NCBI GenBank assembly: GCA_009937525.1 | Contig: JAACFE010000002.1 | Location: forward strand, 1 to 64,000 | DNA: 64,000 nt | Direction of reading: 5' to 3' | Origin: Gammaproteobacteria bacterium | GTDB taxonomy: Bacteria; Pseudomonadota; Gammaproteobacteria; Steroidobacterales; Woeseiaceae | Part shown: positions 1 to 64,000 of the stretch, in pieces | How the letters are laid out: every line of letters begins with the position of its first letter | Numbering within the stretch: the first letter of the stretch is position 1 | Translations under genes and position numbers: made by a program | The notes under the pieces: generated by a model | Database searches by the model: none | Told to the model about the DNA's origin: nothing | What the model saw: the letters and a program-made list of their open reading frames with translations, nothing else

Positions 1-912
1 CAGGCCTCGGGTAAGGATGCCGCCAACCGGGCCCGCGAACTCTCGGGCGCGCTCAAGGAGGCGTTCGAACGTCGGGATCAGCTGCAGCGCGAGCTGAAGG
101 AAATTCGCTCCAGCCTCGAGCGGGCCGTGCAGCAACGTGAACAACTGAAGTCGGAGGTCAGGTCGACCGAGGAGCGCGGCGATTCGGCACGGGCCGCGCT
201 GGAGCAAAAGGAGGAAACGATCGACCGCCTGAGCCGGGAACTCGGGAACTGGCAGAATCGGCTCCCCCCACTCATCGATCGCTTCAGGGAACGCGACGAT
301 CAGGCAAGGCAGCTCGAAGAAGAACTCGCATCGGCACGCACGCGGATCGAGGAACTGGAACGCATGGCCGATGCGGGGCAAACGCGCATCGAGCCCGTCG
401 ACCAGGATGCGCTCGGCGATAAGCTGGACGCATCCAACGACCCGACGAGCGCGACGCAGACCGGCATCGAGGAAGCGATCGACGAGCCGGACGCTGTATC
501 GCTCAGCGAAACGCACGACGAGCCCGACGACGAGGAGCCGGAGGAAGTATCGCTCCGCGAAACCCACGACGAGCCCGACGACGAGGAGCCGGAGGAAGTA
601 TCGCTCCGCGAAACCCACGACGAGCCCGACGACGAACCGGAAACGCTGGGCACGACCGCGGACGTCACGGAATTACGCGATCGGGAACCTGGCCGCCTGC
701 GCGACAACCTGCGCCTGATCAAGGGTATCGGGCCCGCGATCGAGAAGACGCTCAACGAGCTCGGCATCTTCCGTTATCACCAGATAGCGGAGATGACCGA
801 ATACGATATCGACCGTGTCGCGCAGCGGCTCAAGGGATTCAGCTCGCGGATCTACCGGGAAGACTGGATCGGTCAGGCCCGCGAGCTGCAGCTCAAGAAG
901 TCCGGTACCTGA
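1..912 (+). CDS. Coiled-coil protein with C-terminal helix-hairpin-helix domain (5' partial)
   Basis: The reading frame is open from the first base, so the true start lies upstream of the window. The visible 303 residues begin with about 130 residues of charged heptad-like coiled coil rich in Glu, Arg and Gln. An acidic linker follows, containing three near-identical 17-residue units built on HDEPDDEEPEE. The C-terminal ~60 residues (around LRLIKGIGPAIEKTLNELGI) match the helix-hairpin-helix type found in predicted FEN1-like 5' nuclease domains. That domain binds nucleic acid or acts in protein contacts in other families, so function here is open. The gene ends 6 bases before the convergent FKBP gene. 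The family assignment comes from motif recognition only. Confidence 0.75.
   Translation, partial: QASGKDAANRARELSGALKEAFERRDQLQRELKEIRSSLERAVQQREQLKSEVRSTEERGDSARAALEQKEETIDRLSRELGNWQNRLPPLIDRFRERDDQARQLEEELASARTRIEELERMADAGQTRIEPVDQDALGDKLDASNDPTSATQTGIEEAIDEPDAVSLSETHDEPDDEEPEEVSLRETHDEPDDEEPEEVSLRETHDEPDDEPETLGTTADVTELRDREPGRLRDNLRLIKGIGPAIEKTLNELGIFRYHQIAEMTEYDIDRVAQRLKGFSSRIYREDWIGQARELQLKKSGT
496..639 (+). repeat. 51-bp in-frame tandem repeat, 2.8 copies
   Basis: Units start at 496, 547 and 598. Unit 2 differs from unit 1 at only a few bases, and unit 3 is nearly identical to unit 2 until it breaks off. Each unit encodes 17 residues (VSLRETHDEPDDEEPEE in unit 2). Near-identity at DNA level points to recent duplication by slippage or unequal recombination, so copy number may differ between strains. 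Confidence 0.9.
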
Positions 913-918
913 TACCGG

Positions 919-1428
919 TTACTGGTCGTTCGGTGCCTGCAGCCCCAGGAGTTCCACTTCGAACAGCAGCGTTGCGCCGGGCGGTATGGCGGAACCCGCG
1001 CCACGGTTGCCGTAGCCGAGTTCGGGCGCAATCCTGAGTTCGCGCTTCTCCCCGATGAGCATACCGATGACGCCCAGATCCCAACCCCTGATCACCCGGC
1101 CCGCGCCGAGCGGAAACTGGAACGGCTGGCCGCGATCGACGGAGCTGTCAAATTTATTGCCCCGGCCGTCGGGTGCATTTTCGTCATAGAGCCACCCGGT
1201 GTAGTGCACCGACGCAAAATCGCCGGCGACCGCCGCCCGGCCGTAGCCGTTCTCGAGTTTTTTCATCGTCAGTCCCGGCGTGATCTCGATTTCCTCTGCT
1301 GCGTTCGTCGCGGACGGCGTGTCGGCCGTCGCCTCGCTCTGGCCAGGGTCGCCGGAAGCACCGTCAGACGAACAGCCCGATGCGGTAACCGCTGCCAGCA
1401 GCACGATGAAAAGTATGCGTAATGTCAC
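919..1428 (-). CDS. FKBP-type peptidyl-prolyl cis-trans isomerase, lipoprotein
   Basis: A 169-residue protein with a GTG start that overlaps the stop of the upstream msrB gene by four bases (GTGA), indicating translational coupling. Residues 1-18 form a signal peptide ending in a lipobox (VTASGC), so Cys19 should be lipidated and the protein anchored in the envelope. A low-complexity linker follows. From about residue 60 an FKBP fold is clear: VHYTGWLYD, the [21 protein letters not shown] segment (split here as FDSS then PFQFPLGAG) and the ending [14 protein letters not shown]. It should catalyse proline isomerisation of envelope proteins. Cotranscription with msrB suggests a shared protein-quality role. 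Confidence 0.93.
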
Positions 1429-1862
1429 GTTGAATCGCCTTTATCATTGGAAGGGTCGGGAACACCGGGCGAGCCGGCGGCGAAATCGAGCGATGCCGAA
1501 TTGATGCAGTAGCGCAGTCCCGTCGGTTTCGGGCCGTCCTCGAACACGTGCCCGAGGTGTGCCCCGCAGCGGCTGCACACGACCTCCTGCCGGACCATGC
1601 CGTGACTCGAGTCCCGATTCGTCCGCACCGCGTCGCCGGCCAGCGGCAACCAGAAGCTCGGCCAGCCGGAGCCGGAATCGTACTTGTGCACCGAGCTGAA
1701 GAGTTCCGCGTCACAGCATGCGCACCGATACGTGCCGTCGGCCTTGTGGTCGACATAGGCACCCGTAAACGCGCGCTCGGTTCCTTTCTGCTGGGTCACC
1801 CGGTATTGCTCGTCGCTGAGCCTGGCCCGCAGTTCCTCGTCGCTTGGCAGTTCGCTGCTCAT
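1425..1862 (-). CDS. msrB: Peptide-methionine (R)-S-oxide reductase
   Basis: A 145-residue enzyme that reduces methionine-R-sulfoxide in proteins. The two zinc CxxC pairs are visible at C47/C50 and C96/C99, with the family core GSGWPSFW and the catalytic cysteine C119 in [11 protein letters not shown]. No N-terminal signal is present, so it should be cytoplasmic. It begins 11 bases after the htpG stop on the same strand and overlaps the FKBP gene, so htpG-msrB-fkp may be one transcript. Length is usual for a stand-alone MsrB. Confidence 0.97.
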
Positions 1863-1873
1863 CGGGGTCCCTT

Positions 1874-3757
1874 TTACTTGGCGCCCGAGGCGGAATCAAG
1901 CTCGAGCAGCAAGCGGTTCATACGCGCGACGTAGTCGGCAGGATTGTCGATCTGACTGCCTTCCGCGAGCAGTGCGTGATCGAGCAGGACGTTCGACAGG
2001 GCGCTGAATCGCTCATCGTCGGATTCCGCGGAAAGGCGTTCGAGGAGCGGATGTTCGACGTTGACCTCGAGTATCGGCCGGGTCTCCGGCAGACTTTGCC
2101 CGCTCGCCTCGAGCATGCGTTTCAGCGTCGGATTCAGGTCGCCCTCACCTGCGACGACGCAGGCGGGCGAATCGACCAGGCGGCGGCTGACGTTCACCGC
2201 TTCGACGCGATCCTTGAGCACCTGCCTGATCTTCTTGAGGAGCGGTTTGTACTGCTCGTTGGCGACATCCTGCGTGATGGCGCCGTCACCCTCGGGAAGG
2301 CTCAGGCCCTCCCTTGCCACGTCCGCGAGTTCCTTGCCGTCATACTCCCGCAGGGCATCGACGAGCCACGGATCGATGCGGTCCGTCAGCAGCAGCACCT
2401 CGATGTCCTTCTTGCGCAGCCGCTCGAGGTGCGGGCTGGAAATCGCCGTGGAATGACTGTCGGCCAGCAGGTAGTAGATCCGGTCCTGGCCTTCCTGCAT
2501 TCTCCCGACATAGTCGTCGAGCGACTGGTCCTGATCGGACCCCGAGCTGTGCGTGGTCGCAAAACGCAACAGCCGCGACAGCTTGTCCTTATTGCCCGGA
2601 TCCTCGACCAAACCTTCCTTCATTACGGGTCCGAACTGCCGCCAGAACCCGGCATAGTCGCCGTCATCGTCGGCCGTCATCTTCTCGAGCATGTCGAGTA
2701 CGCGCCGCGTCAGTGCCCCGCGCATCGCCTGCAGGTCGGGATTCTGCTGCAGCAGCTCGCGCGACACGTTGAGCGGCAGGTCGGACGAGTCGACGACTCC
2801 CTTGACGAAGCGCAGATAGAGCGGCAGGAATTGCTCGGCATCGTCCATGATGAAGACGCGCTGCACGTACAGCTTCAGTCCTCGCGGTGCCTCGCGATTC
2901 CAGAGATCGAACGGCGCATTCGCCGGTATGTACAGCAGGCTGGTGTATTCCCGCTTGCCCTCGACCTGGTTGTGGCTCCAGCGCAGCGGGTCCGCAAAAT
3001 CGTGCGACAGGTGTTTGTAGAACTCGCTGTATTCCTCGTCCGAAATCTCCGTTCGGGGCCGCGTCCAGAGCGCCGTCGCGGAATTGACGACCTTCTCCTC
3101 GGCGTCGTCGCCGGCACCCTTCAGGGTCACGGGAAATGCGATGTGATCCGAATATTTGTGGATCAGGTTCTCGAGGCGCACGGGCTCGGCGAATTCCGAC
3201 TCACCCTCTTTGAGGTGCAGTGTGGCGCGCGTACCGCGGCGTTCGATGTCGGCCGCCTCGACCGTGAACTCGCCCTGCCCGTCAGATTCCCAGCGCACGC
3301 CCTCGGCCGCATCCACGCCCGCGCGGCGACTCTCCACCACGACCCGGTCCGCCACGATAAACGCCGAATAGAAGCCGACGCCGAACTGGCCGATCAGCCG
3401 GGCGTCCTCCTTTTCATCACCGGTCATGCGGCTGAGGAATTCCGCAGTGCCGGAACGCGCAATGGTGCCGAGATTCCCGACCAGTTCGTCGCGCGACATG
3501 CCGATGCCGTTATCCGATACGCTGACCGTACCCGCGTCCTTGTCGTACTCGACCCGAATCTTCAGATCGGCATCGTCGCCGAGAAGATCAGGTGCGGCGA
3601 GCGCTTCGAAGCGCAGCTTGTCTGCAGCATCCGACGCGTTCGAGATCAATTCGCGAAGGAATATTTCCTTGTTGCTGTACAAGGAATGGACCATCAGCTT
3701 CAGAAGCTGACGAACCTCGGCCTGGAAGCCGAGTGTCTCCCGGTTGTTGTTGCTCAA
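1874..3757 (-). CDS. htpG: Molecular chaperone HtpG (Hsp90)
   Basis: A 627-residue bacterial Hsp90, close to the usual ~624. The N-terminal GHKL ATPase shows the typical segments: [37 protein letters not shown] and [10 protein letters not shown]. The middle domain includes the VSRELLQ segment with its ATPase-contacting region, and the C-terminal dimerisation domain follows. The start is TTG at 3757, chosen because a strong GGGGAGG ribosome site sits just upstream and the protein begins in register with family members. It acts in cytoplasmic protein folding. No heat-shock promoter was identified in the short upstream gap. Confidence 0.97.
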
Positions 3758-3862
3758 TCTTGCCTCCCCGACAAATAACGCTGACCGGCCGCCCGGGCGG
3801 CGGGCCCCAGGTTCAGACGATTGGGGTTTACAGCCTCATTTCAAGGCTGCGCAGACGCGTGT

Positions 3863-4147
3863 TCAGGCGGCGGCACGACGGCCGCGAGCCGCGAATCCTG
3901 GCTGGGTGACGCTGCGATAAAGCAGGAAGACGAATAACAGGATGGCGACAGCCAGGCCCAGTGGTGGCTCCCTCAGGGCCGCAACCACGCCGCTGGCACC
4001 GACGGACAGCAGCATCGACATTCTTGCGATGGTCCAGGCCAGGCGCCGCATGCGCTCGGAGAGAAGACGCGCGGCACCGTAGAGGTCGTCGAGATCATCA
4101 AGCCATTGCAGAAATCGTTCCAATGAAATAGTCCCGCGCGTCGTCAT
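3863..4147 (-). CDS. Small membrane protein, unknown function
   Basis: A 94-residue protein not assigned to a family. The first ~40 residues are amphipathic and charged; two hydrophobic stretches follow, at about residues 38-58 and 64-82, so it is likely an inner-membrane protein with two helices. The ATG overlaps the stop of the preceding small gene by four bases (ATGA), which strongly supports both as real, coupled genes. Downstream is the htpG promoter region. No enzymatic motif is visible. Confidence 0.7.
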   Translation of the reverse strand: MTTRGTISLERFLQWLDDLDDLYGAARLLSERMRRLAWTIARMSMLLSVGASGVVAALREPPLGLAVAILLFVFLLYRSVTQPGFAARGRRAAA

Positions 4148-4335
4148 CGCACGAGTGTCAGCAGAGGTATGGCGCTGTTACCCTCGTCGGCTCCCTGGTC
4201 GGCTTCGACGATCGCGGCATGATTGGTGTCTTTTGCGTGGGCGATGGCCCTGTGGAACATCTCCCAGCGTTGTCGCGACGACTCGTTCTTGAGCGCAACG
4301 AGCGGCTCTTCGTTTTCTTTATTCTTCCTTGACAT
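4144..4335 (-). CDS. Small charged protein, unknown function
   Basis: A 63-residue hydrophilic protein starting MSRKNKENEEPLVALKNE. A longer in-frame extension to 4467 exists but is Cys-rich and reads like non-coding sequence, so the internal ATG at 4335 is preferred. It overlaps the next gene by ATGA, so the two form a two-gene unit pairing a soluble peptide with a small membrane protein. No family recognised. Central residues look helical and basic/acidic mixed. Confidence 0.55.
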   Translation of the reverse strand: MSRKNKENEEPLVALKNESSRQRWEMFHRAIAHAKDTNHAAIVEADQGADEGNSAIPLLTLVR

Positions 4336-4532
4336 ACTGTCTTCGCAAATCCGTTGGCAACGAACAGTGTTGGCATGACTATAGGGCTGTGAACGGGCTG
4401 CCTCCGTGAGGCAGATCACAGCTTTTTTTGAAAGTTTCCCGTGCCGACATGCAATGCTCGAAAACAAGACACAGTACCGTTTTCGCCGGTGTTCGACGTC
4501 ACAGTAGCGGCGTCCGAACGGAACCGGTTACG

Positions 4533-4563
4533 CCAACAAAAACGCCGACATGGTGTCGGCGTT
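4533..4563 (-). terminator. Intrinsic terminator downstream of the 89-residue gene
   Basis: An 11-bp perfect inverted repeat (4539-4549 with 4553-4563) with a 3-nt loop. On the minus strand the stem is followed by TTTTTGTT, the classic Rho-independent layout. It lies 31 bases after the stop of the gene at 4594-4863. Confidence 0.85.
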
Positions 4564-4593
4564 TCCTTAATCAATATCCTGGTGATCGAGGAA

Positions 4594-4863
4594 TCAGGCT
4601 TCGTCCTCGTCGTCGGTCCAGTTGCGCTTTACCTGCTCGCTCCAGCTTCGATAACCCTTCCAGGTATAGAGCGACGGATCGATCCCGACCCGGCGGCCAC
4701 GCGGTGCGGGCGCCTTGGTGATCCAGCGCCGATACTGTTGCCAGCCGTCGGCATCGTTAGCCGCCGGCTCCGACGGGTCTACCGCTGTTTCTGCTTCGTC
4801 GGCTTTCGGCTTCGCATCCGTTGCGTAGTCGTCCACCCATCTCATGTTTTTGCTGTCAGGCAT
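4594..4863 (-). CDS. Small acidic hypothetical protein
   Basis: An 89-residue soluble protein with a low-complexity acidic N-terminal half and a C-terminal half containing WQQYRRWITKAPAPRGRR and SWSEQVKRNW. The Trp/Arg-rich C-terminus looks conserved rather than random. A strong terminator on the same strand right after the stop supports it as a real transcript unit. Function unknown; no signal peptide or membrane segment. ATG at 4863 is used, and an alternative in-frame ATG at 4845 cannot be excluded. Confidence 0.6.
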   Translation of the reverse strand: MPDSKNMRWVDDYATDAKPKADEAETAVDPSEPAANDADGWQQYRRWITKAPAPRGRRVGIDPSLYTWKGYRSWSEQVKRNWTDDEDEA

Positions 4864-5014
4864 CGGCTTGCTCGGGCAGTCCTTTAGATGAATCCTATGT
4901 TCAATGAGCGCCGATTCACAGGAACTGCATCACAATGCAGAATTGTATTTTTCACATAATTTTCAGATGCTTGCGCCCGTTTTTTACTTAATCATCGGGC
5001 GCTGCGTGCATTGA

Positions 5015-6388
5015 TCAGCTCAGGACGCGATAGCAGGGTTTGTAGCTGCCGGCGGCAATCTTCATGCGCTGCTGATCTACGAAGGACGTCAGCAGATCGT
5101 CCAGCAGGGCCATGATTCTCGCGGAACCGTTGATCTCGAAAGGCCCGCGCTTCTCGATTGCGGCAGCCGTGTCGTCCCGCACGTTACCCGAGACGATGCC
5201 CGAGAACGCTCGTCGCAGATTCGCCGCGAGTTCGTGCGTCTCCAGGTCCTCGCTGATGTCGAGAGCGGTCATGGATTCGTGGGTTGCTGTAAACGGCTCC
5301 TGGAAATTCCGGTCGATCGTGAGCCTCCAGTTGAAGTAGTAGGCGTCGCCGTGTCGCTTGCGGAACTCGTGCACGGCCTCGAGCCCCCTGTCCATCTCCC
5401 TCGCGACTCCGGCCGGATCGTCGACCAGAATGGTATATCGCTTACGGGCTTCTTCGCCGAGGGTCTGGCCGACGAACTCGTCGATCTGACGGAAATACGG
5501 TGCTGCGGAAGCGGGGCCGGTCATCACCACGGGCAGGGGTTGGGACACATTGTCCGGGTGTAACAGGACGCCCAGCAGGTAAAGGATTTCCTCCGCCGTC
5601 CCGACGCCGCCGGGGAACACGACGATGCCGTGACCCACGCGCACGAACGCTTCCAGCCGCTTTTCCATGTCCGGCATGATGACCAGCGAATTGACGATCG
5701 GGTTCGGCGCCTCGGCGGCGATGATGCCGGGCTCCGTGATACCGATATAACGGCCGTCGCGAATTCGCTGTTTCGCATGACCGATGGTCGCCCCCTTCAT
5801 CGGGCCTTTCATCGCGCCCGGCCCGCAACCCGTGCAGACATTCATTCCGCGCAGGCCGAGTTCGTAGCCCACGAGCTTGGTGTAATCATATTCCTCGCGG
5901 CTGATCGCGTGCCCGCCCCAGCACACGACGATGTTGACCGACGCGGGCGTCAGCAACAGCCGGGCGTTTCGAACGATATGGAATACCGCGTTGGTCGTAC
6001 CGCCGGTGGTGGCAAGATCGAATCGCCCGTCTTCGACGATCTCGTTGCGGGTGAACACGATGTCTCGAAGCACGGCGAACAGGAGCTCGCGAATACCTCG
6101 AATCATCTTGCCGTCGACAAACGCGTCGGGCGGTGCGCCGGTCAGCGATACCTTCACGCCCCGGTCCTGCTGGATGAAACCGACCTCGAACTCCTTGTAG
6201 CGCTCGAGAACTGCGCGAGTGTCGTCCATCTGGCTGCCGGAATTGAGGACTGCGAGCATGCAGCGGCGCAAAAGCGGATAGAGGCCGCCCTCACCGCTGC
6301 CACGCAGCTGGTCGACTTCGAACTGCGACAGAACTTCGAGGCTGCCTTCCGGCCATACCTCGGCGTCAACCGTTCGGGTTTGCGTCAT
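5015..6388 (-). CDS. ppnN: Pyrimidine/purine nucleotide 5'-monophosphate nucleosidase (PpnN/YgdH)
   Basis: A 457-residue LOG-family nucleosidase, close to E. coli PpnN (454). It cleaves the N-glycosidic bond of nucleoside monophosphates for base salvage, and PpnN is a known (p)ppGpp target. The Rossmann-like LOG core shows GCGPGAMKGPMKGA and the diagnostic PGGVGTAEE motif. The N-terminal and C-terminal extensions typical of PpnN are present, which distinguishes it from short cytokinin-type LOG proteins. Start is ATG at 6388. It lies 22 bases downstream of the L,D-transpeptidase gene on the same strand. Confidence 0.93.
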   Translation of the reverse strand: MTQTRTVDAEVWPEGSLEVLSQFEVDQLRGSGEGGLYPLLRRCMLAVLNSGSQMDDTRAVLERYKEFEVGFIQQDRGVKVSLTGAPPDAFVDGKMIRGIRELLFAVLRDIVFTRNEIVEDGRFDLATTGGTTNAVFHIVRNARLLLTPASVNIVVCWGGHAISREEYDYTKLVGYELGLRGMNVCTGCGPGAMKGPMKGATIGHAKQRIRDGRYIGITEPGIIAAEAPNPIVNSLVIMPDMEKRLEAFVRVGHGIVVFPGGVGTAEEILYLLGVLLHPDNVSQPLPVVMTGPASAAPYFRQIDEFVGQTLGEEARKRYTILVDDPAGVAREMDRGLEAVHEFRKRHGDAYYFNWRLTIDRNFQEPFTATHESMTALDISEDLETHELAANLRRAFSGIVSGNVRDDTAAAIEKRGPFEINGSARIMALLDDLLTSFVDQQRMKIAAGSYKPCYRVLS

Positions 6389-6410
6389 GCGATTTCCGTT
6401 TTCCCCGGGG

Positions 6411-6935
6411 TCAGGGGCGTATTTCGATCGGCGTATTTTCGGCCGTCATCAGCCAGATATCGATCATGTCGGAGTTGGACACGGCGATACAGCCGTTGGT
6501 CCAGTCCTGCGTCGTATAATAAGCCTCTGATCGGGTCGGATCGTTCGGCTGGCCGTGAATCATGATCGCGCCCCCGGGATCCACGCCTTTCCTGCGAGCC
6601 TCGGCCCGGTCCTGGGTGTTCGGATAGGACACGTGGATGGCAAGGAAATACTCGCTGTCCGGATTCCTCGCATCCAGCAGGTAGTTGCCTTCGGGCGTCT
6701 TGAAGTCGCCCTCCCGCTCCTTGTCGCCGACCGGCCGGATGCCGAGTGCGATGTCGAAACTGCGGATCGCGACGCCGCCCTTCAGCAGGTGCAACTTGCG
6801 ACTCGCCTTCTCGACCACGACCTTGTCGGCGATGGGGAAATCGGTCGCCCGGGCGCTGCCCTGGAGGCCGGGCACGGCGTTCACCAGCAGCAACAAACCG
6901 CTCAATGCGCACAGTATTCGCAGCCGTCCCGGCAT
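6411..6935 (-). CDS. L,D-transpeptidase family protein (YkuD domain)
   Basis: A 174-residue exported protein with an N-terminal signal peptide (about residues 1-30). The YkuD catalytic signature is present: H127 in MIHGQPN and the nucleophile C149 in DWTNGCIAVSN. Size and the IHG...NGCIAVS arrangement resemble the YafK/ErfK group. It should act in the periplasm, forming or editing 3-3 or Braun-type peptidoglycan cross-links, or hydrolysing them as in YafK-like amidases. Which of these applies cannot be read from sequence. Confidence 0.9.
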   Translation of the reverse strand: MPGRLRILCALSGLLLLVNAVPGLQGSARATDFPIADKVVVEKASRKLHLLKGGVAIRSFDIALGIRPVGDKEREGDFKTPEGNYLLDARNPDSEYFLAIHVSYPNTQDRAEARRKGVDPGGAIMIHGQPNDPTRSEAYYTTQDWTNGCIAVSNSDMIDIWLMTAENTPIEIRP

Positions 6936-7007
6936 ACGTGAGTCTCCGACCAGTCAGGTAATGAAGATTAGCAAAACTGTTCCTGCCGAAAAAAGAGCCG
7001 CGTCACA

Positions 7008-7409
7008 TCAGACGTTCCTGCCCACGATCCAGCCTATGCTGAAACCGATGCCGCCCGCTACCAGCGTATAGGCCGGCAGGAAGCGGAACACGCGGGTCGG
7101 TTGCTCCGCGTCGTCGAACATGCCGTTCAGGTTGACCGAATACGCGTAATGCAGGTACATGGACAGGCCCAGCGCCGGAATCGCGAAACCGACCAGCCCC
7201 AGCGGCCAGCGCCAGCCCCTGCCCGTCCAGTTGCCGTCCCCACGCCACACGGTAAGCGTCGCGAAGAACAGCAATACGACCGGCGGCAACAGGTTGCGGA
7301 GCACGTAGGGCCCGCCCTGCTGCACCTCATTGAACCAAGCACCCGCGGCAATCGTAAGCAGCAGCAGGGGCAGGACCCTTATCGCGGTCAATCGCGCGCG
7401 ATGGCTCAT
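7008..7409 (-). CDS. Membrane protein of unknown function
   Basis: A 133-residue protein with four hydrophobic segments (approximately residues 10-27, 35-50, 66-86 and 108-128). The longer frame to 7544 lies inside mltD, so the internal ATG at 7409 is chosen; it overlaps the mltD stop by one base (TGATG), consistent with translational coupling. No family recognised with confidence. Its coupling to mltD hints at an envelope role, but that is inference. Confidence 0.75.
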   Translation of the reverse strand: MSHRARLTAIRVLPLLLLTIAAGAWFNEVQQGGPYVLRNLLPPVVLLFFATLTVWRGDGNWTGRGWRWPLGLVGFAIPALGLSMYLHYAYSVNLNGMFDDAEQPTRVFRFLPAYTLVAGGIGFSIGWIVGRNV

Positions 7410-9337
7410 CAGCGCAGCTCGGTGGCTGCGAGGATCGGGAACCGCACCGTGACGCCGGGCGTAATCCTGTGCAGGTCCAGCTCGGGGTTGTACTGCCGGA
7501 ACAGCCAGATCGGCACATCGTACTCGCGCAGCGACAATATCCATACCGACTCACCGCGGCGGATCGTATGCTCCCGGACGCCCGTAATGATGTGTTTCCG
7601 GAAGAAGCTGTCCTGCTGGTTGCGATGATAGGCGACCCGCAGGTTCTCGAACGCCTTCGCATCGACGCCCCTGAATTCGAGCTTTATCCGCTGCCCGACT
7701 TCCACCGGTGTACGGAATGCAAATCCGTTGATATCGCGCAGGCGCTGCGTCTTGAGGCCCAGCCAGTCCGCGTAATGCCCGAGCGTCTCCAGCGGCTGCA
7801 CTTCGATCGTATTGTCGTCGGCAACGGTGTAATCGCTGGGATCGGACAACAGTGCCGTCTGCACGGTGCTTGCCACGGCAGCGACCATGTCCCCGGCAAG
7901 CGCCGCAGGTTCCTGCTCCTCGACCTGCGGCACTTCCTCGACGACCACTTCAGGCTCAACCAGCTCCGGCTCGGGTTGTTGCGGCACCGTACTGGCCATT
8001 GCGATCACTTCCGGCGCCGGGCCCGCGGCAGGCAACCGCAGCTTCTGCCCGGCCCGAATCCGGTGGCGGCTGCCGAGGCCGTTCAAGGCCACGAGTGTCG
8101 ACACCCGAGTGTCGTAACGCTCGGCGATCTCGGACAGGGTGTCGCCGCGCGAGACGGTATGGAACAGGTCCGGAAGCTGCTCGGCCTGCCACGTGTCTCG
8201 CGGCACCGCGGCGAGGAGTGTGTCCGGCGATTCCGCCAGCATGCCCTCGGGCAAGCGCAGCTCATAGCCTCGCGGCAGGTGCTTGCTGCCTTCCCACACC
8301 GTGGGCTGCACGGCAGGATTGTGCTTCGCGATTTGCCGCACCGAAACGCCCAGCGCACTGGCGAGGTCCGCGACGGGCACATAGTCCGGTAGCTTCAGTT
8401 GGGCGTAGGCCGTCGGCGAATCGCGGACTACGCCGGGAAAATAGCGCTCCGGATTCTGGTCGACCTCCATCGCCGCGAGAAACGCGAGGTAGAAATTGCG
8501 CGAGGCGAAGCCGAAGGTACGGCCGTTGTAATTGCGAAAGATGTCGACGTATTCGGTATCCCCGTGGATGCGCATTGCGCGCCGCACCCCGGCGAGGCCA
8601 TGGTTGTAAGCGGTTATCGCCATCGGCCAGTTGCCGGTAATGGAGTAGTTGTACGCCAGGAGCCGGCCGGCTCCGCGCGTCGCTGCAAACGGATCATTGC
8701 GCTCGTCGATCACGTGATCCACCCGCATGAAGCGCCGGCCCGTGCTTCGCGTGAATTGCCAGATGCCCGACGCGCCCACGTGCGAGCGCGCGTCGGGATT
8801 GTACGAGGATTCCACGTGCGGCAGCGCGGCCAGCTCGAGCGGCACGCCGAGTGCGGCAAATTCGCTTTCAATGAAATCGCGCCACTGCCCTGACCGTTGC
8901 AGGCCGTCACGGAAGCGATCGGCAAGGCCCAGCTGGAACCGTATGCGTGTCGTCGCAGCTCGCAGCGTTTCGTTACTGACGTCCGCCGGCCACAGCGCCA
9001 GCACTCGCGCCGCTTCTGCGCTCAGGTTGTCGCGCTTGCCGTCGGCGAGGCTTAGCAATACACCGACCAGGGCATTCCGGCGTTTCTTCACCCGCCGGTT
9101 GCGCTCCTTGCGGCTGATGCCGGCCGGCATGTCGATGCGCTCGTACACGACCGCGAGGTTGCGATTGTCGTGCAGTACCCCCTCGTCGGTGCCGTAACGC
9201 GTGAATATGGATACCCAGAAATCGACGTCTGGTTGCAATTCTTCGGGTAACGGGAAGGTCTCCTCTGCATGGGCGGACAGACCTGCGAGGCCCAGATACA
9301 GCAGTAATTGGAGCAAAATTCGACTTTTTCTTGCCAT
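7409..9337 (-). CDS. mltD: Membrane-bound lytic murein transglycosylase D with three LysM domains
   Basis: A 642-residue exported protein with a signal peptide ending near residue 24. The SLT domain carries the catalytic glutamate E176 (LPHVESSYNP) and the family segment GASGIWQFTRSTGRRF, then AYNHG. C-terminally there are three LysM-type modules, the clearest being FHTVSRGDTLSEIAERYDT and HTIRRGESVWILSLREYD, with a more divergent one between. It cleaves glycan strands to 1,6-anhydro products in the periplasm. It is longer than E. coli MltD because of the linker and the third LysM. No obvious lipobox cysteine is seen. Confidence 0.93.
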   Translation of the reverse strand: MARKSRILLQLLLYLGLAGLSAHAEETFPLPEELQPDVDFWVSIFTRYGTDEGVLHDNRNLAVVYERIDMPAGISRKERNRRVKKRRNALVGVLLSLADGKRDNLSAEAARVLALWPADVSNETLRAATTRIRFQLGLADRFRDGLQRSGQWRDFIESEFAALGVPLELAALPHVESSYNPDARSHVGASGIWQFTRSTGRRFMRVDHVIDERNDPFAATRGAGRLLAYNYSITGNWPMAITAYNHGLAGVRRAMRIHGDTEYVDIFRNYNGRTFGFASRNFYLAFLAAMEVDQNPERYFPGVVRDSPTAYAQLKLPDYVPVADLASALGVSVRQIAKHNPAVQPTVWEGSKHLPRGYELRLPEGMLAESPDTLLAAVPRDTWQAEQLPDLFHTVSRGDTLSEIAERYDTRVSTLVALNGLGSRHRIRAGQKLRLPAAGPAPEVIAMASTVPQQPEPELVEPEVVVEEVPQVEEQEPAALAGDMVAAVASTVQTALLSDPSDYTVADDNTIEVQPLETLGHYADWLGLKTQRLRDINGFAFRTPVEVGQRIKLEFRGVDAKAFENLRVAYHRNQQDSFFRKHIITGVREHTIRRGESVWILSLREYDVPIWLFRQYNPELDLHRITPGVTVRFPILAATELR

Positions 9338-9426
9338 TTAGTTCAGTTCAAGTTTCAATCGCAAATTCTTGATTAGTTCACAGAAAAAACAAGGAAATCA
9401 GCGTAATTTTGGTGATGCTAATAAGC

Positions 9427-9444
9427 TTTGCCGCCGGCGGCAAA
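9427..9444. promoter_or_regulatory. Perfect 18-bp palindrome, candidate operator
   Basis: TTTGCCGCCGGCGGCAAA is its own reverse complement. It sits in the divergent gap between mltD and the aspartoacylase-like gene, 36-53 bases before the latter's ATG, in otherwise AT-rich sequence. No T-tract follows it, so an operator is more likely than a terminator. The binding protein is unknown. Confidence 0.4.
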
Positions 9445-9479
9445 TAGTCACGCCGCGGCGGCCCGAGTGCCCGTTCCCG

Positions 9480-10775
9480 ATGATGACCATTCACCCTCTC
9501 AAGAAGACCCTGATTTCGCTCGCCGCCGGCGTCTGGCTGGCGGGCGCCGGCGGCTGGTCCGTGGCGGGCGAAGTAGCCATCGACCCGGCGGACAACGGCA
9601 CCGACATCCGTGACGATACGACAGAAGATGCGGACTCGCGTTCCAGCGAAGTTACAGCCGCGGTCGAGGAATTCGTCGAAGCCGTGCCGAGTCATTCACA
9701 CGACGTGCCGCTCGCTGAAGCCGTCACGTCGGCCGGGGGTATCGCGGAACCGCTCGCGCTACTCGGCGCCGAGATCCCGCCGGGTACGTCCATGCGCCTG
9801 TCGTGGTCGGCGACCGAACTCTTCGAGGGCGTCCCGGTGTCGACACCTGTCCTGGCCATCAACGGCGCGCTGCCGGGGCCGAACCTGTGTCTTACCGCCG
9901 CCGTGCACGGTGACGAGCTCAACGGGGTCGAGATGGTGCGACGGGTACTGCATGACATCAATGCGGACAAATTGTCGGGCGCGATCATCGGGGTACCCAT
10001 CGTCAACGTGCAGGGTTTCCGGCGCGGCTCGCGCTACCTGCCGGATCGCCGCGATCTGAATCGCTATTTCCCGGGCAACCCGACCGGCAGCGCCGCGGCA
10101 CGCATCGCGCATTCGTTTTTCACCAACGTCGTCGCGCATTGCGACGCGCTCATCGATTTGCATACGGGTTCGTTCGAGCGGGCCAACCTGCCGCAGATCC
10201 GCGCGGACCTCCGCAATCCGGACGTCGTTACGCTGACACAGGGCCTCGGCGGCATGGTGATCCTGCACAGCACGCCCGCAATCGGCACCTTGCGGTATGC
10301 GGCGACGCAGGCCGGGATACCGGCCGTTACGCTCGAGGCGGGCGGACCGTCGGTGCTCGAGCTCAACGAGGTCAAGCATGGTGTGAAAGGCATCGAGACC
10401 CTGATCAGCGCCATCGGCATGCAGCGAAAGCTGCGCCTCTGGAGCGACCCGGAACCGGTCTATTACCGGTCTTCGTGGGTGCGTGCGGACAGCGGCGGCA
10501 TACTCCTGGCGGACGTCAGCCTCGGCAGCACCGTGGGGGAAGGCGACCTGCTGGGCACCATCACCGACCCCATGAGCAATGCGCGCAGTGAAGTACGGTC
10601 GCCGTACTCCGGGCGCATCATCGGCATGGCCCGCAACCAGGTGGTGATGCCGGGCTTTGCCGCGTTTCACGTCGGCATTGCAACCGTGGAAGCGCCCGTC
10701 GGCGAAACCGAGCCGTCCGTGGCACAGAAGAAAGACGGCGACAGCGAAGACTACGTCGACGGCATGTCGGAATAA
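9480..10775 (+). CDS. Exported succinylglutamate desuccinylase/aspartoacylase-family protein
   Basis: About 431 residues when started at the ATG pair at 9480/9483; a longer frame begins at 9369 but only the shorter start gives a clean signal peptide (KKTLISLAAGVWLAGAGGW). The M14-like zinc site is visible: HGDE in AVHGDELNG, then DLHTGS, and a candidate catalytic glutamate in TLEAGG. A C-terminal beta-rich extension (VRSPYSGRIIGMARNQVV) resembles a lipoyl/biotinyl-like tail often found in this group. It should be a zinc-dependent deacylase; the substrate is unknown. Unlike cytosolic AstE it appears exported. Confidence 0.85.
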   Translation: MMTIHPLKKTLISLAAGVWLAGAGGWSVAGEVAIDPADNGTDIRDDTTEDADSRSSEVTAAVEEFVEAVPSHSHDVPLAEAVTSAGGIAEPLALLGAEIPPGTSMRLSWSATELFEGVPVSTPVLAINGALPGPNLCLTAAVHGDELNGVEMVRRVLHDINADKLSGAIIGVPIVNVQGFRRGSRYLPDRRDLNRYFPGNPTGSAAARIAHSFFTNVVAHCDALIDLHTGSFERANLPQIRADLRNPDVVTLTQGLGGMVILHSTPAIGTLRYAATQAGIPAVTLEAGGPSVLELNEVKHGVKGIETLISAIGMQRKLRLWSDPEPVYYRSSWVRADSGGILLADVSLGSTVGEGDLLGTITDPMSNARSEVRSPYSGRIIGMARNQVVMPGFAAFHVGIATVEAPVGETEPSVAQKKDGDSEDYVDGMSE

Positions 10776-10819
10776 ACAGTAGGGCCGGATCGCCGTTTTC
10801 GCTTAAGCTCGTCCCCTGA

Positions 10820-11758
10820 ATGAGCGACGATCGTAAGGCACTTCATCGTTTCTGGACACCGCGCTACTGGCCGACCTGGCTAGGCATGGCCGCCCTGCGC
10901 CTGGCGTGCCTGCTGCCGCACCGGGTGGCGCTCGCGATCGGCCGGGGACTCGGCAGGATCGCAGAGCGACTTGCAGGCAGCCGGCGCGCCATCGTCCGGC
11001 GCAACATCGAACTCTGTTTTCCCGATCTGACGCCGTCGGAGCGGGATGCACTGGCGACGCGGCATTTCGAGGCGCTCGGAATGTCGCTGATCGAGATGGG
11101 CCTCGGCCGCTGGGCCAGCGACCGGACGCATTCGAAAATAGCGCGCCTCGACGGCGTGGAGCATTTGCACGAGGCCCTGGAACGCGGCAAGGGCGTCATA
11201 TTGCTGAGCGCGCATTTCACGACGCTCGAGATATCCGGTCGGCTACTCGCGATGAACTGCCCGCCGTTCGATGCCGTTTATCGGAAGAACCGCAGCGAAT
11301 TCATCACCGAGCTGCAGCGCACGGGACGGGAACGCTCGGCAGACGCGACGATCGAAAAGCGTGACATCAAGAAGATGGTGCGCAGACTGCGCGAAGGGCG
11401 GCCGGTCTGGTACGCGCCGGATCAGAGCTACGATCGCAAGGGTGCCGCCGTCATTCCGTTCTTCGGCGTGCCTGCGATGCACACCACCGCTACTTCAACA
11501 CTTGCGCGCCTGGGTGATGCAGTTACGTTGCCGTTCTTCCCACGACGGCTCGACGATGGCAGCTATGTGCATACGATCCTGCCGCCGCTCCAAGACTTTC
11601 CCGGGGACGACCCTGTCGAGGACACACGGAAATACCTGCACGTCCTCGAAGAGCATATTCGCCGCTGTCCCGAGCAGTACTTATGGATCCACCGCAAGTT
11701 CAAGAACCTGCCGCAGGACTACAACGACTACTACGCGGACCTGGACTCGCTGAAGTAG
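10820..11758 (+). CDS. Lipid A biosynthesis acyltransferase (LpxL/HtrB family)
   Basis: A 312-residue member of the LpxL/LpxM late acyltransferases, which add secondary acyl chains to Kdo2-lipid A at the inner membrane. An N-terminal hydrophobic anchor is present around residues 18-45. The catalytic HX4E is H132/E137 in SAHFTTLE, with the family segments RKNRSEF, WYAPDQSYD and a C-terminal EQYLWIHRKFK. The 3' end overlaps the convergent KdkA gene by 28 bases. Which acyl position it serves (lauroyl or myristoyl type) cannot be decided here. Confidence 0.93.
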   Translation: MSDDRKALHRFWTPRYWPTWLGMAALRLACLLPHRVALAIGRGLGRIAERLAGSRRAIVRRNIELCFPDLTPSERDALATRHFEALGMSLIEMGLGRWASDRTHSKIARLDGVEHLHEALERGKGVILLSAHFTTLEISGRLLAMNCPPFDAVYRKNRSEFITELQRTGRERSADATIEKRDIKKMVRRLREGRPVWYAPDQSYDRKGAAVIPFFGVPAMHTTATSTLARLGDAVTLPFFPRRLDDGSYVHTILPPLQDFPGDDPVEDTRKYLHVLEEHIRRCPEQYLWIHRKFKNLPQDYNDYYADLDSLK

Positions 11759-12462
11759 CCTTCGAGCAAGGTTTCCCAGTTACCTTCATCGAAGTGCACA
11801 CGGGGATCCAGGGTCTTGATCTTGACGAGCGAGCGATGCAGCCGGCCCAGCGTCTTCTGTTGCCAGGCGCCCGGCGGCAGCAGGCGGCCACGATCGAAGT
11901 CGAGCATCCACAGCCGTCCCCTACTGTCGATCTGCAGGTTGTACGCATTCATGTCGGCGTGATAAACGCCGCAGGAATGAAACTCGCGGATCGCGGCGCC
12001 GGTCGCGTGCCAGAACGCCTCGTCGCGGGCCCGAAGCGCTATGTACTGCGACAGCGGGTGCACCTCGGGAATGCGCACCGTGACGATGTCCGCCGTGTAG
12101 GTGAGACCGTGACGGCAATAGCGGGCCGCGGCCGGCCTCGGCACCCGGAGATTGTTGACCGCCAGCTTGGCGAGCAGACGCCACTCGACGAACGAACGCG
12201 TATTGTCCTCGCCGGTCCAGACGTAGCGATCGCGGACCAGCTTGCCAATCAGCCCGCCGCGCATGAAATGGCGCAGCACGAATTGCCGCGGGATATTGCC
12301 CACGTACATCGTATTGCCGCGGCCCCCGGAACCGTGCGATCCCGTCAGTGGTTCCGAATGCAGCCAGCCCGTCGGCTCAAAGCGGTCTTCGGAAATCTGG
12401 TTGATGATGGCCTTATCGTATAGGATGGCGCCGGTCGCGGTCTTCTCGACGGTTTCGGTCAA
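11731..12462 (-). CDS. kdkA: 3-deoxy-D-manno-octulosonic acid (Kdo) kinase
   Basis: A 243-residue kinase-like protein that phosphorylates the Kdo residue of LPS in organisms such as Haemophilus that make a mono-Kdo core. The lipopolysaccharide-kinase fold shows an HxD-type loop at H168/D170 with N174 (GVYHADMNAYNL) and a metal-binding D188 in MLDFDRGRL. The N-terminal Gly-rich segment GSHGSGGRGN may form the nucleotide loop. The start is TTG at 12462, 23 bases from the divergent heptosyltransferase start. Its location within LPS core genes supports the role. Confidence 0.9.
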   Translation of the reverse strand: MTETVEKTATGAILYDKAIINQISEDRFEPTGWLHSEPLTGSHGSGGRGNTMYVGNIPRQFVLRHFMRGGLIGKLVRDRYVWTGEDNTRSFVEWRLLAKLAVNNLRVPRPAAARYCRHGLTYTADIVTVRIPEVHPLSQYIALRARDEAFWHATGAAIREFHSCGVYHADMNAYNLQIDSRGRLWMLDFDRGRLLPPGAWQQKTLGRLHRSLVKIKTLDPRVHFDEGNWETLLEGYFSESRSA

Positions 12463-12485
12463 CGGATCCGTCCCTTGTTATCGAC

Positions 12486-13535
12486 TTGTCTCACTTGTTC
12501 GCAAACTCTGCGCCCGAAGACATCTGCGTTCTCCGGCTCTCGGCGATCGGCGATACCTGCCACGCACTCGCAGTAATGCGCAACCTCCAGGATAACTGGC
12601 CCGACGCCCGTATCGCCTGGGTCATCGGCAAGACCGAAGCGACCCTGATGGGTGATATTGGCGACATCGAGTTTATCACCTTCGACAAAGCCAAAGGATT
12701 GGGCGCTTACCGTGACGTGCGCAGGCGACTGTCGGGACGGCACTTCGACGTGGCGCTTTGCATGCATGCGTCCATGCGTGCCAACCTGCTCTGCCGAACG
12801 ATTCCCGCCCCCGTCAGGCTCGGCTTCGACAAGGCGCGCGCGCGCGACTTCCAGTGGTTGTTCACCAACCGGCGGATACCGGCCGCGGCAGGGGAGCATG
12901 CACTCGATGCAATGATGGGGTTTGCGCGTCATATCGGCGCGCGGCCGACGGAGCTGCGCTGGGACGTCCCTGTCGGCGATGCCGAGCGTGCGTTTGCAGA
13001 ACAGCATTCCGGGCCCCGTACGGTGGTCATCAGTCCCTGCAGCAGCCAGCGCAGCCGCAACTTCAGAAACTGGCCGGTCGAGCACTTTGTCACGGTCGTG
13101 CGGTATCTCCGCGACCGGCTGCAGGCGAACGTCCTGCTCACCGGCGGCGGCTCGCCGCTCGAAAAAGACTATGCGCGCGTCATCGCGGACCGGACCGGCG
13201 CGCGCGACCTGGTCGGTCAGACGTCGCTCAAGCAACTGTTCGCCCTGATAGCGACCGCCGACCTGGTGGTCTGCCCGGACTCCGGCCCGGCGCACATGGC
13301 CACGGCGGCCGGGACACCGGTCATCGGCCTGTATGCCACGTCGAACCCGGATCGCACCGGCCCCTACCTGTCCCGCGAACTGTGCGTCAATCGCTACCCG
13401 GACGCGGCAGAGCGCTATCTCGGCAAGCGCGTGCGGGAGCTGCGGTGGGGACAGCGGGTGCGTCATCCCGACGCCATGGCACTTATTACAACTGACGACG
13501 TTATCAGTAAAATAAACGATTTTTTCCGAATTTGA
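12486..13535 (+). CDS. Glycosyltransferase family 9 (heptosyltransferase-like)
   Basis: A 349-residue GT9 enzyme that likely transfers heptose or a related sugar to the LPS inner core. Family marks are the N-terminal VLRLSAIGD, the ISPCSSQRSRNFRNWP segment and the C-terminal nucleotide-sugar region CPDSGPAHMATAAGTPVIGLY. It could be WaaC, which would fit KdkA next door, but a separate core transferase is possible. Start is TTG at 12486; no strong ribosome site is seen, so another in-frame TTG at 12495 is possible. KdkA is divergent with only 23 bases between. Confidence 0.85.
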   Translation: MSHLFANSAPEDICVLRLSAIGDTCHALAVMRNLQDNWPDARIAWVIGKTEATLMGDIGDIEFITFDKAKGLGAYRDVRRRLSGRHFDVALCMHASMRANLLCRTIPAPVRLGFDKARARDFQWLFTNRRIPAAAGEHALDAMMGFARHIGARPTELRWDVPVGDAERAFAEQHSGPRTVVISPCSSQRSRNFRNWPVEHFVTVVRYLRDRLQANVLLTGGGSPLEKDYARVIADRTGARDLVGQTSLKQLFALIATADLVVCPDSGPAHMATAAGTPVIGLYATSNPDRTGPYLSRELCVNRYPDAAERYLGKRVRELRWGQRVRHPDAMALITTDDVISKINDFFRI

Positions 13536-13918
13536 GCGACTTTTTCGGCTCTTTTGCCGACTTTTGGGTTCCCGAGCCGGCATTTACAGACGCTTCGACT
13601 GCGGTATCGGGGAAATTTCTATTTGTCGCTATTTAATCACGTTTTACTACTTTTTCGACGTATTTCGCGACATTTTTTGCTGTTTTTGGCCATTGGACAG
13701 CGGCGAGTCGGCGGCGCATCCTCGCTCCGAACGGGCTCTCCGATGTCGGCGTTGTCCGCGAATCTGCCTGTTATTTGCATAATTGCCGGCATTCGAGGAT
13801 ATTTCGCGATTTTAAAAGCACGTTCTGCGACGCTCGTCAGGGCGCTGCCACGGACGGGAGCAAAGGTATTTTGTGGGGAAATTGCGTTTTCGGCGAAAAT
13901 AACTACTGTTAAAGCGTT
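13536..13918. other. AT-rich gap between convergent heptosyltransferase genes
   Basis: These 383 bases are strikingly T-rich on the plus strand, with repeated runs such as CGACTTTTTCGG, GCCGACTTTTGGG and CGCGACATTTTTTGC. A 122-codon plus-strand frame (13554-13922) shows no recognisable protein and looks accidental. There is no clear terminator hairpin. It may be a decayed insertion or 3'-end scar in the LPS locus; nothing further can be supported. Confidence 0.5.
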
Positions 13919-14941
13919 TTAGCTGCCTTTTAGGCGGACATGCGCGTCCCTGACGGCCTCGTGCAGTCGTGCCACGCTCAGATCCACGAGGCAGCGCAGG
14001 TGCCCAAGCGGGCAGCGCCGTTCGAAACAGGGACTGCAGTCCAGGTCGAGCCAGTGGATGTCGCGTCGTTCCGAGAGCGGGGGCGTGAATTCGGGTGACG
14101 AGGAGCCATAGATTCCATGGACGTGCGTGCCGACGGCGGCCGCAACGTGCATCAGTCCCGAATCGTTGCTGACCGCCTGTTCCGCGTGACCCAGCAGGTC
14201 TATCACGTCTTCCAGCGAGGTCCGGCCGCACAGGTTACGCGCGGCGCTCGCCGCAGCGATAGTCTCGCCGGCCGCCGCGTCCTTGTCGGAGCCGAGCACC
14301 CAGACGTCGTAGCCCTCGTTGCCGAGCAATGCCGACAGCTCGGCGAAATACTCCAGCGGCCAGCATTTGGCGGGACCGTACTCTGCACCCGGCATCATCG
14401 CAATCACGGGCCGCCCGGATACGACATCGAGCGACGCCATTACGGCACGTTGCCTGTCCCTGTCGACGGCCAGTTTCGGAAACGGGACCGGCGGCAAGGC
14501 CTCGTCGGGTTCGAGGCCGAGCGCAACGAAGCGTTTGACGGTCTGGTCGAGCACGGACCTGTCGAAGGGCCGCATGTCGTTGACCAGCCCGTAGCGGGAC
14601 TCGCCGCGAAAACCGGTGCGAACCGGCACGCGCGCAAACCAGGGGATGAGTGCCGACTTCAGCGAACGCGGCAGCACGATCGCCCGCTCGTAACCTTCGT
14701 CCCTCAGCGAGTAGCCGATACGCCGCCGCTTGGCGAGACCCTGTTCACCGTGCCCGGTTTCCGCCGCGATGCCGCGGCGTACCTCGGGCATGCGCGCGAC
14801 GATCGGCAGTGACCATGCCGGCGCCAGCACGTCTATCGCCCGCTCGGGGCTGCGTTGCTTCAGCAGGATGAACAGCGCCTGCGCCATCACCATGTCGCCG
14901 ACCCATGAAGGCCCGACGATCAGTGTTGCAGGCGGAGTCAA
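13919..14941 (-). CDS. waaF: ADP-heptose:LPS heptosyltransferase II
   Basis: A 340-residue GT9 protein with the WaaF hallmarks: an N-terminal IVGPSWVGDMVMAQAL, the central MMPGAEYGPAKCWPLEYF and the C-terminal SNDSGLMHVAAAVGTHVHGIYGS (split as SNDSGLMHVAAA and GIYGSSSPEFTPP). It adds the second heptose to the inner core of LPS using ADP-heptose. The start is TTG at 14941, four bases after the hldD stop, so hldD and waaF form an operon that supplies and uses ADP-heptose. Length is normal. Confidence 0.95.
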   Translation of the reverse strand: MTPPATLIVGPSWVGDMVMAQALFILLKQRSPERAIDVLAPAWSLPIVARMPEVRRGIAAETGHGEQGLAKRRRIGYSLRDEGYERAIVLPRSLKSALIPWFARVPVRTGFRGESRYGLVNDMRPFDRSVLDQTVKRFVALGLEPDEALPPVPFPKLAVDRDRQRAVMASLDVVSGRPVIAMMPGAEYGPAKCWPLEYFAELSALLGNEGYDVWVLGSDKDAAAGETIAAASAARNLCGRTSLEDVIDLLGHAEQAVSNDSGLMHVAAAVGTHVHGIYGSSSPEFTPPLSERRDIHWLDLDCSPCFERRCPLGHLRCLVDLSVARLHEAVRDAHVRLKGS

Positions 14942-14945
14942 GGGC

Positions 14946-15890
14946 TCACCCGGAAAGCTGGTCCAGGTAGTCCTTTACGCCGACTTCGACCGGCCGGAAC
15001 TCCACGTCACAACCGGCTTTCCGGAGCAGCGTGAGATCGGCCTGCGTAAAACTCTGGTAGGCACCTTCGAGATGTGCCGGAAACGGTATGTAGCGGATGC
15101 GGCCATGACCATGCCAGCCGATCACGGCTCTGGCGACATCATTGAAGGTTTGCGCCTTGCCGGTGCCGGTGTTGAATACGCCGGAAACACCGGGGTTCTC
15201 GAGAAACCAGAGATTCACCTCGCAAGCATCGTCCACGTAGACGAAGTCCCGCAGCTGTTCACCATCGCCATAGCCGCCGGAACCCTCGAACAGCCGAGCT
15301 TCATCGTCGGCGATCACCTGGTTATTGAAATGGAACGCGACGCTGGCCATCGATCCCTTGTGCTGTTCGCGCGGCCCGTAGACGTTGAAATAGCGCAGCC
15401 CGACGACCTGGCTCCCGGGGCGCGCCGCCACACGGCGGACGTAGCGGTCGAATTGCAGCTTGGAGTAGCCGTAGACGTTCAGCGGCAGCTCGTTGTCGGG
15501 GTGTTCTGCGAATGCCTGCGACGCGCCATACACCGCCGCCGATGACGCGTAGATATAGGGGATCTTTCTTTCGAGGCAAAAGTGCAGGAGCCGCTGCGAA
15601 TAGCCGTAATTGTTGCGCATCATGTAGCGGCCGTCCCACTCCGTCGTCTCGGAACACGCGCCCTGGTGAAAGACGGCGGTAAGGGAAGCGCCGAAACCGG
15701 GATCCGCGTCCAGGCGCCGGATGAACTCGTCCTTGTCGAGATAGTCGGCGATCGGCTGGTCGGCGATATTGACGAACTTGTGACCGTCCTCGAGATCGTC
15801 GACGACGATCACGTCTTCGTAACCACGTCGGATCAGAACGCGGACGAGGTTGCTGCCGATGAAGCCGGCGCCGCCGGTCACTACGTACAT
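14946..15890 (-). CDS. hldD: ADP-L-glycero-D-manno-heptose 6-epimerase
   Basis: A 314-residue short-chain dehydrogenase-like epimerase producing ADP-L,D-heptose for LPS core. The N-terminal NADP loop is [10 protein letters not shown], and the catalytic Y-K pair lies in [10 protein letters not shown]. Family-specific segments include [14 protein letters not shown] and [18 protein letters not shown]. The ATG at 15890 is chosen because the Rossmann loop must start at the N-terminus; the longer frame upstream is non-coding in this frame. It is followed four bases later by waaF and preceded by the zinc-finger gene on the same strand. Confidence 0.97.
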
Positions 15891-15915
15891 GGCTCGGTTC
15901 CTCAGCGGGACGACG

Positions 15916-16131
15916 CTAGTCGTCCTGCTCGAGATGGTAAAGCGCGCCGCAGTACGGGCACGTTGCCTCCCCGGTCTCCTGCACCGGCAGGTAGACCTTG
16001 GGGTGCGAATTCCAGAGATACATGCCCGGCATGGGGCACGACAGTGGCAGATCCCGCTGCCGCACGGCATAGCGGTGTTCCGCGTTTGCCGGAATCAGGT
16101 TCTGGTCAACTGTGCCTGCTCTGGCTGCCAC
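15916..16131 (-). CDS. zf-CHCC zinc-finger domain protein
   Basis: A 71-residue protein with the CHCC zinc-finger pattern: [20 protein letters not shown] followed by [14 protein letters not shown]. The ligands would be the first Cys, the His of NSHPKV and the CPYC pair. The same domain occurs in the NDUFS6 subunit of complex I and in small stand-alone proteobacterial proteins of unknown role. GTG start at 16131. It sits between glnE and hldD; in many gammaproteobacteria it neighbours ilvE and LPS genes, but ilvE is absent here. Confidence 0.88.
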
Positions 16132-16192
16132 TGGCGATCCCGTTGAAGTAGTTCAGGGTCGCGCAATTATACGCTGTCGCCCGGACCGCCCG

Positions 16193-19078
16193 CTACGACC
16201 CCTGCCGGCCGAGGTGCTGTTCCCAGACCGCGACGACGAGCTTACGCTCGACCGGCAACTCGTCATCACGGACGATGGGCGGCCGGTCGTTCAGCGTGAG
16301 ATGGTGCAGCCGTCGCCGGAACTCCCTGTACGCATCCTGCAGCCGTGCCGCTGTCTGTACGTCGAGGCGGCCGACAGCGGCCAGCGCGGCGATCTGGCGT
16401 ATGTTGTCGCTGTAGCGAATCACGGCCGGGTATTCCCGCGCGTTTCGGAGCACGAGGTATTGCACGATGAACTCGATATCGCCGATGCCACCGCGGCCGT
16501 GCTTGAGATCGAACCGCCCCGCCTCGCTGCGATCGAGCTCCCTGCGCATGCGTTCCCGCATGGAAACGACCTCTTCCTGCAGCGTATCGAGCCTCACGCG
16601 CGACATCAGCGTTTGCGCCCGTATGCGTCCGAAGTCTTTCGCTACCGCGGAGCTGCCGGCGACGGGCCGCGCCCGCAGCAGGGCCTGGTGCTCCCACGTC
16701 CAGGCGTTCTCTTCCTGGTAGCGCTCGAACGCGTCGGTGCTCGTGACCAGCACCCCCTTGCGCCCTTCCGGCCGCAGCCGCGTATCGATCTCGTACATGA
16801 CGCCGGAACTGGTCTGGGTCGTCAGGAAGTGCACCAGCCGCCTGACCAGCCTGCCGAAAAACATCGCGTTGTCGAGCGGCTTGTCGCCGTTGGTCATCTG
16901 CCGGCTGCCCTTCGAATCGTGCAGGAACACGAGATCGAGATCCGAACCGTAGGACAGTTCGAGGCCACCAAGTTTTCCGTAACCGATGATCCCGAAGCCG
17001 GCGGCACGCCTTTCGCCGTCGATCTCGTAATGGGGCGCGCCATACTTGCCGGTCAGATCGAGCCATGCGGACGCGAGGGCATAGTCCAGCACCGATTCCG
17101 CGAGAAAGGTCAGGCTGTCGCTGACCTTCATGATTGGTAATCCGCCGCTGAAATCCGCAACCGCGATTCGGAACAGGTTCGCGCGCTGGAATTGCGCCAG
17201 CGTCTCCATGCGGGCCTCGGTATCGGCATCCTGCAGGTGGGCGAGGCGGCTTTCGAGTTCGGACTCGAACTCGGTCTTTTCTATGCGCTCGGTCTCGATG
17301 CGCGGCTCGAGCAACTCGTCGAGCAGGACCGGGTAGCGCGCGATCTGTGCCGCGACGTAGGAACTGCTCTCGCACAGCTGCACCAGCCGACCTATGGCAA
17401 GCCGGTTCTCGTTGAGAAGCGACAGGTACGCGCTGCGGCGGAGAATCCGATTGATGACCGACAGCGTTCTCTCCAGTGCGAGAAACGGCTCGTCGCACTG
17501 CACCACCCGAGCCAGCAGACGCGGCATGAAGCGCTGCAGCCTTTCCTGCGCAATCGCATCGATCTTCAGCGTGGACGGTACGTGCCGGAATTCCGCGAGC
17601 GATCCGGCGAGAGCCCCCGCCTCATCGTACCCGGAGAATGCCCTCGCCCACTCTTCTTCTTCCGCGGCGCCATTCCAGAGCGCCGCAAAGCGCTGCTCGA
17701 GTTCGTCCTCGGCTGCAGCTTCGCTGCCACGGAAAGCGATCGCTTCAAACTCGCGCGTGACGTTGTGGCGATGCATGTCGAGATCGCGCTCGAGAGTCTC
17801 CCAGTCCGGGTAGCCCATCGCGACGCACAGTCGATCGCGGTCGGCATCGTTCCCGGGGACGTCGTGCACCTGCTGGTCCCGCATCGCCTGGATGAAGTTC
17901 TCGAGTCGCCGCAGGAACACGTAGGCGTCCCGCAGCCGTATCACCGCGGCCCGATCCAGCACCCGGCCACCCTCGAGCGCCGGCAGCACGCGCAGCAACG
18001 ACGGCTGCCGCAACTCCTCGCGATTGCCTCCGCGCACCAGCTGCATCGACTGCACGATGAACTCGATTTCGCGTATGCCGCCCGGCCCCAGCTTGATGTT
18101 GTTCGCAAGGTCACGCCGTTCGACTTCCGCGGCGATGAGCGCATACATGTCACGCAGCGATTCGAACACGCCGTAGTCCAGGTAACGGCGGTACACGAAC
18201 GGCACGATCAGGTTGTCGAAGAGCTCCCGGGCGATCACCGGCGAGGGCGCGCGGCCAACAATCCGTGCCTTGATGTAGGCATAACGCTCCCAGTCACGCC
18301 CGTGCTGCAGCAGGTAGGTTTCGAGCGCGGCAAAACTGGTGACCGGCGGCCCGCTGTCGCCAAACGGCCGCAAGCGCGTATCGACCCGGAATACGAAGCC
18401 GTCCGCCGTGCGTTCGTCCAGTAGCGAAACGATGGATTGCGAGAGCCGTGTGAAGTACTGCTGGCCGCTCAGGCTGCGCGGGCCGTCGCTTGCCCCGTCT
18501 GCCGGATACAGGAACACAATGTCGATGTCGGATGAGAAGTTCAGTTCACCGCCGCCGAGCTTGCCCATCGCCAGCACGACGAGCGGCGTTATAGCACCGT
18601 CCCGGTCCCTGAACCGGCCGTAGCGGTCCTCGAGCTGTCTCTCCGCGTAGCGGCCTGCCGCGGCAAGTACCCGGTCGGCCAGCCCGGAAAGCGCGTCCAG
18701 CGTTTCGGTAAGCTCGGCCATTCCGGCGATCTCGCGCCAGAGGACCTGCACCATGTAGCGGTTACGGAAGCGGCGCAGCTGCGACTTGACCTCGTCGACG
18801 CCCGCCTCGCTGTCGGCCAGTTCATCCGTGAATTGCCGCAGAGAATCCGGATCGGGCGGCGACGCGAGCTGGCCCATTCGGCTCTGCCAGTGGGCCCAGT
18901 CTCGCAGCAAGGCGTTGCCCGCAAATTCACTGACCGCCACGACCCGCAGCAACTGGTTTTCGACGTCCGGCGCCAGGTCGACCTTCCCGTGCGCCTCCTC
19001 CAGCCGCTCGAACCAGCGGGTCACCGCCGGGCGCAATGCCTCCGGCAGGATGCCGATTCTGTCTTCGTCGATAGCCAT
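16193..19078 (-). CDS. glnE: Bifunctional glutamine synthetase adenylyltransferase/deadenylase
   Basis: A 961-residue GlnE. Two nucleotidyltransferase domains are evident: the N-terminal deadenylase site GGGELNFSSDIDIVFLYP at about residue 170-190 and the C-terminal adenylylase site GGLELSYGSDLDLVFLHD at about 700. It adds or removes AMP on glutamine synthetase according to PII and glutamine state, in the cytoplasm. Helical segments with GPGGIREIEFIVQ and GRGGIGDIEFIVQY flank each site as in the family. Length is slightly above the E. coli enzyme (946). ATG at 19078. Confidence 0.97.
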   Translation of the reverse strand: MAIDEDRIGILPEALRPAVTRWFERLEEAHGKVDLAPDVENQLLRVVAVSEFAGNALLRDWAHWQSRMGQLASPPDPDSLRQFTDELADSEAGVDEVKSQLRRFRNRYMVQVLWREIAGMAELTETLDALSGLADRVLAAAGRYAERQLEDRYGRFRDRDGAITPLVVLAMGKLGGGELNFSSDIDIVFLYPADGASDGPRSLSGQQYFTRLSQSIVSLLDERTADGFVFRVDTRLRPFGDSGPPVTSFAALETYLLQHGRDWERYAYIKARIVGRAPSPVIARELFDNLIVPFVYRRYLDYGVFESLRDMYALIAAEVERRDLANNIKLGPGGIREIEFIVQSMQLVRGGNREELRQPSLLRVLPALEGGRVLDRAAVIRLRDAYVFLRRLENFIQAMRDQQVHDVPGNDADRDRLCVAMGYPDWETLERDLDMHRHNVTREFEAIAFRGSEAAAEDELEQRFAALWNGAAEEEEWARAFSGYDEAGALAGSLAEFRHVPSTLKIDAIAQERLQRFMPRLLARVVQCDEPFLALERTLSVINRILRRSAYLSLLNENRLAIGRLVQLCESSSYVAAQIARYPVLLDELLEPRIETERIEKTEFESELESRLAHLQDADTEARMETLAQFQRANLFRIAVADFSGGLPIMKVSDSLTFLAESVLDYALASAWLDLTGKYGAPHYEIDGERRAAGFGIIGYGKLGGLELSYGSDLDLVFLHDSKGSRQMTNGDKPLDNAMFFGRLVRRLVHFLTTQTSSGVMYEIDTRLRPEGRKGVLVTSTDAFERYQEENAWTWEHQALLRARPVAGSSAVAKDFGRIRAQTLMSRVRLDTLQEEVVSMRERMRRELDRSEAGRFDLKHGRGGIGDIEFIVQYLVLRNAREYPAVIRYSDNIRQIAALAAVGRLDVQTAARLQDAYREFRRRLHHLTLNDRPPIVRDDELPVERKLVVAVWEQHLGRQGS

Positions 19079-19292
19079 CCGCTCCAGTCTAGCGAAAGTG
19101 CAGCCACCGCCGCGATAGACTGTGCGTCTCCCGAGCCGCGTATGGGCCGTGTCGGAAAACAGGCAGCTGCCGATTGTCTATGAGTTGCAGTCGGGCACCA
19201 CGTCGCAAATGGCGGACGCCGGGCGCCAATCGCCGAATGCGAGGACCTGGGGATGGCCATGGCGACCGGACTCGAAGCCGGCGCGTTCTGAC

Positions 19293-21524
19293 TCAGGCGG
19301 TTGACTTTTCCACGCGCACCATCAACTCGGCCAGCACGTCTTCGAGCGGCTGCGGCTTGCCGACCGCGTGGCCCTGTGCGTAATGCACGCCGAGTTCTGC
19401 CACGAGCTTGCGCGTCTTTTTGTTTTCGACGTACTCGGCGACCGTCTCGAGTTCCATGACTTTCGCGACCTGTGTAATGGCCGCGACCATGGATTCCGAA
19501 ATCCGGTTATCGGAGATGTCGCGGATGAACCCGCCGTCGATCTTGAGAGTATCGACTGCAAAGTTCTTGAGGTAGGCGAACGAACTCAGACCGGCGCCGA
19601 AATCGTCGAGCGCGATGCTGCAGCCGCGCTCGTGCAGGTCATCTATGAATTGTTGAGCCTTTGCCAGGTTGGATACTGCGGCGGACTCGGTAACTTCAAA
19701 GCCCAGCGAACTGCCTTGCAGACCGCCGGCCGCGATCTCTTCGTCGATAAACTCGAGTATGCCGTCATCGGTGAGCGACTGCCCGGACAGGTTCACCGAG
19801 AAGACGGCCCCCGTGTCGCGGATGAGGTCGGCGTGATCCGAGAGACTCGCAATCGTCTTGGAGATGACCCAGCGGTCGACTTGCGGCATCAGCTGGTAGC
19901 GCTCCGCGGCGGAAAAGAACGCCGATGAGGGCACGGCGCTGCCATCGTCGTCCTTCATGCGCAGAAGGATTTCGTATCGCGGCACATCGCTGTTGCTTTT
20001 CAGGCTCGCTATCGGCTGCGCCAGCAGCACGAAACCGTCGGAGTCCAGCGTTTGCTGTATCTGCGCCACGAGTTGCATATCGTCGTGGCGTCGAATAATG
20101 CTGTGGTTCTTATCGTCGTAAACCTCGATGCGATCGCGACCATGGTCTTTCGCCGCCTCGCAGGCCATGCGGGCCGCGGTGACCGAGGCGCCCTCGTCGC
20201 CCGACTTGCGATTGAACTCTGCGACGCCGATGCTGATGGTTATCTGCAGCGATTTGTCACCCTCGAGGTAGCGTAGTGACTGTCCCTTCTCGCGCACCTG
20301 GTGGGCGAGCTTCAGGCCCTGCTCCGCATCTGCGTGCGTCAGCAGGATGCAGAAATCGTCGCCGGTAAGCCGGGACAGTACGGCGCTACGCGGCAGGTCG
20401 GTGTCGAGCAGGCGCGCGAAACGCATGATGACCTCGTCGCCAGCCTTGCGCCCGAAGGTGTCATTGACGAGCTGCAGGTTGTCCAGGTCGAAATAGATGA
20501 CCTGGTGCGCATCGTCGTCGGATTCCAGGCTCTTCCACGCTTCGTGCATCTGGGCCTCGAAACCGGAGCGGTTCATAAGCCCCGTCATCGAGTCGAACGA
20601 CTTCTCGATGACGTACTCGACCTTGCGCACCACGTGCGACATGAAGCGCCGATGCGCGGTGTTGAAGGGCTCCCTGTTTACGCGGCCGAGCAGCGCGAGC
20701 ATGCCCTCGACGTTGCCCTGCTGGTCCGTGACGGGACAAAGCAAGGTCTGGTAGCCCTCGTCGGCGGGGGTCACGCCGCCTTCGACAGCCGGGATTTCGA
20801 AAACGACGGGCGACCGTTTGCCTTCCAGCCTGGGCAGCATCTGGTCGATCAGGTAGCGATCGAGCGCCTTGCGTCTGACGTCTTTCCAGGTCGAGTGTGT
20901 CGCGCTGATGCGGATGCGTTTTGCGGGCATCAGCAGGACGCTGTACGCGATCCCGAGGAAGCGGCCGCTCTGGCCGACGAGCTGTGCCAGGCCGGCGTGG
21001 CTGCGTGACTGGCCGTGGATTTTTTCGTCGACGTCGTAGACCAGCTTGAGTTCTTTCTCCACGTCCTTGCCGTGATCGAGGGCTTCCCGCAGCTCGCGAT
21101 CGACTCTGAGGCCGTCGCCGATGACTGCCACCGCCGGCGCGAGTATGTCGGCGAGAAGACTCGGATTGAACCAGGAGGACTTGCCGACATTTCGCGAGAA
21201 TACGACAACGAGGAAACCGAGCTCGGTACCGTCGTCGAGTACGACGGGCAGAACGAGCAGGGTACGCCCCGACTTCAGCGTGCGGCGTACGTATTCGGCC
21301 TCGGGATGGTCTCCAATCAGTATGTCGGCATGCAGATCGGCGACGAACTCATTGACTTCAAAGTCGTCGGCGCCGTCGCTGCTCCAGGTGCAGCTGCGGT
21401 CGAGCCCGTAGAAGCAAAAGCATTGCGCGCGCGGCACCAGCGACTGCAGCAGGTCTGCAGCCTTGCCGATGTTTCTTCTTGATGTAAGGCTGTGAACGTC
21501 AGCTGCCACGGCCATTCCCGTCAC
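19293..21524 (-). CDS. GGDEF/EAL-domain cyclic di-GMP phosphodiesterase
   Basis: A 743-residue cytoplasmic protein. The N-terminal ~320 residues look like GAF-type sensory regions (LVLPVVLDDGTELGFLVVVF; LLCPVTDQQGNVEGMLALLG). The GGDEF domain is degenerate (RLTGDDFCIL), probably not a cyclase. The EAL domain keeps the catalytic set: YEILLR, VNLSGQS, FEVTES, LDDFGAG, LKIDGGF, ETVAEYVE and YAQGHAVGKP, so c-di-GMP hydrolysis is likely. The marked start is GTG at 21524; ATG at 21515 is equally possible. It stands alone between glnE and cysK. Confidence 0.9.
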   Translation of the reverse strand: MTGMAVAADVHSLTSRRNIGKAADLLQSLVPRAQCFCFYGLDRSCTWSSDGADDFEVNEFVADLHADILIGDHPEAEYVRRTLKSGRTLLVLPVVLDDGTELGFLVVVFSRNVGKSSWFNPSLLADILAPAVAVIGDGLRVDRELREALDHGKDVEKELKLVYDVDEKIHGQSRSHAGLAQLVGQSGRFLGIAYSVLLMPAKRIRISATHSTWKDVRRKALDRYLIDQMLPRLEGKRSPVVFEIPAVEGGVTPADEGYQTLLCPVTDQQGNVEGMLALLGRVNREPFNTAHRRFMSHVVRKVEYVIEKSFDSMTGLMNRSGFEAQMHEAWKSLESDDDAHQVIYFDLDNLQLVNDTFGRKAGDEVIMRFARLLDTDLPRSAVLSRLTGDDFCILLTHADAEQGLKLAHQVREKGQSLRYLEGDKSLQITISIGVAEFNRKSGDEGASVTAARMACEAAKDHGRDRIEVYDDKNHSIIRRHDDMQLVAQIQQTLDSDGFVLLAQPIASLKSNSDVPRYEILLRMKDDDGSAVPSSAFFSAAERYQLMPQVDRWVISKTIASLSDHADLIRDTGAVFSVNLSGQSLTDDGILEFIDEEIAAGGLQGSSLGFEVTESAAVSNLAKAQQFIDDLHERGCSIALDDFGAGLSSFAYLKNFAVDTLKIDGGFIRDISDNRISESMVAAITQVAKVMELETVAEYVENKKTRKLVAELGVHYAQGHAVGKPQPLEDVLAELMVRVEKSTA

Positions 21525-21666
21525 CAGTTGGGCTGATCACAATGCCATTTATGGCCGCGAGAGGCTGTGATTCAGGTCTCAGGTGAAACTATTTTTTTCT
21601 GTCGATTCAGTCCATTACGCGGATTTCTGCCCATTTCCGGGCGGCGCACACGTGAATTTCCCCGGC

Positions 21667-22620
21667 TCAGAGGGCGGCGAGCCAGGCGTCGTCGGAATCC
21701 TCTTCCACGCCTTCGAACAGCGGCGTCGACAGGTAGCGCTCACCGGTATCGGGAAGCATCGCGAGGATGACCGAACCGTCGAATGCTTTTTCTGCCACGT
21801 CGAGCGCCGTGGCCAGCGTCCCGCCGGCCGATATTCCCGCGAAGATGCCCTCGCTGGTCGCCAGCTCACGCGAGACTTCGATCGCACGCTCGTCCGTTAC
21901 CGTCATGAGTTCGTCGAAGATATTGCGATCCAGAACGTCAGGGATGAAATCGGGCGTCCAGCCCTGGATCTTGTGCGGGTTCCAGTCGTCACCCCTGAGG
22001 AGCGCCGCCCCGGCGGGCTCGGTCGCGACGATGGTCACCTCCGGCCGGGCTGCCTTGATGGTTCGACCGGCCCCGGACATCGTGCCGCCTGTCCCGTACC
22101 CGGTTACCCAGAAGTCGAGCCGCCGGCCGGCAAAATCCCGCAGGATCTCCGGGCCCGTGGTACTGGCGTGGTACTCCGGATTGGAGGGATTCTCGAACTG
22201 CCGCGCCAGGAACCAGCCGTGCTCCGCCGCGAGTTCTTCCGCTTTCTTCACCATGCCGGATCCGCGCTCGGCGGCGGGCGTCAGGATCACCTTCGCACCC
22301 AGGCCGCGCATGATCTTGCGCCGCTCGACCGAAAAAGAGTCCGCCATGGTTGCAACGAACGGATGACCGGTGGCGGCACAGACCATCGCGAGCGCAATGC
22401 CGGTATTGCCGGACGTCGCTTCCACGACCGTCTGCCCGGGCTCGAGTTCACCGGATTCCTGCGCGTCGTTGATGATCGCAAAGGCGAGGCGGTCCTTGAC
22501 GGACCCCATTGGATTGAAAGATTCGACCTTGACGTAGATCTCTACGTTATCCGGGCCCATGCGGTTGAGTCGCACGACCGGGGTGTTACCGATGGTCTGC
22601 AGGATATTGTCGTAGATCAT
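21667..22620 (-). CDS. cysK: Cysteine synthase A (O-acetylserine sulfhydrylase)
   Basis: A 317-residue PLP enzyme making cysteine from O-acetylserine and sulfide. The PLP lysine is K42 in FNPMGSVKDR, with the asparagine loop EATSGNTGIALA and the phosphate-binding GYGTGGTMSGAGR. The ATG at 22620 follows an AGGA ribosome site; a longer frame to 22710 is unlikely. It is divergent from cysB across a 270-base gap, the usual setting for a CysB-controlled sulfur gene. CysK is preferred over CysM from the SFSVERRKIMRGLGA segment and length. Confidence 0.92.
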   Translation of the reverse strand: MIYDNILQTIGNTPVVRLNRMGPDNVEIYVKVESFNPMGSVKDRLAFAIINDAQESGELEPGQTVVEATSGNTGIALAMVCAATGHPFVATMADSFSVERRKIMRGLGAKVILTPAAERGSGMVKKAEELAAEHGWFLARQFENPSNPEYHASTTGPEILRDFAGRRLDFWVTGYGTGGTMSGAGRTIKAARPEVTIVATEPAGAALLRGDDWNPHKIQGWTPDFIPDVLDRNIFDELMTVTDERAIEVSRELATSEGIFAGISAGGTLATALDVAEKAFDGSVILAMLPDTGERYLSTPLFEGVEEDSDDAWLAAL

Positions 22621-22890
22621 CCTTTCCTGTCCTTGTTGTTGAAGCGGTGCTCTTTTGTATAGCAGAAAACCCTCCACTTGCGTCGCCGGTGCTCGAAAAG
22701 CCGCCTGCACGGATCCTTATGCCTTTGTGTTATAAGTATTCCGGCGGGCGGCCCGATTCCGAGTCAGATACTCCCGGATTGCAGGGCTCGACGAAAAACT
22801 CTAGACAAATGCGTTATTTGTGGTGAATTCGGAAACGAAGCCGGAGAACCGTGGTCATAGTCTGAAACCGCAGGTGATGCTGTAGCTCGG

Positions 22891-23922
22891 ATGAAATTAC
22901 AACAACTCAAATACTTGCTGGCGATCGCGGACAACGGGCTGAACATCACGGCGGCCGCAGAACGGCTGTATACATCCCAGCCCGGCGTGAGCAAACAGCT
23001 GAAACTACTCGAGGAGGAACTCGGGCTGCAGCTGTTTACGCGCAAGGGCAAGAGTCTCGGCGGCATCACCGCTGCGGGGGAACAGGTGATCGAGCGGGCC
23101 CGCCTGATCATGCAGGAAGTGGAGAATATTCGCAGCCTCGCCTCGGATTACTACCAGGAGGAAGAGGGCACCCTGTCCATCGCGACGACGCACACGCAGG
23201 CCCGCTATGTTCTGCCCGGCGTCATCAAGGAATTCCGCAAGCGATACCCGCGGGTCAGCCTGAACCTGCACCAGGGCACTTCCGAGCAGATTGCCGACAT
23301 GGTCGCAGCGAATGAAATTGACTTCGCCATCGCCACCGGGTCGCACGAGTTGTTCGCCAACCTGTTACTCGTACCGAGCTATCGCTGGGACAGAAAGATA
23401 CTGGTCCCCAACGACCATGCGCTGACAAGGCTGGATCGCAAGTTGACGTTGCACGATCTCGCCGAGTACCCCCTGGTTACCTACGTATTCAGTTTCGGCG
23501 GCCAGTCCTCGCTGAAGAAAGCGTTTTCGAAGGAAGGACTGGAGCCTGACGTCGTATTTACGGCGCGCGATGCGGACGTTATCAAGACCTATGTCCGCAT
23601 GGGTCTCGGCGTAGGCATCGTCGCGAGCATGGCCGAGGACTGCGACGACAGGAAAGACCTGACGGCCATCGATGCAGAAGGCCTGTTTCCCCGCAGTACG
23701 ACGTGGATCGGTTTCCGTAAAGACGGCGTCATGCGCCGGTACATGTTCGACTTCGCGCGGCTGTTTGCGCCGCACATTTCCGCCAGCCGGCTCGAGGAGA
23801 TTCGGCACGCCAGGTCCCAGGAGGACATCAACAGGCTCTATGCGGATGCCGACCTGCCGATTCGCGGCGGCTGCCCCGACAGTCTCGACATGGCGGAGCA
23901 GCGCAAGGCAGTCGGCGCCTGA
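22891..23922 (+). CDS. cysB: LysR-type regulator CysB
   Basis: A 343-residue LysR regulator with the CysB-specific N-terminus MKLQQLKYLLAIADNGLNIT and HTH TAAAERLYTSQPGVSKQLK. The effector domain includes TTHTQARYVLPGVIKEFRK and the QGTSEQIADMV segment, which bind sulfate and N-acetylserine in known CysB. It controls cysteine biosynthesis genes. The divergent cysK is an obvious target. The intergenic region has AT-rich patches around 22727-22742 and 22810-22822 that could hold CysB sites, but no clear consensus could be called. Confidence 0.94.
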   Translation: MKLQQLKYLLAIADNGLNITAAAERLYTSQPGVSKQLKLLEEELGLQLFTRKGKSLGGITAAGEQVIERARLIMQEVENIRSLASDYYQEEEGTLSIATTHTQARYVLPGVIKEFRKRYPRVSLNLHQGTSEQIADMVAANEIDFAIATGSHELFANLLLVPSYRWDRKILVPNDHALTRLDRKLTLHDLAEYPLVTYVFSFGGQSSLKKAFSKEGLEPDVVFTARDADVIKTYVRMGLGVGIVASMAEDCDDRKDLTAIDAEGLFPRSTTWIGFRKDGVMRRYMFDFARLFAPHISASRLEEIRHARSQEDINRLYADADLPIRGGCPDSLDMAEQRKAVGA

Positions 23923-23932
23923 GTAAGGCGAA

Positions 23933-24520
23933 CTAGTAGATGCGTATGCCGCCGTGGCGCTTGCGGCTGCGGTGGTCGACCCACCACAACCCGGCGAGAA
24001 AACCCGCGACAAGGCACACGCCGATGGCACCGCCGACCCACTTGTACGGCAGGCTGTACTGGTAGCGTTCGGCGCGGCTCTGGTATCTCGCGTTGTCCTC
24101 TTCGAGTTCTTCCAGGCGCACACGGGCAGCGTCGAGGTCCGATTCGAGCGTCGCCGCCTCGGACTTCAGCGAATCGATGACGGCTGCGGGCTCGGCGAAT
24201 GCCGCCTTTGCCTCATTGAGTTCGGTCGTCAGTCGTTCGACCTCCGCCTGCGCCTGATTGACGATCAGCTTGGCGGGCGGCTCGTAGACCACGTATGCCG
24301 CCTTGACATAGCCCTCGGTGCCGTCCGCCAGCCGGACATGCGCATACAGCCGGTCTCGAGACAGAATCTCGAATTCCGTGCCGCTCTCGAGGGATCGGAA
24401 AGGCCGGTCGCTGGTGTCCGCCGCCTCGTGCAGACCGAGCATCAGCCGGTCGGTAACGTAGCCTGTCTCGGCTGCCGCCAGTATCGGCAGCAGCAAGAGC
24501 AGCCCGATGACTAGTCGCAT
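23933..24520 (-). CDS. TIGR04211-like SH3-domain membrane protein
   Basis: A 195-residue protein with a signal peptide (LLLLLPILAAAE), a bacterial SH3 domain (about 20-80: MLGLHEAADTSDRPFRSLES, DGTEGYVKAAYV), a coiled coil (about 85-150) and a C-terminal membrane helix (WVGGAIGVCLVAGFLAGLWW) with a basic cytoplasmic tail. This matches the YgiM-type SH3 proteins of gammaproteobacteria, whose role in the envelope is unclear. ATG at 24520 follows a GGGAGAA ribosome site. It is 58 bases downstream of dacB on the same strand. Confidence 0.85.
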   Translation of the reverse strand: MRLVIGLLLLLPILAAAETGYVTDRLMLGLHEAADTSDRPFRSLESGTEFEILSRDRLYAHVRLADGTEGYVKAAYVVYEPPAKLIVNQAQAEVERLTTELNEAKAAFAEPAAVIDSLKSEAATLESDLDAARVRLEELEEDNARYQSRAERYQYSLPYKWVGGAIGVCLVAGFLAGLWWVDHRSRKRHGGIRIY

Positions 24521-24578
24521 AGCTGGTTCTCCCTTGCCCGCCGCGAGTTTACTACAGCATCGTCGGAAGTCTTTACAC

Positions 24579-26000
24579 TTATTGCTGATACAGCCAGCGC
24601 AGCAGGGCCACCTGTGCCTCCTCGCCCGGACCGCGATGCACGTCTTCATGATTGTGCAGCATCACTACGGAAAAACGCCGCCCCGAACGCGCCTGCAGAT
24701 AGCCGGCGATCGCGGCGACGTGATCCAGCGACCCGGTCTTGAGGTGCGCCTGTCCCGTGAGCTGACCACCGTCGAACTTGCGCCTCAGCGTGCCATCGAG
24801 CCCGGAAACCGCCATCGATGCGAGGTACTCCGGCATGTAAGGCTTGCGCCAGGCAAACTCGAGCAGGGCCCCGAACTCGCGCGCAGAAACGCGTGCTTCA
24901 CGCGACAGTCCGGCGCCATTATCGAGCGTGAGCGTCGGGAATTCGATGCCGGTATCCTCGAGCCAGCCCTCTATGACCTCGCGGCCGCCGCTCTCGGTAC
25001 CGGGCGGTCCCAGCACTTCGGCAGACAAGGTGTAGAGAATCTGCCGCGCCATCACGTTGTTGCTGTTCTTGTTGACCCTGGAGATGATCTCGGCAAGGGG
25101 CAGGGACTCGAATGATACGATCGGTTCGACATCTTCAGGTGCCTTCGCGTTCATCCATCCGCCCCGGAATTCACCACCGGACTCACGCCATACAGAGGTG
25201 AAAAGGCCGTAGGCGAATTCGTTGTGGCTGAGCGCGGTCCGGTCCATCGCATAACTCTTGCAGCCGGTGGGGAAGCGGCCGCTGAAGATTATCTTGTCGA
25301 TCGCCTCGTTCGCGGTGATCGTTATGCCGCGCTGATAGCCTCCGCAATACCCGCGGCGCAGCGCGAGCTTGTTCTCGACGCGCAGGTTCTCGAGCGGCGG
25401 ATCGACCCAGACCCTCACCGAATTTCGATCGTGATCAGGTTCGAACCAGTAACGCACGACCTTGAAATTCATCAGCAAGGCGTTCGGGGCGACGTTATAG
25501 GCCCGTAATGGCTGGCGATCGAACCCGGCCGGGTCGTACGCCGGCACCTCGAAGTAGCTGTCATCGAGCAACAGGTTGCCATCGATCTCGTGGATGCCGG
25601 CCTGACGCACCAGTCGCAACATCTGCCAGACGCGTTCGGTCACCAGGAACGGATCCCCGTGGCCGCGAATCAGCAGGTCGCCGTCGAGGCGGCCCTCCTG
25701 CACTTCACCGAGCGCGAAGACATCGGTGGTCCACTTGTACGTAGACCCGAGCAGGTCGAGGCCGACGAGCGTCGTCAGCAACTTCATCGTCGACGCCGGA
25801 TTCCGCGGCACGTCGTCGTGCCAGCTCAGTACGATTTCTCCGCTGTCGACGTCCTGCACGAAAACGCTGAGCGAATCGTGAGGCACCTTCCGGATATCGA
25901 GGATATGACGGACCGGTTGCGGTAGCTCCGCCTGCTGCGCCATCGTGACTGACATTAATCCGCCGAGGAACAGCAAGCCGAGGATTGGCCTGTAATTCAT
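24579..26000 (-). CDS. dacB: D-alanyl-D-alanine carboxypeptidase/endopeptidase (PBP4, S13)
   Basis: A 473-residue penicillin-binding protein of the S13 family, with a signal peptide ending near AQQAE. All three catalytic motifs are present: S70-x-x-K73 (ASTMK), S313-N-N315 (KNSNNV) and K421-T-G (LKTGSL). It removes terminal D-Ala and cleaves DD cross-links in the periplasm. The large insertion between the first two motifs is typical of PBP4. The TVP38-family gene precedes it by 12 bases on the same strand, so cotranscription is likely. Confidence 0.95.
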   Translation of the reverse strand: MNYRPILGLLFLGGLMSVTMAQQAELPQPVRHILDIRKVPHDSLSVFVQDVDSGEIVLSWHDDVPRNPASTMKLLTTLVGLDLLGSTYKWTTDVFALGEVQEGRLDGDLLIRGHGDPFLVTERVWQMLRLVRQAGIHEIDGNLLLDDSYFEVPAYDPAGFDRQPLRAYNVAPNALLMNFKVVRYWFEPDHDRNSVRVWVDPPLENLRVENKLALRRGYCGGYQRGITITANEAIDKIIFSGRFPTGCKSYAMDRTALSHNEFAYGLFTSVWRESGGEFRGGWMNAKAPEDVEPIVSFESLPLAEIISRVNKNSNNVMARQILYTLSAEVLGPPGTESGGREVIEGWLEDTGIEFPTLTLDNGAGLSREARVSAREFGALLEFAWRKPYMPEYLASMAVSGLDGTLRRKFDGGQLTGQAHLKTGSLDHVAAIAGYLQARSGRRFSVVMLHNHEDVHRGPGEEAQVALLRWLYQQ

Positions 26001-26012
26001 TGTGGTCTTTAG

Positions 26013-26699
26013 CTAGTTGTGTTGCCGCAATGCGCGTTTCGCCGCGCGTTGCACGATCCAGATGACTGCGGCGATGGCGACGATCGCGACGGCCGCGATC
26101 CAGTAGGTACCGCTTGCCGGGCGAACATCACCAGCGAGAATTGCGCCGAAATCATCCGCGAGGGTGCCAAGATATACGTAGAGGAGCACGGCGGGCAACA
26201 TGCCGAGCGCAGTTGCGCCCAGATAGGTCGTCGCCGTCACCCGGGTCAGGCCGAACGCGTAGTTCAGCAGATTGAAGGGCAAAACGATGGCGAAGCGGGC
26301 GAGAAATACGATGTAGAACGATTGTGCATCCACGGCTTCGTCGAGCGCCTGCAGTTTCAGACTCTCGCCCATGCGTTCCTCGACCCAGGAGCGACCCAGG
26401 ACTCTGCCCGCCAGGAATGCGCCATACGCGCCCGCGGTGATCCCCAGCAGGGCGAGCGGCAGCCCGGGCAACAGGCCGAACAGCAAGCCGCCCAGCATCA
26501 TCGAGATCCAGCCCGGGAACAGCGCTACGGTGGCAACCGTGACGGCCACGACGTATACAACCGGTACCGCGACCGGATACTGCTCGTTCAGCAGCGCGAG
26601 CCGTTGCAGCCACTCCGTGACGGGTAAGGTACGAAACAGGATCGCGAACCCCGCGATTCCCGCCAGCACCAGCAGGCGATTGATCGTCGCGCGCTTCAC
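26013..26699 (-). CDS. TVP38/TMEM64 (DedA-like) family membrane protein
   Basis: A 228-residue integral membrane protein with about six hydrophobic segments. The SNARE-associated/DedA-type signature appears as FPGWISMMLGGLLFGLLPG and ITAGAYGAFLAGRVLGR, then RFAIVLPFNLLNYAFGLT. Family members act as lipid scramblases or transporters at the inner membrane. The GTG start overlaps the stop of the sigma-54 regulator by four bases (GTGA), so it is translationally coupled to that regulator. Confidence 0.9.
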   Translation of the reverse strand: MKRATINRLLVLAGIAGFAILFRTLPVTEWLQRLALLNEQYPVAVPVVYVVAVTVATVALFPGWISMMLGGLLFGLLPGLPLALLGITAGAYGAFLAGRVLGRSWVEERMGESLKLQALDEAVDAQSFYIVFLARFAIVLPFNLLNYAFGLTRVTATTYLGATALGMLPAVLLYVYLGTLADDFGAILAGDVRPASGTYWIAAVAIVAIAAVIWIVQRAAKRALRQHN

Positions 26700-28507
26700 C
26701 GGCGACTTCGCCTGACCGGCTTCCTGATGCCGAGCGTTCGAATCCGGTCGGCGAGTGTCGTCGGCTTGATGCCCAGCAGGTCTGCAGCCCCTCCGGCACC
26801 CGATACCCGCCAGTTTGCCTGCTCCAGGGCGGCGATCGTGTTCTTCTTCTGGAGTTCCCGCATCTCCTGTTCGGTGAGAAACGCAGCCGCGCCCGATGCG
26901 TCGGACGCCGCATCGCTGCCGCTCGACGCCGCTTCGGGTAATGACGCTTCGAGGCGCAGCACGTTACCGCGCGACAGGATCACCGCCCGCTCGATGACGT
27001 TCTTGAGCTCCCGAACGTTGCCGGGCCAGTCGTAAGCTCGCAGCTTGTTGGCTTGCCCTCTCGCCAGCGTCATGGGTTCGCGGCCGAAATCCTTGCAGGT
27101 ATTGTCGAGAAAGTCCTGTGCGAGCTGAATAACATCGTCGCCCCTGTCCCGCAAGGGCGGCACGTCGATAGGAAACACGCTGAGCCTGTAGAACAGATCC
27201 TCGCGAAAGCGCCCTTCCACGATCTGCCGTTCGAGGTCCCTGTTCGTCGCCGCTATGACCCGGACGTCCACCGACCGGGTAAGGTCGTCGCCAACCCGCT
27301 CGAATTCGCTCTCCTGCAGCACTCGCAGGAGCTTGCCCTGCAGCTCCAGTGGAATCTCGCTGACTTCGTCGAGGAAGATGGTGCCGCTGTCGGCCAGCTG
27401 GAATCGGCCGATCCGGTCACGATGTGCACCAGTGAACGCGCCTTTCACGTGGCCGAAGAATTCGCTCTCGAAAAGCTCCTTGGGGATGGATGCGCAGTTG
27501 ACCTTGACCAGCGGTCCTTCCGAACGCGGGCTACGTGCATGGATGGCGTGCGCGACGAGTTCCTTGCCGACGCCCGATTCTCCCTGCAGCAGCACGGTTG
27601 CCGGCGTTTCCGCCACCGCCTCGACGCGCTTCAGCATCTGGCGCAGTGCCGGGCTCGTGCCGGCGATGCGGCCGAGGTTCATTGCGACACTGACTTCTTC
27701 GCGAAGGTAATCGCGCTCCTGTTCCAGTTCTTCGCGCAGCCGCGCATTCTCTGCGAGCGTGCGCCGCAGGCGCCGTTCCGCCCCCTTGCGCTCGGTGACG
27801 TCCTTCGAAGCCACCAGCATCTGATCGACATTGCCCCTGCCGTCGCGGTGCGCGATGGACGACATGACGATGTCGAGCACGCGCCCGTCCTTCGTCACCA
27901 TCTGGCGGTCTACGTTGGTGAATTCGCCGCGATTGATCGCCTCCTGCAGCCGGCCACCGGAGAAGCGGCGGCGGTCCGCTGCGCTGTAAAAGTCGGTGAC
28001 CGGCCGGCCGAGAACCTCGTCGCGCGTATAGCCCAGCTTCTGCAGCCAGTGATCCGTCACTGTCTGGATGTGCCCGTCGGCATCCAATGTGTGCAGCATC
28101 GCCGGAGTCGAGCGATACAGGTCCCGGTACCTGAACGCGGCGCGTGCCTGGTCCGTGACCTCGGCGTACATGGCGATCGTGCGCAGGAAACGACCCTCCG
28201 GGTCGTACTCGATGATCGCATCGCTGATGCAGTCGACGATTTCGCCGGACTTGGCCACGAAACTCAGGGGCTTGCCTTCCAGTTTCCCGGTGCGGCGCAG
28301 AGCCGGGCGGAATTCCTCTTCGATGCGCCGCGCGCTTTCCGCAGTAACGAAGTCGAGCGGCCGGCGGCCGATCATCTCCTCACGGGAAAAGCCGAGCCGC
28401 CGCTCGACCGCATCGTTCACGTCGAGGTAGCGGCCATCCTGGTCGATCGCGGTTGCCATCGCCGGCGCCTTGCGAAACAGCCACTCGTAATCGTCGTCTC
28501 TGCTCAT
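26696..28507 (-). CDS. PAS-domain sigma-54-dependent transcriptional activator
   Basis: A 603-residue NtrC-type activator. Two PAS domains occupy about residues 8-118 and 127-238, joined by a short coiled coil (240-272) to a AAA+ domain. Walker A is GESGVGKE (309-316), the sigma-54 contact loop GAFTGA is intact at 356-361, and Walker B is TIFLDEV (376-382). A Fis-type HTH forms the C-terminus (ANWRVSG..AADLLGIKPTTLADRI). There is no receiver domain, so a signal bound by PAS probably controls it. Three ACGA-N4-TCGT-like repeats and a sigma-54 promoter lie immediately upstream in the divergent direction. Confidence 0.95.
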   Translation of the reverse strand: MSRDDDYEWLFRKAPAMATAIDQDGRYLDVNDAVERRLGFSREEMIGRRPLDFVTAESARRIEEEFRPALRRTGKLEGKPLSFVAKSGEIVDCISDAIIEYDPEGRFLRTIAMYAEVTDQARAAFRYRDLYRSTPAMLHTLDADGHIQTVTDHWLQKLGYTRDEVLGRPVTDFYSAADRRRFSGGRLQEAINRGEFTNVDRQMVTKDGRVLDIVMSSIAHRDGRGNVDQMLVASKDVTERKGAERRLRRTLAENARLREELEQERDYLREEVSVAMNLGRIAGTSPALRQMLKRVEAVAETPATVLLQGESGVGKELVAHAIHARSPRSEGPLVKVNCASIPKELFESEFFGHVKGAFTGAHRDRIGRFQLADSGTIFLDEVSEIPLELQGKLLRVLQESEFERVGDDLTRSVDVRVIAATNRDLERQIVEGRFREDLFYRLSVFPIDVPPLRDRGDDVIQLAQDFLDNTCKDFGREPMTLARGQANKLRAYDWPGNVRELKNVIERAVILSRGNVLRLEASLPEAASSGSDAASDASGAAAFLTEQEMRELQKKNTIAALEQANWRVSGAGGAADLLGIKPTTLADRIRTLGIRKPVRRSRR

Positions 28508-28520
28508 CGACGCAGCTTAT

Positions 28521-28571
28521 ACGAAATTCCGTATTTGTTGTCACGATTTTTCGTTATTTACGATTTTTCGT
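28521..28571. promoter_or_regulatory. Three inverted-repeat sites, probable enhancer for the sigma-54 activator
   Basis: Sites at 28521-28532 (ACGAAATTCCGT), 28543-28554 (ACGATTTTTCGT) and 28560-28571 (ACGATTTTTCGT, extended to TTACGA/TCGTAA). The last two are identical. They lie 14 bases before the activator's ATG and about 50-100 bases upstream of the -24 element of the divergent promoter, the usual place for NtrC-type enhancer sites. Autoregulation of the activator is therefore also plausible. Confidence 0.65.
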
Positions 28572-28618
28572 AAATATAGTTTTTTTGCTAACTGGCTGTT
28601 TTTATTCATTTTCCAGAG

Positions 28619-28636
28619 TTGGCACGGCGTATGCAT
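28619..28636 (+). promoter_or_regulatory. Sigma-54 promoter (-24/-12)
   Basis: TTGGCACGGCGTATGCAT matches the consensus TGGCACG-N4-TTGCA with the invariant GG at 28621-28622 and GC at 28633-28634, exactly 12 bases apart. Transcription would begin near 28646 and read through the 30-codon gene at 28704. An AT-rich, bendable stretch lies between this promoter and the putative enhancer sites. Confidence 0.8.
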
Positions 28637-28703
28637 TAGGTATTAGCAATAGATACTGTCCGGCCCTCGAAGGGGACCCGGCCCGAATACAAGGAGTGAG
28701 GCT

Positions 28704-28796
28704 ATGAAGGACTACAAACAAGAGGGCCTGGCCCTCGCAGGCATGCTGATTGTGCTGCTCGGCGTCATGTTCGCGGCGGCAGCCACTGTTGCCTGA
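28704..28796 (+). CDS. 30-residue membrane peptide under sigma-54 control
   Basis: A 30-codon frame with a strong AAGGAG ribosome site at 28691-28696 and an ATG seven bases later. The peptide has a charged N-terminus (MKDYKQEG) followed by one hydrophobic helix of about 21 residues rich in Leu, Val, Met and Ala, ending right at the C-terminus. It is predicted to sit in the inner membrane with a short cytoplasmic tail. A canonical sigma-54 promoter lies about 70 bases upstream. No family recognised; small membrane peptides of this size often modulate a larger membrane complex, but the partner is unknown. Confidence 0.7.
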   Translation: MKDYKQEGLALAGMLIVLLGVMFAAAATVA

Positions 28797-29110
28797 GGCA
28801 TCAGCGGCAGGAAATCGCGGCGGCCGCTCTTGATATCGCAACGACTGGCCGCACATCGACTGGGATTGCGCAGGCATGCCCGCGCAGTCCCTGTGAACCC
28901 CCTGAGGTGGGTCGCGTCCGGGGCTCTCTCCCCCAATACCCCGGACTGCAAGCCGCCTCGAACAATGCCGGCGGGATCGCCGGCGATTGAGGACCAGGAA
29001 GGTCCGGCGGCACCCCCCTGCCGCTTATCCTGGGCGCCGGAGTCCGTTCCGTGTCGGACCGGCCCGCTTGATCGAACATCGGATTAAGCACTCCGGCGCC
29101 TTCTTTTTCT
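28797..29110 (+). ncRNA. Multi-hairpin structured RNA (3' UTR or small RNA)
   Basis: The 314 bases between the small peptide stop and the terminator carry no convincing frame but at least five non-overlapping hairpins: 28867-28886 (TGCGC/GCGCA), 28916-28946 (GTCCGGGG/CCCCGGAC), 28967-28984 (GCCGGC both arms), 28991-29005 (GGACC/GGTCC with AGGAA loop) and 29007-29024 (GCGGCA/TGCCGC with C6 loop), followed by the terminator stem. The AGGA-in-loop hairpin resembles sites bound by CsrA/RsmA. It would be cotranscribed from the sigma-54 promoter unless it has its own. RNA status is inferred. Confidence 0.45.
29033..29108 (+). terminator. Terminator with large structured loop
   Basis: An 11-bp perfect inverted repeat (29033-29043 with 29090-29100) is followed by TTCTTTTTCT. 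The 46-base loop can form an inner hairpin (29042-29059). The T-tract is only on the plus strand, so it ends the rightward transcript and not the convergent PGPGW gene. Confidence 0.65.
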
Positions 29111-29127
29111 ACCCGATATCGCAATGT

Positions 29128-29397
29128 TCAGCGCTCAACGCGGTCACGATGCCGTTCCGCCTGCTTCGCCTGATTCCTGGAGTTGTGGTTGCTGATACTC
29201 TCGCGCACCCTGCGCAGCCAGATCCTGGCCCAGGCGAATTCGACACCGAGTATGGCCAGCCCGATCGGTATGACAATCAGGCCCGGTCCCGGCGTGACGA
29301 GCATGATGATGCCCAGCAACAGTACGGTCGATCCGACCGTGAGGATGGCGATGCGGCGTGCGGTCTTGTAGGTAAGATGCGCGGTTTTCCGAATCAT
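29128..29397 (-). CDS. PGPGW-type transmembrane protein
   Basis: An 89-residue membrane protein with two hydrophobic segments, about 17-36 and 40-58. The segment MLVTPGPGLIVIPIGLAILG matches the PGPGW putative transmembrane family, whose function is unknown. A basic tail (NQAKQAERHRDR) follows. It is convergent with the structured RNA and ends 18 bases past its T-tract. ATG at 29397 is the only sensible start. Confidence 0.8.
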   Translation of the reverse strand: MIRKTAHLTYKTARRIAILTVGSTVLLLGIIMLVTPGPGLIVIPIGLAILGVEFAWARIWLRRVRESISNHNSRNQAKQAERHRDRVER

Positions 29398-29482
29398 GGT
29401 GTTTCCCGGGAATCAGACCCGTGTCGAGATTACCATTTATCCATTCCCTATAATCCGGGCGTTAGCGAGGGAGAATGACTGC

Positions 29483-29983
29483 ATGCTGATCCACGTCGCA
29501 TTGCTGACCGGCCTGTTCTTCGTCTTTACCGACGTCGACAGGCTGCGCGTGCACCCCGAGCCGGCTGTGGCCGTACTCACGCTACAGCAGGCCGGGCGCA
29601 GTCTCGTGCGCCTGTCGGACGTCGAGTTTCGGCTCAGCCTCTCGACGCACTGCGCAAAAGGTGGTCAGCCCGAATCGCTGTCGATCACGATCGCAGACAC
29701 ACACATGAATCTGCGCGCCGAAGAACTCCAGGCCGGGCGCAAGTTCGACGTCGCCATGCGCATACCGGCCAGGCAGATCGCGCCGCTGGCACTGCATGAA
29801 TTCTGTATCGATCCGGCGTCCGAAGGCGATTCGGTCCTGATCACTTCCGCGATGGCCCTGCAGGCCTCGCTTCGATGCTCACGGGGAGACGATCATTCGA
29901 TAGTGTTCGCTGCCCAACCCCTCGACATCCGTGTGGATTGCATCAGCGCCGCCGTCACGGCGGCGGAGCCAACTGCCGACTAG
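29483..29983 (+). CDS. Hypothetical protein with N-terminal hydrophobic segment
   Basis: A 166-residue protein preceded by a good GAGGGAGA ribosome site; the frame extends upstream to 29396 but this ATG is favoured. Residues 1-17 are hydrophobic and could be a weak signal or anchor. The rest looks like a small beta-rich domain with several cysteines (THCAKGG, EFCIDP, LRCSRG, VDCISA), which suggests disulfides in an exported protein. No family recognised. Its last four bases overlap the convergent dienelactone hydrolase gene. Confidence 0.6.
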   Translation: MLIHVALLTGLFFVFTDVDRLRVHPEPAVAVLTLQQAGRSLVRLSDVEFRLSLSTHCAKGGQPESLSITIADTHMNLRAEELQAGRKFDVAMRIPARQIAPLALHEFCIDPASEGDSVLITSAMALQASLRCSRGDDHSIVFAAQPLDIRVDCISAAVTAAEPTAD

Positions 29984-30888
29984 CCGGAGCCCGGGGCGAG
30001 ACGATCTCGCAGAAAATCCAGGGTCCTCTTCCACGCATCCTCTGCGTACTCGGCATTGAAATTATTGCCGCTGGGGTTGGCAAACGCGTGGCCCGCACCT
30101 TCATAGACCTGGATCTCGTAGTCCTTGTCGAGACGCTCCAGCGCCTCCTCGAAACGTCGGACGGACTCCAGTTTGATGCCGCGATCCTCGGACCCGAACA
30201 GACCCAGTATGGGAACGTCCAGCATACTCAGCCTGTCTTCGTCGTCGGTCACCTGTCCGTAATAAATAACGGCAGCATCGAGGTCCGTGGGAAACAACAT
30301 CGCGGTATTGAGCGACCAGCCACCGCCGAAACACCAGCCGAGCGAAGCGACGCGTGGAGCACCGGCGGTCTCGCTCACGAATGCATACGCCTGCTCGATG
30401 TTCGACGTAAGCGAATCGCGGTTCTCGACCGCCCGCAACATCAGCTCCCTCGCCTCCTCGGGCCTCGTCGCCGACACGCCCCCGAAAAGATCGACCGCCA
30501 GGACGATGTAGCCCTCGGCGGCAAGCCTTTCCGCCATTGCGCGAATATTATCGTTGAGCCCCCACCATTCGTGGATCATGATGACCGCCGGCAGCGGCTC
30601 GATCATGTCGGACGGGAATGCAAAATGTCCGTAAACGAGTTCGTTGTCGACTTCTGCGTAGGCGAGACGCTCGCCCGTGACCTCGCGCTGCGGCTCGACC
30701 TCGACCGCTTCGCTGGGCTCGGCCGTGTCTTCTGCATGCTCTCGCGCCATCGCCTCGACGTTTGCGACGGCAGCCGCTTGCTCTTCGTCAGCCTGGCTCG
30801 TATCCGTGCGGCCGCACGCGGCAACGAAGCATAGCGTGAAGATCTGGACAGCGAGCATTACGCTCCGCCCCGGTATGCGGTGACTCAT
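29980..30888 (-). CDS. Dienelactone hydrolase-family lipoprotein
   Basis: A 302-residue alpha/beta hydrolase with a lipobox at C25 (CFVAACG), so it is probably an envelope lipoprotein. The dienelactone hydrolase triad is visible: C186 (GWCFGGG), D235 (GSEDRG) and H267 (GAGHAF), plus the family segment IMIHEWWGLN. ATG at 30888 is chosen to start just before the signal peptide. Natural substrates of such exported members are generally unknown; ring-opening of lactones or ester hydrolysis is likely. A second family member occurs at 43.8 kb. Confidence 0.88.
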   Translation of the reverse strand: MSHRIPGRSVMLAVQIFTLCFVAACGRTDTSQADEEQAAAVANVEAMAREHAEDTAEPSEAVEVEPQREVTGERLAYAEVDNELVYGHFAFPSDMIEPLPAVIMIHEWWGLNDNIRAMAERLAAEGYIVLAVDLFGGVSATRPEEARELMLRAVENRDSLTSNIEQAYAFVSETAGAPRVASLGWCFGGGWSLNTAMLFPTDLDAAVIYYGQVTDDEDRLSMLDVPILGLFGSEDRGIKLESVRRFEEALERLDKDYEIQVYEGAGHAFANPSGNNFNAEYAEDAWKRTLDFLRDRLAPGSG

Positions 30889-30991
30889 AAAGCGATTCCG
30901 GATATTTTCGCCAAGTGTAATGGAAAACGGGTGCCTGTCGAAGGACGCACGCCGGAAATGCGTCCCCCATTCCATCCGGTGACCTCGGGCA

Positions 30992-31165
30992 TCAGGGTGA
31001 TGCGCTGTCTCCCCATTCGTCGTCGTCCTTCCATTCACGAAGCTTTCTCTTGTCGACCCGGCGCCATTGCTCCTCGCTCTTCTTCATGTTGCGCATTACT
31101 TTGGCAATCGCGTAGACGATAACGACGGCAGTGATAACGAATACGGGCCAGAAGCCTCCGTTCAT
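30992..31165 (-). CDS. Small single-pass membrane protein
   Basis: A 57-residue protein started at the ATG at 31165, which follows an AGGAG ribosome site. One N-terminal helix (WPVFVITAVVIVYAIAKV) is followed by a charged cytoplasmic tail rich in Lys, Arg, Glu and Asp (WRRVDKRKLREWKDDDEWGD). The longer frame to 31228 lacks a ribosome site. Function unknown; it lies upstream of the dienelactone hydrolase gene on the same strand. Confidence 0.65.
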   Translation of the reverse strand: MNGGFWPVFVITAVVIVYAIAKVMRNMKKSEEQWRRVDKRKLREWKDDDEWGDSASP

Positions 31166-31342
31166 CGGTGCACTCCTGTACGGGACGCGATGCAGCTTAG
31201 CATTGGTAATAAGAGTAGACTGCGCCAAACTTTACCGGGATCCGACTATGGATGACCTGTCTCGCCCGACGGACGTGGCAGAAATCAAGCAGCAGCGCGT
31301 CGTGCCGTCGGGTATCACGCCGGAATTCTGAGTCCGCGCAGC

Positions 31343-32158
31343 ATGGCCGAGCCGCCGCTCATCGATATCCGCAACGCCACGATCTGGCGCGGGACGACCC
31401 GCGTATTCGATAAGCTGACGCTCACGATCGCAAGCCACGAACGCGTTGCCATCCTCGGTCCGAACGGTTCCGGCAAGACAACGCTGCTGAAGACCATCAA
31501 CAGAGAGCTGTACCCGGTGCAGCAGGAGGACTCGCGGGTCCGCATCCTCGGCCGCGAGCGATGGAACGTATGGGAACTGCGACGGCACATCGGCATCGTG
31601 TCGCACGATCTGCAGCAACGTTATCGGCCCGCGACGACCGGACTCGAAGTCGTCGTCTCGGGATTCCTTTCGAGCATCGGCGTTCACGGAATCCTCGGCG
31701 ACCGGATCGACGAAAAGCAGTTCGCCGCTGCCCGTGACACGCTCGAGCAACTCGGCATTGCGGAACTCGCTGATACACCGCTGCATTCGATGTCCACCGG
31801 GCAGCAGCGGCGCTGCCTGCTGGGCCGGGCACTGGTGCACCGGCCCGATACGCTGATACTCGACGAGCCGACGTCCGGTCTCGATTTCGCGGCAAGCTTC
31901 GACTACCTGGCACGGATCAGGGCACTCGCGAGGGATGGGCGCAATATCATCATAGTGACGCACCACCTGAACGAGATTCCTCCCGAGGTCGGACGCGTCG
32001 TGGTGCTCGACAGGGGCAGGATCGCAGCGGACGGCCCGAAAACGTCCGTGCTCACGTCCGAACTGCTGAGCCGCGTCTACGGCACGCGGATCTCCGTTGC
32101 CGAAATCGACGGTTATTTTCTCGCCTACCCGGGTAAAGATCATTCGTCAAAAACGTGA
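31343..32158 (+). CDS. Orphan ABC transporter ATP-binding protein
   Basis: A 271-residue single nucleotide-binding domain. Walker A is GPNGSGKTT (39-47), the signature is MSTGQQRR and Walker B is TLILDEPTSGLDF, with the switch histidine in VTHHLNE. The Q-loop region reads IGIVSHDLQQRY. No permease gene lies nearby, and the overall pattern resembles the ModF/YlmA-like ATPases that occur without partners. Its transport or regulatory role is unknown. A 27-codon frame just upstream (31248-31331) is not considered real. Confidence 0.88.
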   Translation: MAEPPLIDIRNATIWRGTTRVFDKLTLTIASHERVAILGPNGSGKTTLLKTINRELYPVQQEDSRVRILGRERWNVWELRRHIGIVSHDLQQRYRPATTGLEVVVSGFLSSIGVHGILGDRIDEKQFAAARDTLEQLGIAELADTPLHSMSTGQQRRCLLGRALVHRPDTLILDEPTSGLDFAASFDYLARIRALARDGRNIIIVTHHLNEIPPEVGRVVVLDRGRIAADGPKTSVLTSELLSRVYGTRISVAEIDGYFLAYPGKDHSSKT

Positions 32159-32202
32159 CCCATTACGTTAACTTCCCTGTGAATTGGGCCTATTCTTGAC
32201 GC

Positions 32203-32910
32203 ATGCTCAGAGTCTTCCGATCGTTGCTGTCCGGCCTGCCGCTGATTGCGCTGCCCGCGGTTGCGGCGGAGACGGCCGTTGCAAGCGGGATAACGAGCGT
32301 GGGCCCCGCGGTGTTCATGTTCACGATCGGTGGCGCTCTCTTCCTGACGCTCATCTTTCGCAAGGCGGCGACCCAGCTCGCACATTACTTCGTTTCGCGT
32401 CTCGGCGAGTACCGGATACGGCGCGCCCTGGCGGCACGCAGCAAGGACGTGCTGCACGACTTCATGCTGCCAGGCGCCTACGGCGGCATCGCGAAGATCG
32501 ACCATGCCATCATGACCGCCGGCGGCATACTCTGCATCCAGACCAAGCATTACAACGGCGTAGTGTTCGGAGAAGCCGATGAACCGCAGTGGACCAACGT
32601 CGACGGAGTTACCCGGCGCCGCTTTCTGAATCCTCTGATACAAAACGAGGGCCGGACCCGGGCGCTGCAGAAGATCGTGCCCGAGGTGCCGGTCGCCAAC
32701 CTCGTAATATTCACCGGTTCCGTGGAATTTACCTCCGCGCCGCCCAAGAACGCCATTCGTGTCGGCCAGCTCGAAAGCTTTATCGCCAAGTTCGTTTTCG
32801 GCCCGAGCAAGGTCGAGGACTGGGACGCCGTCTGGATGACCGTCAAGTCCGCTGCACTGACAGACGAAGACACTCGCAAGGATCACGCGTCGCAGCTGAG
32901 CTTCACCTGA
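32203..32910 (+). CDS. Membrane-anchored NERD-domain protein
   Basis: A 235-residue protein. A signal or anchor helix (residues 1-25) is followed by a second hydrophobic segment near 35-52, then a nuclease-related (NERD) domain. The domain shows GEYRIRRAL..VLHDFMLP, KIDHAIMTAGGILCIQTKHY and GEADEPQWT, matching the conserved acidic/Gln-x-Lys core of the PD-(D/E)xK-like fold. NERD proteins are proposed nucleases, though rarely tested. Membrane anchoring suggests action on DNA at the envelope or a non-nuclease role. Confidence 0.85.
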   Translation: MLRVFRSLLSGLPLIALPAVAAETAVASGITSVGPAVFMFTIGGALFLTLIFRKAATQLAHYFVSRLGEYRIRRALAARSKDVLHDFMLPGAYGGIAKIDHAIMTAGGILCIQTKHYNGVVFGEADEPQWTNVDGVTRRRFLNPLIQNEGRTRALQKIVPEVPVANLVIFTGSVEFTSAPPKNAIRVGQLESFIAKFVFGPSKVEDWDAVWMTVKSAALTDEDTRKDHASQLSFT

Positions 32911-32982
32911 ACCGGCGCATCGCCCGCAAGGCCTGATGCTTTATACTCGGGCGCTTCTTTGTTGCCGCCGGACGCGTCGCCC

Positions 32983-34200
32983 ATGCACGAAACCGCAGCC
33001 CTGATTTCTTCGCCGATCGGCGTTTTGGCCATTCTTTGCGCCGTCGCCGGCTTCTTCTTCTATCTCGAGCGGGCGACGGGGGCGAAACTCTTCCAGTACG
33101 TTCCACCGCTGCTGTTCATCTACATTACGCCGGTCATCCTGAGCAACGTGAATATCGGCGGCGCATCGATCATCCCCAACAAGTCCGTCATTTACAGCGG
33201 TCTCAGCACATTCGCACTGCCGGCTTTCATCGTACTGATGCTGATCAAAGTCGATGTGCCGGCCGTCGTACGGATCATGGGCAAGGGCGTCCTCGTCATG
33301 TTGATGGGCACCGCCGGCGTCATGGTCGGCGGCGTCATTGCCTACATGATCGTGCATCGCTGGTTGTCGGAGGATGCCTGGACGGGATTCGGCGCACTGG
33401 CCGGCAGCTGGATAGGCGGTACCGCCAACATGGCGGCAACCAAGGAGATGCTCGGCACATCCAGCGAACTGTTCGGGCTCGCGGTGATCGCCGATAACGC
33501 CGTATACATCGTGTGGCTGCCGCTGTTGCTCATATCGCGCAACTATGCGGACCGTTTCAATGCCTGGGCGCGAGTGCCGGAAGAGCGGCTCATTGCAATG
33601 GAGGCGGCCGCCGAACTTCATGCGGAAGAGGAACACGCGCCGACGATGCCGGAGTACCTGTTCCTCGCGGCCGTCGTCATCGGTGTCACCTGGATGGGCA
33701 TTGCGCTCGCGCCCGGCATTTCGCAGTGGATCGGCACGAACGTCGAACCGCTCGCGCCCGTGTTCGGTGAGTCGACGACGCGCATCCTGCTGGTAACGAC
33801 GGTAGCATTGCTGCTGTCGGCGACCCCCGTATCACGCCTGCCGAATTCGACAGCCCTGGGTACGGCACTGGTCTACATCTTCGTCGCGGGAATCGGTGCG
33901 CGGGCCGAGATCGCCGGTCTCGCACAGGCGCCGGCATTCCTGCTCGGCGCATTCATCTGGATCTTCATCCATGGCGCGTTCTGCCTCGCCGGCGCATGGC
34001 TGTTCCGCGTCGACGTGCACAGCGTTGCCATCGCCTCGGCCGCCAATATCGGGGCCGCGGCATCCGCGCCGATCGTCGCGGCGCATCACAAGCCGAGCCT
34101 CGTGCCCGTCTCGGTACTGATGGCACTGCTCGGCTACGCCATGGGCAACTACCTCGCCCCCCTCACCGGCTACCTCGCCAAGTTCGCCGCCGGCCAATAG
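32983..34200 (+). CDS. DUF819 family integral membrane protein
   Basis: A 405-residue polytopic protein with about ten hydrophobic segments. Family-like stretches include FIYITPVILSNVNI, GALAGSWIGGTANMAA and, near the end, IASAANIGAAASAPIVAAHH. DUF819 proteins resemble sodium-dependent secondary transporters; the substrate is unknown. The ATG at 32983 is preferred over a TTG at 32959. The gene is followed 5 bases later by the promoter of the arsR-type operon. Confidence 0.85.
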   Translation: MHETAALISSPIGVLAILCAVAGFFFYLERATGAKLFQYVPPLLFIYITPVILSNVNIGGASIIPNKSVIYSGLSTFALPAFIVLMLIKVDVPAVVRIMGKGVLVMLMGTAGVMVGGVIAYMIVHRWLSEDAWTGFGALAGSWIGGTANMAATKEMLGTSSELFGLAVIADNAVYIVWLPLLLISRNYADRFNAWARVPEERLIAMEAAAELHAEEEHAPTMPEYLFLAAVVIGVTWMGIALAPGISQWIGTNVEPLAPVFGESTTRILLVTTVALLLSATPVSRLPNSTALGTALVYIFVAGIGARAEIAGLAQAPAFLLGAFIWIFIHGAFCLAGAWLFRVDVHSVAIASAANIGAAASAPIVAAHHKPSLVPVSVLMALLGYAMGNYLAPLTGYLAKFAAGQ

Positions 34201-34205
34201 GACGC

Positions 34206-34254
34206 TTGACATGCAGCTAATTGGCTGCATAATAAAGGCAACCAATTAGCTGCC
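34206..34254 (+). promoter_or_regulatory. Sigma-70 promoter with two overlapping operators for ArsR-type regulator
   Basis: The -35 is TTGACA (34206-34211) and the -10 is CATAAT (34228-34233), 16 bases apart. An 18-bp imperfect palindrome TGCAGCTAATTGGCTGCA (34212-34229) fills the spacer, and a second one GGCAACCAATTAGCTGCC lies at 34237-34254, centred 25 bases away and in inverted orientation of the same core. Binding there would block RNA polymerase, so the downstream ArsR protein probably represses its own operon. Confidence 0.8.
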
Positions 34255-34261
34255 TTTTTCA

Positions 34262-34582
34262 ATGATGGATGCGATCTTCAAGGCCCTGGCCGACCCCACA
34301 CGACGCGCCCTGCTGGACCGCCTGCTCGAACGGCAGGGTCAGACGCTGACGGAGCTGGTCGACGGCCTTGGTATGCGCCGGCAGTCCGTTGCGAAGCATC
34401 TCGCAGTACTCGAGGGCGCCGGGCTCGTCAGCTGCCGGTGGCAGGGACGCGAAAAGCTGCACTACCTGAACCCTTTGCCGATCGCCGAAATCAGCCGCCG
34501 CTGGCTGGACCGCTACTCAGGCGAGCGGGCCGCGGCCATCCTCAATCTCAGAGACGCATTGCAGGAGAACGACAATGAGTAG
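34262..34582 (+). CDS. ArsR-family transcriptional repressor
   Basis: A 106-residue winged-helix protein. The HTH reads IFKALADPTRRALLDRLL then QTLTELVDGLGMRRQSVAKHL with the wing at LVSCRWQGREKLHYLN. It lacks the ELCVC metal-binding box of ArsR/SmtB metal sensors, so the signal is probably not a metal. Its stop overlaps the start of the AHSA1/SRPBCC gene by eight bases, a common ArsR-AHSA1 arrangement. Two matched palindromes in the promoter indicate autoregulation. Confidence 0.92.
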   Translation: MMDAIFKALADPTRRALLDRLLERQGQTLTELVDGLGMRRQSVAKHLAVLEGAGLVSCRWQGREKLHYLNPLPIAEISRRWLDRYSGERAAAILNLRDALQENDNE

Positions 34583-35060
34583 ACCCGAATTCGTATACAT
34601 GGCCGTCATCGCGGCCCCCCCGGAGCGCGTCTGGCAAGGCCTGACGACCGCCGAATTCACACAGCAGTACTGGCACGGCACGCGGGTACGCAGCGATTTC
34701 ACGCCTGGTGCGACGATCGAGTTTCTCAACGCTGACGACAGCGTGGGCGTCGCCGGCGAGATTCTCACGGCCGACCACCCGAGCGAGTTGTCCTACACCT
34801 GGCGTTTCCTGCGCGATCCGGATGCCGCTGGCGATCCTGCGTCGCGGGTGACGTTCCGGCTGGAGCCCATTCGGGCGGGGACGCGCCTGACCGTGATCCA
34901 TGACCGGCTCGAGGCGGCTTCGACGACGGCTACGATGGTTACCTTCGGCTGGCCGCACGTGATCTCGGGACTCAAGACGCTGCTCGAAACCGGCGAAGCC
35001 GTGGACTTCACGGCGGCGGAAAAATCCGACTGTCCCGGGCAGCAGGCGGCAAGCGCCTAG
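34575..35060 (+). CDS. SRPBCC/AHSA1-family protein
   Basis: A 161-residue helix-grip protein of the START-like superfamily, with VYMAVIAAPPERVWQGLTTA at the N-terminus and a C-terminal SGLKTLLETGE. The fold has a large hydrophobic cavity that binds lipids or aromatic ligands; in ArsR pairs its biochemical role is unknown. Translationally coupled to the repressor (ATGAGTAG overlap). It ends with a 4-base convergent overlap with the VOC gene. Confidence 0.9.
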   Translation: MSRPEFVYMAVIAAPPERVWQGLTTAEFTQQYWHGTRVRSDFTPGATIEFLNADDSVGVAGEILTADHPSELSYTWRFLRDPDAAGDPASRVTFRLEPIRAGTRLTVIHDRLEAASTTATMVTFGWPHVISGLKTLLETGEAVDFTAAEKSDCPGQQAASA

Positions 35061-35431
35061 CCCACCCGCCAGGGTGGATGCTTGCGATTTTCGCCGGCCC
35101 GGTACAGGCAGATCCGGTTGCCGGCCGGATCGATGAGGATCGCTTCGCGCCAGAGCCAGGACTGATCAACGGGCTGATGTTCGAATTCGAAGCCGCGCGC
35201 CTGCAGGTCGGCGCAAAGCTCGTCCAGCGCCTCGTGCTCGAAGTACACGGTCACGCCCGATTCCGGCGATACCGAGTCGACCGCATGCAGCGAGAACGTG
35301 GCGTCGCCGTCCGGACATTCGAACCGCGCATAGTGGGGCGAGTCGACGATCTGCAGGAACCCCATGCGGGTATAGAAATCCACCGATGCCCTGATGTCCA
35401 GCGCCGGCAGCGTTACCTGGTTGAGGTCCAT
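35057..35431 (-). CDS. VOC-family (glyoxalase/bleomycin-resistance fold) protein
   Basis: A 124-residue protein starting at ATG 35431. The paired beta-alpha-beta units of the VOC fold are seen in LNQVTLPALDIRASVDFYTR, VYFEHEALDELCADLQARG and the C-terminal REAILIDPAGNRICLYRAGE with its metal-type Glu/Arg. Members may be glyoxalases, dioxygenases or antibiotic-binding proteins; no specific activity can be chosen. Convergent with the ArsR/AHSA1 unit, so not part of it. Confidence 0.88.
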   Translation of the reverse strand: MDLNQVTLPALDIRASVDFYTRMGFLQIVDSPHYARFECPDGDATFSLHAVDSVSPESGVTVYFEHEALDELCADLQARGFEFEHQPVDQSWLWREAILIDPAGNRICLYRAGENRKHPPWRVG

Positions 35432-35485
35432 TTTCCAGCCCTTCCTGACGATGCCTGATCGGGAGCTTGATGGTATCTTGGCGCA

Positions 35486-36532
35486 ATGCCTACGGTCACG
35501 ATCCAGGACGTAAAGCGCTACGCAAAGCGAACGGCTATCACGCTCGCAAGCATTGTCCTGTTCCTCGTGGCAGCCCTGGTCTGGGCCTGGAACGAGCGCG
35601 CGGACATGACCGACACGGGCCTGCACCCGCAGGTCGTGGACGACACGCCGGAGACAGCCGTAACGGCCACCTGGCTGGGCGTTACGACGCTGCTGTTCGA
35701 CGACGGCGAAACCCAGATTCTGATCGATGGCTTCATCTCACGCCCGAGCCTGTTCGAATCGCTGACGAAGAGACCCGTGACCTACGATGCGCCGATGATC
35801 AATTACGTCATGAACGAGTATGAGATGCGCCGGCTCGCGGCGATCATTCCCGCGCACTCGCACTACGATCACGCGATGGATATCGGGGCGATCGCGAATC
35901 GCAGCAGCGCATCGATCCTGGGGTCCGAGTCGACCGCGAATGTCGCGCGCGGCGCCGGCGTGCCGGAAGACCAGATCGTCGTTGTCCAGGCTCGGTCGTC
36001 CTACGAATTCGGCGACTTCACGGTAACGCTGGTACCGTCCGTCCACGCGCCGATCGGCCTGCGCGGCGAGGTGCCGCTGGCCGGGACCGTGGATGAGCCG
36101 CTCGAGCTGCCCGCACCGATTACGGCCTGGCGGGAGGGCGGGAGCTATTCGATCGTCGTATCACATCCGCAGGGAACGACCATCGTCCACGGCAGCGCAG
36201 GCTACAGGCCGGGAGCGCTCGATGACGTGCAGGCCGACGTCGTGATGCTCGGCGTGGGGCTGCTCGGCAGCCTCGGACGCGACTACGTGGAGCGTTACTG
36301 GCAGGCGCTGGTGACGTCCACGGGCGCCGTCCGCGTCTTCCCGGTGCACTTCGACGACCAGACCCGCCCATTCGGCGAAATCGCGCTGCCGCCGAAGCTC
36401 ATCGACAACTTCGTCAGGACCGCGGGATGGCTTCGGGACATCCGTGATACCTGGGACAGGGATACGCAGCTGTATCTGCCCGTATTCGGGAAGCCTCTCG
36501 TACTGTATCCGGAGCAGATACCGGACGCCTGA
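35486..36532 (+). CDS. Membrane-anchored MBL-fold hydrolase
   Basis: A 348-residue protein with one N-terminal membrane helix (about 15-35) and a metallo-beta-lactamase-fold domain. The dinuclear metal motif HxHxDH is H124-S-H126-Y-D128-H129 (PAHSHYDHAMD). The domain should face the periplasm. The active-site residues suggest hydrolysis of esters, phosphodiesters or lactones; the substrate is unknown. A -10-like TATCTT lies close to the ATG, with no clear ribosome site. Confidence 0.85.
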   Translation: MPTVTIQDVKRYAKRTAITLASIVLFLVAALVWAWNERADMTDTGLHPQVVDDTPETAVTATWLGVTTLLFDDGETQILIDGFISRPSLFESLTKRPVTYDAPMINYVMNEYEMRRLAAIIPAHSHYDHAMDIGAIANRSSASILGSESTANVARGAGVPEDQIVVVQARSSYEFGDFTVTLVPSVHAPIGLRGEVPLAGTVDEPLELPAPITAWREGGSYSIVVSHPQGTTIVHGSAGYRPGALDDVQADVVMLGVGLLGSLGRDYVERYWQALVTSTGAVRVFPVHFDDQTRPFGEIALPPKLIDNFVRTAGWLRDIRDTWDRDTQLYLPVFGKPLVLYPEQIPDA

Positions 36533-36543
36533 GTCCGGCCGGC

Positions 36544-36813
36544 CTAGGCCGGTCGCAGCGGCGAACGGTCACCGCCGATCAGGGCCTCTTTCTCGGCCCT
36601 GCTGAGGCGCTTGACGCGATGTTCCAGGCGCTGCGCTGCGGCACGATCACCGACGGGCTGTTCGAACACCAGTTCGACGGGCGTCCGACCACGCAGGTAC
36701 TTGGCGCCGCGAGCGCCGCTCCGATGCTCATCGAGCCGACGGGCAACGTCGAGCGCGATGCCGGTATAGAGACTGCCGTCCGCGCAGCGAAGAATGTACA
36801 GGCTGTAACTCAC
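36544..36813 (-). CDS. GIY-YIG nuclease-domain protein (UPF0213-like)
   Basis: An 89-residue single-domain GIY-YIG protein with SLYILRCADGSLYTG, the catalytic-type Arg in DVARRLDEH and the Glu-containing EQRLEHRVKRLS-like helix (here AAAQRLEHRVKRLS). Such small proteins (YhbQ type) act on nucleic acid but their biological role is uncertain. GTG start at 36813, 13 bases after the stop of the 36826-37197 gene, so they are likely cotranscribed. A 14-bp palindrome (36539-36552) spans its stop codon. Confidence 0.88.
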   Translation of the reverse strand: MSYSLYILRCADGSLYTGIALDVARRLDEHRSGARGAKYLRGRTPVELVFEQPVGDRAAAQRLEHRVKRLSRAEKEALIGGDRSPLRPA

Positions 36814-36825
36814 GCGCGCCGGCGA

Positions 36826-37197
36826 TCAGGCGTGGCCACCCTTGAGGGCATCGCCGAGCACGCGAAAAGCGCCGATCTCCAGGCTGCTGAGGTTTTCCTG
36901 GGTCTCAGCGAACGTCAGCGCCAGCTCGCTCGCACCGCCCAGCGCGTCGATCCCCCTGGAGAAGCGCAGCGTCAGCATGTTCCCCAGGAGTTCCGCTTCG
37001 GACAGCAGGTCGTGCCCCCCGAACTGCTGCTCGTTGATTTCGATGTGCATGGATTCATCGAAGTCGTCCTCGATCGTGCGCACCATGAGCAGGTAATCGT
37101 CGATATCGCCCGTCTCCGTGGTCTTCGCGAAAAACAGCATCGTGGCGTTGTCGCGCACGTCGAAGGCGACCGTGTCGTAATGGCGGCTGTCAGCCAT
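36826..37197 (-). CDS. Small acidic protein, possibly Imm10-like
   Basis: A 123-residue soluble protein, started at the ATG at 37197 after a GGAGGG ribosome site. The pattern MHIEINEQQFGGHDLLSEAE followed by LTLRFS..LGGASELALTF resembles the Imm10 immunity-protein pattern as I remember it, with the acidic Glu-Gln and paired beta strands. This is a weak, memory-based match. It lies just upstream of the GIY-YIG gene on the same strand. If Imm10 is right, it could protect against a nuclease-type toxin, but none is identified nearby. Confidence 0.5.
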   Translation of the reverse strand: MADSRHYDTVAFDVRDNATMLFFAKTTETGDIDDYLLMVRTIEDDFDESMHIEINEQQFGGHDLLSEAELLGNMLTLRFSRGIDALGGASELALTFAETQENLSSLEIGAFRVLGDALKGGHA

Positions 37198-37229
37198 CTC
37201 GCCCTCCGCAGAAAAGTAATACACGCAGT

Positions 37230-38126
37230 CTACTCGACACGTCCCTTGATTTCAGCGATGCGCGCATCCTTTTCCCGCCACAGTGCACCCAGCCAGCGAT
37301 GTACCTCCCGGCGGAATTCACGGTCGTTCTGATAGTCGCCGGCGATTATCGCAGGGTCGATCGGCAACGCCCTGACGTCAATGGTCACCATCACGCGGTC
37401 ACCGCAGATCATGTCCCAGAATTTCGGCGGGCCGTCCTTGTAAACGAGCGTGACGTCGAGAATGGCGTCGAACACCTCCCCCATCGCCGACAGCGCGACG
37501 GCGATGCCGCCCGCCCGCGGCAGCAGCAGGTGTTCGTAGGGCGACTTCCTCGCAACCCGCTTGGCTTCGCTGAACCGCGTCCCTTCGACGAAATTGATGA
37601 CGGACGTCGGCGTATGACGAAACTTCTCGCAGGCCTTACGGGTCGCTTCGAGGTCGGCACCCTTCTTCTCCGGGTGTCGTGCCAGGTACGACGGCGAGTG
37701 CCGTTTCATGAAGGGCATGTCGAGTGCCCAGAACCCGAGACCGAGCAGCGGGAACCAGATAAGTTGCTGCTTGATAAAGAATTTGAGTAGCGGAATACGC
37801 CGGTTCAGCGCGACCTGCAGCACGACGATGTCCACCCACGTCTGGTGATTCGCAAGCACCAGGTACCAGCCGCGCCTGTCCAGTGCCTCGACGCCGTCGG
37901 CCCACCAGTGCCGGGAGCCGGAACCTCGCAGGACGAAACCGTTGAAGGCGATCCAGTTTTCCGCACACCACATCAGCCAGACCGTGAGTACGCGGCGCAG
38001 CGCGGCGACCGGCAGGAGCAGCTTCAGCAGCGCCAGCATCATGATGGGCACGAACCAGAACATCGTATTGACGGTCAGGGCGCCGAACGTCAGAACTCCG
38101 CGCGACTGCCTTAGAAATCCGCTCAC
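37230..38126 (-). CDS. PlsC-family acyltransferase (YihG-like)
   Basis: A 298-residue membrane acyltransferase. Two N-terminal hydrophobic segments precede the HX4D motif (NHQTWVD), the substrate motif FVEGTRF and the downstream AGGIAVALSA. The pattern follows the 1-acylglycerol-3-phosphate acyltransferase family, closest to YihG-type enzymes rather than PlsC itself. It would make phosphatidic acid-type lipids at the inner membrane. GTG start at 38126; it diverges from the iorAB unit. Confidence 0.88.
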   Translation of the reverse strand: MSGFLRQSRGVLTFGALTVNTMFWFVPIMMLALLKLLLPVAALRRVLTVWLMWCAENWIAFNGFVLRGSGSRHWWADGVEALDRRGWYLVLANHQTWVDIVVLQVALNRRIPLLKFFIKQQLIWFPLLGLGFWALDMPFMKRHSPSYLARHPEKKGADLEATRKACEKFRHTPTSVINFVEGTRFSEAKRVARKSPYEHLLLPRAGGIAVALSAMGEVFDAILDVTLVYKDGPPKFWDMICGDRVMVTIDVRALPIDPAIIAGDYQNDREFRREVHRWLGALWREKDARIAEIKGRVE

Positions 38127-38274
38127 CCGCCACCTCGACTACGGCGATCGAAGTGTCGCATTTTAGCCCGAACCGCCGCCCCGGCGCCGCCTGGCCTGCC
38201 GACGTAAGCTGCCGGTCCGACTTGCCGGCGCGAAACCCTTGGAGTAACGTGAAACGGCGTTTCGTCGAATCCGA

Positions 38275-38772
38275 ATGAAGATGATCACATTGTCAATCAA
38301 CGGCGAGTCCCGGGCTCTCGACGTCGATCCAGCGACGCCGCTGCTGTGGGTAGTCAGGGACTATGCCGGCCTGACCGGCACCAAGTTCGGCTGCGGCATC
38401 GCGCAGTGCGGCGCGTGTATTGTTCGCATCGATGGCAGGCCGGTCCGCTCCTGCATCACGCCGGCGTCTGCCGTGGTTGGCCGGCAGATCACGACGATCG
38501 AAGGTATCAACGGCGACAAGACCGGGCTGCATCCGGTGCAGCAGGCATGGATCGACGAGCAGGTCCCGCAGTGCGGCTATTGCCAGTCCGGGCAGATAAT
38601 GGCCGCTGCCGCGTTGCTGGATCGTATCCCGTCGCCCACGGATGCCGATATCGACGCGGCGATGTCGGGTGTCGTCTGTCGTTGCGGCACCTACCCGCGC
38701 ATCCGCAAGGGCATCAAGCGCGCCGCCGCAGCGATCGCGCAGACCCCGGTGCCGGAGAACGATGATGGGTAA
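38275..38772 (+). CDS. iorA: Isoquinoline 1-oxidoreductase-type [2Fe-2S] subunit
   Basis: A 165-residue iron-sulfur subunit of the molybdenum hydroxylase family. The plant-ferredoxin-like cluster uses [10 protein letters not shown] and a downstream Cys, and the second cluster uses QCGYCQSG with [10 protein letters not shown]. It passes electrons from the molybdopterin subunit encoded next (overlap of 8-11 bases). Known relatives include isoquinoline 1-oxidoreductase and aldehyde dehydrogenases; the substrate here is unknown. Confidence 0.93.
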
Positions 38773-40990
38773 GTGGACGCGGCGCGCATTCATAACGGGC
38801 GGCGTCGCCGCGGGTGGCGTCGTCGTTTTCGGTGTTGCCATCCGCCGTGGTGATCGATCCGACAAGGTCAGGGGACTCATAGCGGCTGAAAGCGAGTCAC
38901 TCTTCGACGTCTGGCTGAAAATCGCGCCCGACAACACCATCACTGCGATCATCCCGCATGCGGACATGGGACAGGGTGTGCACACCGCGCTCGCCATGAT
39001 GCTGGCCGACGAACTCGACGCGGACTGGTCGACCGTGCGCTTCGAGGAAGCGCCCGCACACAAGGAGTTCGCCAACTATTCACTGGCGCGGGAATACTCG
39101 GCACCTGATGCGGATTTTCCGGCCTGGCTGATCGATTCCGTCGATGGACTGTTCTTCCGCGCCACACAGATGATGGGAGTGCAGATCACGGGCGGCAGCC
39201 TCTCCGTTCGCACGACCGGGCAGATCGCAATGCGCGTGACCGGTGCCGCAACCCGTGCGGTACTGCTCGAAGCGGCAGCGGACGCATGGCAGGTGCCGGT
39301 ATCCGAACTCGCCGCCGGCGACAGCATGATCCGTCACGCCGCATCCGGCCGCGAGGCGACGTTCGCAGACTTCGCACCTGCGGCGGCGGCCTTGCCTTTG
39401 CCCGCCAAGCCGTCGCTGAAATCAACGAACGAATTCCGGATCATGGGAACATCACCGCCGCGCTTCGACGTGCCGGCAAAGGTGGACGGCTCGGCGAACT
39501 TCGGCATCGACGCGGTACTGCCGGGGATGAAACATGCCGCCGTCAAGGCCGCCCCGGTCTTCGGCGGCCGTGTGCTGACGGTGGACGAGTCCTCCATCGA
39601 GGCGCTGCCGGGCGTTCGCAAGGTCGTCGACCTCGGAGACGCAGTGGCCGTCATTGCCGATGGCTACTGGCAGGCCCAGAAGGCGCTGGGCAGCCTTGCT
39701 GTCGAATTCAGCGATGGCGGCAACGGAGCCACGGCGCAGGACAGCATATTCGAACAGTTCGCGAACGAACTCGACGCGGCGGCCGCGGCAGGCAGGGAAA
39801 AGACCGATTTCGTTTCGGGTAATGCGACTGCTGGTCTCGAAGCGGCGGCGCGCGTCCTCGAAGCCGAATACCGCGTCCCCTTCCTCGCCCATGCCGCCAT
39901 GGAACCCATGAACTGCACGGCATGGGTGCATGACGATCGCTGCGAGTTGTGGCTGGGCACGCAGAACCCGCTGGGATTCGCCCAACAGGTTGCCAAGGCA
40001 ATCGGCATGGACCAGTCGCAGGTCGTTCTGCACAACCAGTACCTGGGTGGCGGCTTCGGGCGGCGCGCTTTCGAGGATTTCGCCATTCAGGCGGCGCGAA
40101 TCGCAGCCGATTCGCCCTACCCGGTCAAACTCATCTGGTCGCGCGAAGAAGACGTGCGCCACGACCATTACCGTCAGGCGAGCATCAGCCGGTTCCGCGG
40201 CGGTCTCGATGCATCGGGAAGGGCGATCGCATGGCACAACCACTATGTGAACAAACATGATCCGGAGGAAGCGCCGCACATTCCTTACGCCATAGCCGAT
40301 CAGGCGATTGTCTACAGCGAAAGCGAGACGCACGTGCCGTGGGGAATCTGGCGAAGCGTGGATCATTCCCTGCACGCATTTTTCACCGAGTCGTTCATCG
40401 ACGAGCTGGCAGTTGCGGCGGGCCGCGACACCTATGAGTATCGGCGCGAGCTACTGGCCGGTTCGCCGCGTTTCGCGGCGGTCCTGGACCTCGCGGCGGA
40501 GAAATCGGGCTGGGGAGACAGCCTGCCCGCGAACATGGGTCGTGGCATCGCCATCCACCGCTCCTTCGGAACCATCGTCGCGCAGGTCGTCGATGTCGAG
40601 ATCGTCGACGGCAAGCCGCGCGCGAGGCGCGTAGTGTGCGCCGTGGATCCCGGCTACGCCGTGCATCCGGACAACCTCGCCGCACAGATGGAAAGCGGCA
40701 TCGCCTTCGGCCTGACCGCCGCGCTTTATGGCGAAATCTCCATCAGCGGCGGCGCGGTTCTGCAATCGAATTTTCACGATTACCGGATGCTGCGCATGCA
40801 CGAGGCTCCCGACGTCGAAACCTATATCATCGACGGCGGCGGGCTGCTGGGCGGCGCCGGGGAGCCCGGTACGCCCCCTGTTGCGCCGGCATTCACCAAC
40901 GCAATTTTCGATGCAACCGGCATTCGCATTCGCGAGTTGCCGGTCAGCAAACACGAACTGCGTATGAAAGATATTGAGGACGTAGCCTGA
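38762..40990 (+). CDS. iorB: Isoquinoline 1-oxidoreductase-type molybdopterin-binding subunit
   Basis: A 742-residue (ATG 38762) or 741-residue (ATG 38765) large subunit of the molybdenum hydroxylases. The N-terminus has a Tat signal ([11 protein letters not shown]), so the complex should be exported folded with its cofactor. Molybdopterin-binding segments include [15 protein letters not shown], and the catalytic glutamate lies in [14 protein letters not shown] (about residue 700). With IorA it forms a two-subunit enzyme typical of IorAB. No cofactor-insertion (XdhC-like) gene lies nearby. Substrate unknown, perhaps N-heterocycles or aldehydes. Confidence 0.94.
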
Positions 40991-41011
40991 CGCCATTGTG
41001 GGAGCACATCA

Positions 41012-41263
41012 TTGAGCAGTGAACGAATCCGCACCCTTCTCGGGGAGCTCGACAAGGAATTGAAATCCACTGGCGAAATCGACGCCGAAACGCGGCGGTT
41101 GTTGTCGAAACTCAATGACGACCTCGATGAGATCACGGCGGGCAGCAAGGACTCGCTGAGCGACGGTGCCAGGGAGCTCGAATCGCGGTTTGCCGCCACT
41201 CACCCTGTTGCCGAACGCATTACTCGCGAGATCGCGGATTTGCTCGCGAAGATGGGAATCTGA
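41012..41263 (+). CDS. DUF4404-like small helical protein
   Basis: An 83-residue protein of two or three amphipathic helices (IRTLLGELDKELKSTGEID; ELESRFAATHPVAERITREIA), resembling the DUF4404 group. The start is TTG at 41012, supported by GGAG 7 bases upstream. It follows iorB by 21 bases and could be cotranscribed. No function known for the family. Confidence 0.7.
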   Translation: MSSERIRTLLGELDKELKSTGEIDAETRRLLSKLNDDLDEITAGSKDSLSDGARELESRFAATHPVAERITREIADLLAKMGI

Positions 41264-41272
41264 GGCCGGGCG

Positions 41273-41890
41273 TCAGCGCCAGACGGCCTCGAACATCTCT
41301 CTCAGGCCGGCGTCGTGAAATTTCGGCGGTCCGTTGTCGATGTCGTCATATCGATCGACTTCCTGCAAATCCGGCCAGTATCGCTGTATTTCCTGGCGGG
41401 AAATCGAGTAAGGCGGTCCGGTGGCGATGTCGTCGTCGTACTCGAGCGTGATCAGTAAGCGGTAGGCATCCGGCGCCAGCAGCGCGTCGATGTGTTCCGC
41501 ATAGGCGGGACGTTGCTCCGCCGGAGTCGCAACGAGCGCACCGCGATCGTACCAGCCGGTATGTCCCGGCTCATCGAACTCGAACAGGTCGCCGCAATAA
41601 ATCGTGATCCGCCGGTCTTCGGCGGCATAGGCAGGCAACCTCCCTTCCCGGATCGTGTAGCGCAGGCCGTTTTCCTCGAAGAATGCCCGTGCGGCGATAT
41701 CTGAAAGCTCCACGCCGACAACGCTGTTGCCTTGTTCCTCCAGCCACAGCATGTCGACAGTCTTCCCACACATGGGCACGAGTACGCGCCTGCCTTCGGC
41801 ACGCCAGTATTTCCTGAGGCTCGCGTTTCCGCCTGCCTCGTGCCAGCCAATGCGCCCTTCGCGCCAGCGCTCCAGCCAGGACTCGATCAT
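41273..41890 (-). CDS. Thiopurine S-methyltransferase family protein
   Basis: A 205-residue SAM-dependent methyltransferase of the TPMT family, starting at ATG 41890. Features include the N-terminal [18 protein letters not shown], the SAM-binding [21 protein letters not shown] and the DRGALVATP segment. In bacteria TPMT-like enzymes methylate selenium, tellurium or thiol compounds. It diverges from folD. The longer frame to 42028 runs into the folD start region and is rejected. Confidence 0.92.
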
Positions 41891-41993
41891 GTTTGCACTT
41901 CCGGTGTCGATTGCGCTAGGTACATCGCGCAGTTTACGCAAACTAATGCCGGCGTTACCATGCCCGCGCTTTCGACCTACAGGACCCGGACCC

Positions 41994-42890
41994 ATGGCGA
42001 GTGCAATTCGCATCGACGGCAAGGCCAAGGCGGCCGAACTTTCGGAAAAAATCGAGGAAGAGACGGCCGCGCTGGCGCGTGATCACGGCATCAAGCCCGG
42101 GCTCGCGGTAGTCATTATCGGTGAAGACCCGGCAAGCCAGGTTTACGTTCGTAACAAGAAGCGCACCGCGGAAGCCTGCGGCTTCCATTCGGTGCAGCAT
42201 TCGCTGCCCGCCGAAGTGTCGCAGCAGGATGTGCTCGATCTCGTCCAATCGCTGAACGACGATCCGGCGATCCACGGCATTCTCGTCCAGCTGCCGCTAC
42301 CCGATCACCTGGACGAACAGCGAATAACACAGTCGATCACGCCCTCGAAAGACGTCGACGGCTTTCATTACATCAACATCGGCAAGCTGACGGCGGGTGA
42401 TACCGCTGATGCATTCATACCCTGCACGCCCGCAGGCTGCATGCTGATGATCGAAGATCATCTCGGCACCGACCTGTCCGGTCTCAGCGCAGTCGTTATC
42501 GGAAGGTCGAACATCGTTGGTAAACCCATGGCAAGCCTGCTGCTTGCGCGGAACGCGACCGTGACCATCACCCACAGCCGCACGAAGGACCTGCCCGCGG
42601 TGGTGCGCGGAGCGGACATCGTTGTCGCTGCAGTGGGCCGTCCCAACATGGTCGGTGGTGACTGGATCAAGCCGGGCGCGGTCATCATCGATGTCGGCAT
42701 CAATCGTGTCGAGGTGGAGGTCGACGGTGAGAAGAAGGCGAAGCTGATTGGCGACGTCAACTTTGAGGAAGCAAGCGAGGTCGCCAGAGCGATAACCCCC
42801 GTTCCCGGTGGCGTCGGACCGATGACGATCACCATGCTGATGGCGAACACGCTTCGCTCGGCGAAACTCGCGGCCGGGCTCGCGGACTGA
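41994..42890 (+). CDS. folD: Bifunctional methylenetetrahydrofolate dehydrogenase/cyclohydrolase
   Basis: A 298-residue FolD. The active-site [14 protein letters not shown], the [10 protein letters not shown] segment and the C-terminal [19 protein letters not shown] are diagnostic, along with the NADP motif [17 protein letters not shown]. It interconverts methylene-, methenyl- and formyl-tetrahydrofolate in one-carbon metabolism in the cytoplasm. The ATG at 41994 follows an AGGA site; the upstream extension in frame is non-coding. Confidence 0.97.
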
Positions 42891-42891
42891 A

Positions 42892-43272
42892 TCAGCTGCC
42901 GGCCACTGACTCCAGCCGGAATCGAAACGTCCGACAGGTCTTGATTGCGGGAACCGCCTGGTCTTGCGGCAGAGGCTGGTACCGGGACGCCCTGATCGCG
43001 CGAATGGCGGGCTTCTCGAATGCGCGATTGGTGCTGGTGCGCACCGCGATCCGATACGGCCTGCCGTCGCGATCGACTTTGAAGCAGACCTGAACATCGC
43101 CTTCGATCCTGTCGCGGCGCGCTGCAGCAGGGTAGGCCGGCGCAACCGTGTTGAGCGGAACGCGATCCCGGCTGTCGCCTTCCATATGACTGACGCGGGT
43201 TTCGTCGGCCGCAATGCTCGTGGCGCAGAGCCACGACACGACGAACAGCCAGTACTTACCGGTCCGCCTCAT
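42892..43272 (-). CDS. TonB C-terminal-domain protein
   Basis: A 126-residue exported protein. A signal-like segment (WLFVVSWLCATSIAADE) is followed by a single TonB-C domain: LNTVAPAYPAAARRDRIEGD, VCFKVDRDGRPYRIAV and the AIRASRYQP helix-strand end. Unlike TonB it has no proline-rich linker, so it may be a small periplasmic TonB-C protein. It starts at ATG 43272, overlapping the 3' end of the TPR gene by 17 bases, so the two are probably cotranscribed. Convergent with folD. Confidence 0.8.
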   Translation of the reverse strand: MRRTGKYWLFVVSWLCATSIAADETRVSHMEGDSRDRVPLNTVAPAYPAAARRDRIEGDVQVCFKVDRDGRPYRIAVRTSTNRAFEKPAIRAIRASRYQPLPQDQAVPAIKTCRTFRFRLESVAGS

Positions 43273-43789
43273 CCGCCACTGCCCCGCGTCGGTCGTCGAT
43301 GATGATGCTCGGTGAAACGGGATCGACGGCATCCCGGTACATTCCGCGGAGCGTCTTCAGCGTGCGGGCATTCGGATTCAACGCCTCGCCCGTCGAGATG
43401 TCCCGTTCCGCCTCCGGGTAACGCTCCTGCCTGAGATAGACCAGTGCCCGGTTGCTATAGCTGCGCCAATGGTGGTCGTCGAGTTCGAGCGCGCGGTTGC
43501 ATGCTTCCAGCGCTTCGTCGAGCCGGCCCAGCATGACCAGCCCGGCACAGAGATTGGAATACCCGGCGACGCGTTCCCGATGGCTGTTTGCCGACCTGAG
43601 GCCCCGCTGCGTCAGTCGCACGCCGTTCTCGGCATCCCCAACCTGGAGCGCTGCCGCGCCGTCAGCAAGATCGGCATTACTGGGCCCGATCACGGTCTTT
43701 GCGACCCCATCGGATTCACCGCCAGGCACCTGCGCCTGGGCAAGCAAGCCGGGCAACAGTAGCAACAGCAGGTAACGAGCAATAGTCAT
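43256..43789 (-). CDS. Exported tetratricopeptide-repeat protein
   Basis: A 177-residue protein with a signal peptide (ARYLLLLLLPGLLAQAQ) and a TPR stretch: AGYSNLCAGLVMLGRLDEAL, ACNRALELDDHHWRSYSNRA and LVYLRQERYPEAERDISTGE. TPRs mediate protein-protein contacts. Placed upstream of and overlapping the TonB-C gene, it may form a periplasmic complex with it. No catalytic motif. ATG at 43789. Confidence 0.85.
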   Translation of the reverse strand: MTIARYLLLLLLPGLLAQAQVPGGESDGVAKTVIGPSNADLADGAAALQVGDAENGVRLTQRGLRSANSHRERVAGYSNLCAGLVMLGRLDEALEACNRALELDDHHWRSYSNRALVYLRQERYPEAERDISTGEALNPNARTLKTLRGMYRDAVDPVSPSIIIDDRRGAVADEADR

Positions 43790-43797
43790 GTCTTTAA

Positions 43798-43814
43798 GGT
43801 TCGCCCCGCGAACC
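43798..43814 (-). terminator. Short GC hairpin downstream of dienelactone hydrolase gene
   Basis: A 7-bp stem with CCC/GGG loop (43798-43804 with 43808-43814) in the 30-base gap after the dienelactone hydrolase stop. No run of T follows on the minus strand, so terminator function is weakly supported. Confidence 0.25.
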
Positions 43815-43819
43815 CGGAT

Positions 43820-44710
43820 TCAACCGTCTGATTTCAGGTGCCTGTCAAAGAATTGGACGGTTCTCGTCCACGCGAGTTCAGCCGCTTTTGCGTCGTAGCG
43901 TGGCGTTGTGTCGTTGTGGAAACCATGCTGCACGCCTTCGTAGTCGTGGTGGACGTAATCGACATCCGCAGCCTTGAGTCCTTTCTCGAACGCCGGCCAA
44001 CTGGCGTTGACACGCTCGTCCAGTTCGGCGTGATTGAGCATCAGCGGTGCCTCGATGGCGGCCGCACGGTCAGCGTCCGGGTGGCGCCCGTAAAAAGAGA
44101 CGCCGGCATCGAGATCCGGCAACCTGATGGCAAGTTCGAGCACCATGCCACCGCCGAAACAAAAGCCGACGACGCCGACGCGACCGCTGGTGTCGGGGTG
44201 CTCGCGCAGGAAGGTCACTGCGGCGGCGAAGTCCTGCGTCATCTCTTCACGATCACGCTCGCGCTGCAGTGTTCTGCCGTCGTCGTCATTACCAGGATAA
44301 CCGCCGAGCGGGGTGAGTGCGTCCGGCGCGAACGCGATAAACCCGGCAACGGCAAGCCGTCGCGCCACATCCTCGATGTAGGGATTGAGTCCCCGATTCT
44401 CGTGGATGACGACGACGCCCGGTAATTTGTGCCCGGTCTTGGCCGGGCGGGCAAAGTATCCTCGCATGACACCGGCGCCTTTCGGTGATGCATACTTCTT
44501 GTAGCCGACGGAAATGGACGCATCGTCGGGATCGACCTGCTGCGCCAGCGCATAGTCCGGGCTCAGCGCGGACAGCAGTGTCGCCGCGGAGACACCGCTG
44601 GCGGTGAAGCGTGCCGCTCGCTCGAGAAACTCCCGACGGGAGACGGTTCCGTGCACGTAACCGTCAAACAGCTTCCATACGCGCTCGTCGACATCGAATT
44701 TCCTGCTCAC
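43820..44710 (-). CDS. Dienelactone hydrolase-family protein, Tat-type signal
   Basis: A 296-residue alpha/beta hydrolase. The N-terminus has a twin-arginine stretch (SRREFLERAARF) followed by a hydrophobic segment, consistent with Tat export. The catalytic residues are C184 (GFCFGGG), D231 (ELDERV) and H262 (GVQHGFHND). It probably hydrolyses lactones or esters in the periplasm. GTG start at 44710, four bases after the CBS-gene stop. It is paralogous to the lipoprotein hydrolase at 30 kb. Confidence 0.88.
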   Translation of the reverse strand: MSRKFDVDERVWKLFDGYVHGTVSRREFLERAARFTASGVSAATLLSALSPDYALAQQVDPDDASISVGYKKYASPKGAGVMRGYFARPAKTGHKLPGVVVIHENRGLNPYIEDVARRLAVAGFIAFAPDALTPLGGYPGNDDDGRTLQRERDREEMTQDFAAAVTFLREHPDTSGRVGVVGFCFGGGMVLELAIRLPDLDAGVSFYGRHPDADRAAAIEAPLMLNHAELDERVNASWPAFEKGLKAADVDYVHHDYEGVQHGFHNDTTPRYDAKAAELAWTRTVQFFDRHLKSDG

Positions 44711-44713
44711 GGT

Positions 44714-45145
44714 TCAGCCGCTGATGTAGTGCTCGAGATGTTCGATCTCTTCCCGCTGGTCGGCGATGATGGCCTGCACGAGATCGCCTATCGATACCAT
44801 CGCGACCACCCGATCGTCCTCGACGACGGGGAGATGCCGTACCTTCTTGTCCGTCATGATTTCCATGCAGGAATTCACGGTATCGTCGCTGCCGGCCGTC
44901 ATGACATCGACGCTCATTATTTCCGCAACCCGGGTGTCGTGTGAAGACCGGCCCTTGACAATGACCTTGCGGGCATAGTCTCTCTCGGTGACGATACCGG
45001 CGAGCCGGCCGTTATCGTCCATGACTATGAGCGAGCCGATATTCTCGTCGGCCATCAACTTGATCGCCTCGAATACCGAAGCATCTGGCGAAATCGAAAT
45101 TACGTTTCTGTCTTTCGCATCGAGCAGATGCTTGACCAGTTTCAT
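44714..45145 (-). CDS. CBS-pair domain protein
   Basis: A 143-residue cytoplasmic protein made of two CBS domains in tandem: ISPDASVFEAIKLMADENIG with GIVTERDYARKV, then VNSCMEIMTDKKVRHLPVVE with AMVSIGDLVQAII. CBS pairs bind adenosyl nucleotides and act as energy or redox sensors. ATG at 45145 follows GGAG. A short C-terminal helix (QREEIEHLEHYI) ends it. The DLH gene starts 4 bases later. Confidence 0.92.
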   Translation of the reverse strand: MKLVKHLLDAKDRNVISISPDASVFEAIKLMADENIGSLIVMDDNGRLAGIVTERDYARKVIVKGRSSHDTRVAEIMSVDVMTAGSDDTVNSCMEIMTDKKVRHLPVVEDDRVVAMVSIGDLVQAIIADQREEIEHLEHYISG

Positions 45146-45244
45146 TCTCGTGCTCCCCTTCCGCCGGTGACGGCCTGTTTTCCGCGCTATCCGCCGAAGC
45201 GCCCTTCTTGCGGGTATGGGGGTAATTCTAGCGTGACAAAACAA

Positions 45245-45266
45245 GGCCCGCCATTACCGGAGGGCC
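45245..45266 (-). terminator. Weak terminator after the DUF4097 gene
   Basis: GGCCC (45245-45249) can pair with GGGCC (45262-45266). On the minus strand the stem is followed by TTGTTTTGTC. The gene at 45286-46044 stops 20 bases before. The stem is only 5 bp, so the call is tentative. Confidence 0.4.
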
Positions 45267-45285
45267 CTGTCCGGCCGTGTATGTC

Positions 45286-46044
45286 TCAGTCGTCCTGCTG
45301 GATGGCGCCGCGAACGTTGGAATAGCGCAGTGAACCACTGCCCTCCTCTTCGATGATCAGGTCGTGCTCGACGTCGTCGATATTGATGTCGCCGGATCCG
45401 TCGTCCACGGTAACGCTGCCCTGAACACTCCTGATATCGATGGTTCCGGAACCGTCTTCGACGTACACATCGCCGGCCGCCCTCACGATGTCGATCGAGC
45501 CCGAGCCGTCATCGATCTTCACGTTACCCGTATTTTCCAGCCTGATTGAGCCGCTGCCGTCGTCGATATCGACGTCGCCGGAATTGACGAGTTCGATCGG
45601 GCCGCTGCCGTCATCGATACGAACGCTGCTCGCTATGTCACGGACCGTGATCGAGCCCGAACCATCGTCGATCAGCAAACCGAGTCGCGCCGGCATGCGC
45701 ACGTCCAGGTCGATCGCGGCGTTGCCGTCCCAGCCCCAGCCCGAACGGAAGCCCGCCCTCAGCTTCGCCCTGTCGCCGTCGCGTTCCAGGTCGAGGCGCA
45801 GCCGTTTCTCGATAAACTCCCTCGCTTCGTCCTCGTCCTTATCATCCACGATAATCGTCGCCACAACGACAATCTCGTCGCTGTCCTCGACGCCACTGAC
45901 GATCAGCGAGCCGGCGCCGGCGTCGATGAACAGGTCCGACAATCCGGACGCATCCACTTCGAGATTCCTGACTTCGCTGAAGTTGTGCGAGCCGGCATAT
46001 GCCAGGCTCACGGCAAACATGGCCATGACGATCAATCCGCGCAT
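45286..46044 (-). CDS. DUF4097-like beta-solenoid protein of DDGSG repeats
   Basis: A 252-residue exported protein: signal peptide (MRGLIVMAMFAVSLAYA), an N-terminal domain with one degenerate repeat (LFIDAGAGSLIVSG), then seven tandem copies of a 17-18 residue unit from about residue 122 to 246 (LGLLIDDGSGSITVRDIASS, VKIDDGSGSIDI, VYVEDGSGTIDI and others). Such units form a right-handed beta-solenoid, as in the DUF4097/DUF2807-type putative adhesins. Each repeat has an Asp-Asp-Gly-Ser-Gly turn that may bind cations. Location: periplasm or outer surface. Function unknown. Confidence 0.85.
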   Translation of the reverse strand: MRGLIVMAMFAVSLAYAGSHNFSEVRNLEVDASGLSDLFIDAGAGSLIVSGVEDSDEIVVVATIIVDDKDEDEAREFIEKRLRLDLERDGDRAKLRAGFRSGWGWDGNAAIDLDVRMPARLGLLIDDGSGSITVRDIASSVRIDDGSGPIELVNSGDVDIDDGSGSIRLENTGNVKIDDGSGSIDIVRAAGDVYVEDGSGTIDIRSVQGSVTVDDGSGDINIDDVEHDLIIEEEGSGSLRYSNVRGAIQQDD

Positions 46045-46125
46045 CGTAATCTCCCGAGACGTCTTCGCGTTGTGCGGTTACCAGTAAGACGCCGCTCGGC
46101 GCCATTTGGTTGCAAATCGCCGGAT

Positions 46126-47469
46126 TCAGCCGCCGTCCTGGAGCGCGAAGCGACCGAGCAGGGCCTCGATATCGGCGCCCGAGTACCACTTGCCGCGCAG
46201 CATGACACCGTGCAATCGCCGTGTGCTGGATATGTCTTCGAAGGGGTTCGAGTCGAGCATGACGAGGTCCGCCTCGTACCCGGCTGCAATCACGCCCGTC
46301 CTGAGACCCAGGAACTGCGCCACGTTGGTGGTGCCGGTCTGCAGCGCCTCGAACGGCGTCAGGCCCGCCGCGACCATGAGTTCCAGCTCCCGGTGCAGCG
46401 AATACCCGGGCACATTAAAAATCTGGGGGGCATCCGAGCCGAGGAGTATGCCGGCACCGGCCTCGTGCAGTGCATGTAGCAGCTTGCGCCGTATCCTGAT
46501 GGCCTTGGCCGCGACTTCCGCACTGAACCCGCGCTCCTGCTGCTGCCGTTGTTTCACATCCACCCATCGTTCGACCGTGGCTTCGGGCACGTACCGCATC
46601 TCGATGCGGTTTCGCAGCTCGCCGACAGGAACCTCGTTAATGAGTTGCTCTACCAGGGTCTCGGTGGGGACGATCCAGGTCCCGGACGCGGCGGTCGCCT
46701 CGGCAAGCGAAGCGATCCTGTCCTCACTCGCGTCGCCCGCCAGCAGAACGTCAAAGAATCCGCCGTATCCGCCGGAAGCATCACGTTGCGGCGGCACGAG
46801 CGCCACCATGTAGCCATCGAGGTGGTCGATGCTGGCGATACCCGACGTCAATGCGTTGCCGAGACCGACCGCGACCGGAACGTGGCCGGCGAACGGAATG
46901 CCCAGCTCGTTGGCAGCCGACGCAATCGCGGCGAATTCTTCATCGTCGAGGCCCGGGTGAATCTTGATGAAATCGTATCCTGCCGCATGCTGCTCTCTGA
47001 CCTGACGTGCCCCGTCCGCTGCACCACTGACCGAGCGCCCGTTCAGCGAAGGGCCGGACGTAATCAGCCTGGGCCCGAACGTGCTGCCCGCGAGCAGGTC
47101 CTCGCGAAGCTGCAGGTGCGAGGCATGACCCAGCATGCCACGCACGGTGGTTACGCCGTTCGCGACGAACAGCGCAAAGTCTCGTTCAAGTTCGCCGGAC
47201 CCAACCGGAGGCACGTGGGCGTGCATCTCGGCGAGCCCCGGCAGGAGGAACCGGTCAGTGCCGTCTACGACCCGGGCATCTTCGGGGACGGGCACCTCGT
47301 CGACGTTGCCGATCGTGCCGATGATTCCGTCACGCACGATGACCGTCTGCCCGGCGATGATTCTCTCGTCGGACATCGGCAGCACGTTTACGTTCACGAA
47401 TACTGTAACGTCGGCGGCCGCGGCGGCAGCCACGATGAAGGACATGAAAAATAAAATGCAAGAACGCAT
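46126..47469 (-). CDS. Exported metal-dependent amidohydrolase
   Basis: A 447-residue amidohydrolase with a signal peptide ending AAAAAADV. Metal ligands are the HxH of LAEMHAHVPP (H82, H84), the lysine of FIKIHPG, the histidines of FAGHVP and SIDHLDG, and the aspartate of LLGSDAPQ. The composite beta-sandwich/TIM-barrel fold is typical of imidazolonepropionase-like exported hydrolases. Substrate unknown; peptides or cyclic amides are possible. Same strand as and 81 bases upstream of the DUF4097 gene. Confidence 0.9.
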   Translation of the reverse strand: MRSCILFFMSFIVAAAAAADVTVFVNVNVLPMSDERIIAGQTVIVRDGIIGTIGNVDEVPVPEDARVVDGTDRFLLPGLAEMHAHVPPVGSGELERDFALFVANGVTTVRGMLGHASHLQLREDLLAGSTFGPRLITSGPSLNGRSVSGAADGARQVREQHAAGYDFIKIHPGLDDEEFAAIASAANELGIPFAGHVPVAVGLGNALTSGIASIDHLDGYMVALVPPQRDASGGYGGFFDVLLAGDASEDRIASLAEATAASGTWIVPTETLVEQLINEVPVGELRNRIEMRYVPEATVERWVDVKQRQQQERGFSAEVAAKAIRIRRKLLHALHEAGAGILLGSDAPQIFNVPGYSLHRELELMVAAGLTPFEALQTGTTNVAQFLGLRTGVIAAGYEADLVMLDSNPFEDISSTRRLHGVMLRGKWYSGADIEALLGRFALQDGG

Positions 47470-47613
47470 TGAGAGACGCTGGCTCCCTGTTTGCTGTCAG
47501 GTTCCCCGGGGTTCGGGGGCACTTCGCCCGCGATCCACGGGATCAATACCTGAAGCGTAGTACGCAGGCTGCCGGGCGGCAATCTGCCGCGGCGCTTGCG
47601 GCGGCCCGGCCGA

Positions 47614-48582
47614 TCAGAGGATGCGCTTGAGCGTATCGCGTCCCACGTTGCCGCCGCAGATCAGTACTACCACCTTCCGCCCGACGAGGGCGTCCGTCTG
47701 TTTCAGCATGGCGGCCAGCGCGACGCCGGCGGCGCCCTCGATGAGCTGGTGTTCGAAGTCGACAAATTGCCGCATCGCCGCGCCGATTTCCGCCTCGCTG
47801 ACGAGCACGAACTCGTCGACCAGCGTCCTGCAAAGATCGAACGTGATCGCGTCCTGCTCGATGCCACCCGCGGTGCCGTCCGACAGCGTCGGCCGGCTCG
47901 CTTCATCCACGATGCGACCGGCCTGCACCGAGTGGGCCATGACGGCTGATGCTTCCGGCTGACAGCCTACGACGCGGATTCCGGGATTGTCCGACCTGAG
48001 CACGCTCGCGACACCGCTTACCAGTCCGCCTCCGCCGACAGCGACATAGAGGACATCGACCTGCGGCAGCTGCGACGCTATTTCGATACCGCAGGTGCCC
48101 TGTCCCGCGATGACCTCGGGATCGTTGTAGGGCGACAGGTAGAACATGCCGTGCTCATCGGCAAATTCGCGCGCATGCAACTCGGTATCCAGACCGTCGG
48201 TGCCGAAGAAGCGCACGTCGCCGCCATAACTCCTGATCGCCTCGACTTTCGCAGTGGACGTCTGTTCGGGCACGAATATGACGCCCCTGATGCCCAACTT
48301 TCGCATGGCGTAGGCGACGGCGGCACCATGATTGCCGCTGGACGCCGCAACGCACCCGGCCTCTCTCTGCGCCGCCGTCAGCGTCGCAAGGCGATTCGCG
48401 GCGCCCCGCAACTTGAATGAGCCGGTGTACTGGAGATTCTCGAGCTTGAAATACACCTCGGCACCCGTCGCGGCGCTGAAGCGGAATGAATAGTCGAGGG
48501 GCGTCTCGCGAACCAGTTGCACAATCCGCTGCGACGCTTCCCTGGCCGCTGCCGCCACGCCTGTGAATTGAAGCTCATCCAT
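47614..48582 (-). CDS. Threonine dehydratase/serine racemase-like PLP enzyme
   Basis: A 322-residue fold-type II PLP enzyme. The PLP lysine is K57 in TGSFKLRGAANR; SSGNHGAAVA binds the cofactor and GGGGLVSGVAS holds the phosphate. No C-terminal ACT regulatory domain is present, so it is a catabolic threonine dehydratase, serine racemase or hydroxyaspartate dehydratase-type enzyme. ATG at 48582 is chosen. Divergent from mltF. Confidence 0.88.
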   Translation of the reverse strand: MDELQFTGVAAAAREASQRIVQLVRETPLDYSFRFSAATGAEVYFKLENLQYTGSFKLRGAANRLATLTAAQREAGCVAASSGNHGAAVAYAMRKLGIRGVIFVPEQTSTAKVEAIRSYGGDVRFFGTDGLDTELHAREFADEHGMFYLSPYNDPEVIAGQGTCGIEIASQLPQVDVLYVAVGGGGLVSGVASVLRSDNPGIRVVGCQPEASAVMAHSVQAGRIVDEASRPTLSDGTAGGIEQDAITFDLCRTLVDEFVLVSEAEIGAAMRQFVDFEHQLIEGAAGVALAAMLKQTDALVGRKVVVLICGGNVGRDTLKRIL

Positions 48583-48712
48583 CTGCACAGTCTCGGCCGC
48601 GCACACGGCAGGCGTCAAGCGCCCGGTGCAGCCTCAGCCTGGTCCGCGGCCACTGGTCATGCAAACCGACAACTGCGAGAATCGGATGCACCACTGGCAT
48701 TACCTTCGCACC

Positions 48713-50314
48713 ATGAAACTCCAGCTCAAAGTTCTGCTCACCCTCGTCTGGATCGCGGCTTGCGGTGCCGAGCCGACGCCGCAAGAGCCGGCCGCCGCCG
48801 GCGAGGAGCAGGAAGCGGCCGTGGCCGACGATGCCGGGTCCGGCGAGCAGACTGCGGAAGCGGAGCCTGCTCCGGCGCCCGGCTATCTGGCCCTCGATGA
48901 AAATGTGTCGGCCGGCGATATCCTGCCGATGCCCTTCCGCGTGATCTGGCAACCCTGGCAAGGCGACTTCGACGGCATGGTCGAGCGCCGGATCATACGC
49001 GCCGTCGTACCCTTCGGTGGCTACCAGTTCTACTACGTTGACGGCCTGCCGAAGGGTGCCACTTACGACCTGCTGCAGCAGCTGGAGGCTTACATCAACA
49101 AGGAGCTCGGCCGCCGCAATATCAAGGTGTACGTTGTCGTGATCCCGGTCAGCCGTGACGAACTGATCCCGGCGATGCTCGACGGACACGCCGACATCGT
49201 TGCCGGCGACCTGACGATCACCCCCGAGCGATCCGCACTGGTCAGCTTCGCGCGGCCCATGCTCAAGGATATCGACGAGGTTATCGTCAGCGGTCCCGGT
49301 GCGGCGCCCATCGATTCCCTGGATGACCTGGCGGGACGGGAAATTGTCGTTCGCGAATCGAGCAGCTACTTCGAGCACCTGCAGATCCTGGCTGCGGACC
49401 TCGAATCCCGCGGGCTCGAACCACCCGATATCCACCTCGCGGACGAAATACTGGAAGCCGAAGACCTGCTGGAGATGGTGAACGGCGGAATGATCGATTT
49501 GACCGTCATGGATGACTACAAGGCGGAATTCTGGGCGACCGTGTTTCCGAATATTGTCATACGCGACGATCTCGTCATCAACGAAGGGGGCTCCATTGCC
49601 TGGGCCATCCGCAAGGACAATCCGCAGTTTGCTGACCTGTTGAAAGGCTTCCTGAGAAAATACGGCAAGGGGACGCTCGTCGGTAACGATACCTACAACC
49701 GTTACCTCTCCGACGCATCGCGAGTGCGGTGTTCGCATACGAGCAAAGCCCTGCAAAGGATGCAGGAACTGATCGCTGTGTTTCAGAAATACGGCGAGAA
49801 GTTCGATTTCGACTGGCTGATGCTGGCCGCACAGGCTTTCCAGGAATCCGGGCTGCGTCAGGACCGGAGGAGCCCGGCAGGTGCCATCGGCATCATGCAG
49901 ATCAAGCCGTCGACTGCGGCGGACAACAACGTCGGCATCGACGACATTACGACGATCGACGGCAACGTTCACGCCGGCGCCAAGTACATGCGTTTCATCG
50001 CGGACCGATATTTTTCGGATGAGAAGTTCAACGATCTGAATCAGTGGGTGTTCAGCCTGGCTGCCTACAATGCAGGTCCGGCGAAGATCAACCGGTACCG
50101 GCGCGAGGCGGCCGAGAACGGTTACGACCCGAACCGCTGGTTCGACAATGTCGAGATCATCGCCGCACGCCGAATCGGCAGGGAAACGGTTACCTACGTG
50201 AGTAACGTCTTCAAGTACTACGTCGGTTACCAGATCACCATGCAGCGGGGAGTCGTGCGCGAGGAACGTTACGCCAGCGAACTGCAGGAATGTGCCGTCG
50301 AAGATGCCGAGTAG
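48713..50314 (+). CDS. mltF: Membrane-bound lytic transglycosylase F (SBP3 + SLT domains)
   Basis: A 533-residue lipoprotein: signal peptide with lipobox LVWIAACG, an Ala/Glu-rich linker, a solute-binding-protein type-3 domain (about 80-330, with DIVAGDLTITPERSALVSFA) and a C-terminal SLT domain. The catalytic Glu is E378 (AQAFQESGLRQ), followed by GAIGIMQIKPSTA and AAYNAG. This two-domain architecture is that of MltF; in E. coli the SBP-like domain regulates the transglycosylase. ATG at 48713. Its stop abuts the convergent cls gene. Confidence 0.92.
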   Translation: MKLQLKVLLTLVWIAACGAEPTPQEPAAAGEEQEAAVADDAGSGEQTAEAEPAPAPGYLALDENVSAGDILPMPFRVIWQPWQGDFDGMVERRIIRAVVPFGGYQFYYVDGLPKGATYDLLQQLEAYINKELGRRNIKVYVVVIPVSRDELIPAMLDGHADIVAGDLTITPERSALVSFARPMLKDIDEVIVSGPGAAPIDSLDDLAGREIVVRESSSYFEHLQILAADLESRGLEPPDIHLADEILEAEDLLEMVNGGMIDLTVMDDYKAEFWATVFPNIVIRDDLVINEGGSIAWAIRKDNPQFADLLKGFLRKYGKGTLVGNDTYNRYLSDASRVRCSHTSKALQRMQELIAVFQKYGEKFDFDWLMLAAQAFQESGLRQDRRSPAGAIGIMQIKPSTAADNNVGIDDITTIDGNVHAGAKYMRFIADRYFSDEKFNDLNQWVFSLAAYNAGPAKINRYRREAAENGYDPNRWFDNVEIIAARRIGRETVTYVSNVFKYYVGYQITMQRGVVREERYASELQECAVEDAE

Positions 50315-51832
50315 CTACATCTGCTCTTCGATCGGCAGCAGGCCCATGAGCCGCGTAAGCAAGCGGCGCCACAGGCTTGTGTCGGGCTCCTTTCCTGCAA
50401 CCACGTCGTGTCCGCCACTTCCGTAGTGCCAGTTGAGGCGGCCCCTCTGATTCAACTGCAGCCTGTACGCAACCGTCTTCAGAGACTCGAGACCCGACGA
50501 CGCCATTGCCTCACCGATCTCATCGGACTCGACGATCATGCCGAGTTCGGTATTGATATAGAGCGACCGCGGATCGAGGTTGAAGGAGCCCACGAAAGCG
50601 CTGCGCCGATCGACGATCGCTACCTTCGAGTGCAGGGTCAGGCGGGCCGCATCCGCCTCACCGACCACATCGCCTTCTTCCATGGGACGTAACTCGTAGA
50701 GCTCGACGCCGTGGCGCAGCAGGGGCTTGCGGTAACGGGCGTACACGGCGTGGACGCTCGAATGGTTCGTGGACGCGAGTGAATTCGTCAGGATGACCAC
50801 CCGTACGCCCTTCTTCGCCAGCGCACCGAAGAAGTCCACACCTTCGCGCTGCGGGACGAAATACGGCGATACGACGATCACCTCTTTGACGGCCGATGAA
50901 ACCATCCGTATCAGCCGCTCGGTTACGTCCCCGATCTGCCGGCGAACCAGCCCCCGGACCTTGTCAGGGTGGTCGAGTACCAGCTCCGTTCTTGCCGGAA
51001 CCCAGGGAAGGGCGCCGTCGACCAGGTCGCGGATCAGGTGTTCGTTCAGCCCTCGTATCACCGGGCTGTCCCTGTGTTTCTCCAGGTGCCGCTGGCCCGC
51101 CTCGATGGTCTCGTTGAGAGCCTGGTGCGGAACGTACTTGTCGAAGACACTGACGGGGATGGCCTCCTTGGTGTTCCAGTACTCATCGAACCCGTCCGAG
51201 ACGTCTTCGACGACGGGGCCTATGGCGGCCATATCCTCGTCGAGAAATTCGCTCGTCACGCTCGTCTGGTAATACTCGTCTGCGAGATTGCGGCCGCCGA
51301 CGATGGTCACCCGGTTGTCGACCGTAAACGACTTGTTGTGCATGCGGCGGTTAAGAATATTGAAGTTCGCAATGAAGCTGATGAGCCGCGAGCGGCGTCT
51401 CGGAAAGGGATTGAAAACCCGGACTTCGATGTTGACGTGGTCATTGAGGCTCAACAGGCCGGCATCGATAGGTTCCGTAAGCGCATCGTCCATCAGGAGG
51501 CGCACCCGGACACCGCGGTTCGCCGCCTCTATGAGCCTTAGCGCGATGAGATTTCCGCTCAGGTCGTCTCGAATCAGGTAACTCTGGATATCGATGCTGC
51601 GCTCGGCCTTCTCGATCAGCCCGAGACGCAGGCCGAGGGCATCGATACCGAGTTGGAGCCGATAGACCCCACAGGGGCCTTCGTTTTCCGCAAGCCATGC
51701 CCGGGCAGCCGAGCCGAGTAGGGAATCGGCCGTATTGGTGAACTTGTGTGACTCGCGGCGCTCCGGAAGATCGAAATACTTGCGGTATTTTTGTGGTACC
51801 CGGCTTCCTACCAGTGTCTCGAACATCCCCAT
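50315..51832 (-). CDS. Cardiolipin synthase-like phospholipase D protein
   Basis: A 505-residue PLD-superfamily protein with two HKD motifs, MHNKSFTVDNRVTIVGGRN and LHSKVAIVDRRSAFVGSFN, and linked GSFNLDPRS. The pattern fits the ClsC-type cardiolipin synthases, which act at the inner membrane on phosphatidylglycerol or phosphatidylethanolamine. No membrane helix is obvious at the N-terminus, in contrast to ClsA. Start at 51832; ATG at 51826 is an alternative. Its final base adjoins the mltF stop. Confidence 0.9.
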   Translation of the reverse strand: MGMFETLVGSRVPQKYRKYFDLPERRESHKFTNTADSLLGSAARAWLAENEGPCGVYRLQLGIDALGLRLGLIEKAERSIDIQSYLIRDDLSGNLIALRLIEAANRGVRVRLLMDDALTEPIDAGLLSLNDHVNIEVRVFNPFPRRRSRLISFIANFNILNRRMHNKSFTVDNRVTIVGGRNLADEYYQTSVTSEFLDEDMAAIGPVVEDVSDGFDEYWNTKEAIPVSVFDKYVPHQALNETIEAGQRHLEKHRDSPVIRGLNEHLIRDLVDGALPWVPARTELVLDHPDKVRGLVRRQIGDVTERLIRMVSSAVKEVIVVSPYFVPQREGVDFFGALAKKGVRVVILTNSLASTNHSSVHAVYARYRKPLLRHGVELYELRPMEEGDVVGEADAARLTLHSKVAIVDRRSAFVGSFNLDPRSLYINTELGMIVESDEIGEAMASSGLESLKTVAYRLQLNQRGRLNWHYGSGGHDVVAGKEPDTSLWRRLLTRLMGLLPIEEQM

Positions 51833-51888
51833 GGAGGCATTATCTCCCAGGCTGGTCGGATGCGCCTAAAAGATGCCTCCTCCCGCAC

Positions 51889-51916
51889 AAAAAAGCCCGG
51901 GATCGCTCCCGGGCTT
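51889..51916 (-). terminator. Strong intrinsic terminator
   Basis: A 10-bp stem (51893-51902 with 51907-51916), loop TCGC, followed on the minus strand by TTTTTTG. It lies 32 bases after the stop of the lipoprotein gene at 51948-52619. Confidence 0.9.
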
Positions 51917-51947
51917 CGCGTCGAATACATCCGTCGGGGCGCGCGGA

Positions 51948-52619
51948 TTACTGCTGGTGTATGGAATCCAGGCCTTCCCGCAATTGTACCGCCCAGCGCC
52001 GCGCCCAGCGACGCACTTCGGCCCAGCTTGTCGCCGTATGCGCACGGATCATGTCGTTGCCCGGCCGCGCGACAGCGCGGCGCTCGACAGCTCGATAGAC
52101 GACCTCGTTGCTTAGGGAATCACGAAGCTCGAGGACCAGCGTCGCTTCACCCAGGGAGCGCAGAAAGATCTCTGATCGCCCGACTTGTTCCGGCGGCACC
52201 TGCGACACGATATCGTGAAGACCGCCGGTGATGACAAGGGCATCAGGGGCCGGCTCATCCGTCATCGTAAAATGCTCGCTTCTCTGCAGCTCCTCGTCGA
52301 ATACCTCCGAGACGGTGTCGATCAGGCGTTGCTTGTTGCTATCGCTGATCCAGAACTCGCGCTCGTTGCTGCGGCGCGCCGCCGTCGGCGACATCTTCTG
52401 TACGTTGCGGAATTCGAAGGCCGCTCCGCCAGGAATGATCTTCGTGTATTGCGTGAGATCGATATCCGGATCAATCCACGCTCCCGCGAAGCGGGCATTA
52501 TCGATGCGCACGAGCCCGTCAAATGTCGTCTCGGCATTTGGCCCGGACTGAATCGAGGGCTCCGAGGTGGCGCAGCCGGCGACGATGAGCGCTGCCACTA
52601 TTGCAAGTAACTGTTTCAT
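51948..52619 (-). CDS. DUF3313-like lipoprotein
   Basis: A 223-residue lipoprotein with lipobox ALIVAGC at residues 10-16. The body includes PGGAAFEFRNVQKMSPTAAR, DALVITGGLHDIVSQVPP and SWAEVRRWARRWAVQL, resembling the DUF3313 outer-membrane lipoprotein group. Function unknown. ATG preceded by GAGGAAAG. The strong terminator after its stop marks it as a single-gene transcript. Confidence 0.82.
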   Translation of the reverse strand: MKQLLAIVAALIVAGCATSEPSIQSGPNAETTFDGLVRIDNARFAGAWIDPDIDLTQYTKIIPGGAAFEFRNVQKMSPTAARRSNEREFWISDSNKQRLIDTVSEVFDEELQRSEHFTMTDEPAPDALVITGGLHDIVSQVPPEQVGRSEIFLRSLGEATLVLELRDSLSNEVVYRAVERRAVARPGNDMIRAHTATSWAEVRRWARRWAVQLREGLDSIHQQ

Positions 52620-53036
52620 GGGACTTTCCTCGCTCCTGGTTGCCCGCTACCACGGACAAGTCGAATTTGTTCTTGTTGCAAGCGAATCCGATGATGGTAT
52701 CGGCATCCCGGATTGTCAAACGAGGCGGGTGAGAGCTTTGGGATGTCTTCCTGGTGTCTGGATACTGCACTCGACCAGTACCGATTTAACAATATGTTTC
52801 AGCGGGTCCAGCGTTCATTGACAGCTTTCGCGCCGCCGTGCGACGATGCTTCGACGTTTGACAAAGGCACACCTGACGAAAGCCAGGGTCGCAAAGTTTC
52901 CGGTCTACGGGCATAGCCTAGGACAGCGGGGCCGCCAAAACGAACCTGTTTCGCTCGCGACTTCCTCGCCAGCTGGCTTCCCCAATACGCTGCGGCCGTG
53001 TCTTTGGCATTCGAATCACTTTTGCCGGAGACGAGT
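52620..53036. other. Intergenic stretch without a supported gene
   Basis: These 417 bases separate the DUF3313 lipoprotein gene (minus) and the FAD oxidoreductase gene (plus), so they must hold both promoters. A TTGACA hexamer at 52818-52823 has no good -10 partner. Short frames here are antisense or end abruptly. Nothing else is supported. Confidence 0.4.
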
Positions 53037-54395
53037 ATGACTGCAGCCAGACTTCGCAACACGGGGCGTTTCCTGCGTCCCGCAAACAGTGGAAGCGCCG
53101 AATACACGATCAACAACGTTCGCGAATTGATCAGGCTAATGGATCCTGCCGCACGAACAGCTGCACCGATTCGGCCGGCCGGCGCAGGTTCCTCCTGCAC
53201 CGGCTGCAACTCGACACCTGCCGGCACGGTCATCAGCATCGCCGGCCTCGACAACATCCTGAACATCGATACCTTCAACAATACCGTTTCGGCTCAGGGC
53301 GGCGTTCGCCTCTACCGGCTGGTGGAGGCGCTGGCGGAACACGGCCTGGAACTCGTTGGTGCGCACGAACTCGCGGGGCGCACGCTCGGCGGCGCAATCG
53401 CTGCGCCCAGCATGGGTCCCGGAATCGGTCAGCGCTCCTCGTGCCTCGCCAGCCGCGTTCTCAACGTAAAGCTGGTGACGCCCGGCGGCAAACTGATGAA
53501 AGTAAGCGCCGGCCAGAAAGACCTGATGGGCGCGGTTCGCTCGAGCTACGGATTGCTCGGCGTCATCGTCGAAGCAACGCTCAGGGTACAGCCGACCGCC
53601 AATTTCACGGCCAGCCACAGGAAACTTACGATCGACGACTTTTGCTCGGTCGTTGATACGCTCTCCAACAACGAGGTCGGCTTCAAGTTCTACCTGCTCC
53701 CCTACCGCGACCGAGTGTATCTCGACTTGCGGCGATACTCGGAGTCGGCGGGCCATACCTACAGGACACCCTGGAAGATCAAGGACTGGGGCGAGAGCAC
53801 GGTACTGCCCAACCTGTTCAAGTCTTTCAACCGCCTGCTGCCCTTGCACTCGGTTCGCTACCAGGTCATCGACACGGTGAGCGAGGCGACGCAGGGAATC
53901 GTGAACGGGCGCTTCGTCACTACCGGGAACAACACGCTCGCAGGCTCGTCCGGCCGCAATTTCAGCCGAACGCGAAATCTGCTGTACTCGACGTGGTGCT
54001 TTCCGGCAGCCGATTTTTCAGTGGTTGCCCGGGCGTACCGGCAATTTTGCCAGCAGAGCTACGCCAACTCGCGGTACCGCTGCGACATGCCCGCCGTCGG
54101 GTATTACGTGCACCGTGACCGTTCTGCGTTCCTGTCGCCGTCTTTCGACGAACCCATGATCGCCCTGCAGACGTCGTCGACGCAGGCCAGCGGCTGGGAA
54201 GACTTCGTCATCGACCTCGCCGACTTTGCCGAGCACTGGGCCGGCGTGCCCTTGTTCAACCAGACGCGCTCGCTGCGCGCCGACTACGCCCGCCAGGTCT
54301 ACAGCGTCCGGCTCGACTACTTCCGCAAGGTCCGCCGTCAGCTGGACCCGGAGGACCGCCTGCTGACGCCGTTCATGGCCCAGTATTTCCAGTAG
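53037..54395 (+). CDS. FAD-dependent oxidoreductase (VAO/PCMH-type)
   Basis: A 452-residue flavoprotein. The N-terminal PP-loop domain of the VAO family shows RPAGAGSSCTGCN, VSAQGGVRLYRLVEALAEHG and HELAGRTLGGAIAAPSMGPG, then YGLLGVIVEATLRV. The C-terminal half is the substrate domain (FFRKVRRQLDPEDRLLTPFM at the end). Family members oxidise alcohols, lactones or hydroxy acids; the substrate here is unknown. ATG at 53037 is preferred over GTG at 52998 because it has a GGAG site. No partner gene nearby. Confidence 0.82.
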   Translation: MTAARLRNTGRFLRPANSGSAEYTINNVRELIRLMDPAARTAAPIRPAGAGSSCTGCNSTPAGTVISIAGLDNILNIDTFNNTVSAQGGVRLYRLVEALAEHGLELVGAHELAGRTLGGAIAAPSMGPGIGQRSSCLASRVLNVKLVTPGGKLMKVSAGQKDLMGAVRSSYGLLGVIVEATLRVQPTANFTASHRKLTIDDFCSVVDTLSNNEVGFKFYLLPYRDRVYLDLRRYSESAGHTYRTPWKIKDWGESTVLPNLFKSFNRLLPLHSVRYQVIDTVSEATQGIVNGRFVTTGNNTLAGSSGRNFSRTRNLLYSTWCFPAADFSVVARAYRQFCQQSYANSRYRCDMPAVGYYVHRDRSAFLSPSFDEPMIALQTSSTQASGWEDFVIDLADFAEHWAGVPLFNQTRSLRADYARQVYSVRLDYFRKVRRQLDPEDRLLTPFMAQYFQ

Positions 54396-54524
54396 TCCCG
54401 GCTTCGGGATACGCGGCCGGCAGGCGATCTGGCCCGCCGTTACCCGCATTTTCCGCCCGCCAGTTTTTTAATCCATTGAAAAAACTCAGTACTTTCCCTA
54501 AGACAAATCGTTACGTTTGCGTAC

Positions 54525-54569
54525 TGGACTTTATATATCGAACTAATATAATACATCACTCCGATATAT
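54525..54569 (+). promoter_or_regulatory. padR promoter with flanking inverted repeat
   Basis: A perfect TATAAT (54547-54552) with a weak -35 TGGACT (54525-54530), 16 bases apart. Arms ATATATCG (54533-54540) and CGATATAT (54562-54569) flank the -10 as an inverted repeat with a 21-base centre. A dimeric PadR repressor bound there would block transcription of padR and the efflux genes. Confidence 0.6.
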
Positions 54570-54599
54570 GTGCGACGCAAGTCGCCGGAATGACACGCA

Positions 54600-55148
54600 A
54601 TGGATGTAAAAACCGTCTGCCTGGGCATGCTGACCGATGGCGAGGCCTCGGGCTATGACCTGAAAAAGGAATTCGAGTCCTCGTTCAGCCACTTTTTCGC
54701 GGCCGGCTACGGCTCGATCTACCCGGCTCTCAATGCCCTTGCCCGTGACGGGCTGGTCGAGTGCCGGCATATCGCTCAGGAAGGTAAGCCGGACCGCAAG
54801 GTCTACGAGATCACGGAAGCAGGCCGTGAGCACCTGCTCGCAGCGCTCGAAAACCCCTGTCCCTCGCACAAGGTTCGTTCCGAGTTCCTCGCCACGATGT
54901 GCTTTTCGCACCTCATGTCGCACGAACAGATCGAAACCGTGTTGGAAAACCGGCTCACAGAAATGACGAATTACCTCGAACTGTTTAAGGAATTCGAAGC
55001 ATCCCGCATGGAAGACTGGCCACCCGGTGCACGATTCGTGCTCGGCTTCGGCCAGACGATGATGAAGACCATGCGGGAGTACATCGAAGCAAACAGGGGC
55101 ATGCTCGTCGAAGAAACGAACACGGAGCACCAGACCGCCATCGGCTAA
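54600..55148 (+). CDS. PadR-family transcriptional regulator
   Basis: A 182-residue PadR regulator. The winged helix includes LGMLTDGEASGYDLKKEFE, GSIYPALNALARDGLVECR and the KPDRKVYEITEAGREHL wing; the C-terminal Vir_act_alpha_C dimerisation helices follow. PadR proteins often repress drug-efflux genes and are released by the drug. It starts the operon padR-MFP-RND and has its own promoter with an inverted repeat. ATG at 54600. Confidence 0.94.
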   Translation: MDVKTVCLGMLTDGEASGYDLKKEFESSFSHFFAAGYGSIYPALNALARDGLVECRHIAQEGKPDRKVYEITEAGREHLLAALENPCPSHKVRSEFLATMCFSHLMSHEQIETVLENRLTEMTNYLELFKEFEASRMEDWPPGARFVLGFGQTMMKTMREYIEANRGMLVEETNTEHQTAIG

Positions 55149-55192
55149 TACGGCGGAGGCCTGCGCCCCATAAGACCAAAGGTTCTCAAAAG

Positions 55193-56323
55193 ATGGATTT
55201 GGGCAAACTGAAGAAATTTCGTTCCTGGCTGATATCGGCAGGAATCGCACTGCTGATAACCGTGTGGCTCGCATCGGGGCAGCTCGACGGCGAGACACCG
55301 GAGGACGTATCGACCAGGGTCGTCACGACAACAACGTCCGCCCAGGCATCGAGCGTGCGTGTGCGCACCCAGTCCGCCGAGGAGATCATGCGCACGATTG
55401 TCGTCAATGGCGAGACCGCGCCGGCGCGCGTCGTCAGTATTGCCGCAGAAACCGACGGTCGCGTGGAGTATGTTGGAGTAAGGCGGGGTGCGAATGTCGA
55501 ACGTGGCGCCGTCATCGTCCGCCTGGACGAACGCGACCGCAAAGCGCGGCTTGCGCAGGCGGAAGCAACGGTGCGGCAGCGCGAGGTGGAATACCAGGGC
55601 CGCCTGAAGCTCGAGGAACAAAGCTACGTTTCCGAGGCACAGCTGCAGGAGGCCGTCGCACAACTCGAATCCGCCAAGACCGAACTGAAGCGTGCACAAC
55701 TCGATCTCGACTACATGACGATTCGCGCACCGTTCGGCGGGGCGCTGCAGGAACGTCACGTCGAGGTGGGTGACTTCGTATCGGCAGGCGACCCGATAGC
55801 CCGCTTCGTGGATAACCGCAAGATCATCGTGACCGCGGATGTCTCGGAGTTCGATGCCGGGTACGTACAGACCGGGCAGGCTGCCCAGGCCCGGCTGGCC
55901 ACGGGAGAAACCGTTCACGGCACCATCCGTTACGTTGCCCCAGTCGCCGACGAGGCGACACGTACCTACACCGTGGAGCTGGAGATCGACAACGGCGACG
56001 GCCAGCTACGCGCTGGCGGCACCGCCGAACTTCGGGTGCCCGCGGAACGCGTCCTGGCGCATCGCATCTCGCCGTCACTGCTGACACTCGATGACGCCGG
56101 CAACATCGGTGTGAAGATCATCAACGACGAGGGTGAGGTCGAGTTTGTCTTTGCGGACGTCGCGTTGGCGACGAGCGAAGGCGTCTGGGTCGCCGGCCTG
56201 CCCGATCTGGCCACCATCATCACGGTGGGCCAGGGCTTCGTTGTTCCCGGGACGCTGGTGAATGCCGTTCCCGAGAGTGACGTCGAGACCGCGGTCGCCA
56301 TCAAATCGGACGACGAGGACTAG
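55193..56323 (+). CDS. RND efflux periplasmic adaptor (MFP), first system
   Basis: A 376-residue membrane-fusion protein anchored by an N-terminal helix (about 11-27) rather than a lipobox. Barrel-sandwich halves are seen in DGRVEYVGVRRGANVERGAV and LDYMTIRAPFGGALQERHVE, with a helical hairpin between (about 115-175) and a beta-barrel (about 200-280). It links the RND pump to an outer membrane channel, which is not encoded here. It follows padR by 44 bases and precedes the RND gene by 3 bases. Confidence 0.92.
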   Translation: MDLGKLKKFRSWLISAGIALLITVWLASGQLDGETPEDVSTRVVTTTTSAQASSVRVRTQSAEEIMRTIVVNGETAPARVVSIAAETDGRVEYVGVRRGANVERGAVIVRLDERDRKARLAQAEATVRQREVEYQGRLKLEEQSYVSEAQLQEAVAQLESAKTELKRAQLDLDYMTIRAPFGGALQERHVEVGDFVSAGDPIARFVDNRKIIVTADVSEFDAGYVQTGQAAQARLATGETVHGTIRYVAPVADEATRTYTVELEIDNGDGQLRAGGTAELRVPAERVLAHRISPSLLTLDDAGNIGVKIINDEGEVEFVFADVALATSEGVWVAGLPDLATIITVGQGFVVPGTLVNAVPESDVETAVAIKSDDED

Positions 56324-56326
56324 GCG

Positions 56327-59300
56327 ATGCAGATCATCGAGACGGCGATGTCGCGGTCGCGAACCGTGCTGCTGTCACTGGCCGTCGTGCTGGTCGCCGG
56401 CGTGACCGCCTACCTGACGATCCCCAAGGAAGCGGAACCGGACATCGAGATTCCGATGATCTATGTCCACATCACGCATGACGGTATTTCGCCGGAAGAC
56501 GGTGAACGCCTGCTCGTTCGCCCCATGGAGCAGGAACTGCGCACGATCGAGGGCATCAAGGAGATGACGGCGAACGCCTACGAAGGCGGCGCCAACGTTC
56601 TCATCGAATTCGACGCAGGCATCGATACGGACAAGGCGCTCGCGGACGTTCGCGAGAAGGTCGACATGGCGAAGGCCAAACTGCCGAACGAAACCGACGA
56701 ACCGACCGTCAACGAAGTCAAGATGTCGCGTTTCGATCCGATGCTGGTGCTGAACCTGGCAGGAAACGTGCCGGAGCGAACGCTCATAACCATCGCCAAG
56801 GACCTGAAAGAAGACATCGAAGGCCTCGCCGGCGTATTGGAAGTGAACCTCGTGGGCGTCCGCGAGGAACTGATGGAAGTCGTCGTCGATCCCCTGGCGA
56901 TGGAGAGCTACGGCCTCGACCAGGCGCAGATCATCAATTTCGTTACCTTGAACAACCGACTCGTCGCTGCGGGCGCACTGCAGTCGGACGAAGGGCGCTT
57001 TCCGGTCAAGGTGCCGGGCGTATTCGAGAGCCCCGCCGATGTGCTCGACATGCCGATCAAGGCCGTCGGCGACCGCGTCGTTCATTTCAGGGATATTGCC
57101 GAGGTCCGCAGAACCTACAAGGACGCCGAAAGTTACGCGCGCCTGAACGGCAAGCCCGCCCTCGCCATCGAGGTGGTGCAACGCGCCCGCGCGAACGTCA
57201 TAGAGACGATCGACGAGATCAAGGCGCTCATCGCGGAGGAACAGGCTTACTGGCCGGCCGAGATCGAGGTCATCGCTTCCCGAGACAAGTCGAAAGACGT
57301 AAACGACATGCTGACCGAACTGCAGAACAGCGTGCTTGCGGCGGTCCTGCTGGTGTTCATCGTCATCATCGGCATCCTCGGAATCCGCACTGCGCTTCTC
57401 GTCGGCGTTGCGATCCCCGGTTCCTTCCTCATGGGGATACTGCTCATCGGTTCGTTCGGCGTGACGATTAACATGATGGTGCTGTTCGCATTGATCATGG
57501 CTGTAGGCATGCTCGTCGACGGCGCTATCGTCGTGACGGAGATGGCGGATCGGCGCATGGCCGAGGGCGAAAGTCGCTTCAACGCCTATTCGCGCGCCGC
57601 CATTCGCATGTCGTGGCCGATTATCGCGTCGACCTGCACGACGCTCGCCGCTTTCGTGCCGCTCGCACTCTGGCCCGGGACCTCCGGCGAGTTCATGAAG
57701 TACCTGCCGATCACTCTGATCGCCGTACTCGCGGCGTCACTGATCATGGCGCTGGTCTTCGTGCCCACGCTCGGTTCCATATTCGGCGGGACCGGCGCCA
57801 CGACCCCGGAGATGAAACGCAACCTGGCGGCCGCTGAAACGGGCGATCTCGACAGCGTCTCCGGTTTCACGGGCAGGTACATCAGGCTGCTCAGGAGGAC
57901 GCTCAGGCGGCCCTGGCGAAACGTTGCGGCCGTCACCGGCCTGCTGGCGGCAGTCTACATCGCGTTCTTTGCGCTCGGGCGCGGCGTCGAATATTTTCCG
58001 GATGTCGAAATGCCTTTCGGCATGGTCGACATTCGCGCGCGCGGCGATCTTTCGATCGACGAGATGGACCAGCTGGTTCGCCAGGTGGAGAACCGCGTCC
58101 TCGGCATGCCCGAGATCGAAAATCTGTACGCGAAAATCGGTGCCGGTGGCGACGATGCCGCGTCCGACCATGTCGGCTCGCTCACGCTGAACTATATCGA
58201 CTGGGACCAGCGCCGGAAATCGGACGAGATCCTTGCCGAGATCCGCAGCAAGACGGCGGATCTGGTGGGCATAGTGATTGAAACCCGCAAGCCGGACCCG
58301 GGCCCGCCGATCGGCAAGCCCATCCACATAGAAGTGTCGTCGAGGTTTCCGGGACTGCTCGACGAGGCGGTCGCCGACATTCGGGAAATCATGGAGGAAC
58401 ATCCCGCGGTCACCAATATCGAGGACAGCCGTCCCCTGCCCGGCATCGAGTGGCAGATCGACGTCGACCGTGCCGAGGCAGCTCGCTTCGGTGCCGATAT
58501 CTCGCTGGTGGGTGCCATGGTTCAGCTCGTGACCAACGGCATCAAGATCGGCGAATACCGCCCCGACGACAGCGATGACGAGATCGATATTCGCGTGCGC
58601 TATTCGGAGCAGTACCGCAGTCTTTCACAAATAGACAAACTGCGAATCCCGACCAACGATGGCCTCGTGCCTATCAGTACGTTCGTGGAGCGCAAAGCGG
58701 CGCAGAAAGTCAGCACGATTACGCGGATCGACATGCGGCGCACCATCAGCATCGATGCGGACGTGGATAGTAATTACCTGGTTTCGGACGTCGTGGCGGA
58801 ACTCCGCAAGATGATGCCGACGCTGGCGCTCGATCCGAGGGTAAGTGCCGAATTTCGCGGTGGCACGGAAGACCAGGAAGAGGATATGGCATTCCTGCAG
58901 AGAGCGATGCTCATGGCTCTCGCGATAATGGCGATCATCCTGGTGACACAGTTCAACAGCATCTATCAGGCAGGGCTGATACTCACCGCGGTCCTGTTTT
59001 CCACGGGTGGGGTCCTGCTCGGACATCTCGTGATGGACAAGCCGTTCGGCGTCATCATGTCGAGTGTCGGCGTTATCACCCTGGCAGGTATTGTCGTAAA
59101 CAACAATATCGTGTTTATCGACACCTACAACGTGCTGCGCGGCCGTGGTCTCGACGCCTATGATGCCGTGTTGCGCACCTGTGCGGTTCGCCTCCGTCCC
59201 GTGTTGCTGACGACGGTAACGACGATCATCGGCCTGATGCCGATGGTGCTCGGCGTAAACATCAACCTCATCGGCCGTGATATTTCGGTGGGCGCGCCGA

Positions 59301-59479
59301 GTTCCCAGTGGTGGACGCAACTGGCGTCGTCCGTCGCTGGCGGACTGGCATTCGCCACGATCCTCACGCTGCTCCTGACGCCCAGCCTGCTCATGATCCA
59401 GGCGAATATCTCGCAACGGCTGGCGGCACGCCGGGAACGCCGCGACGAGAGTTCATCGCCGACGGCGGCCACCCCGTGA
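56327..59479 (+). CDS. RND efflux permease, first system
   Basis: A 1050-residue inner-membrane RND pump of the HAE1/AcrB type. TM1 is near residues 12-32, the porter domain follows, and a TM bundle at about 340-490 contains FALIMAVGMLVDGAIVVTEM, where the aspartate of the proton relay is kept. A second bundle lies at about 865-1035 (LAGIVVNNNIVFIDTYN; TIIGLMPMVLGVN). It drives drug or lipid export by proton influx. The mixed TM4 sequence LVDGAIVVTE deviates from the usual LVDNAIVVTE by G for N. Confidence 0.94.
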   Translation: MQIIETAMSRSRTVLLSLAVVLVAGVTAYLTIPKEAEPDIEIPMIYVHITHDGISPEDGERLLVRPMEQELRTIEGIKEMTANAYEGGANVLIEFDAGIDTDKALADVREKVDMAKAKLPNETDEPTVNEVKMSRFDPMLVLNLAGNVPERTLITIAKDLKEDIEGLAGVLEVNLVGVREELMEVVVDPLAMESYGLDQAQIINFVTLNNRLVAAGALQSDEGRFPVKVPGVFESPADVLDMPIKAVGDRVVHFRDIAEVRRTYKDAESYARLNGKPALAIEVVQRARANVIETIDEIKALIAEEQAYWPAEIEVIASRDKSKDVNDMLTELQNSVLAAVLLVFIVIIGILGIRTALLVGVAIPGSFLMGILLIGSFGVTINMMVLFALIMAVGMLVDGAIVVTEMADRRMAEGESRFNAYSRAAIRMSWPIIASTCTTLAAFVPLALWPGTSGEFMKYLPITLIAVLAASLIMALVFVPTLGSIFGGTGATTPEMKRNLAAAETGDLDSVSGFTGRYIRLLRRTLRRPWRNVAAVTGLLAAVYIAFFALGRGVEYFPDVEMPFGMVDIRARGDLSIDEMDQLVRQVENRVLGMPEIENLYAKIGAGGDDAASDHVGSLTLNYIDWDQRRKSDEILAEIRSKTADLVGIVIETRKPDPGPPIGKPIHIEVSSRFPGLLDEAVADIREIMEEHPAVTNIEDSRPLPGIEWQIDVDRAEAARFGADISLVGAMVQLVTNGIKIGEYRPDDSDDEIDIRVRYSEQYRSLSQIDKLRIPTNDGLVPISTFVERKAAQKVSTITRIDMRRTISIDADVDSNYLVSDVVAELRKMMPTLALDPRVSAEFRGGTEDQEEDMAFLQRAMLMALAIMAIILVTQFNSIYQAGLILTAVLFSTGGVLLGHLVMDKPFGVIMSSVGVITLAGIVVNNNIVFIDTYNVLRGRGLDAYDAVLRTCAVRLRPVLLTTVTTIIGLMPMVLGVNINLIGRDISVGAPSSQWWTQLASSVAGGLAFATILTLLLTPSLLMIQANISQRLAARRERRDESSSPTAATP

Positions 59480-59695
59480 ACTCCGGCGCGACCTGCATCC
59501 AAACGGCGTTTTCCGGCATCTAACAGGCAGACCCTCAAAATGGCTGTCATGCGCCGCTCCCGAACTACTTCAGGTCGCGGCAGCCTGATGCCCCGTCGAA
59601 ATGGCGACGGGCGCATGACGCAGCCTGACGGTTAATTCGGACTAATTCTTTGTTTTTATTGAATATTGAGCCGAAAAGAAAATTAACGCGGGGTA

Positions 59696-59736
59696 TTGCG
59701 TTATACCAATATAGTGTTATACTTCACTATAACACT
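59696..59736 (+). promoter_or_regulatory. Promoter of second RND operon with 24-bp palindrome
   Basis: A -35-like TTGCGT (59696-59701) and -10 TATACT (59718-59723), 16 bases apart. A perfect 9-bp inverted repeat AGTGTTATA/TATAACACT with 6-base centre spans 59713-59736, covering the -10 and the start site. Such sites fit a TetR- or MarR-type repressor. No regulator gene is adjacent in the window. Confidence 0.7.
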
Positions 59737-59749
59737 GATACTTACATCG

Positions 59750-60841
59750 ATGGCCGACACAATGATTATCAGACACGCCACCACCGCCACACTCATGATC
59801 TCACTCACAGCCGCACTGGCGTCCGGCTGCGGAGTGGGCCAGGCGAGCGTCGCCTCGGACAGTGAAATAGAGGCGGCTACGCCGATCCCCGTGGAAACAG
59901 CCCTGCCGTCGCGTACCGACATGCTCGCGACCTATGAGGCGACGACTACGATAGCGTCGGACGCGGACGCTCCCGTGGTGGCGAAAGTCGGCGGTGAGGT
60001 GGTTCGTCTGCTGGTCGAGGAAGGCGACCGCGTCGTGGAGGGCCAGGTCCTGGCCGAACTCGACGGAGAGAGGCTGCGGCTGGAGATGCTGTCAGCGAAG
60101 GCCAGTCTCGACCAGGTCCGCAGCGAATACCAGCGCTATACCGACCTGGCCGCACGCGGCCTGGTCAGCGAGGCGATGTTCGAGGGCCTGAAGTACGACC
60201 TCGAAGCGCTCGAAGCCGCTTACGACCTGGCGCGGCTGAACTTCGACTACTCGAAGATCCGCGCTCCGATCGACGGCGTCGTCTCATCGCGGGACGTAAA
60301 GCTGGGCCAGAGTGTCAATATCTCCGATGTGGCGTTCCGTATCACGGACACGAGCGAGTTGCTCGCCTACCTGCAGATACCGCAGGCTGAGCTCGGCAAG
60401 TTCGCCGCCGGGCAGTCGGCAACGCTGACGGTCGACGCGAATCCGGACACGACCTACGCAGCCACCATCGCACGCATCAGCCCGACCATCGATATGCGCA
60501 ATGGAACGTTTCGCGCCACCGCGTTCATCAACAACCGATCCGGAGAACTCGCTCCGGGCATGTTTGCGCGTTTCTCGATCGCCTACGACCGTCACGCCGA
60601 TGCGCTCGTTATTCCCCGCGAGGCCCTGATCGAAGAAGACGATCAGACCTCCGTATACGTGGTCGCCGAAGGCACCGTCAGCCGCCGGACCATAAGCGTC
60701 GGGATCGAATCCGGCAATCTCATCGAAGTAGTCGGCGGCCTGGCCGGCGACGAGGAGATCGTCATCACGGGGCAGTCGAGCCTGCGCGACGGCAGCAAGG
60801 TGCTTGCCAGCAACGACCCTCGCTCAAGCTACTCGGGCTGA
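59750..60841 (+). CDS. RND periplasmic adaptor lipoprotein (MFP), second system, copy A
   Basis: A 363-residue adaptor starting at ATG 59750 (ATG 59762 also possible; a TTG at 59696 lies in the promoter and is rejected). Lipobox LASGCG places the N-terminus in a membrane. The lipoyl-like halves are VVAKVGGEVVRLLVEEGD and FDYSKIRAPIDGVVSS, with a short helical hairpin between, then a beta-barrel. It is paralogous to the next gene. Two adaptors before one pump recall TriABC of Pseudomonas. Confidence 0.92.
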   Translation: MADTMIIRHATTATLMISLTAALASGCGVGQASVASDSEIEAATPIPVETALPSRTDMLATYEATTTIASDADAPVVAKVGGEVVRLLVEEGDRVVEGQVLAELDGERLRLEMLSAKASLDQVRSEYQRYTDLAARGLVSEAMFEGLKYDLEALEAAYDLARLNFDYSKIRAPIDGVVSSRDVKLGQSVNISDVAFRITDTSELLAYLQIPQAELGKFAAGQSATLTVDANPDTTYAATIARISPTIDMRNGTFRATAFINNRSGELAPGMFARFSIAYDRHADALVIPREALIEEDDQTSVYVVAEGTVSRRTISVGIESGNLIEVVGGLAGDEEIVITGQSSLRDGSKVLASNDPRSSYSG

Positions 60842-60904
60842 AGCAATGAGCTTGTTGCCGCCAGCGATGCGAAGAACATCGGCGCGGCATTAAGGGAGAA
60901 ATCT

Positions 60905-62029
60905 ATGAGCCTATCGCGATCCGCACCGGCAGCATTGCTGTGCGTCCTGTTCCTCGGCGCCTGTCAGTCCGAGCAGCCGGCAGAATCAGAGGAAACCGAG
61001 GAAGAGACACCGCCGGTTCCCGTCGAAACCAGCATCCCCGTTCGTGGCGACGTTTACGCCATGTACACGGGTACCGCGCCGATCGAAGCCTACGCAGAAG
61101 CCGACGTCATCGCCAAAGTCGCCGGTGAGGTCCGGGAGCTGCTCATCGAGGAAGGTGATGAGGTGACCAAGGGCCAGGTACTCGCTCGTCTGGACGGCGA
61201 ACGGCTGCGGCTCGAGCTCAACGAATCCGAAGCGAAGTTACGCAAGCTGCAGCGTGACTACGAACGCAACGTCGATCTCCAGGCCAAGGGACTGATCAGC
61301 GACGGCGATTTCGAAAAGATCAAGTACGAGATGGAAGCGCTGGAGGCGGCGTTCAACCTGGCAAGCCTTGAGCTCGACTACACGCAGATTCGGGCACCGA
61401 TCACCGGAGTCATCGCCGAGCGTTTCGTGAAGCTCGGCAATACGATCAGCGAGGGGGATGCGTTGTTCAAGGTAACCAGCCTGGATCCGCTCGTTGCCTA
61501 CCTGCACGTACCCGAGCGCGAATACCGGAACATCGATCCCGGCCAGCCCGTCGGCATCGACATCGATGCGTTGCCGGGAGAGCCGATCGTCGCGGCCGTA
61601 AGCCGCGTCAGCCCTGTCGTCGACCCTCAGACGGGCACGTTCAAGATCACCGTAGAAATAGTCGACAAGCAAAGGCGCATCAAGCCAGGCATGTTCGGCC
61701 GCATCGGCATCATTTACGACGTGCACGAAAACGCGCTGCAGATACCTCGCAGCGCAATCATCGAGGACCAGGGCGTGGCGAGCGTCTTCGTTATCGAGGA
61801 AGACCGCGCTGTGAGGAAGACGATACGAACCGGGTACAGCAACCGTGGCATGGTCGAGGTGACCAGCGGCCTCGAGGATGGCGAGCAGATCGTCACCGTC
61901 GGCCAGGCGAGTCTGAAACAGGACTCACGAGTCAGCATCATCAACGAGGCCGGAAACGCGGAACTCGCGGCGGACGCAAGCGAGGAAGACGGCGACAAGC
62001 AAGAGTCGGAAGATGCGCCGTCTGATTGA
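60905..62029 (+). CDS. RND periplasmic adaptor lipoprotein (MFP), second system, copy B
   Basis: A 374-residue adaptor with lipobox VLFLGACQ and a strong AAGGGAG ribosome site. The lipoyl halves are VIAKVAGEVRELLIEEGDEV and LDYTQIRAPITGVIAERFVK. Compared with the copy before it, the two share pattern blocks such as VLA-LDGERLRLE and G(L)-S---FE--KY--EALEAA, so they arose by duplication. Acidic N- and C-terminal tails are longer. Its stop overlaps the RND start by 17 bases. Confidence 0.93.
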   Translation: MSLSRSAPAALLCVLFLGACQSEQPAESEETEEETPPVPVETSIPVRGDVYAMYTGTAPIEAYAEADVIAKVAGEVRELLIEEGDEVTKGQVLARLDGERLRLELNESEAKLRKLQRDYERNVDLQAKGLISDGDFEKIKYEMEALEAAFNLASLELDYTQIRAPITGVIAERFVKLGNTISEGDALFKVTSLDPLVAYLHVPEREYRNIDPGQPVGIDIDALPGEPIVAAVSRVSPVVDPQTGTFKITVEIVDKQRRIKPGMFGRIGIIYDVHENALQIPRSAIIEDQGVASVFVIEEDRAVRKTIRTGYSNRGMVEVTSGLEDGEQIVTVGQASLKQDSRVSIINEAGNAELAADASEEDGDKQESEDAPSD

Positions 62030-64000
62030 AATCGCGACCGAACGGCGCGTAACCGTGGTCATGCTCATGGTCGCGGTGGTCCTCTTCGGCATGGTGTCTC
62101 TGTCGAGGCTCAATCTGAATCTCCTGCCCGACGTGTCTTATCCCACGGTCACCATTCGAACCGAGTTGACGGGCGCGGCGCCCGTCGAGGTGGAAAACCT
62201 CCTCACCAAGCCGATCGAAGAAGCCGTTGGCGTCATCCGCAACGTCAGGCTGGTTCGCTCTGTCTCCCGGTCCGGGCAATCCGACGTGACGCTGGAATTC
62301 CTGTGGGGAACCGACATGGACGTCGCGGGAGTCGAAGTCCGCGAAAAACTCGATCTCCTGTTTCTGCCGCTGGAGGCCAGCCGACCGCTGTTGCTGCGTT
62401 TCGACCCCTCCTCCGAGCCGATAATGCGCCTCGGCCTGCTCTACAGGGAGTCGGCGGATGTGGGAGACGGCGCCGAAGCCCGCCTGAAGTCATTGCGACG
62501 CCTGGCCGAAGACCGCATCAAGACTGACCTCGAAGCCGAGGAAGGCACGGCCGCCGTCAAGGTCAGCGGCGGGCTGGAAGACGAGATCCAGATCCAGGTC
62601 GATCAGCAGAAATTGTCGCAACTCGGGATTGGCATCGAAGAGATCGCGCAGAGGATCCGTGCCGAGAACGTCAATCTCTCGGGTGGACGCCTGGAGGAAG
62701 GGGACCAGCGATTCCTGGTCCGCACGCTTAACGAATTCGAATCGGTCTCGGAATTCAGCGATGCCATCGTCGCGTATGTCGCGGGTCGTCCGGTCTACCT
62801 GCGGGACATCGCCACCGTGGAACGCGGCCACAAGGAACGCGAGGCCATTACGCGGGTCAGGGGCCGCGAATCGGTCGAACTCGGGATCTACAAGGAGGGC
62901 GATGCGAACACGGTGCAGGTGGCAAACCGCCTCGAGGCGCGCCTCGAGCGGGTCCGCGAGTCATTGCCCGAGGACATGGAACTCGTCAAGATCTACGACC
63001 AGTCGCGATTCATCTCGTCCGCGGTCAATAACGTCAAGAACGCGGCTTTCGTCGGCGGCATCTTTGCCATCATCGTACTGTACGGCTTCCTTCGCGATTC
63101 GCGCTCGACGACGATCGTCAGTATAGCCATCCCGATATCGGTTATCGGGACGTTCCTTCTGATGTATACCAACAACATTTCGCTGAACATCATGTCGCTG
63201 GGTGGTATCGCGCTCGCCGTGGGCATGCTCGTCGACAACTCCATCGTCGTGCTGGAGAACATCGTGCGCAAGCGCGAACAGGGTGAGGGGATCGTCGAAG
63301 CGGCCAAGAATGGAACCGCGGAAGTGGCGTCGGCCGTCGTCGCAGCCACGCTGACGACGATCGCTGTGTTCTTCCCAATGGTCTTCATCTCGGGTATCGC
63401 CGGCCAGCTTTTCCGCGACCAGGCCCTCACGGTCACCTTTGCGCTGCTCTTTTCGCTGGTCGTTGCCCTCACTGTAATCCCGATGTTGTCCGCGCTCGGC
63501 GCGGGGAGCCGTTACGCCGGCGAGGACGAACACGAGCCCCCGGGGCGATTTACGCGCTTTGTCGCGATCGTCGTCAGGTTGCTCGGCTTCGCGTTCCTCG
63601 GTCTGCGATGGCTGTTCTGGGCGCTGTTGTGGCTGCCCACGCAGCTGTTCCAGAGACTCTACGGCGCTATCGCCGCCGTTTACCCGGCACTGCTGCGATG
63701 GTCGCTGCACCATCGGGCGGCAGTCCTGGTCACCGCCGCGCTGATTTTCGTCGGCAGCATGGCCCTGGTGCCACGCCTCGGCACCGAACTCATTCCGCAG
63801 CTGTCGCAGGGCGAATTCAACGTCGACCTGAGGCTTCCGCCCGGCGCCACGCTCGCGGAGACCGACCGCGCCATCCAGGCCGCACAGCGCGCTACGCGGG
63901 ATATCAGTGTGGTTGCGCTCGATTACTCCGTGGCGGGAACCGGAAATCGGCTCGACGCGAACCCGGTCGATGCCGGTGACAATACGGGCACTCTCAGTGT
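62013..64000 (+). CDS. RND efflux permease, second system (3' partial)
   Basis: An open frame from ATG 62013 to the window end, so the C-terminal part is missing (about 662 residues visible). TM1 is near residues 13-30 (VVMLMVAVVLFGMVSL). The porter domain follows, then TM2-TM6 around 345-500 with LGGIALAVGMLVDNSIVVLE, the consensus proton-relay helix. The segment GAAPVEVENLLTKPIEEAVG is the usual N-terminal porter loop. The gene overlaps the second adaptor, so pump and adaptors are coupled. No outer-membrane channel gene is seen before the end. Confidence 0.92.
   Translation, partial: MRRLIEIATERRVTVVMLMVAVVLFGMVSLSRLNLNLLPDVSYPTVTIRTELTGAAPVEVENLLTKPIEEAVGVIRNVRLVRSVSRSGQSDVTLEFLWGTDMDVAGVEVREKLDLLFLPLEASRPLLLRFDPSSEPIMRLGLLYRESADVGDGAEARLKSLRRLAEDRIKTDLEAEEGTAAVKVSGGLEDEIQIQVDQQKLSQLGIGIEEIAQRIRAENVNLSGGRLEEGDQRFLVRTLNEFESVSEFSDAIVAYVAGRPVYLRDIATVERGHKEREAITRVRGRESVELGIYKEGDANTVQVANRLEARLERVRESLPEDMELVKIYDQSRFISSAVNNVKNAAFVGGIFAIIVLYGFLRDSRSTTIVSIAIPISVIGTFLLMYTNNISLNIMSLGGIALAVGMLVDNSIVVLENIVRKREQGEGIVEAAKNGTAEVASAVVAATLTTIAVFFPMVFISGIAGQLFRDQALTVTFALLFSLVVALTVIPMLSALGAGSRYAGEDEHEPPGRFTRFVAIVVRLLGFAFLGLRWLFWALLWLPTQLFQRLYGAIAAVYPALLRWSLHHRAAVLVTAALIFVGSMALVPRLGTELIPQLSQGEFNVDLRLPPGATLAETDRAIQAAQRATRDISVVALDYSVAGTGNRLDANPVDAGDNTGTLS

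Follow-up and report, generated by a model that had tools for sequence, protein, structure and literature searches.

Downstream of a 30-amino-acid open reading frame (ORF), the window (the whole 64,000-nucleotide stretch of DNA that was analysed) carries a succession of hairpins in 28867–29100. Do these merely reflect a GC-rich sequence, or do they belong to a regulatory RNA, and if so, which of their parts is used and against which targets? A first-pass annotation had pointed to an AGGA loop and a C-rich loop as possible elements of a CsrA-type sponge or of a pairing RNA, with the caveat that high GC makes some hairpins likely by chance.

Structure and conservation of the hairpins

The stems of 8 bp, 6 bp, 5 bp with an AGGAA loop and 6 bp with a C6 loop described in that annotation are all present where it had placed them (Table 1); the final stem is present as well, with a greater extent than had been described. 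The predicted RNA fold of 28867–29100 has an energy of −122.6 kcal/mol, against −100.1 ± 4.8 for 200 dinucleotide-preserving shuffles of the same interval (z −4.73; 0/200 as good). Hence, the structure exceeds what high GC gives.

Table 1. Position and properties of the features of the locus (window coordinates; cells are those of the 23-sequence alignment).
Feature	Position	Strand	Properties and basis
PAS-PAS-AAA+ sigma-54 activator (enhancer-binding protein)	26696–28507	−	603 aa; divergent from the RNA
Three palindromes ACGAwwTTyCGT	28520–28573	.	candidate activator sites; from sequence, binding predicted
Sigma-54 promoter TTGGCACGGCGTATGCA	28619–28635	+	perfect match
Predicted transcript	28645–29110	+	start deduced from promoter, end from terminator
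30-aa hydrophobic ORF	28704–28796	+	truncated version of a small exported protein; orthologues after the same promoter
Outer stem around hairpin A	28903–28961	+	from the fold; 69% of cells paired, 5 pairs changed on both sides
Hairpin A	28916–28946	+	8 bp, 28916–28923/28939–28946; apical loop with UCUCUCCCCC (28925–28934); 93% of cells paired, 4 pairs changed on both sides
Hairpin B	28967–28984	+	6 bp, 28967–28972/28979–28984; 74% of cells paired, 4 pairs changed on both sides
Hairpin C, loop AGGAA	28991–29005	+	5 bp, 28991–28995/29001–29005; 91% of cells paired
Hairpin D, loop CCCCCC (29013–29018)	29007–29024	+	6 bp, 29007–29012/29019–29024; 96% of cells paired
Branched intrinsic terminator	29033–29110	+	from sequence, stem pairs conserved in alignment; GGCGCCGGAGT (29033–29043) pairs with ACTCCGGCGCC (29090–29100), then TTCTTTTTCT (29101–29110)

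The hairpin locus has no match in Rfam 15 at gathering thresholds, and a relaxed threshold (E up to 5) gave only chance microRNA matches there. A BLASTN search with 28500–29115 returned matches in 34 of 60 relatives, all from the window's genus; the recurring blocks cover the promoter region and the 3′ end but leave out the ORF. Covariation, the check that the first-pass annotation had proposed, came out in favour of the structure. In an alignment of 23 sequences, 85% of the cells of five helices are paired, compared with 23–44% when the partners are slid; as the helices had been defined manually from the same aligned sequences, this control somewhat favours the structure. The better evidence is that 16 pairs have changed on both sides and that the covariation score is 0.239, as opposed to 0.137 after shuffling (0/500 as high).

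A covariance model found matches in 81 of 396 genomes of the order, among them 69 of the 73 genomes of the same genus and 11 genomes of the family's other genera; a class-wide sample gave no match outside the genus. A DNA-pattern scan of the contig database yielded 49 matches, mostly due to chance, and the 11 that also scored with the covariance model were from Woeseiaceae or gammaproteobacterial MAGs. At 20 further loci, 11 of them from the family's other genera, the promoter and the activator invariably lie beside the hairpins, and the activators are mostly 65–73% identical. We conclude that the hairpins of 28867–29100 constitute a conserved, covarying RNA that is absent from Rfam. A Woeseiaceae-type copy (activator 72%, model 85.6 bits) also occurs in one genome assigned to another family, f15 (G208; L121, L131); its reported contamination of 6% points to misbinning or transfer.

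A sigma-54 locus that recurs across families

The divergent gene upstream encodes a protein with a Pfam Sigma54_activat domain (1.2e-70), two PAS domains and the GAFTGA motif. The gap between this gene and the promoter holds the palindromes (ACGA[AT][AT]TT[CT]CGT), a block conserved in relatives. The promoter is one of only 3 perfect sigma-54 matches in the window's genome and is found at 29/29 genus loci whose sequence reaches it. The locus thus has the make-up of a sigma-54 transcription unit, a −24/−12 promoter with a linked enhancer-binding protein. The other two perfect matches to TTGGCACN6TGCA in this genome lie at C26:43774–43790 (−) and C162:12191–12207 (+).

Activator orthologues served to locate the loci in five further families within the order (f15, f2, f3, f5 and f6). 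At each of them, apart from contigs that end early, the promoter lies 98–161 nt from the activator start and is followed, where readable, by a small exported-protein ORF, hairpins with C-run loops and a terminator. The RNA sequence itself can no longer be aligned between the genus and these loci. Activator, promoter, short exported-protein ORF, C-loop hairpins and terminator therefore recur as an arrangement across Woeseiaceae and five other families; in every family read, an activator orthologue is linked to the RNA. The number of C loops per locus is four in L142, three each in L177 and L166, and two in the AT-rich L199; no C5 run occurs in L188 and L198. The f6 loci have one common design, GGCGGTCGGCGTCT-CCCCCC-GCCGAACCGCC, and L193 from this family shows tandem repeats of a C-loop hairpin plus terminator unit 3′ of the small ORF.

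A class-wide activator search at 1e-170, in which only 3 candidates were scored per genome, found none outside the order. The covariance model had no match in four genomes of the genus (G005, G029, G245 and G289). Inspection of G005 showed the activator and a diverged RNA; in the other three, no activator orthologue passed the threshold, and as these genomes are 80–84% complete, gaps may account for this. As the model-negative genomes either lack the activator or, as in G005, have a diverged RNA, activator and RNA appear to travel together.

Conserved C-rich loops and G-runs at receptor starts

Within the genus, both main loops (those of hairpins A and D) have at least four C in 27/27 sequences. 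The loop of hairpin C, in contrast, contains GGA in 17/27 and drifts to AUGA, CAAAA or GUAA. Two members of the genus (L023 and G005) have lost hairpin C and have a replaced D stem with the C loop kept; in L138 the D stem has likewise been replaced and its loop kept. Stems thus covary or are replaced outright while the apical C-runs stay, and C loops persist through replacement of stem and sequence even in the AT-rich relative. In the 3′ part, C-runs of at least five number 68 in the first group of sequences as compared with a shuffled mean of 32 (maximum 41), and 26, 44 and 13 in the other three groups as compared with shuffled means of 11, 21 and 5. Most of them sit in predicted hairpin loops, and G5 runs are not enriched in the 3′ part of the same four groups. 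As judged from these comparisons, selection keeps the C-runs, not AGGA.

Loop A is complementary to GGGGGAGA. A GGGGGAG directly ahead of the ATG occurs in several genes for TonB-dependent receptors and also in non-receptor genes. All Pfam PF07715 matches in each genome were then collected as receptors, and a site was counted when GGGGG lay at −22 to −4 of any of the first three ATGs; the assignment of start codons and control ORFs was mechanical. In a complete genome from another genus (G099, with 58 plug domains), the site is present at 20/57 receptors and 1/147 control ORFs (p 8e-12); since the receptor lead came from the pattern search and two of these 20 genes had already been seen, the following two genomes are the cleaner tests. 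These gave 7/15 receptors vs 1/156 control ORFs in the window's own genome (G000; p 7e-8) and 7/17 vs 3/115 in a genome of family f15 (G104; p 2e-5). In all three the excess is limited to the ribosome-binding window. In G000, a receptor on contig C36 is preceded by the best match, GGGGGAGA, with eight predicted pairs to loop A. Duplex energies between loops and targets favour receptors for the C loops at p values of 0.12, 0.012 and 0.0006, without significance in G000, and do not favour them for a control hairpin. The two activator-less genomes that were compared have too few receptors to serve as a control, with GGGGG at 1/4 in G029 and 0/2 in G046.

Given the retained C-loop tips and the matching G-runs at receptor starts, the RNA probably turns receptors down. 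The idea of a C-rich loop as the pairing element of a small RNA, raised in the first-pass annotation, is well supported by the loops in 27/27 sequences and by a strong complementary target class, the pairing itself being predicted. The explanation that we favour, and hold to be rather probable, is a regulatory RNA under the control of sigma-54 and its activator, whose C-rich loops would pair with G-runs in the ribosome-binding sites of TonB-dependent receptors and repress translation. The PAS-AAA+ protein would sense a signal and bring about sigma-54 transcription of 28645–29110 (+), with about 28900–29110 as the structured, terminator-ended regulatory RNA, either as part of the whole transcript or processed from it as a 3′-UTR-derived sRNA. 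Its loops UCUCUCCCCC and CCCCCC would form short G-C duplexes with the G-runs, chiefly on mRNAs of TonB-dependent outer-membrane receptors, and so block their translation.

Alternatively, an antisense RNA with the same C-rich loops might have a broad action on ribosome-binding sites rich in G, or have a few other mRNAs as its targets; the G-runs of the receptors would then be an unrelated feature of translation. The G-runs could indeed be ribosome-binding sites for another reason: they act as enhancers in Xanthomonas (PMC3771888), and the non-receptor genes with GGGGGAG before their ATG speak for a wider range of targets. However, GGGGG is rare in the control ORFs and is found at 35–47% of receptors in two families of the order, so we consider this broader action unlikely. 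Somewhat less likely still is a 3′-UTR stability element plus terminator of the small-protein mRNA, devoid of action in trans. The hairpins do follow the ORF on the same predicted transcript with the terminator at its end, but protection from decay requires stems, not invariant C loops, and here the stems vary and the loops stay; moreover, the ORF of the window has been cut to 30 aa with the RNA fully kept. Titration of a C-binding protein such as Rho or a cold-shock protein, with no mRNA pairing, would fit C-runs in loops as the conserved feature. It is nevertheless very improbable, as it leaves the G-run enrichment at receptor starts unexplained and as Rho and cold-shock proteins usually favour unstructured RNA. 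Hardly credible, finally, is the CsrA/RsmA sponge suggested by the AGGA in hairpin C, since a sponge of the CsrB/RsmZ type needs several conserved GGA hairpin loops and this single candidate is not conserved and is lost altogether in two members of the genus.

Known regulatory RNAs and the small protein

Small RNAs under RpoN and an NtrC-family activator occur in Pseudomonas as NrsZ and CrcZ, the latter titrating Hfq through CA motifs; both differ from the Woeseiaceae RNA in activators, sequences and targets. A close parallel is sX13, a constitutive RNA of 115 nt that is encoded next to polA, is reported only in Xanthomonadaceae, and has compact stems with apical 4C/5C loops; the mRNAs that it represses carry G-runs close to where translation starts (PMC3771888). 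Both RNAs are gammaproteobacterial and have C-rich apical loops, but the Woeseiaceae RNA belongs to another family, has a sigma-54 promoter, its own divergent activator and a preceding ORF, and its predicted targets concentrate on TonB receptors. Its locus adjoins the sigma-54 activator and not polA. By analogy it would work like sX13 without being a member of the sX13 family.

In the CIN1 locus of Rhodobacter (CcaF1-CcsR1-4), a gene for a small protein, sRNAs and a Rho-independent terminator follow one another on one transcript (PMC10253847). The Woeseiaceae locus is predicted to have a similar layout; CIN1, however, is alphaproteobacterial, with an RpoHI/RpoHII promoter and a DUF1127 RNA-binding protein, as opposed to sigma-54 and an exported protein without Pfam domain. 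Membership was rejected, as the upstream ORF has no Pfam match and hence no DUF1127. The CcsR RNAs have CCUCC-type loops. ChvR of Caulobacter is a structured sRNA under a dedicated regulator, ChvI, which represses a TonB-dependent receptor, its single reported target, by pairing; one pairing site lies immediately before the start (PMC6237742). A dedicated regulator and the TonB-receptor target class are common to both, the receptors being only predicted in Woeseiaceae; ChvR differs in being alphaproteobacterial and ChvI-controlled, and its description has no C-rich wording (PMC6237742). By locus or promoter, the Woeseiaceae RNA is a member of none of sX13, ChvR and CcaF1-CcsR.

Our literature search found no paper on this RNA or on a sigma-54 C-loop RNA, and no sRNA work on Woeseia. 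Dozens of TonB-dependent receptors are costly and let in phages and toxins, so that bacteria must limit them. To our knowledge, no single RNA with its own activator has been described that controls a large part of the TonB receptors post-transcriptionally; the present locus makes such control of the class directly testable. If our reading is true, the locus would provide an independent example of C-rich loops that pair with G-runs in ribosome-binding sites. As the loops are conserved and the sequence is not, homology searches miss such an RNA.

Orthologues of the small protein have 30–110 aa and follow the same promoter; the copy in the window ends right after the hydrophobic part and has no TonB-box-like motif. 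In f2, most of f6 and part of f15, the mature N-terminus scores as a TonB box above nearly all shuffles, using a matrix built from receptors of these same genomes (IDEIVVTAPR, MDEIVVNGAE, EELVVTAPR). Among Woeseiaceae such a score was reached by only 1/9, and most keep another C-terminal motif, LDLDIRLIGPTSVKIA. This resemblance suggests a protein arm aimed at TonB, to be taken as a lead and not as a result: the mature N-terminus might imitate the TonB box and compete for TonB. Tentatively, then, one may think of a two-armed shut-off of TonB uptake, in which the C-loop RNA would be joined in several families by a periplasmic TonB-box mimic and the protein arm would have decayed in the genus; we regard this extension as doubtful. 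The literature search found no paper on a TonB-box decoy. A protein-only reading of the locus was rejected because the RNA has been retained in full where the ORF is truncated. Small exported proteins from f2 (L181–L184) have two TonB-box-like repeats, IDEIVVTAPR and then VDEMTVTAPR.

Convergent genes 3′ of the RNA encode a PGPGW membrane protein (29128–29397, −) and a dienelactone hydrolase-like protein (29980–31038, −). In other families, too, the RNA seems to be followed by similar hydrolase coding sequence (L170, L174, L186, L197), which suggests old synteny. Elsewhere in the window, a c-di-GMP-I-GGC riboswitch aptamer is found at 52857–52940 (+), its 61.1 bits being above the Rfam gathering score.
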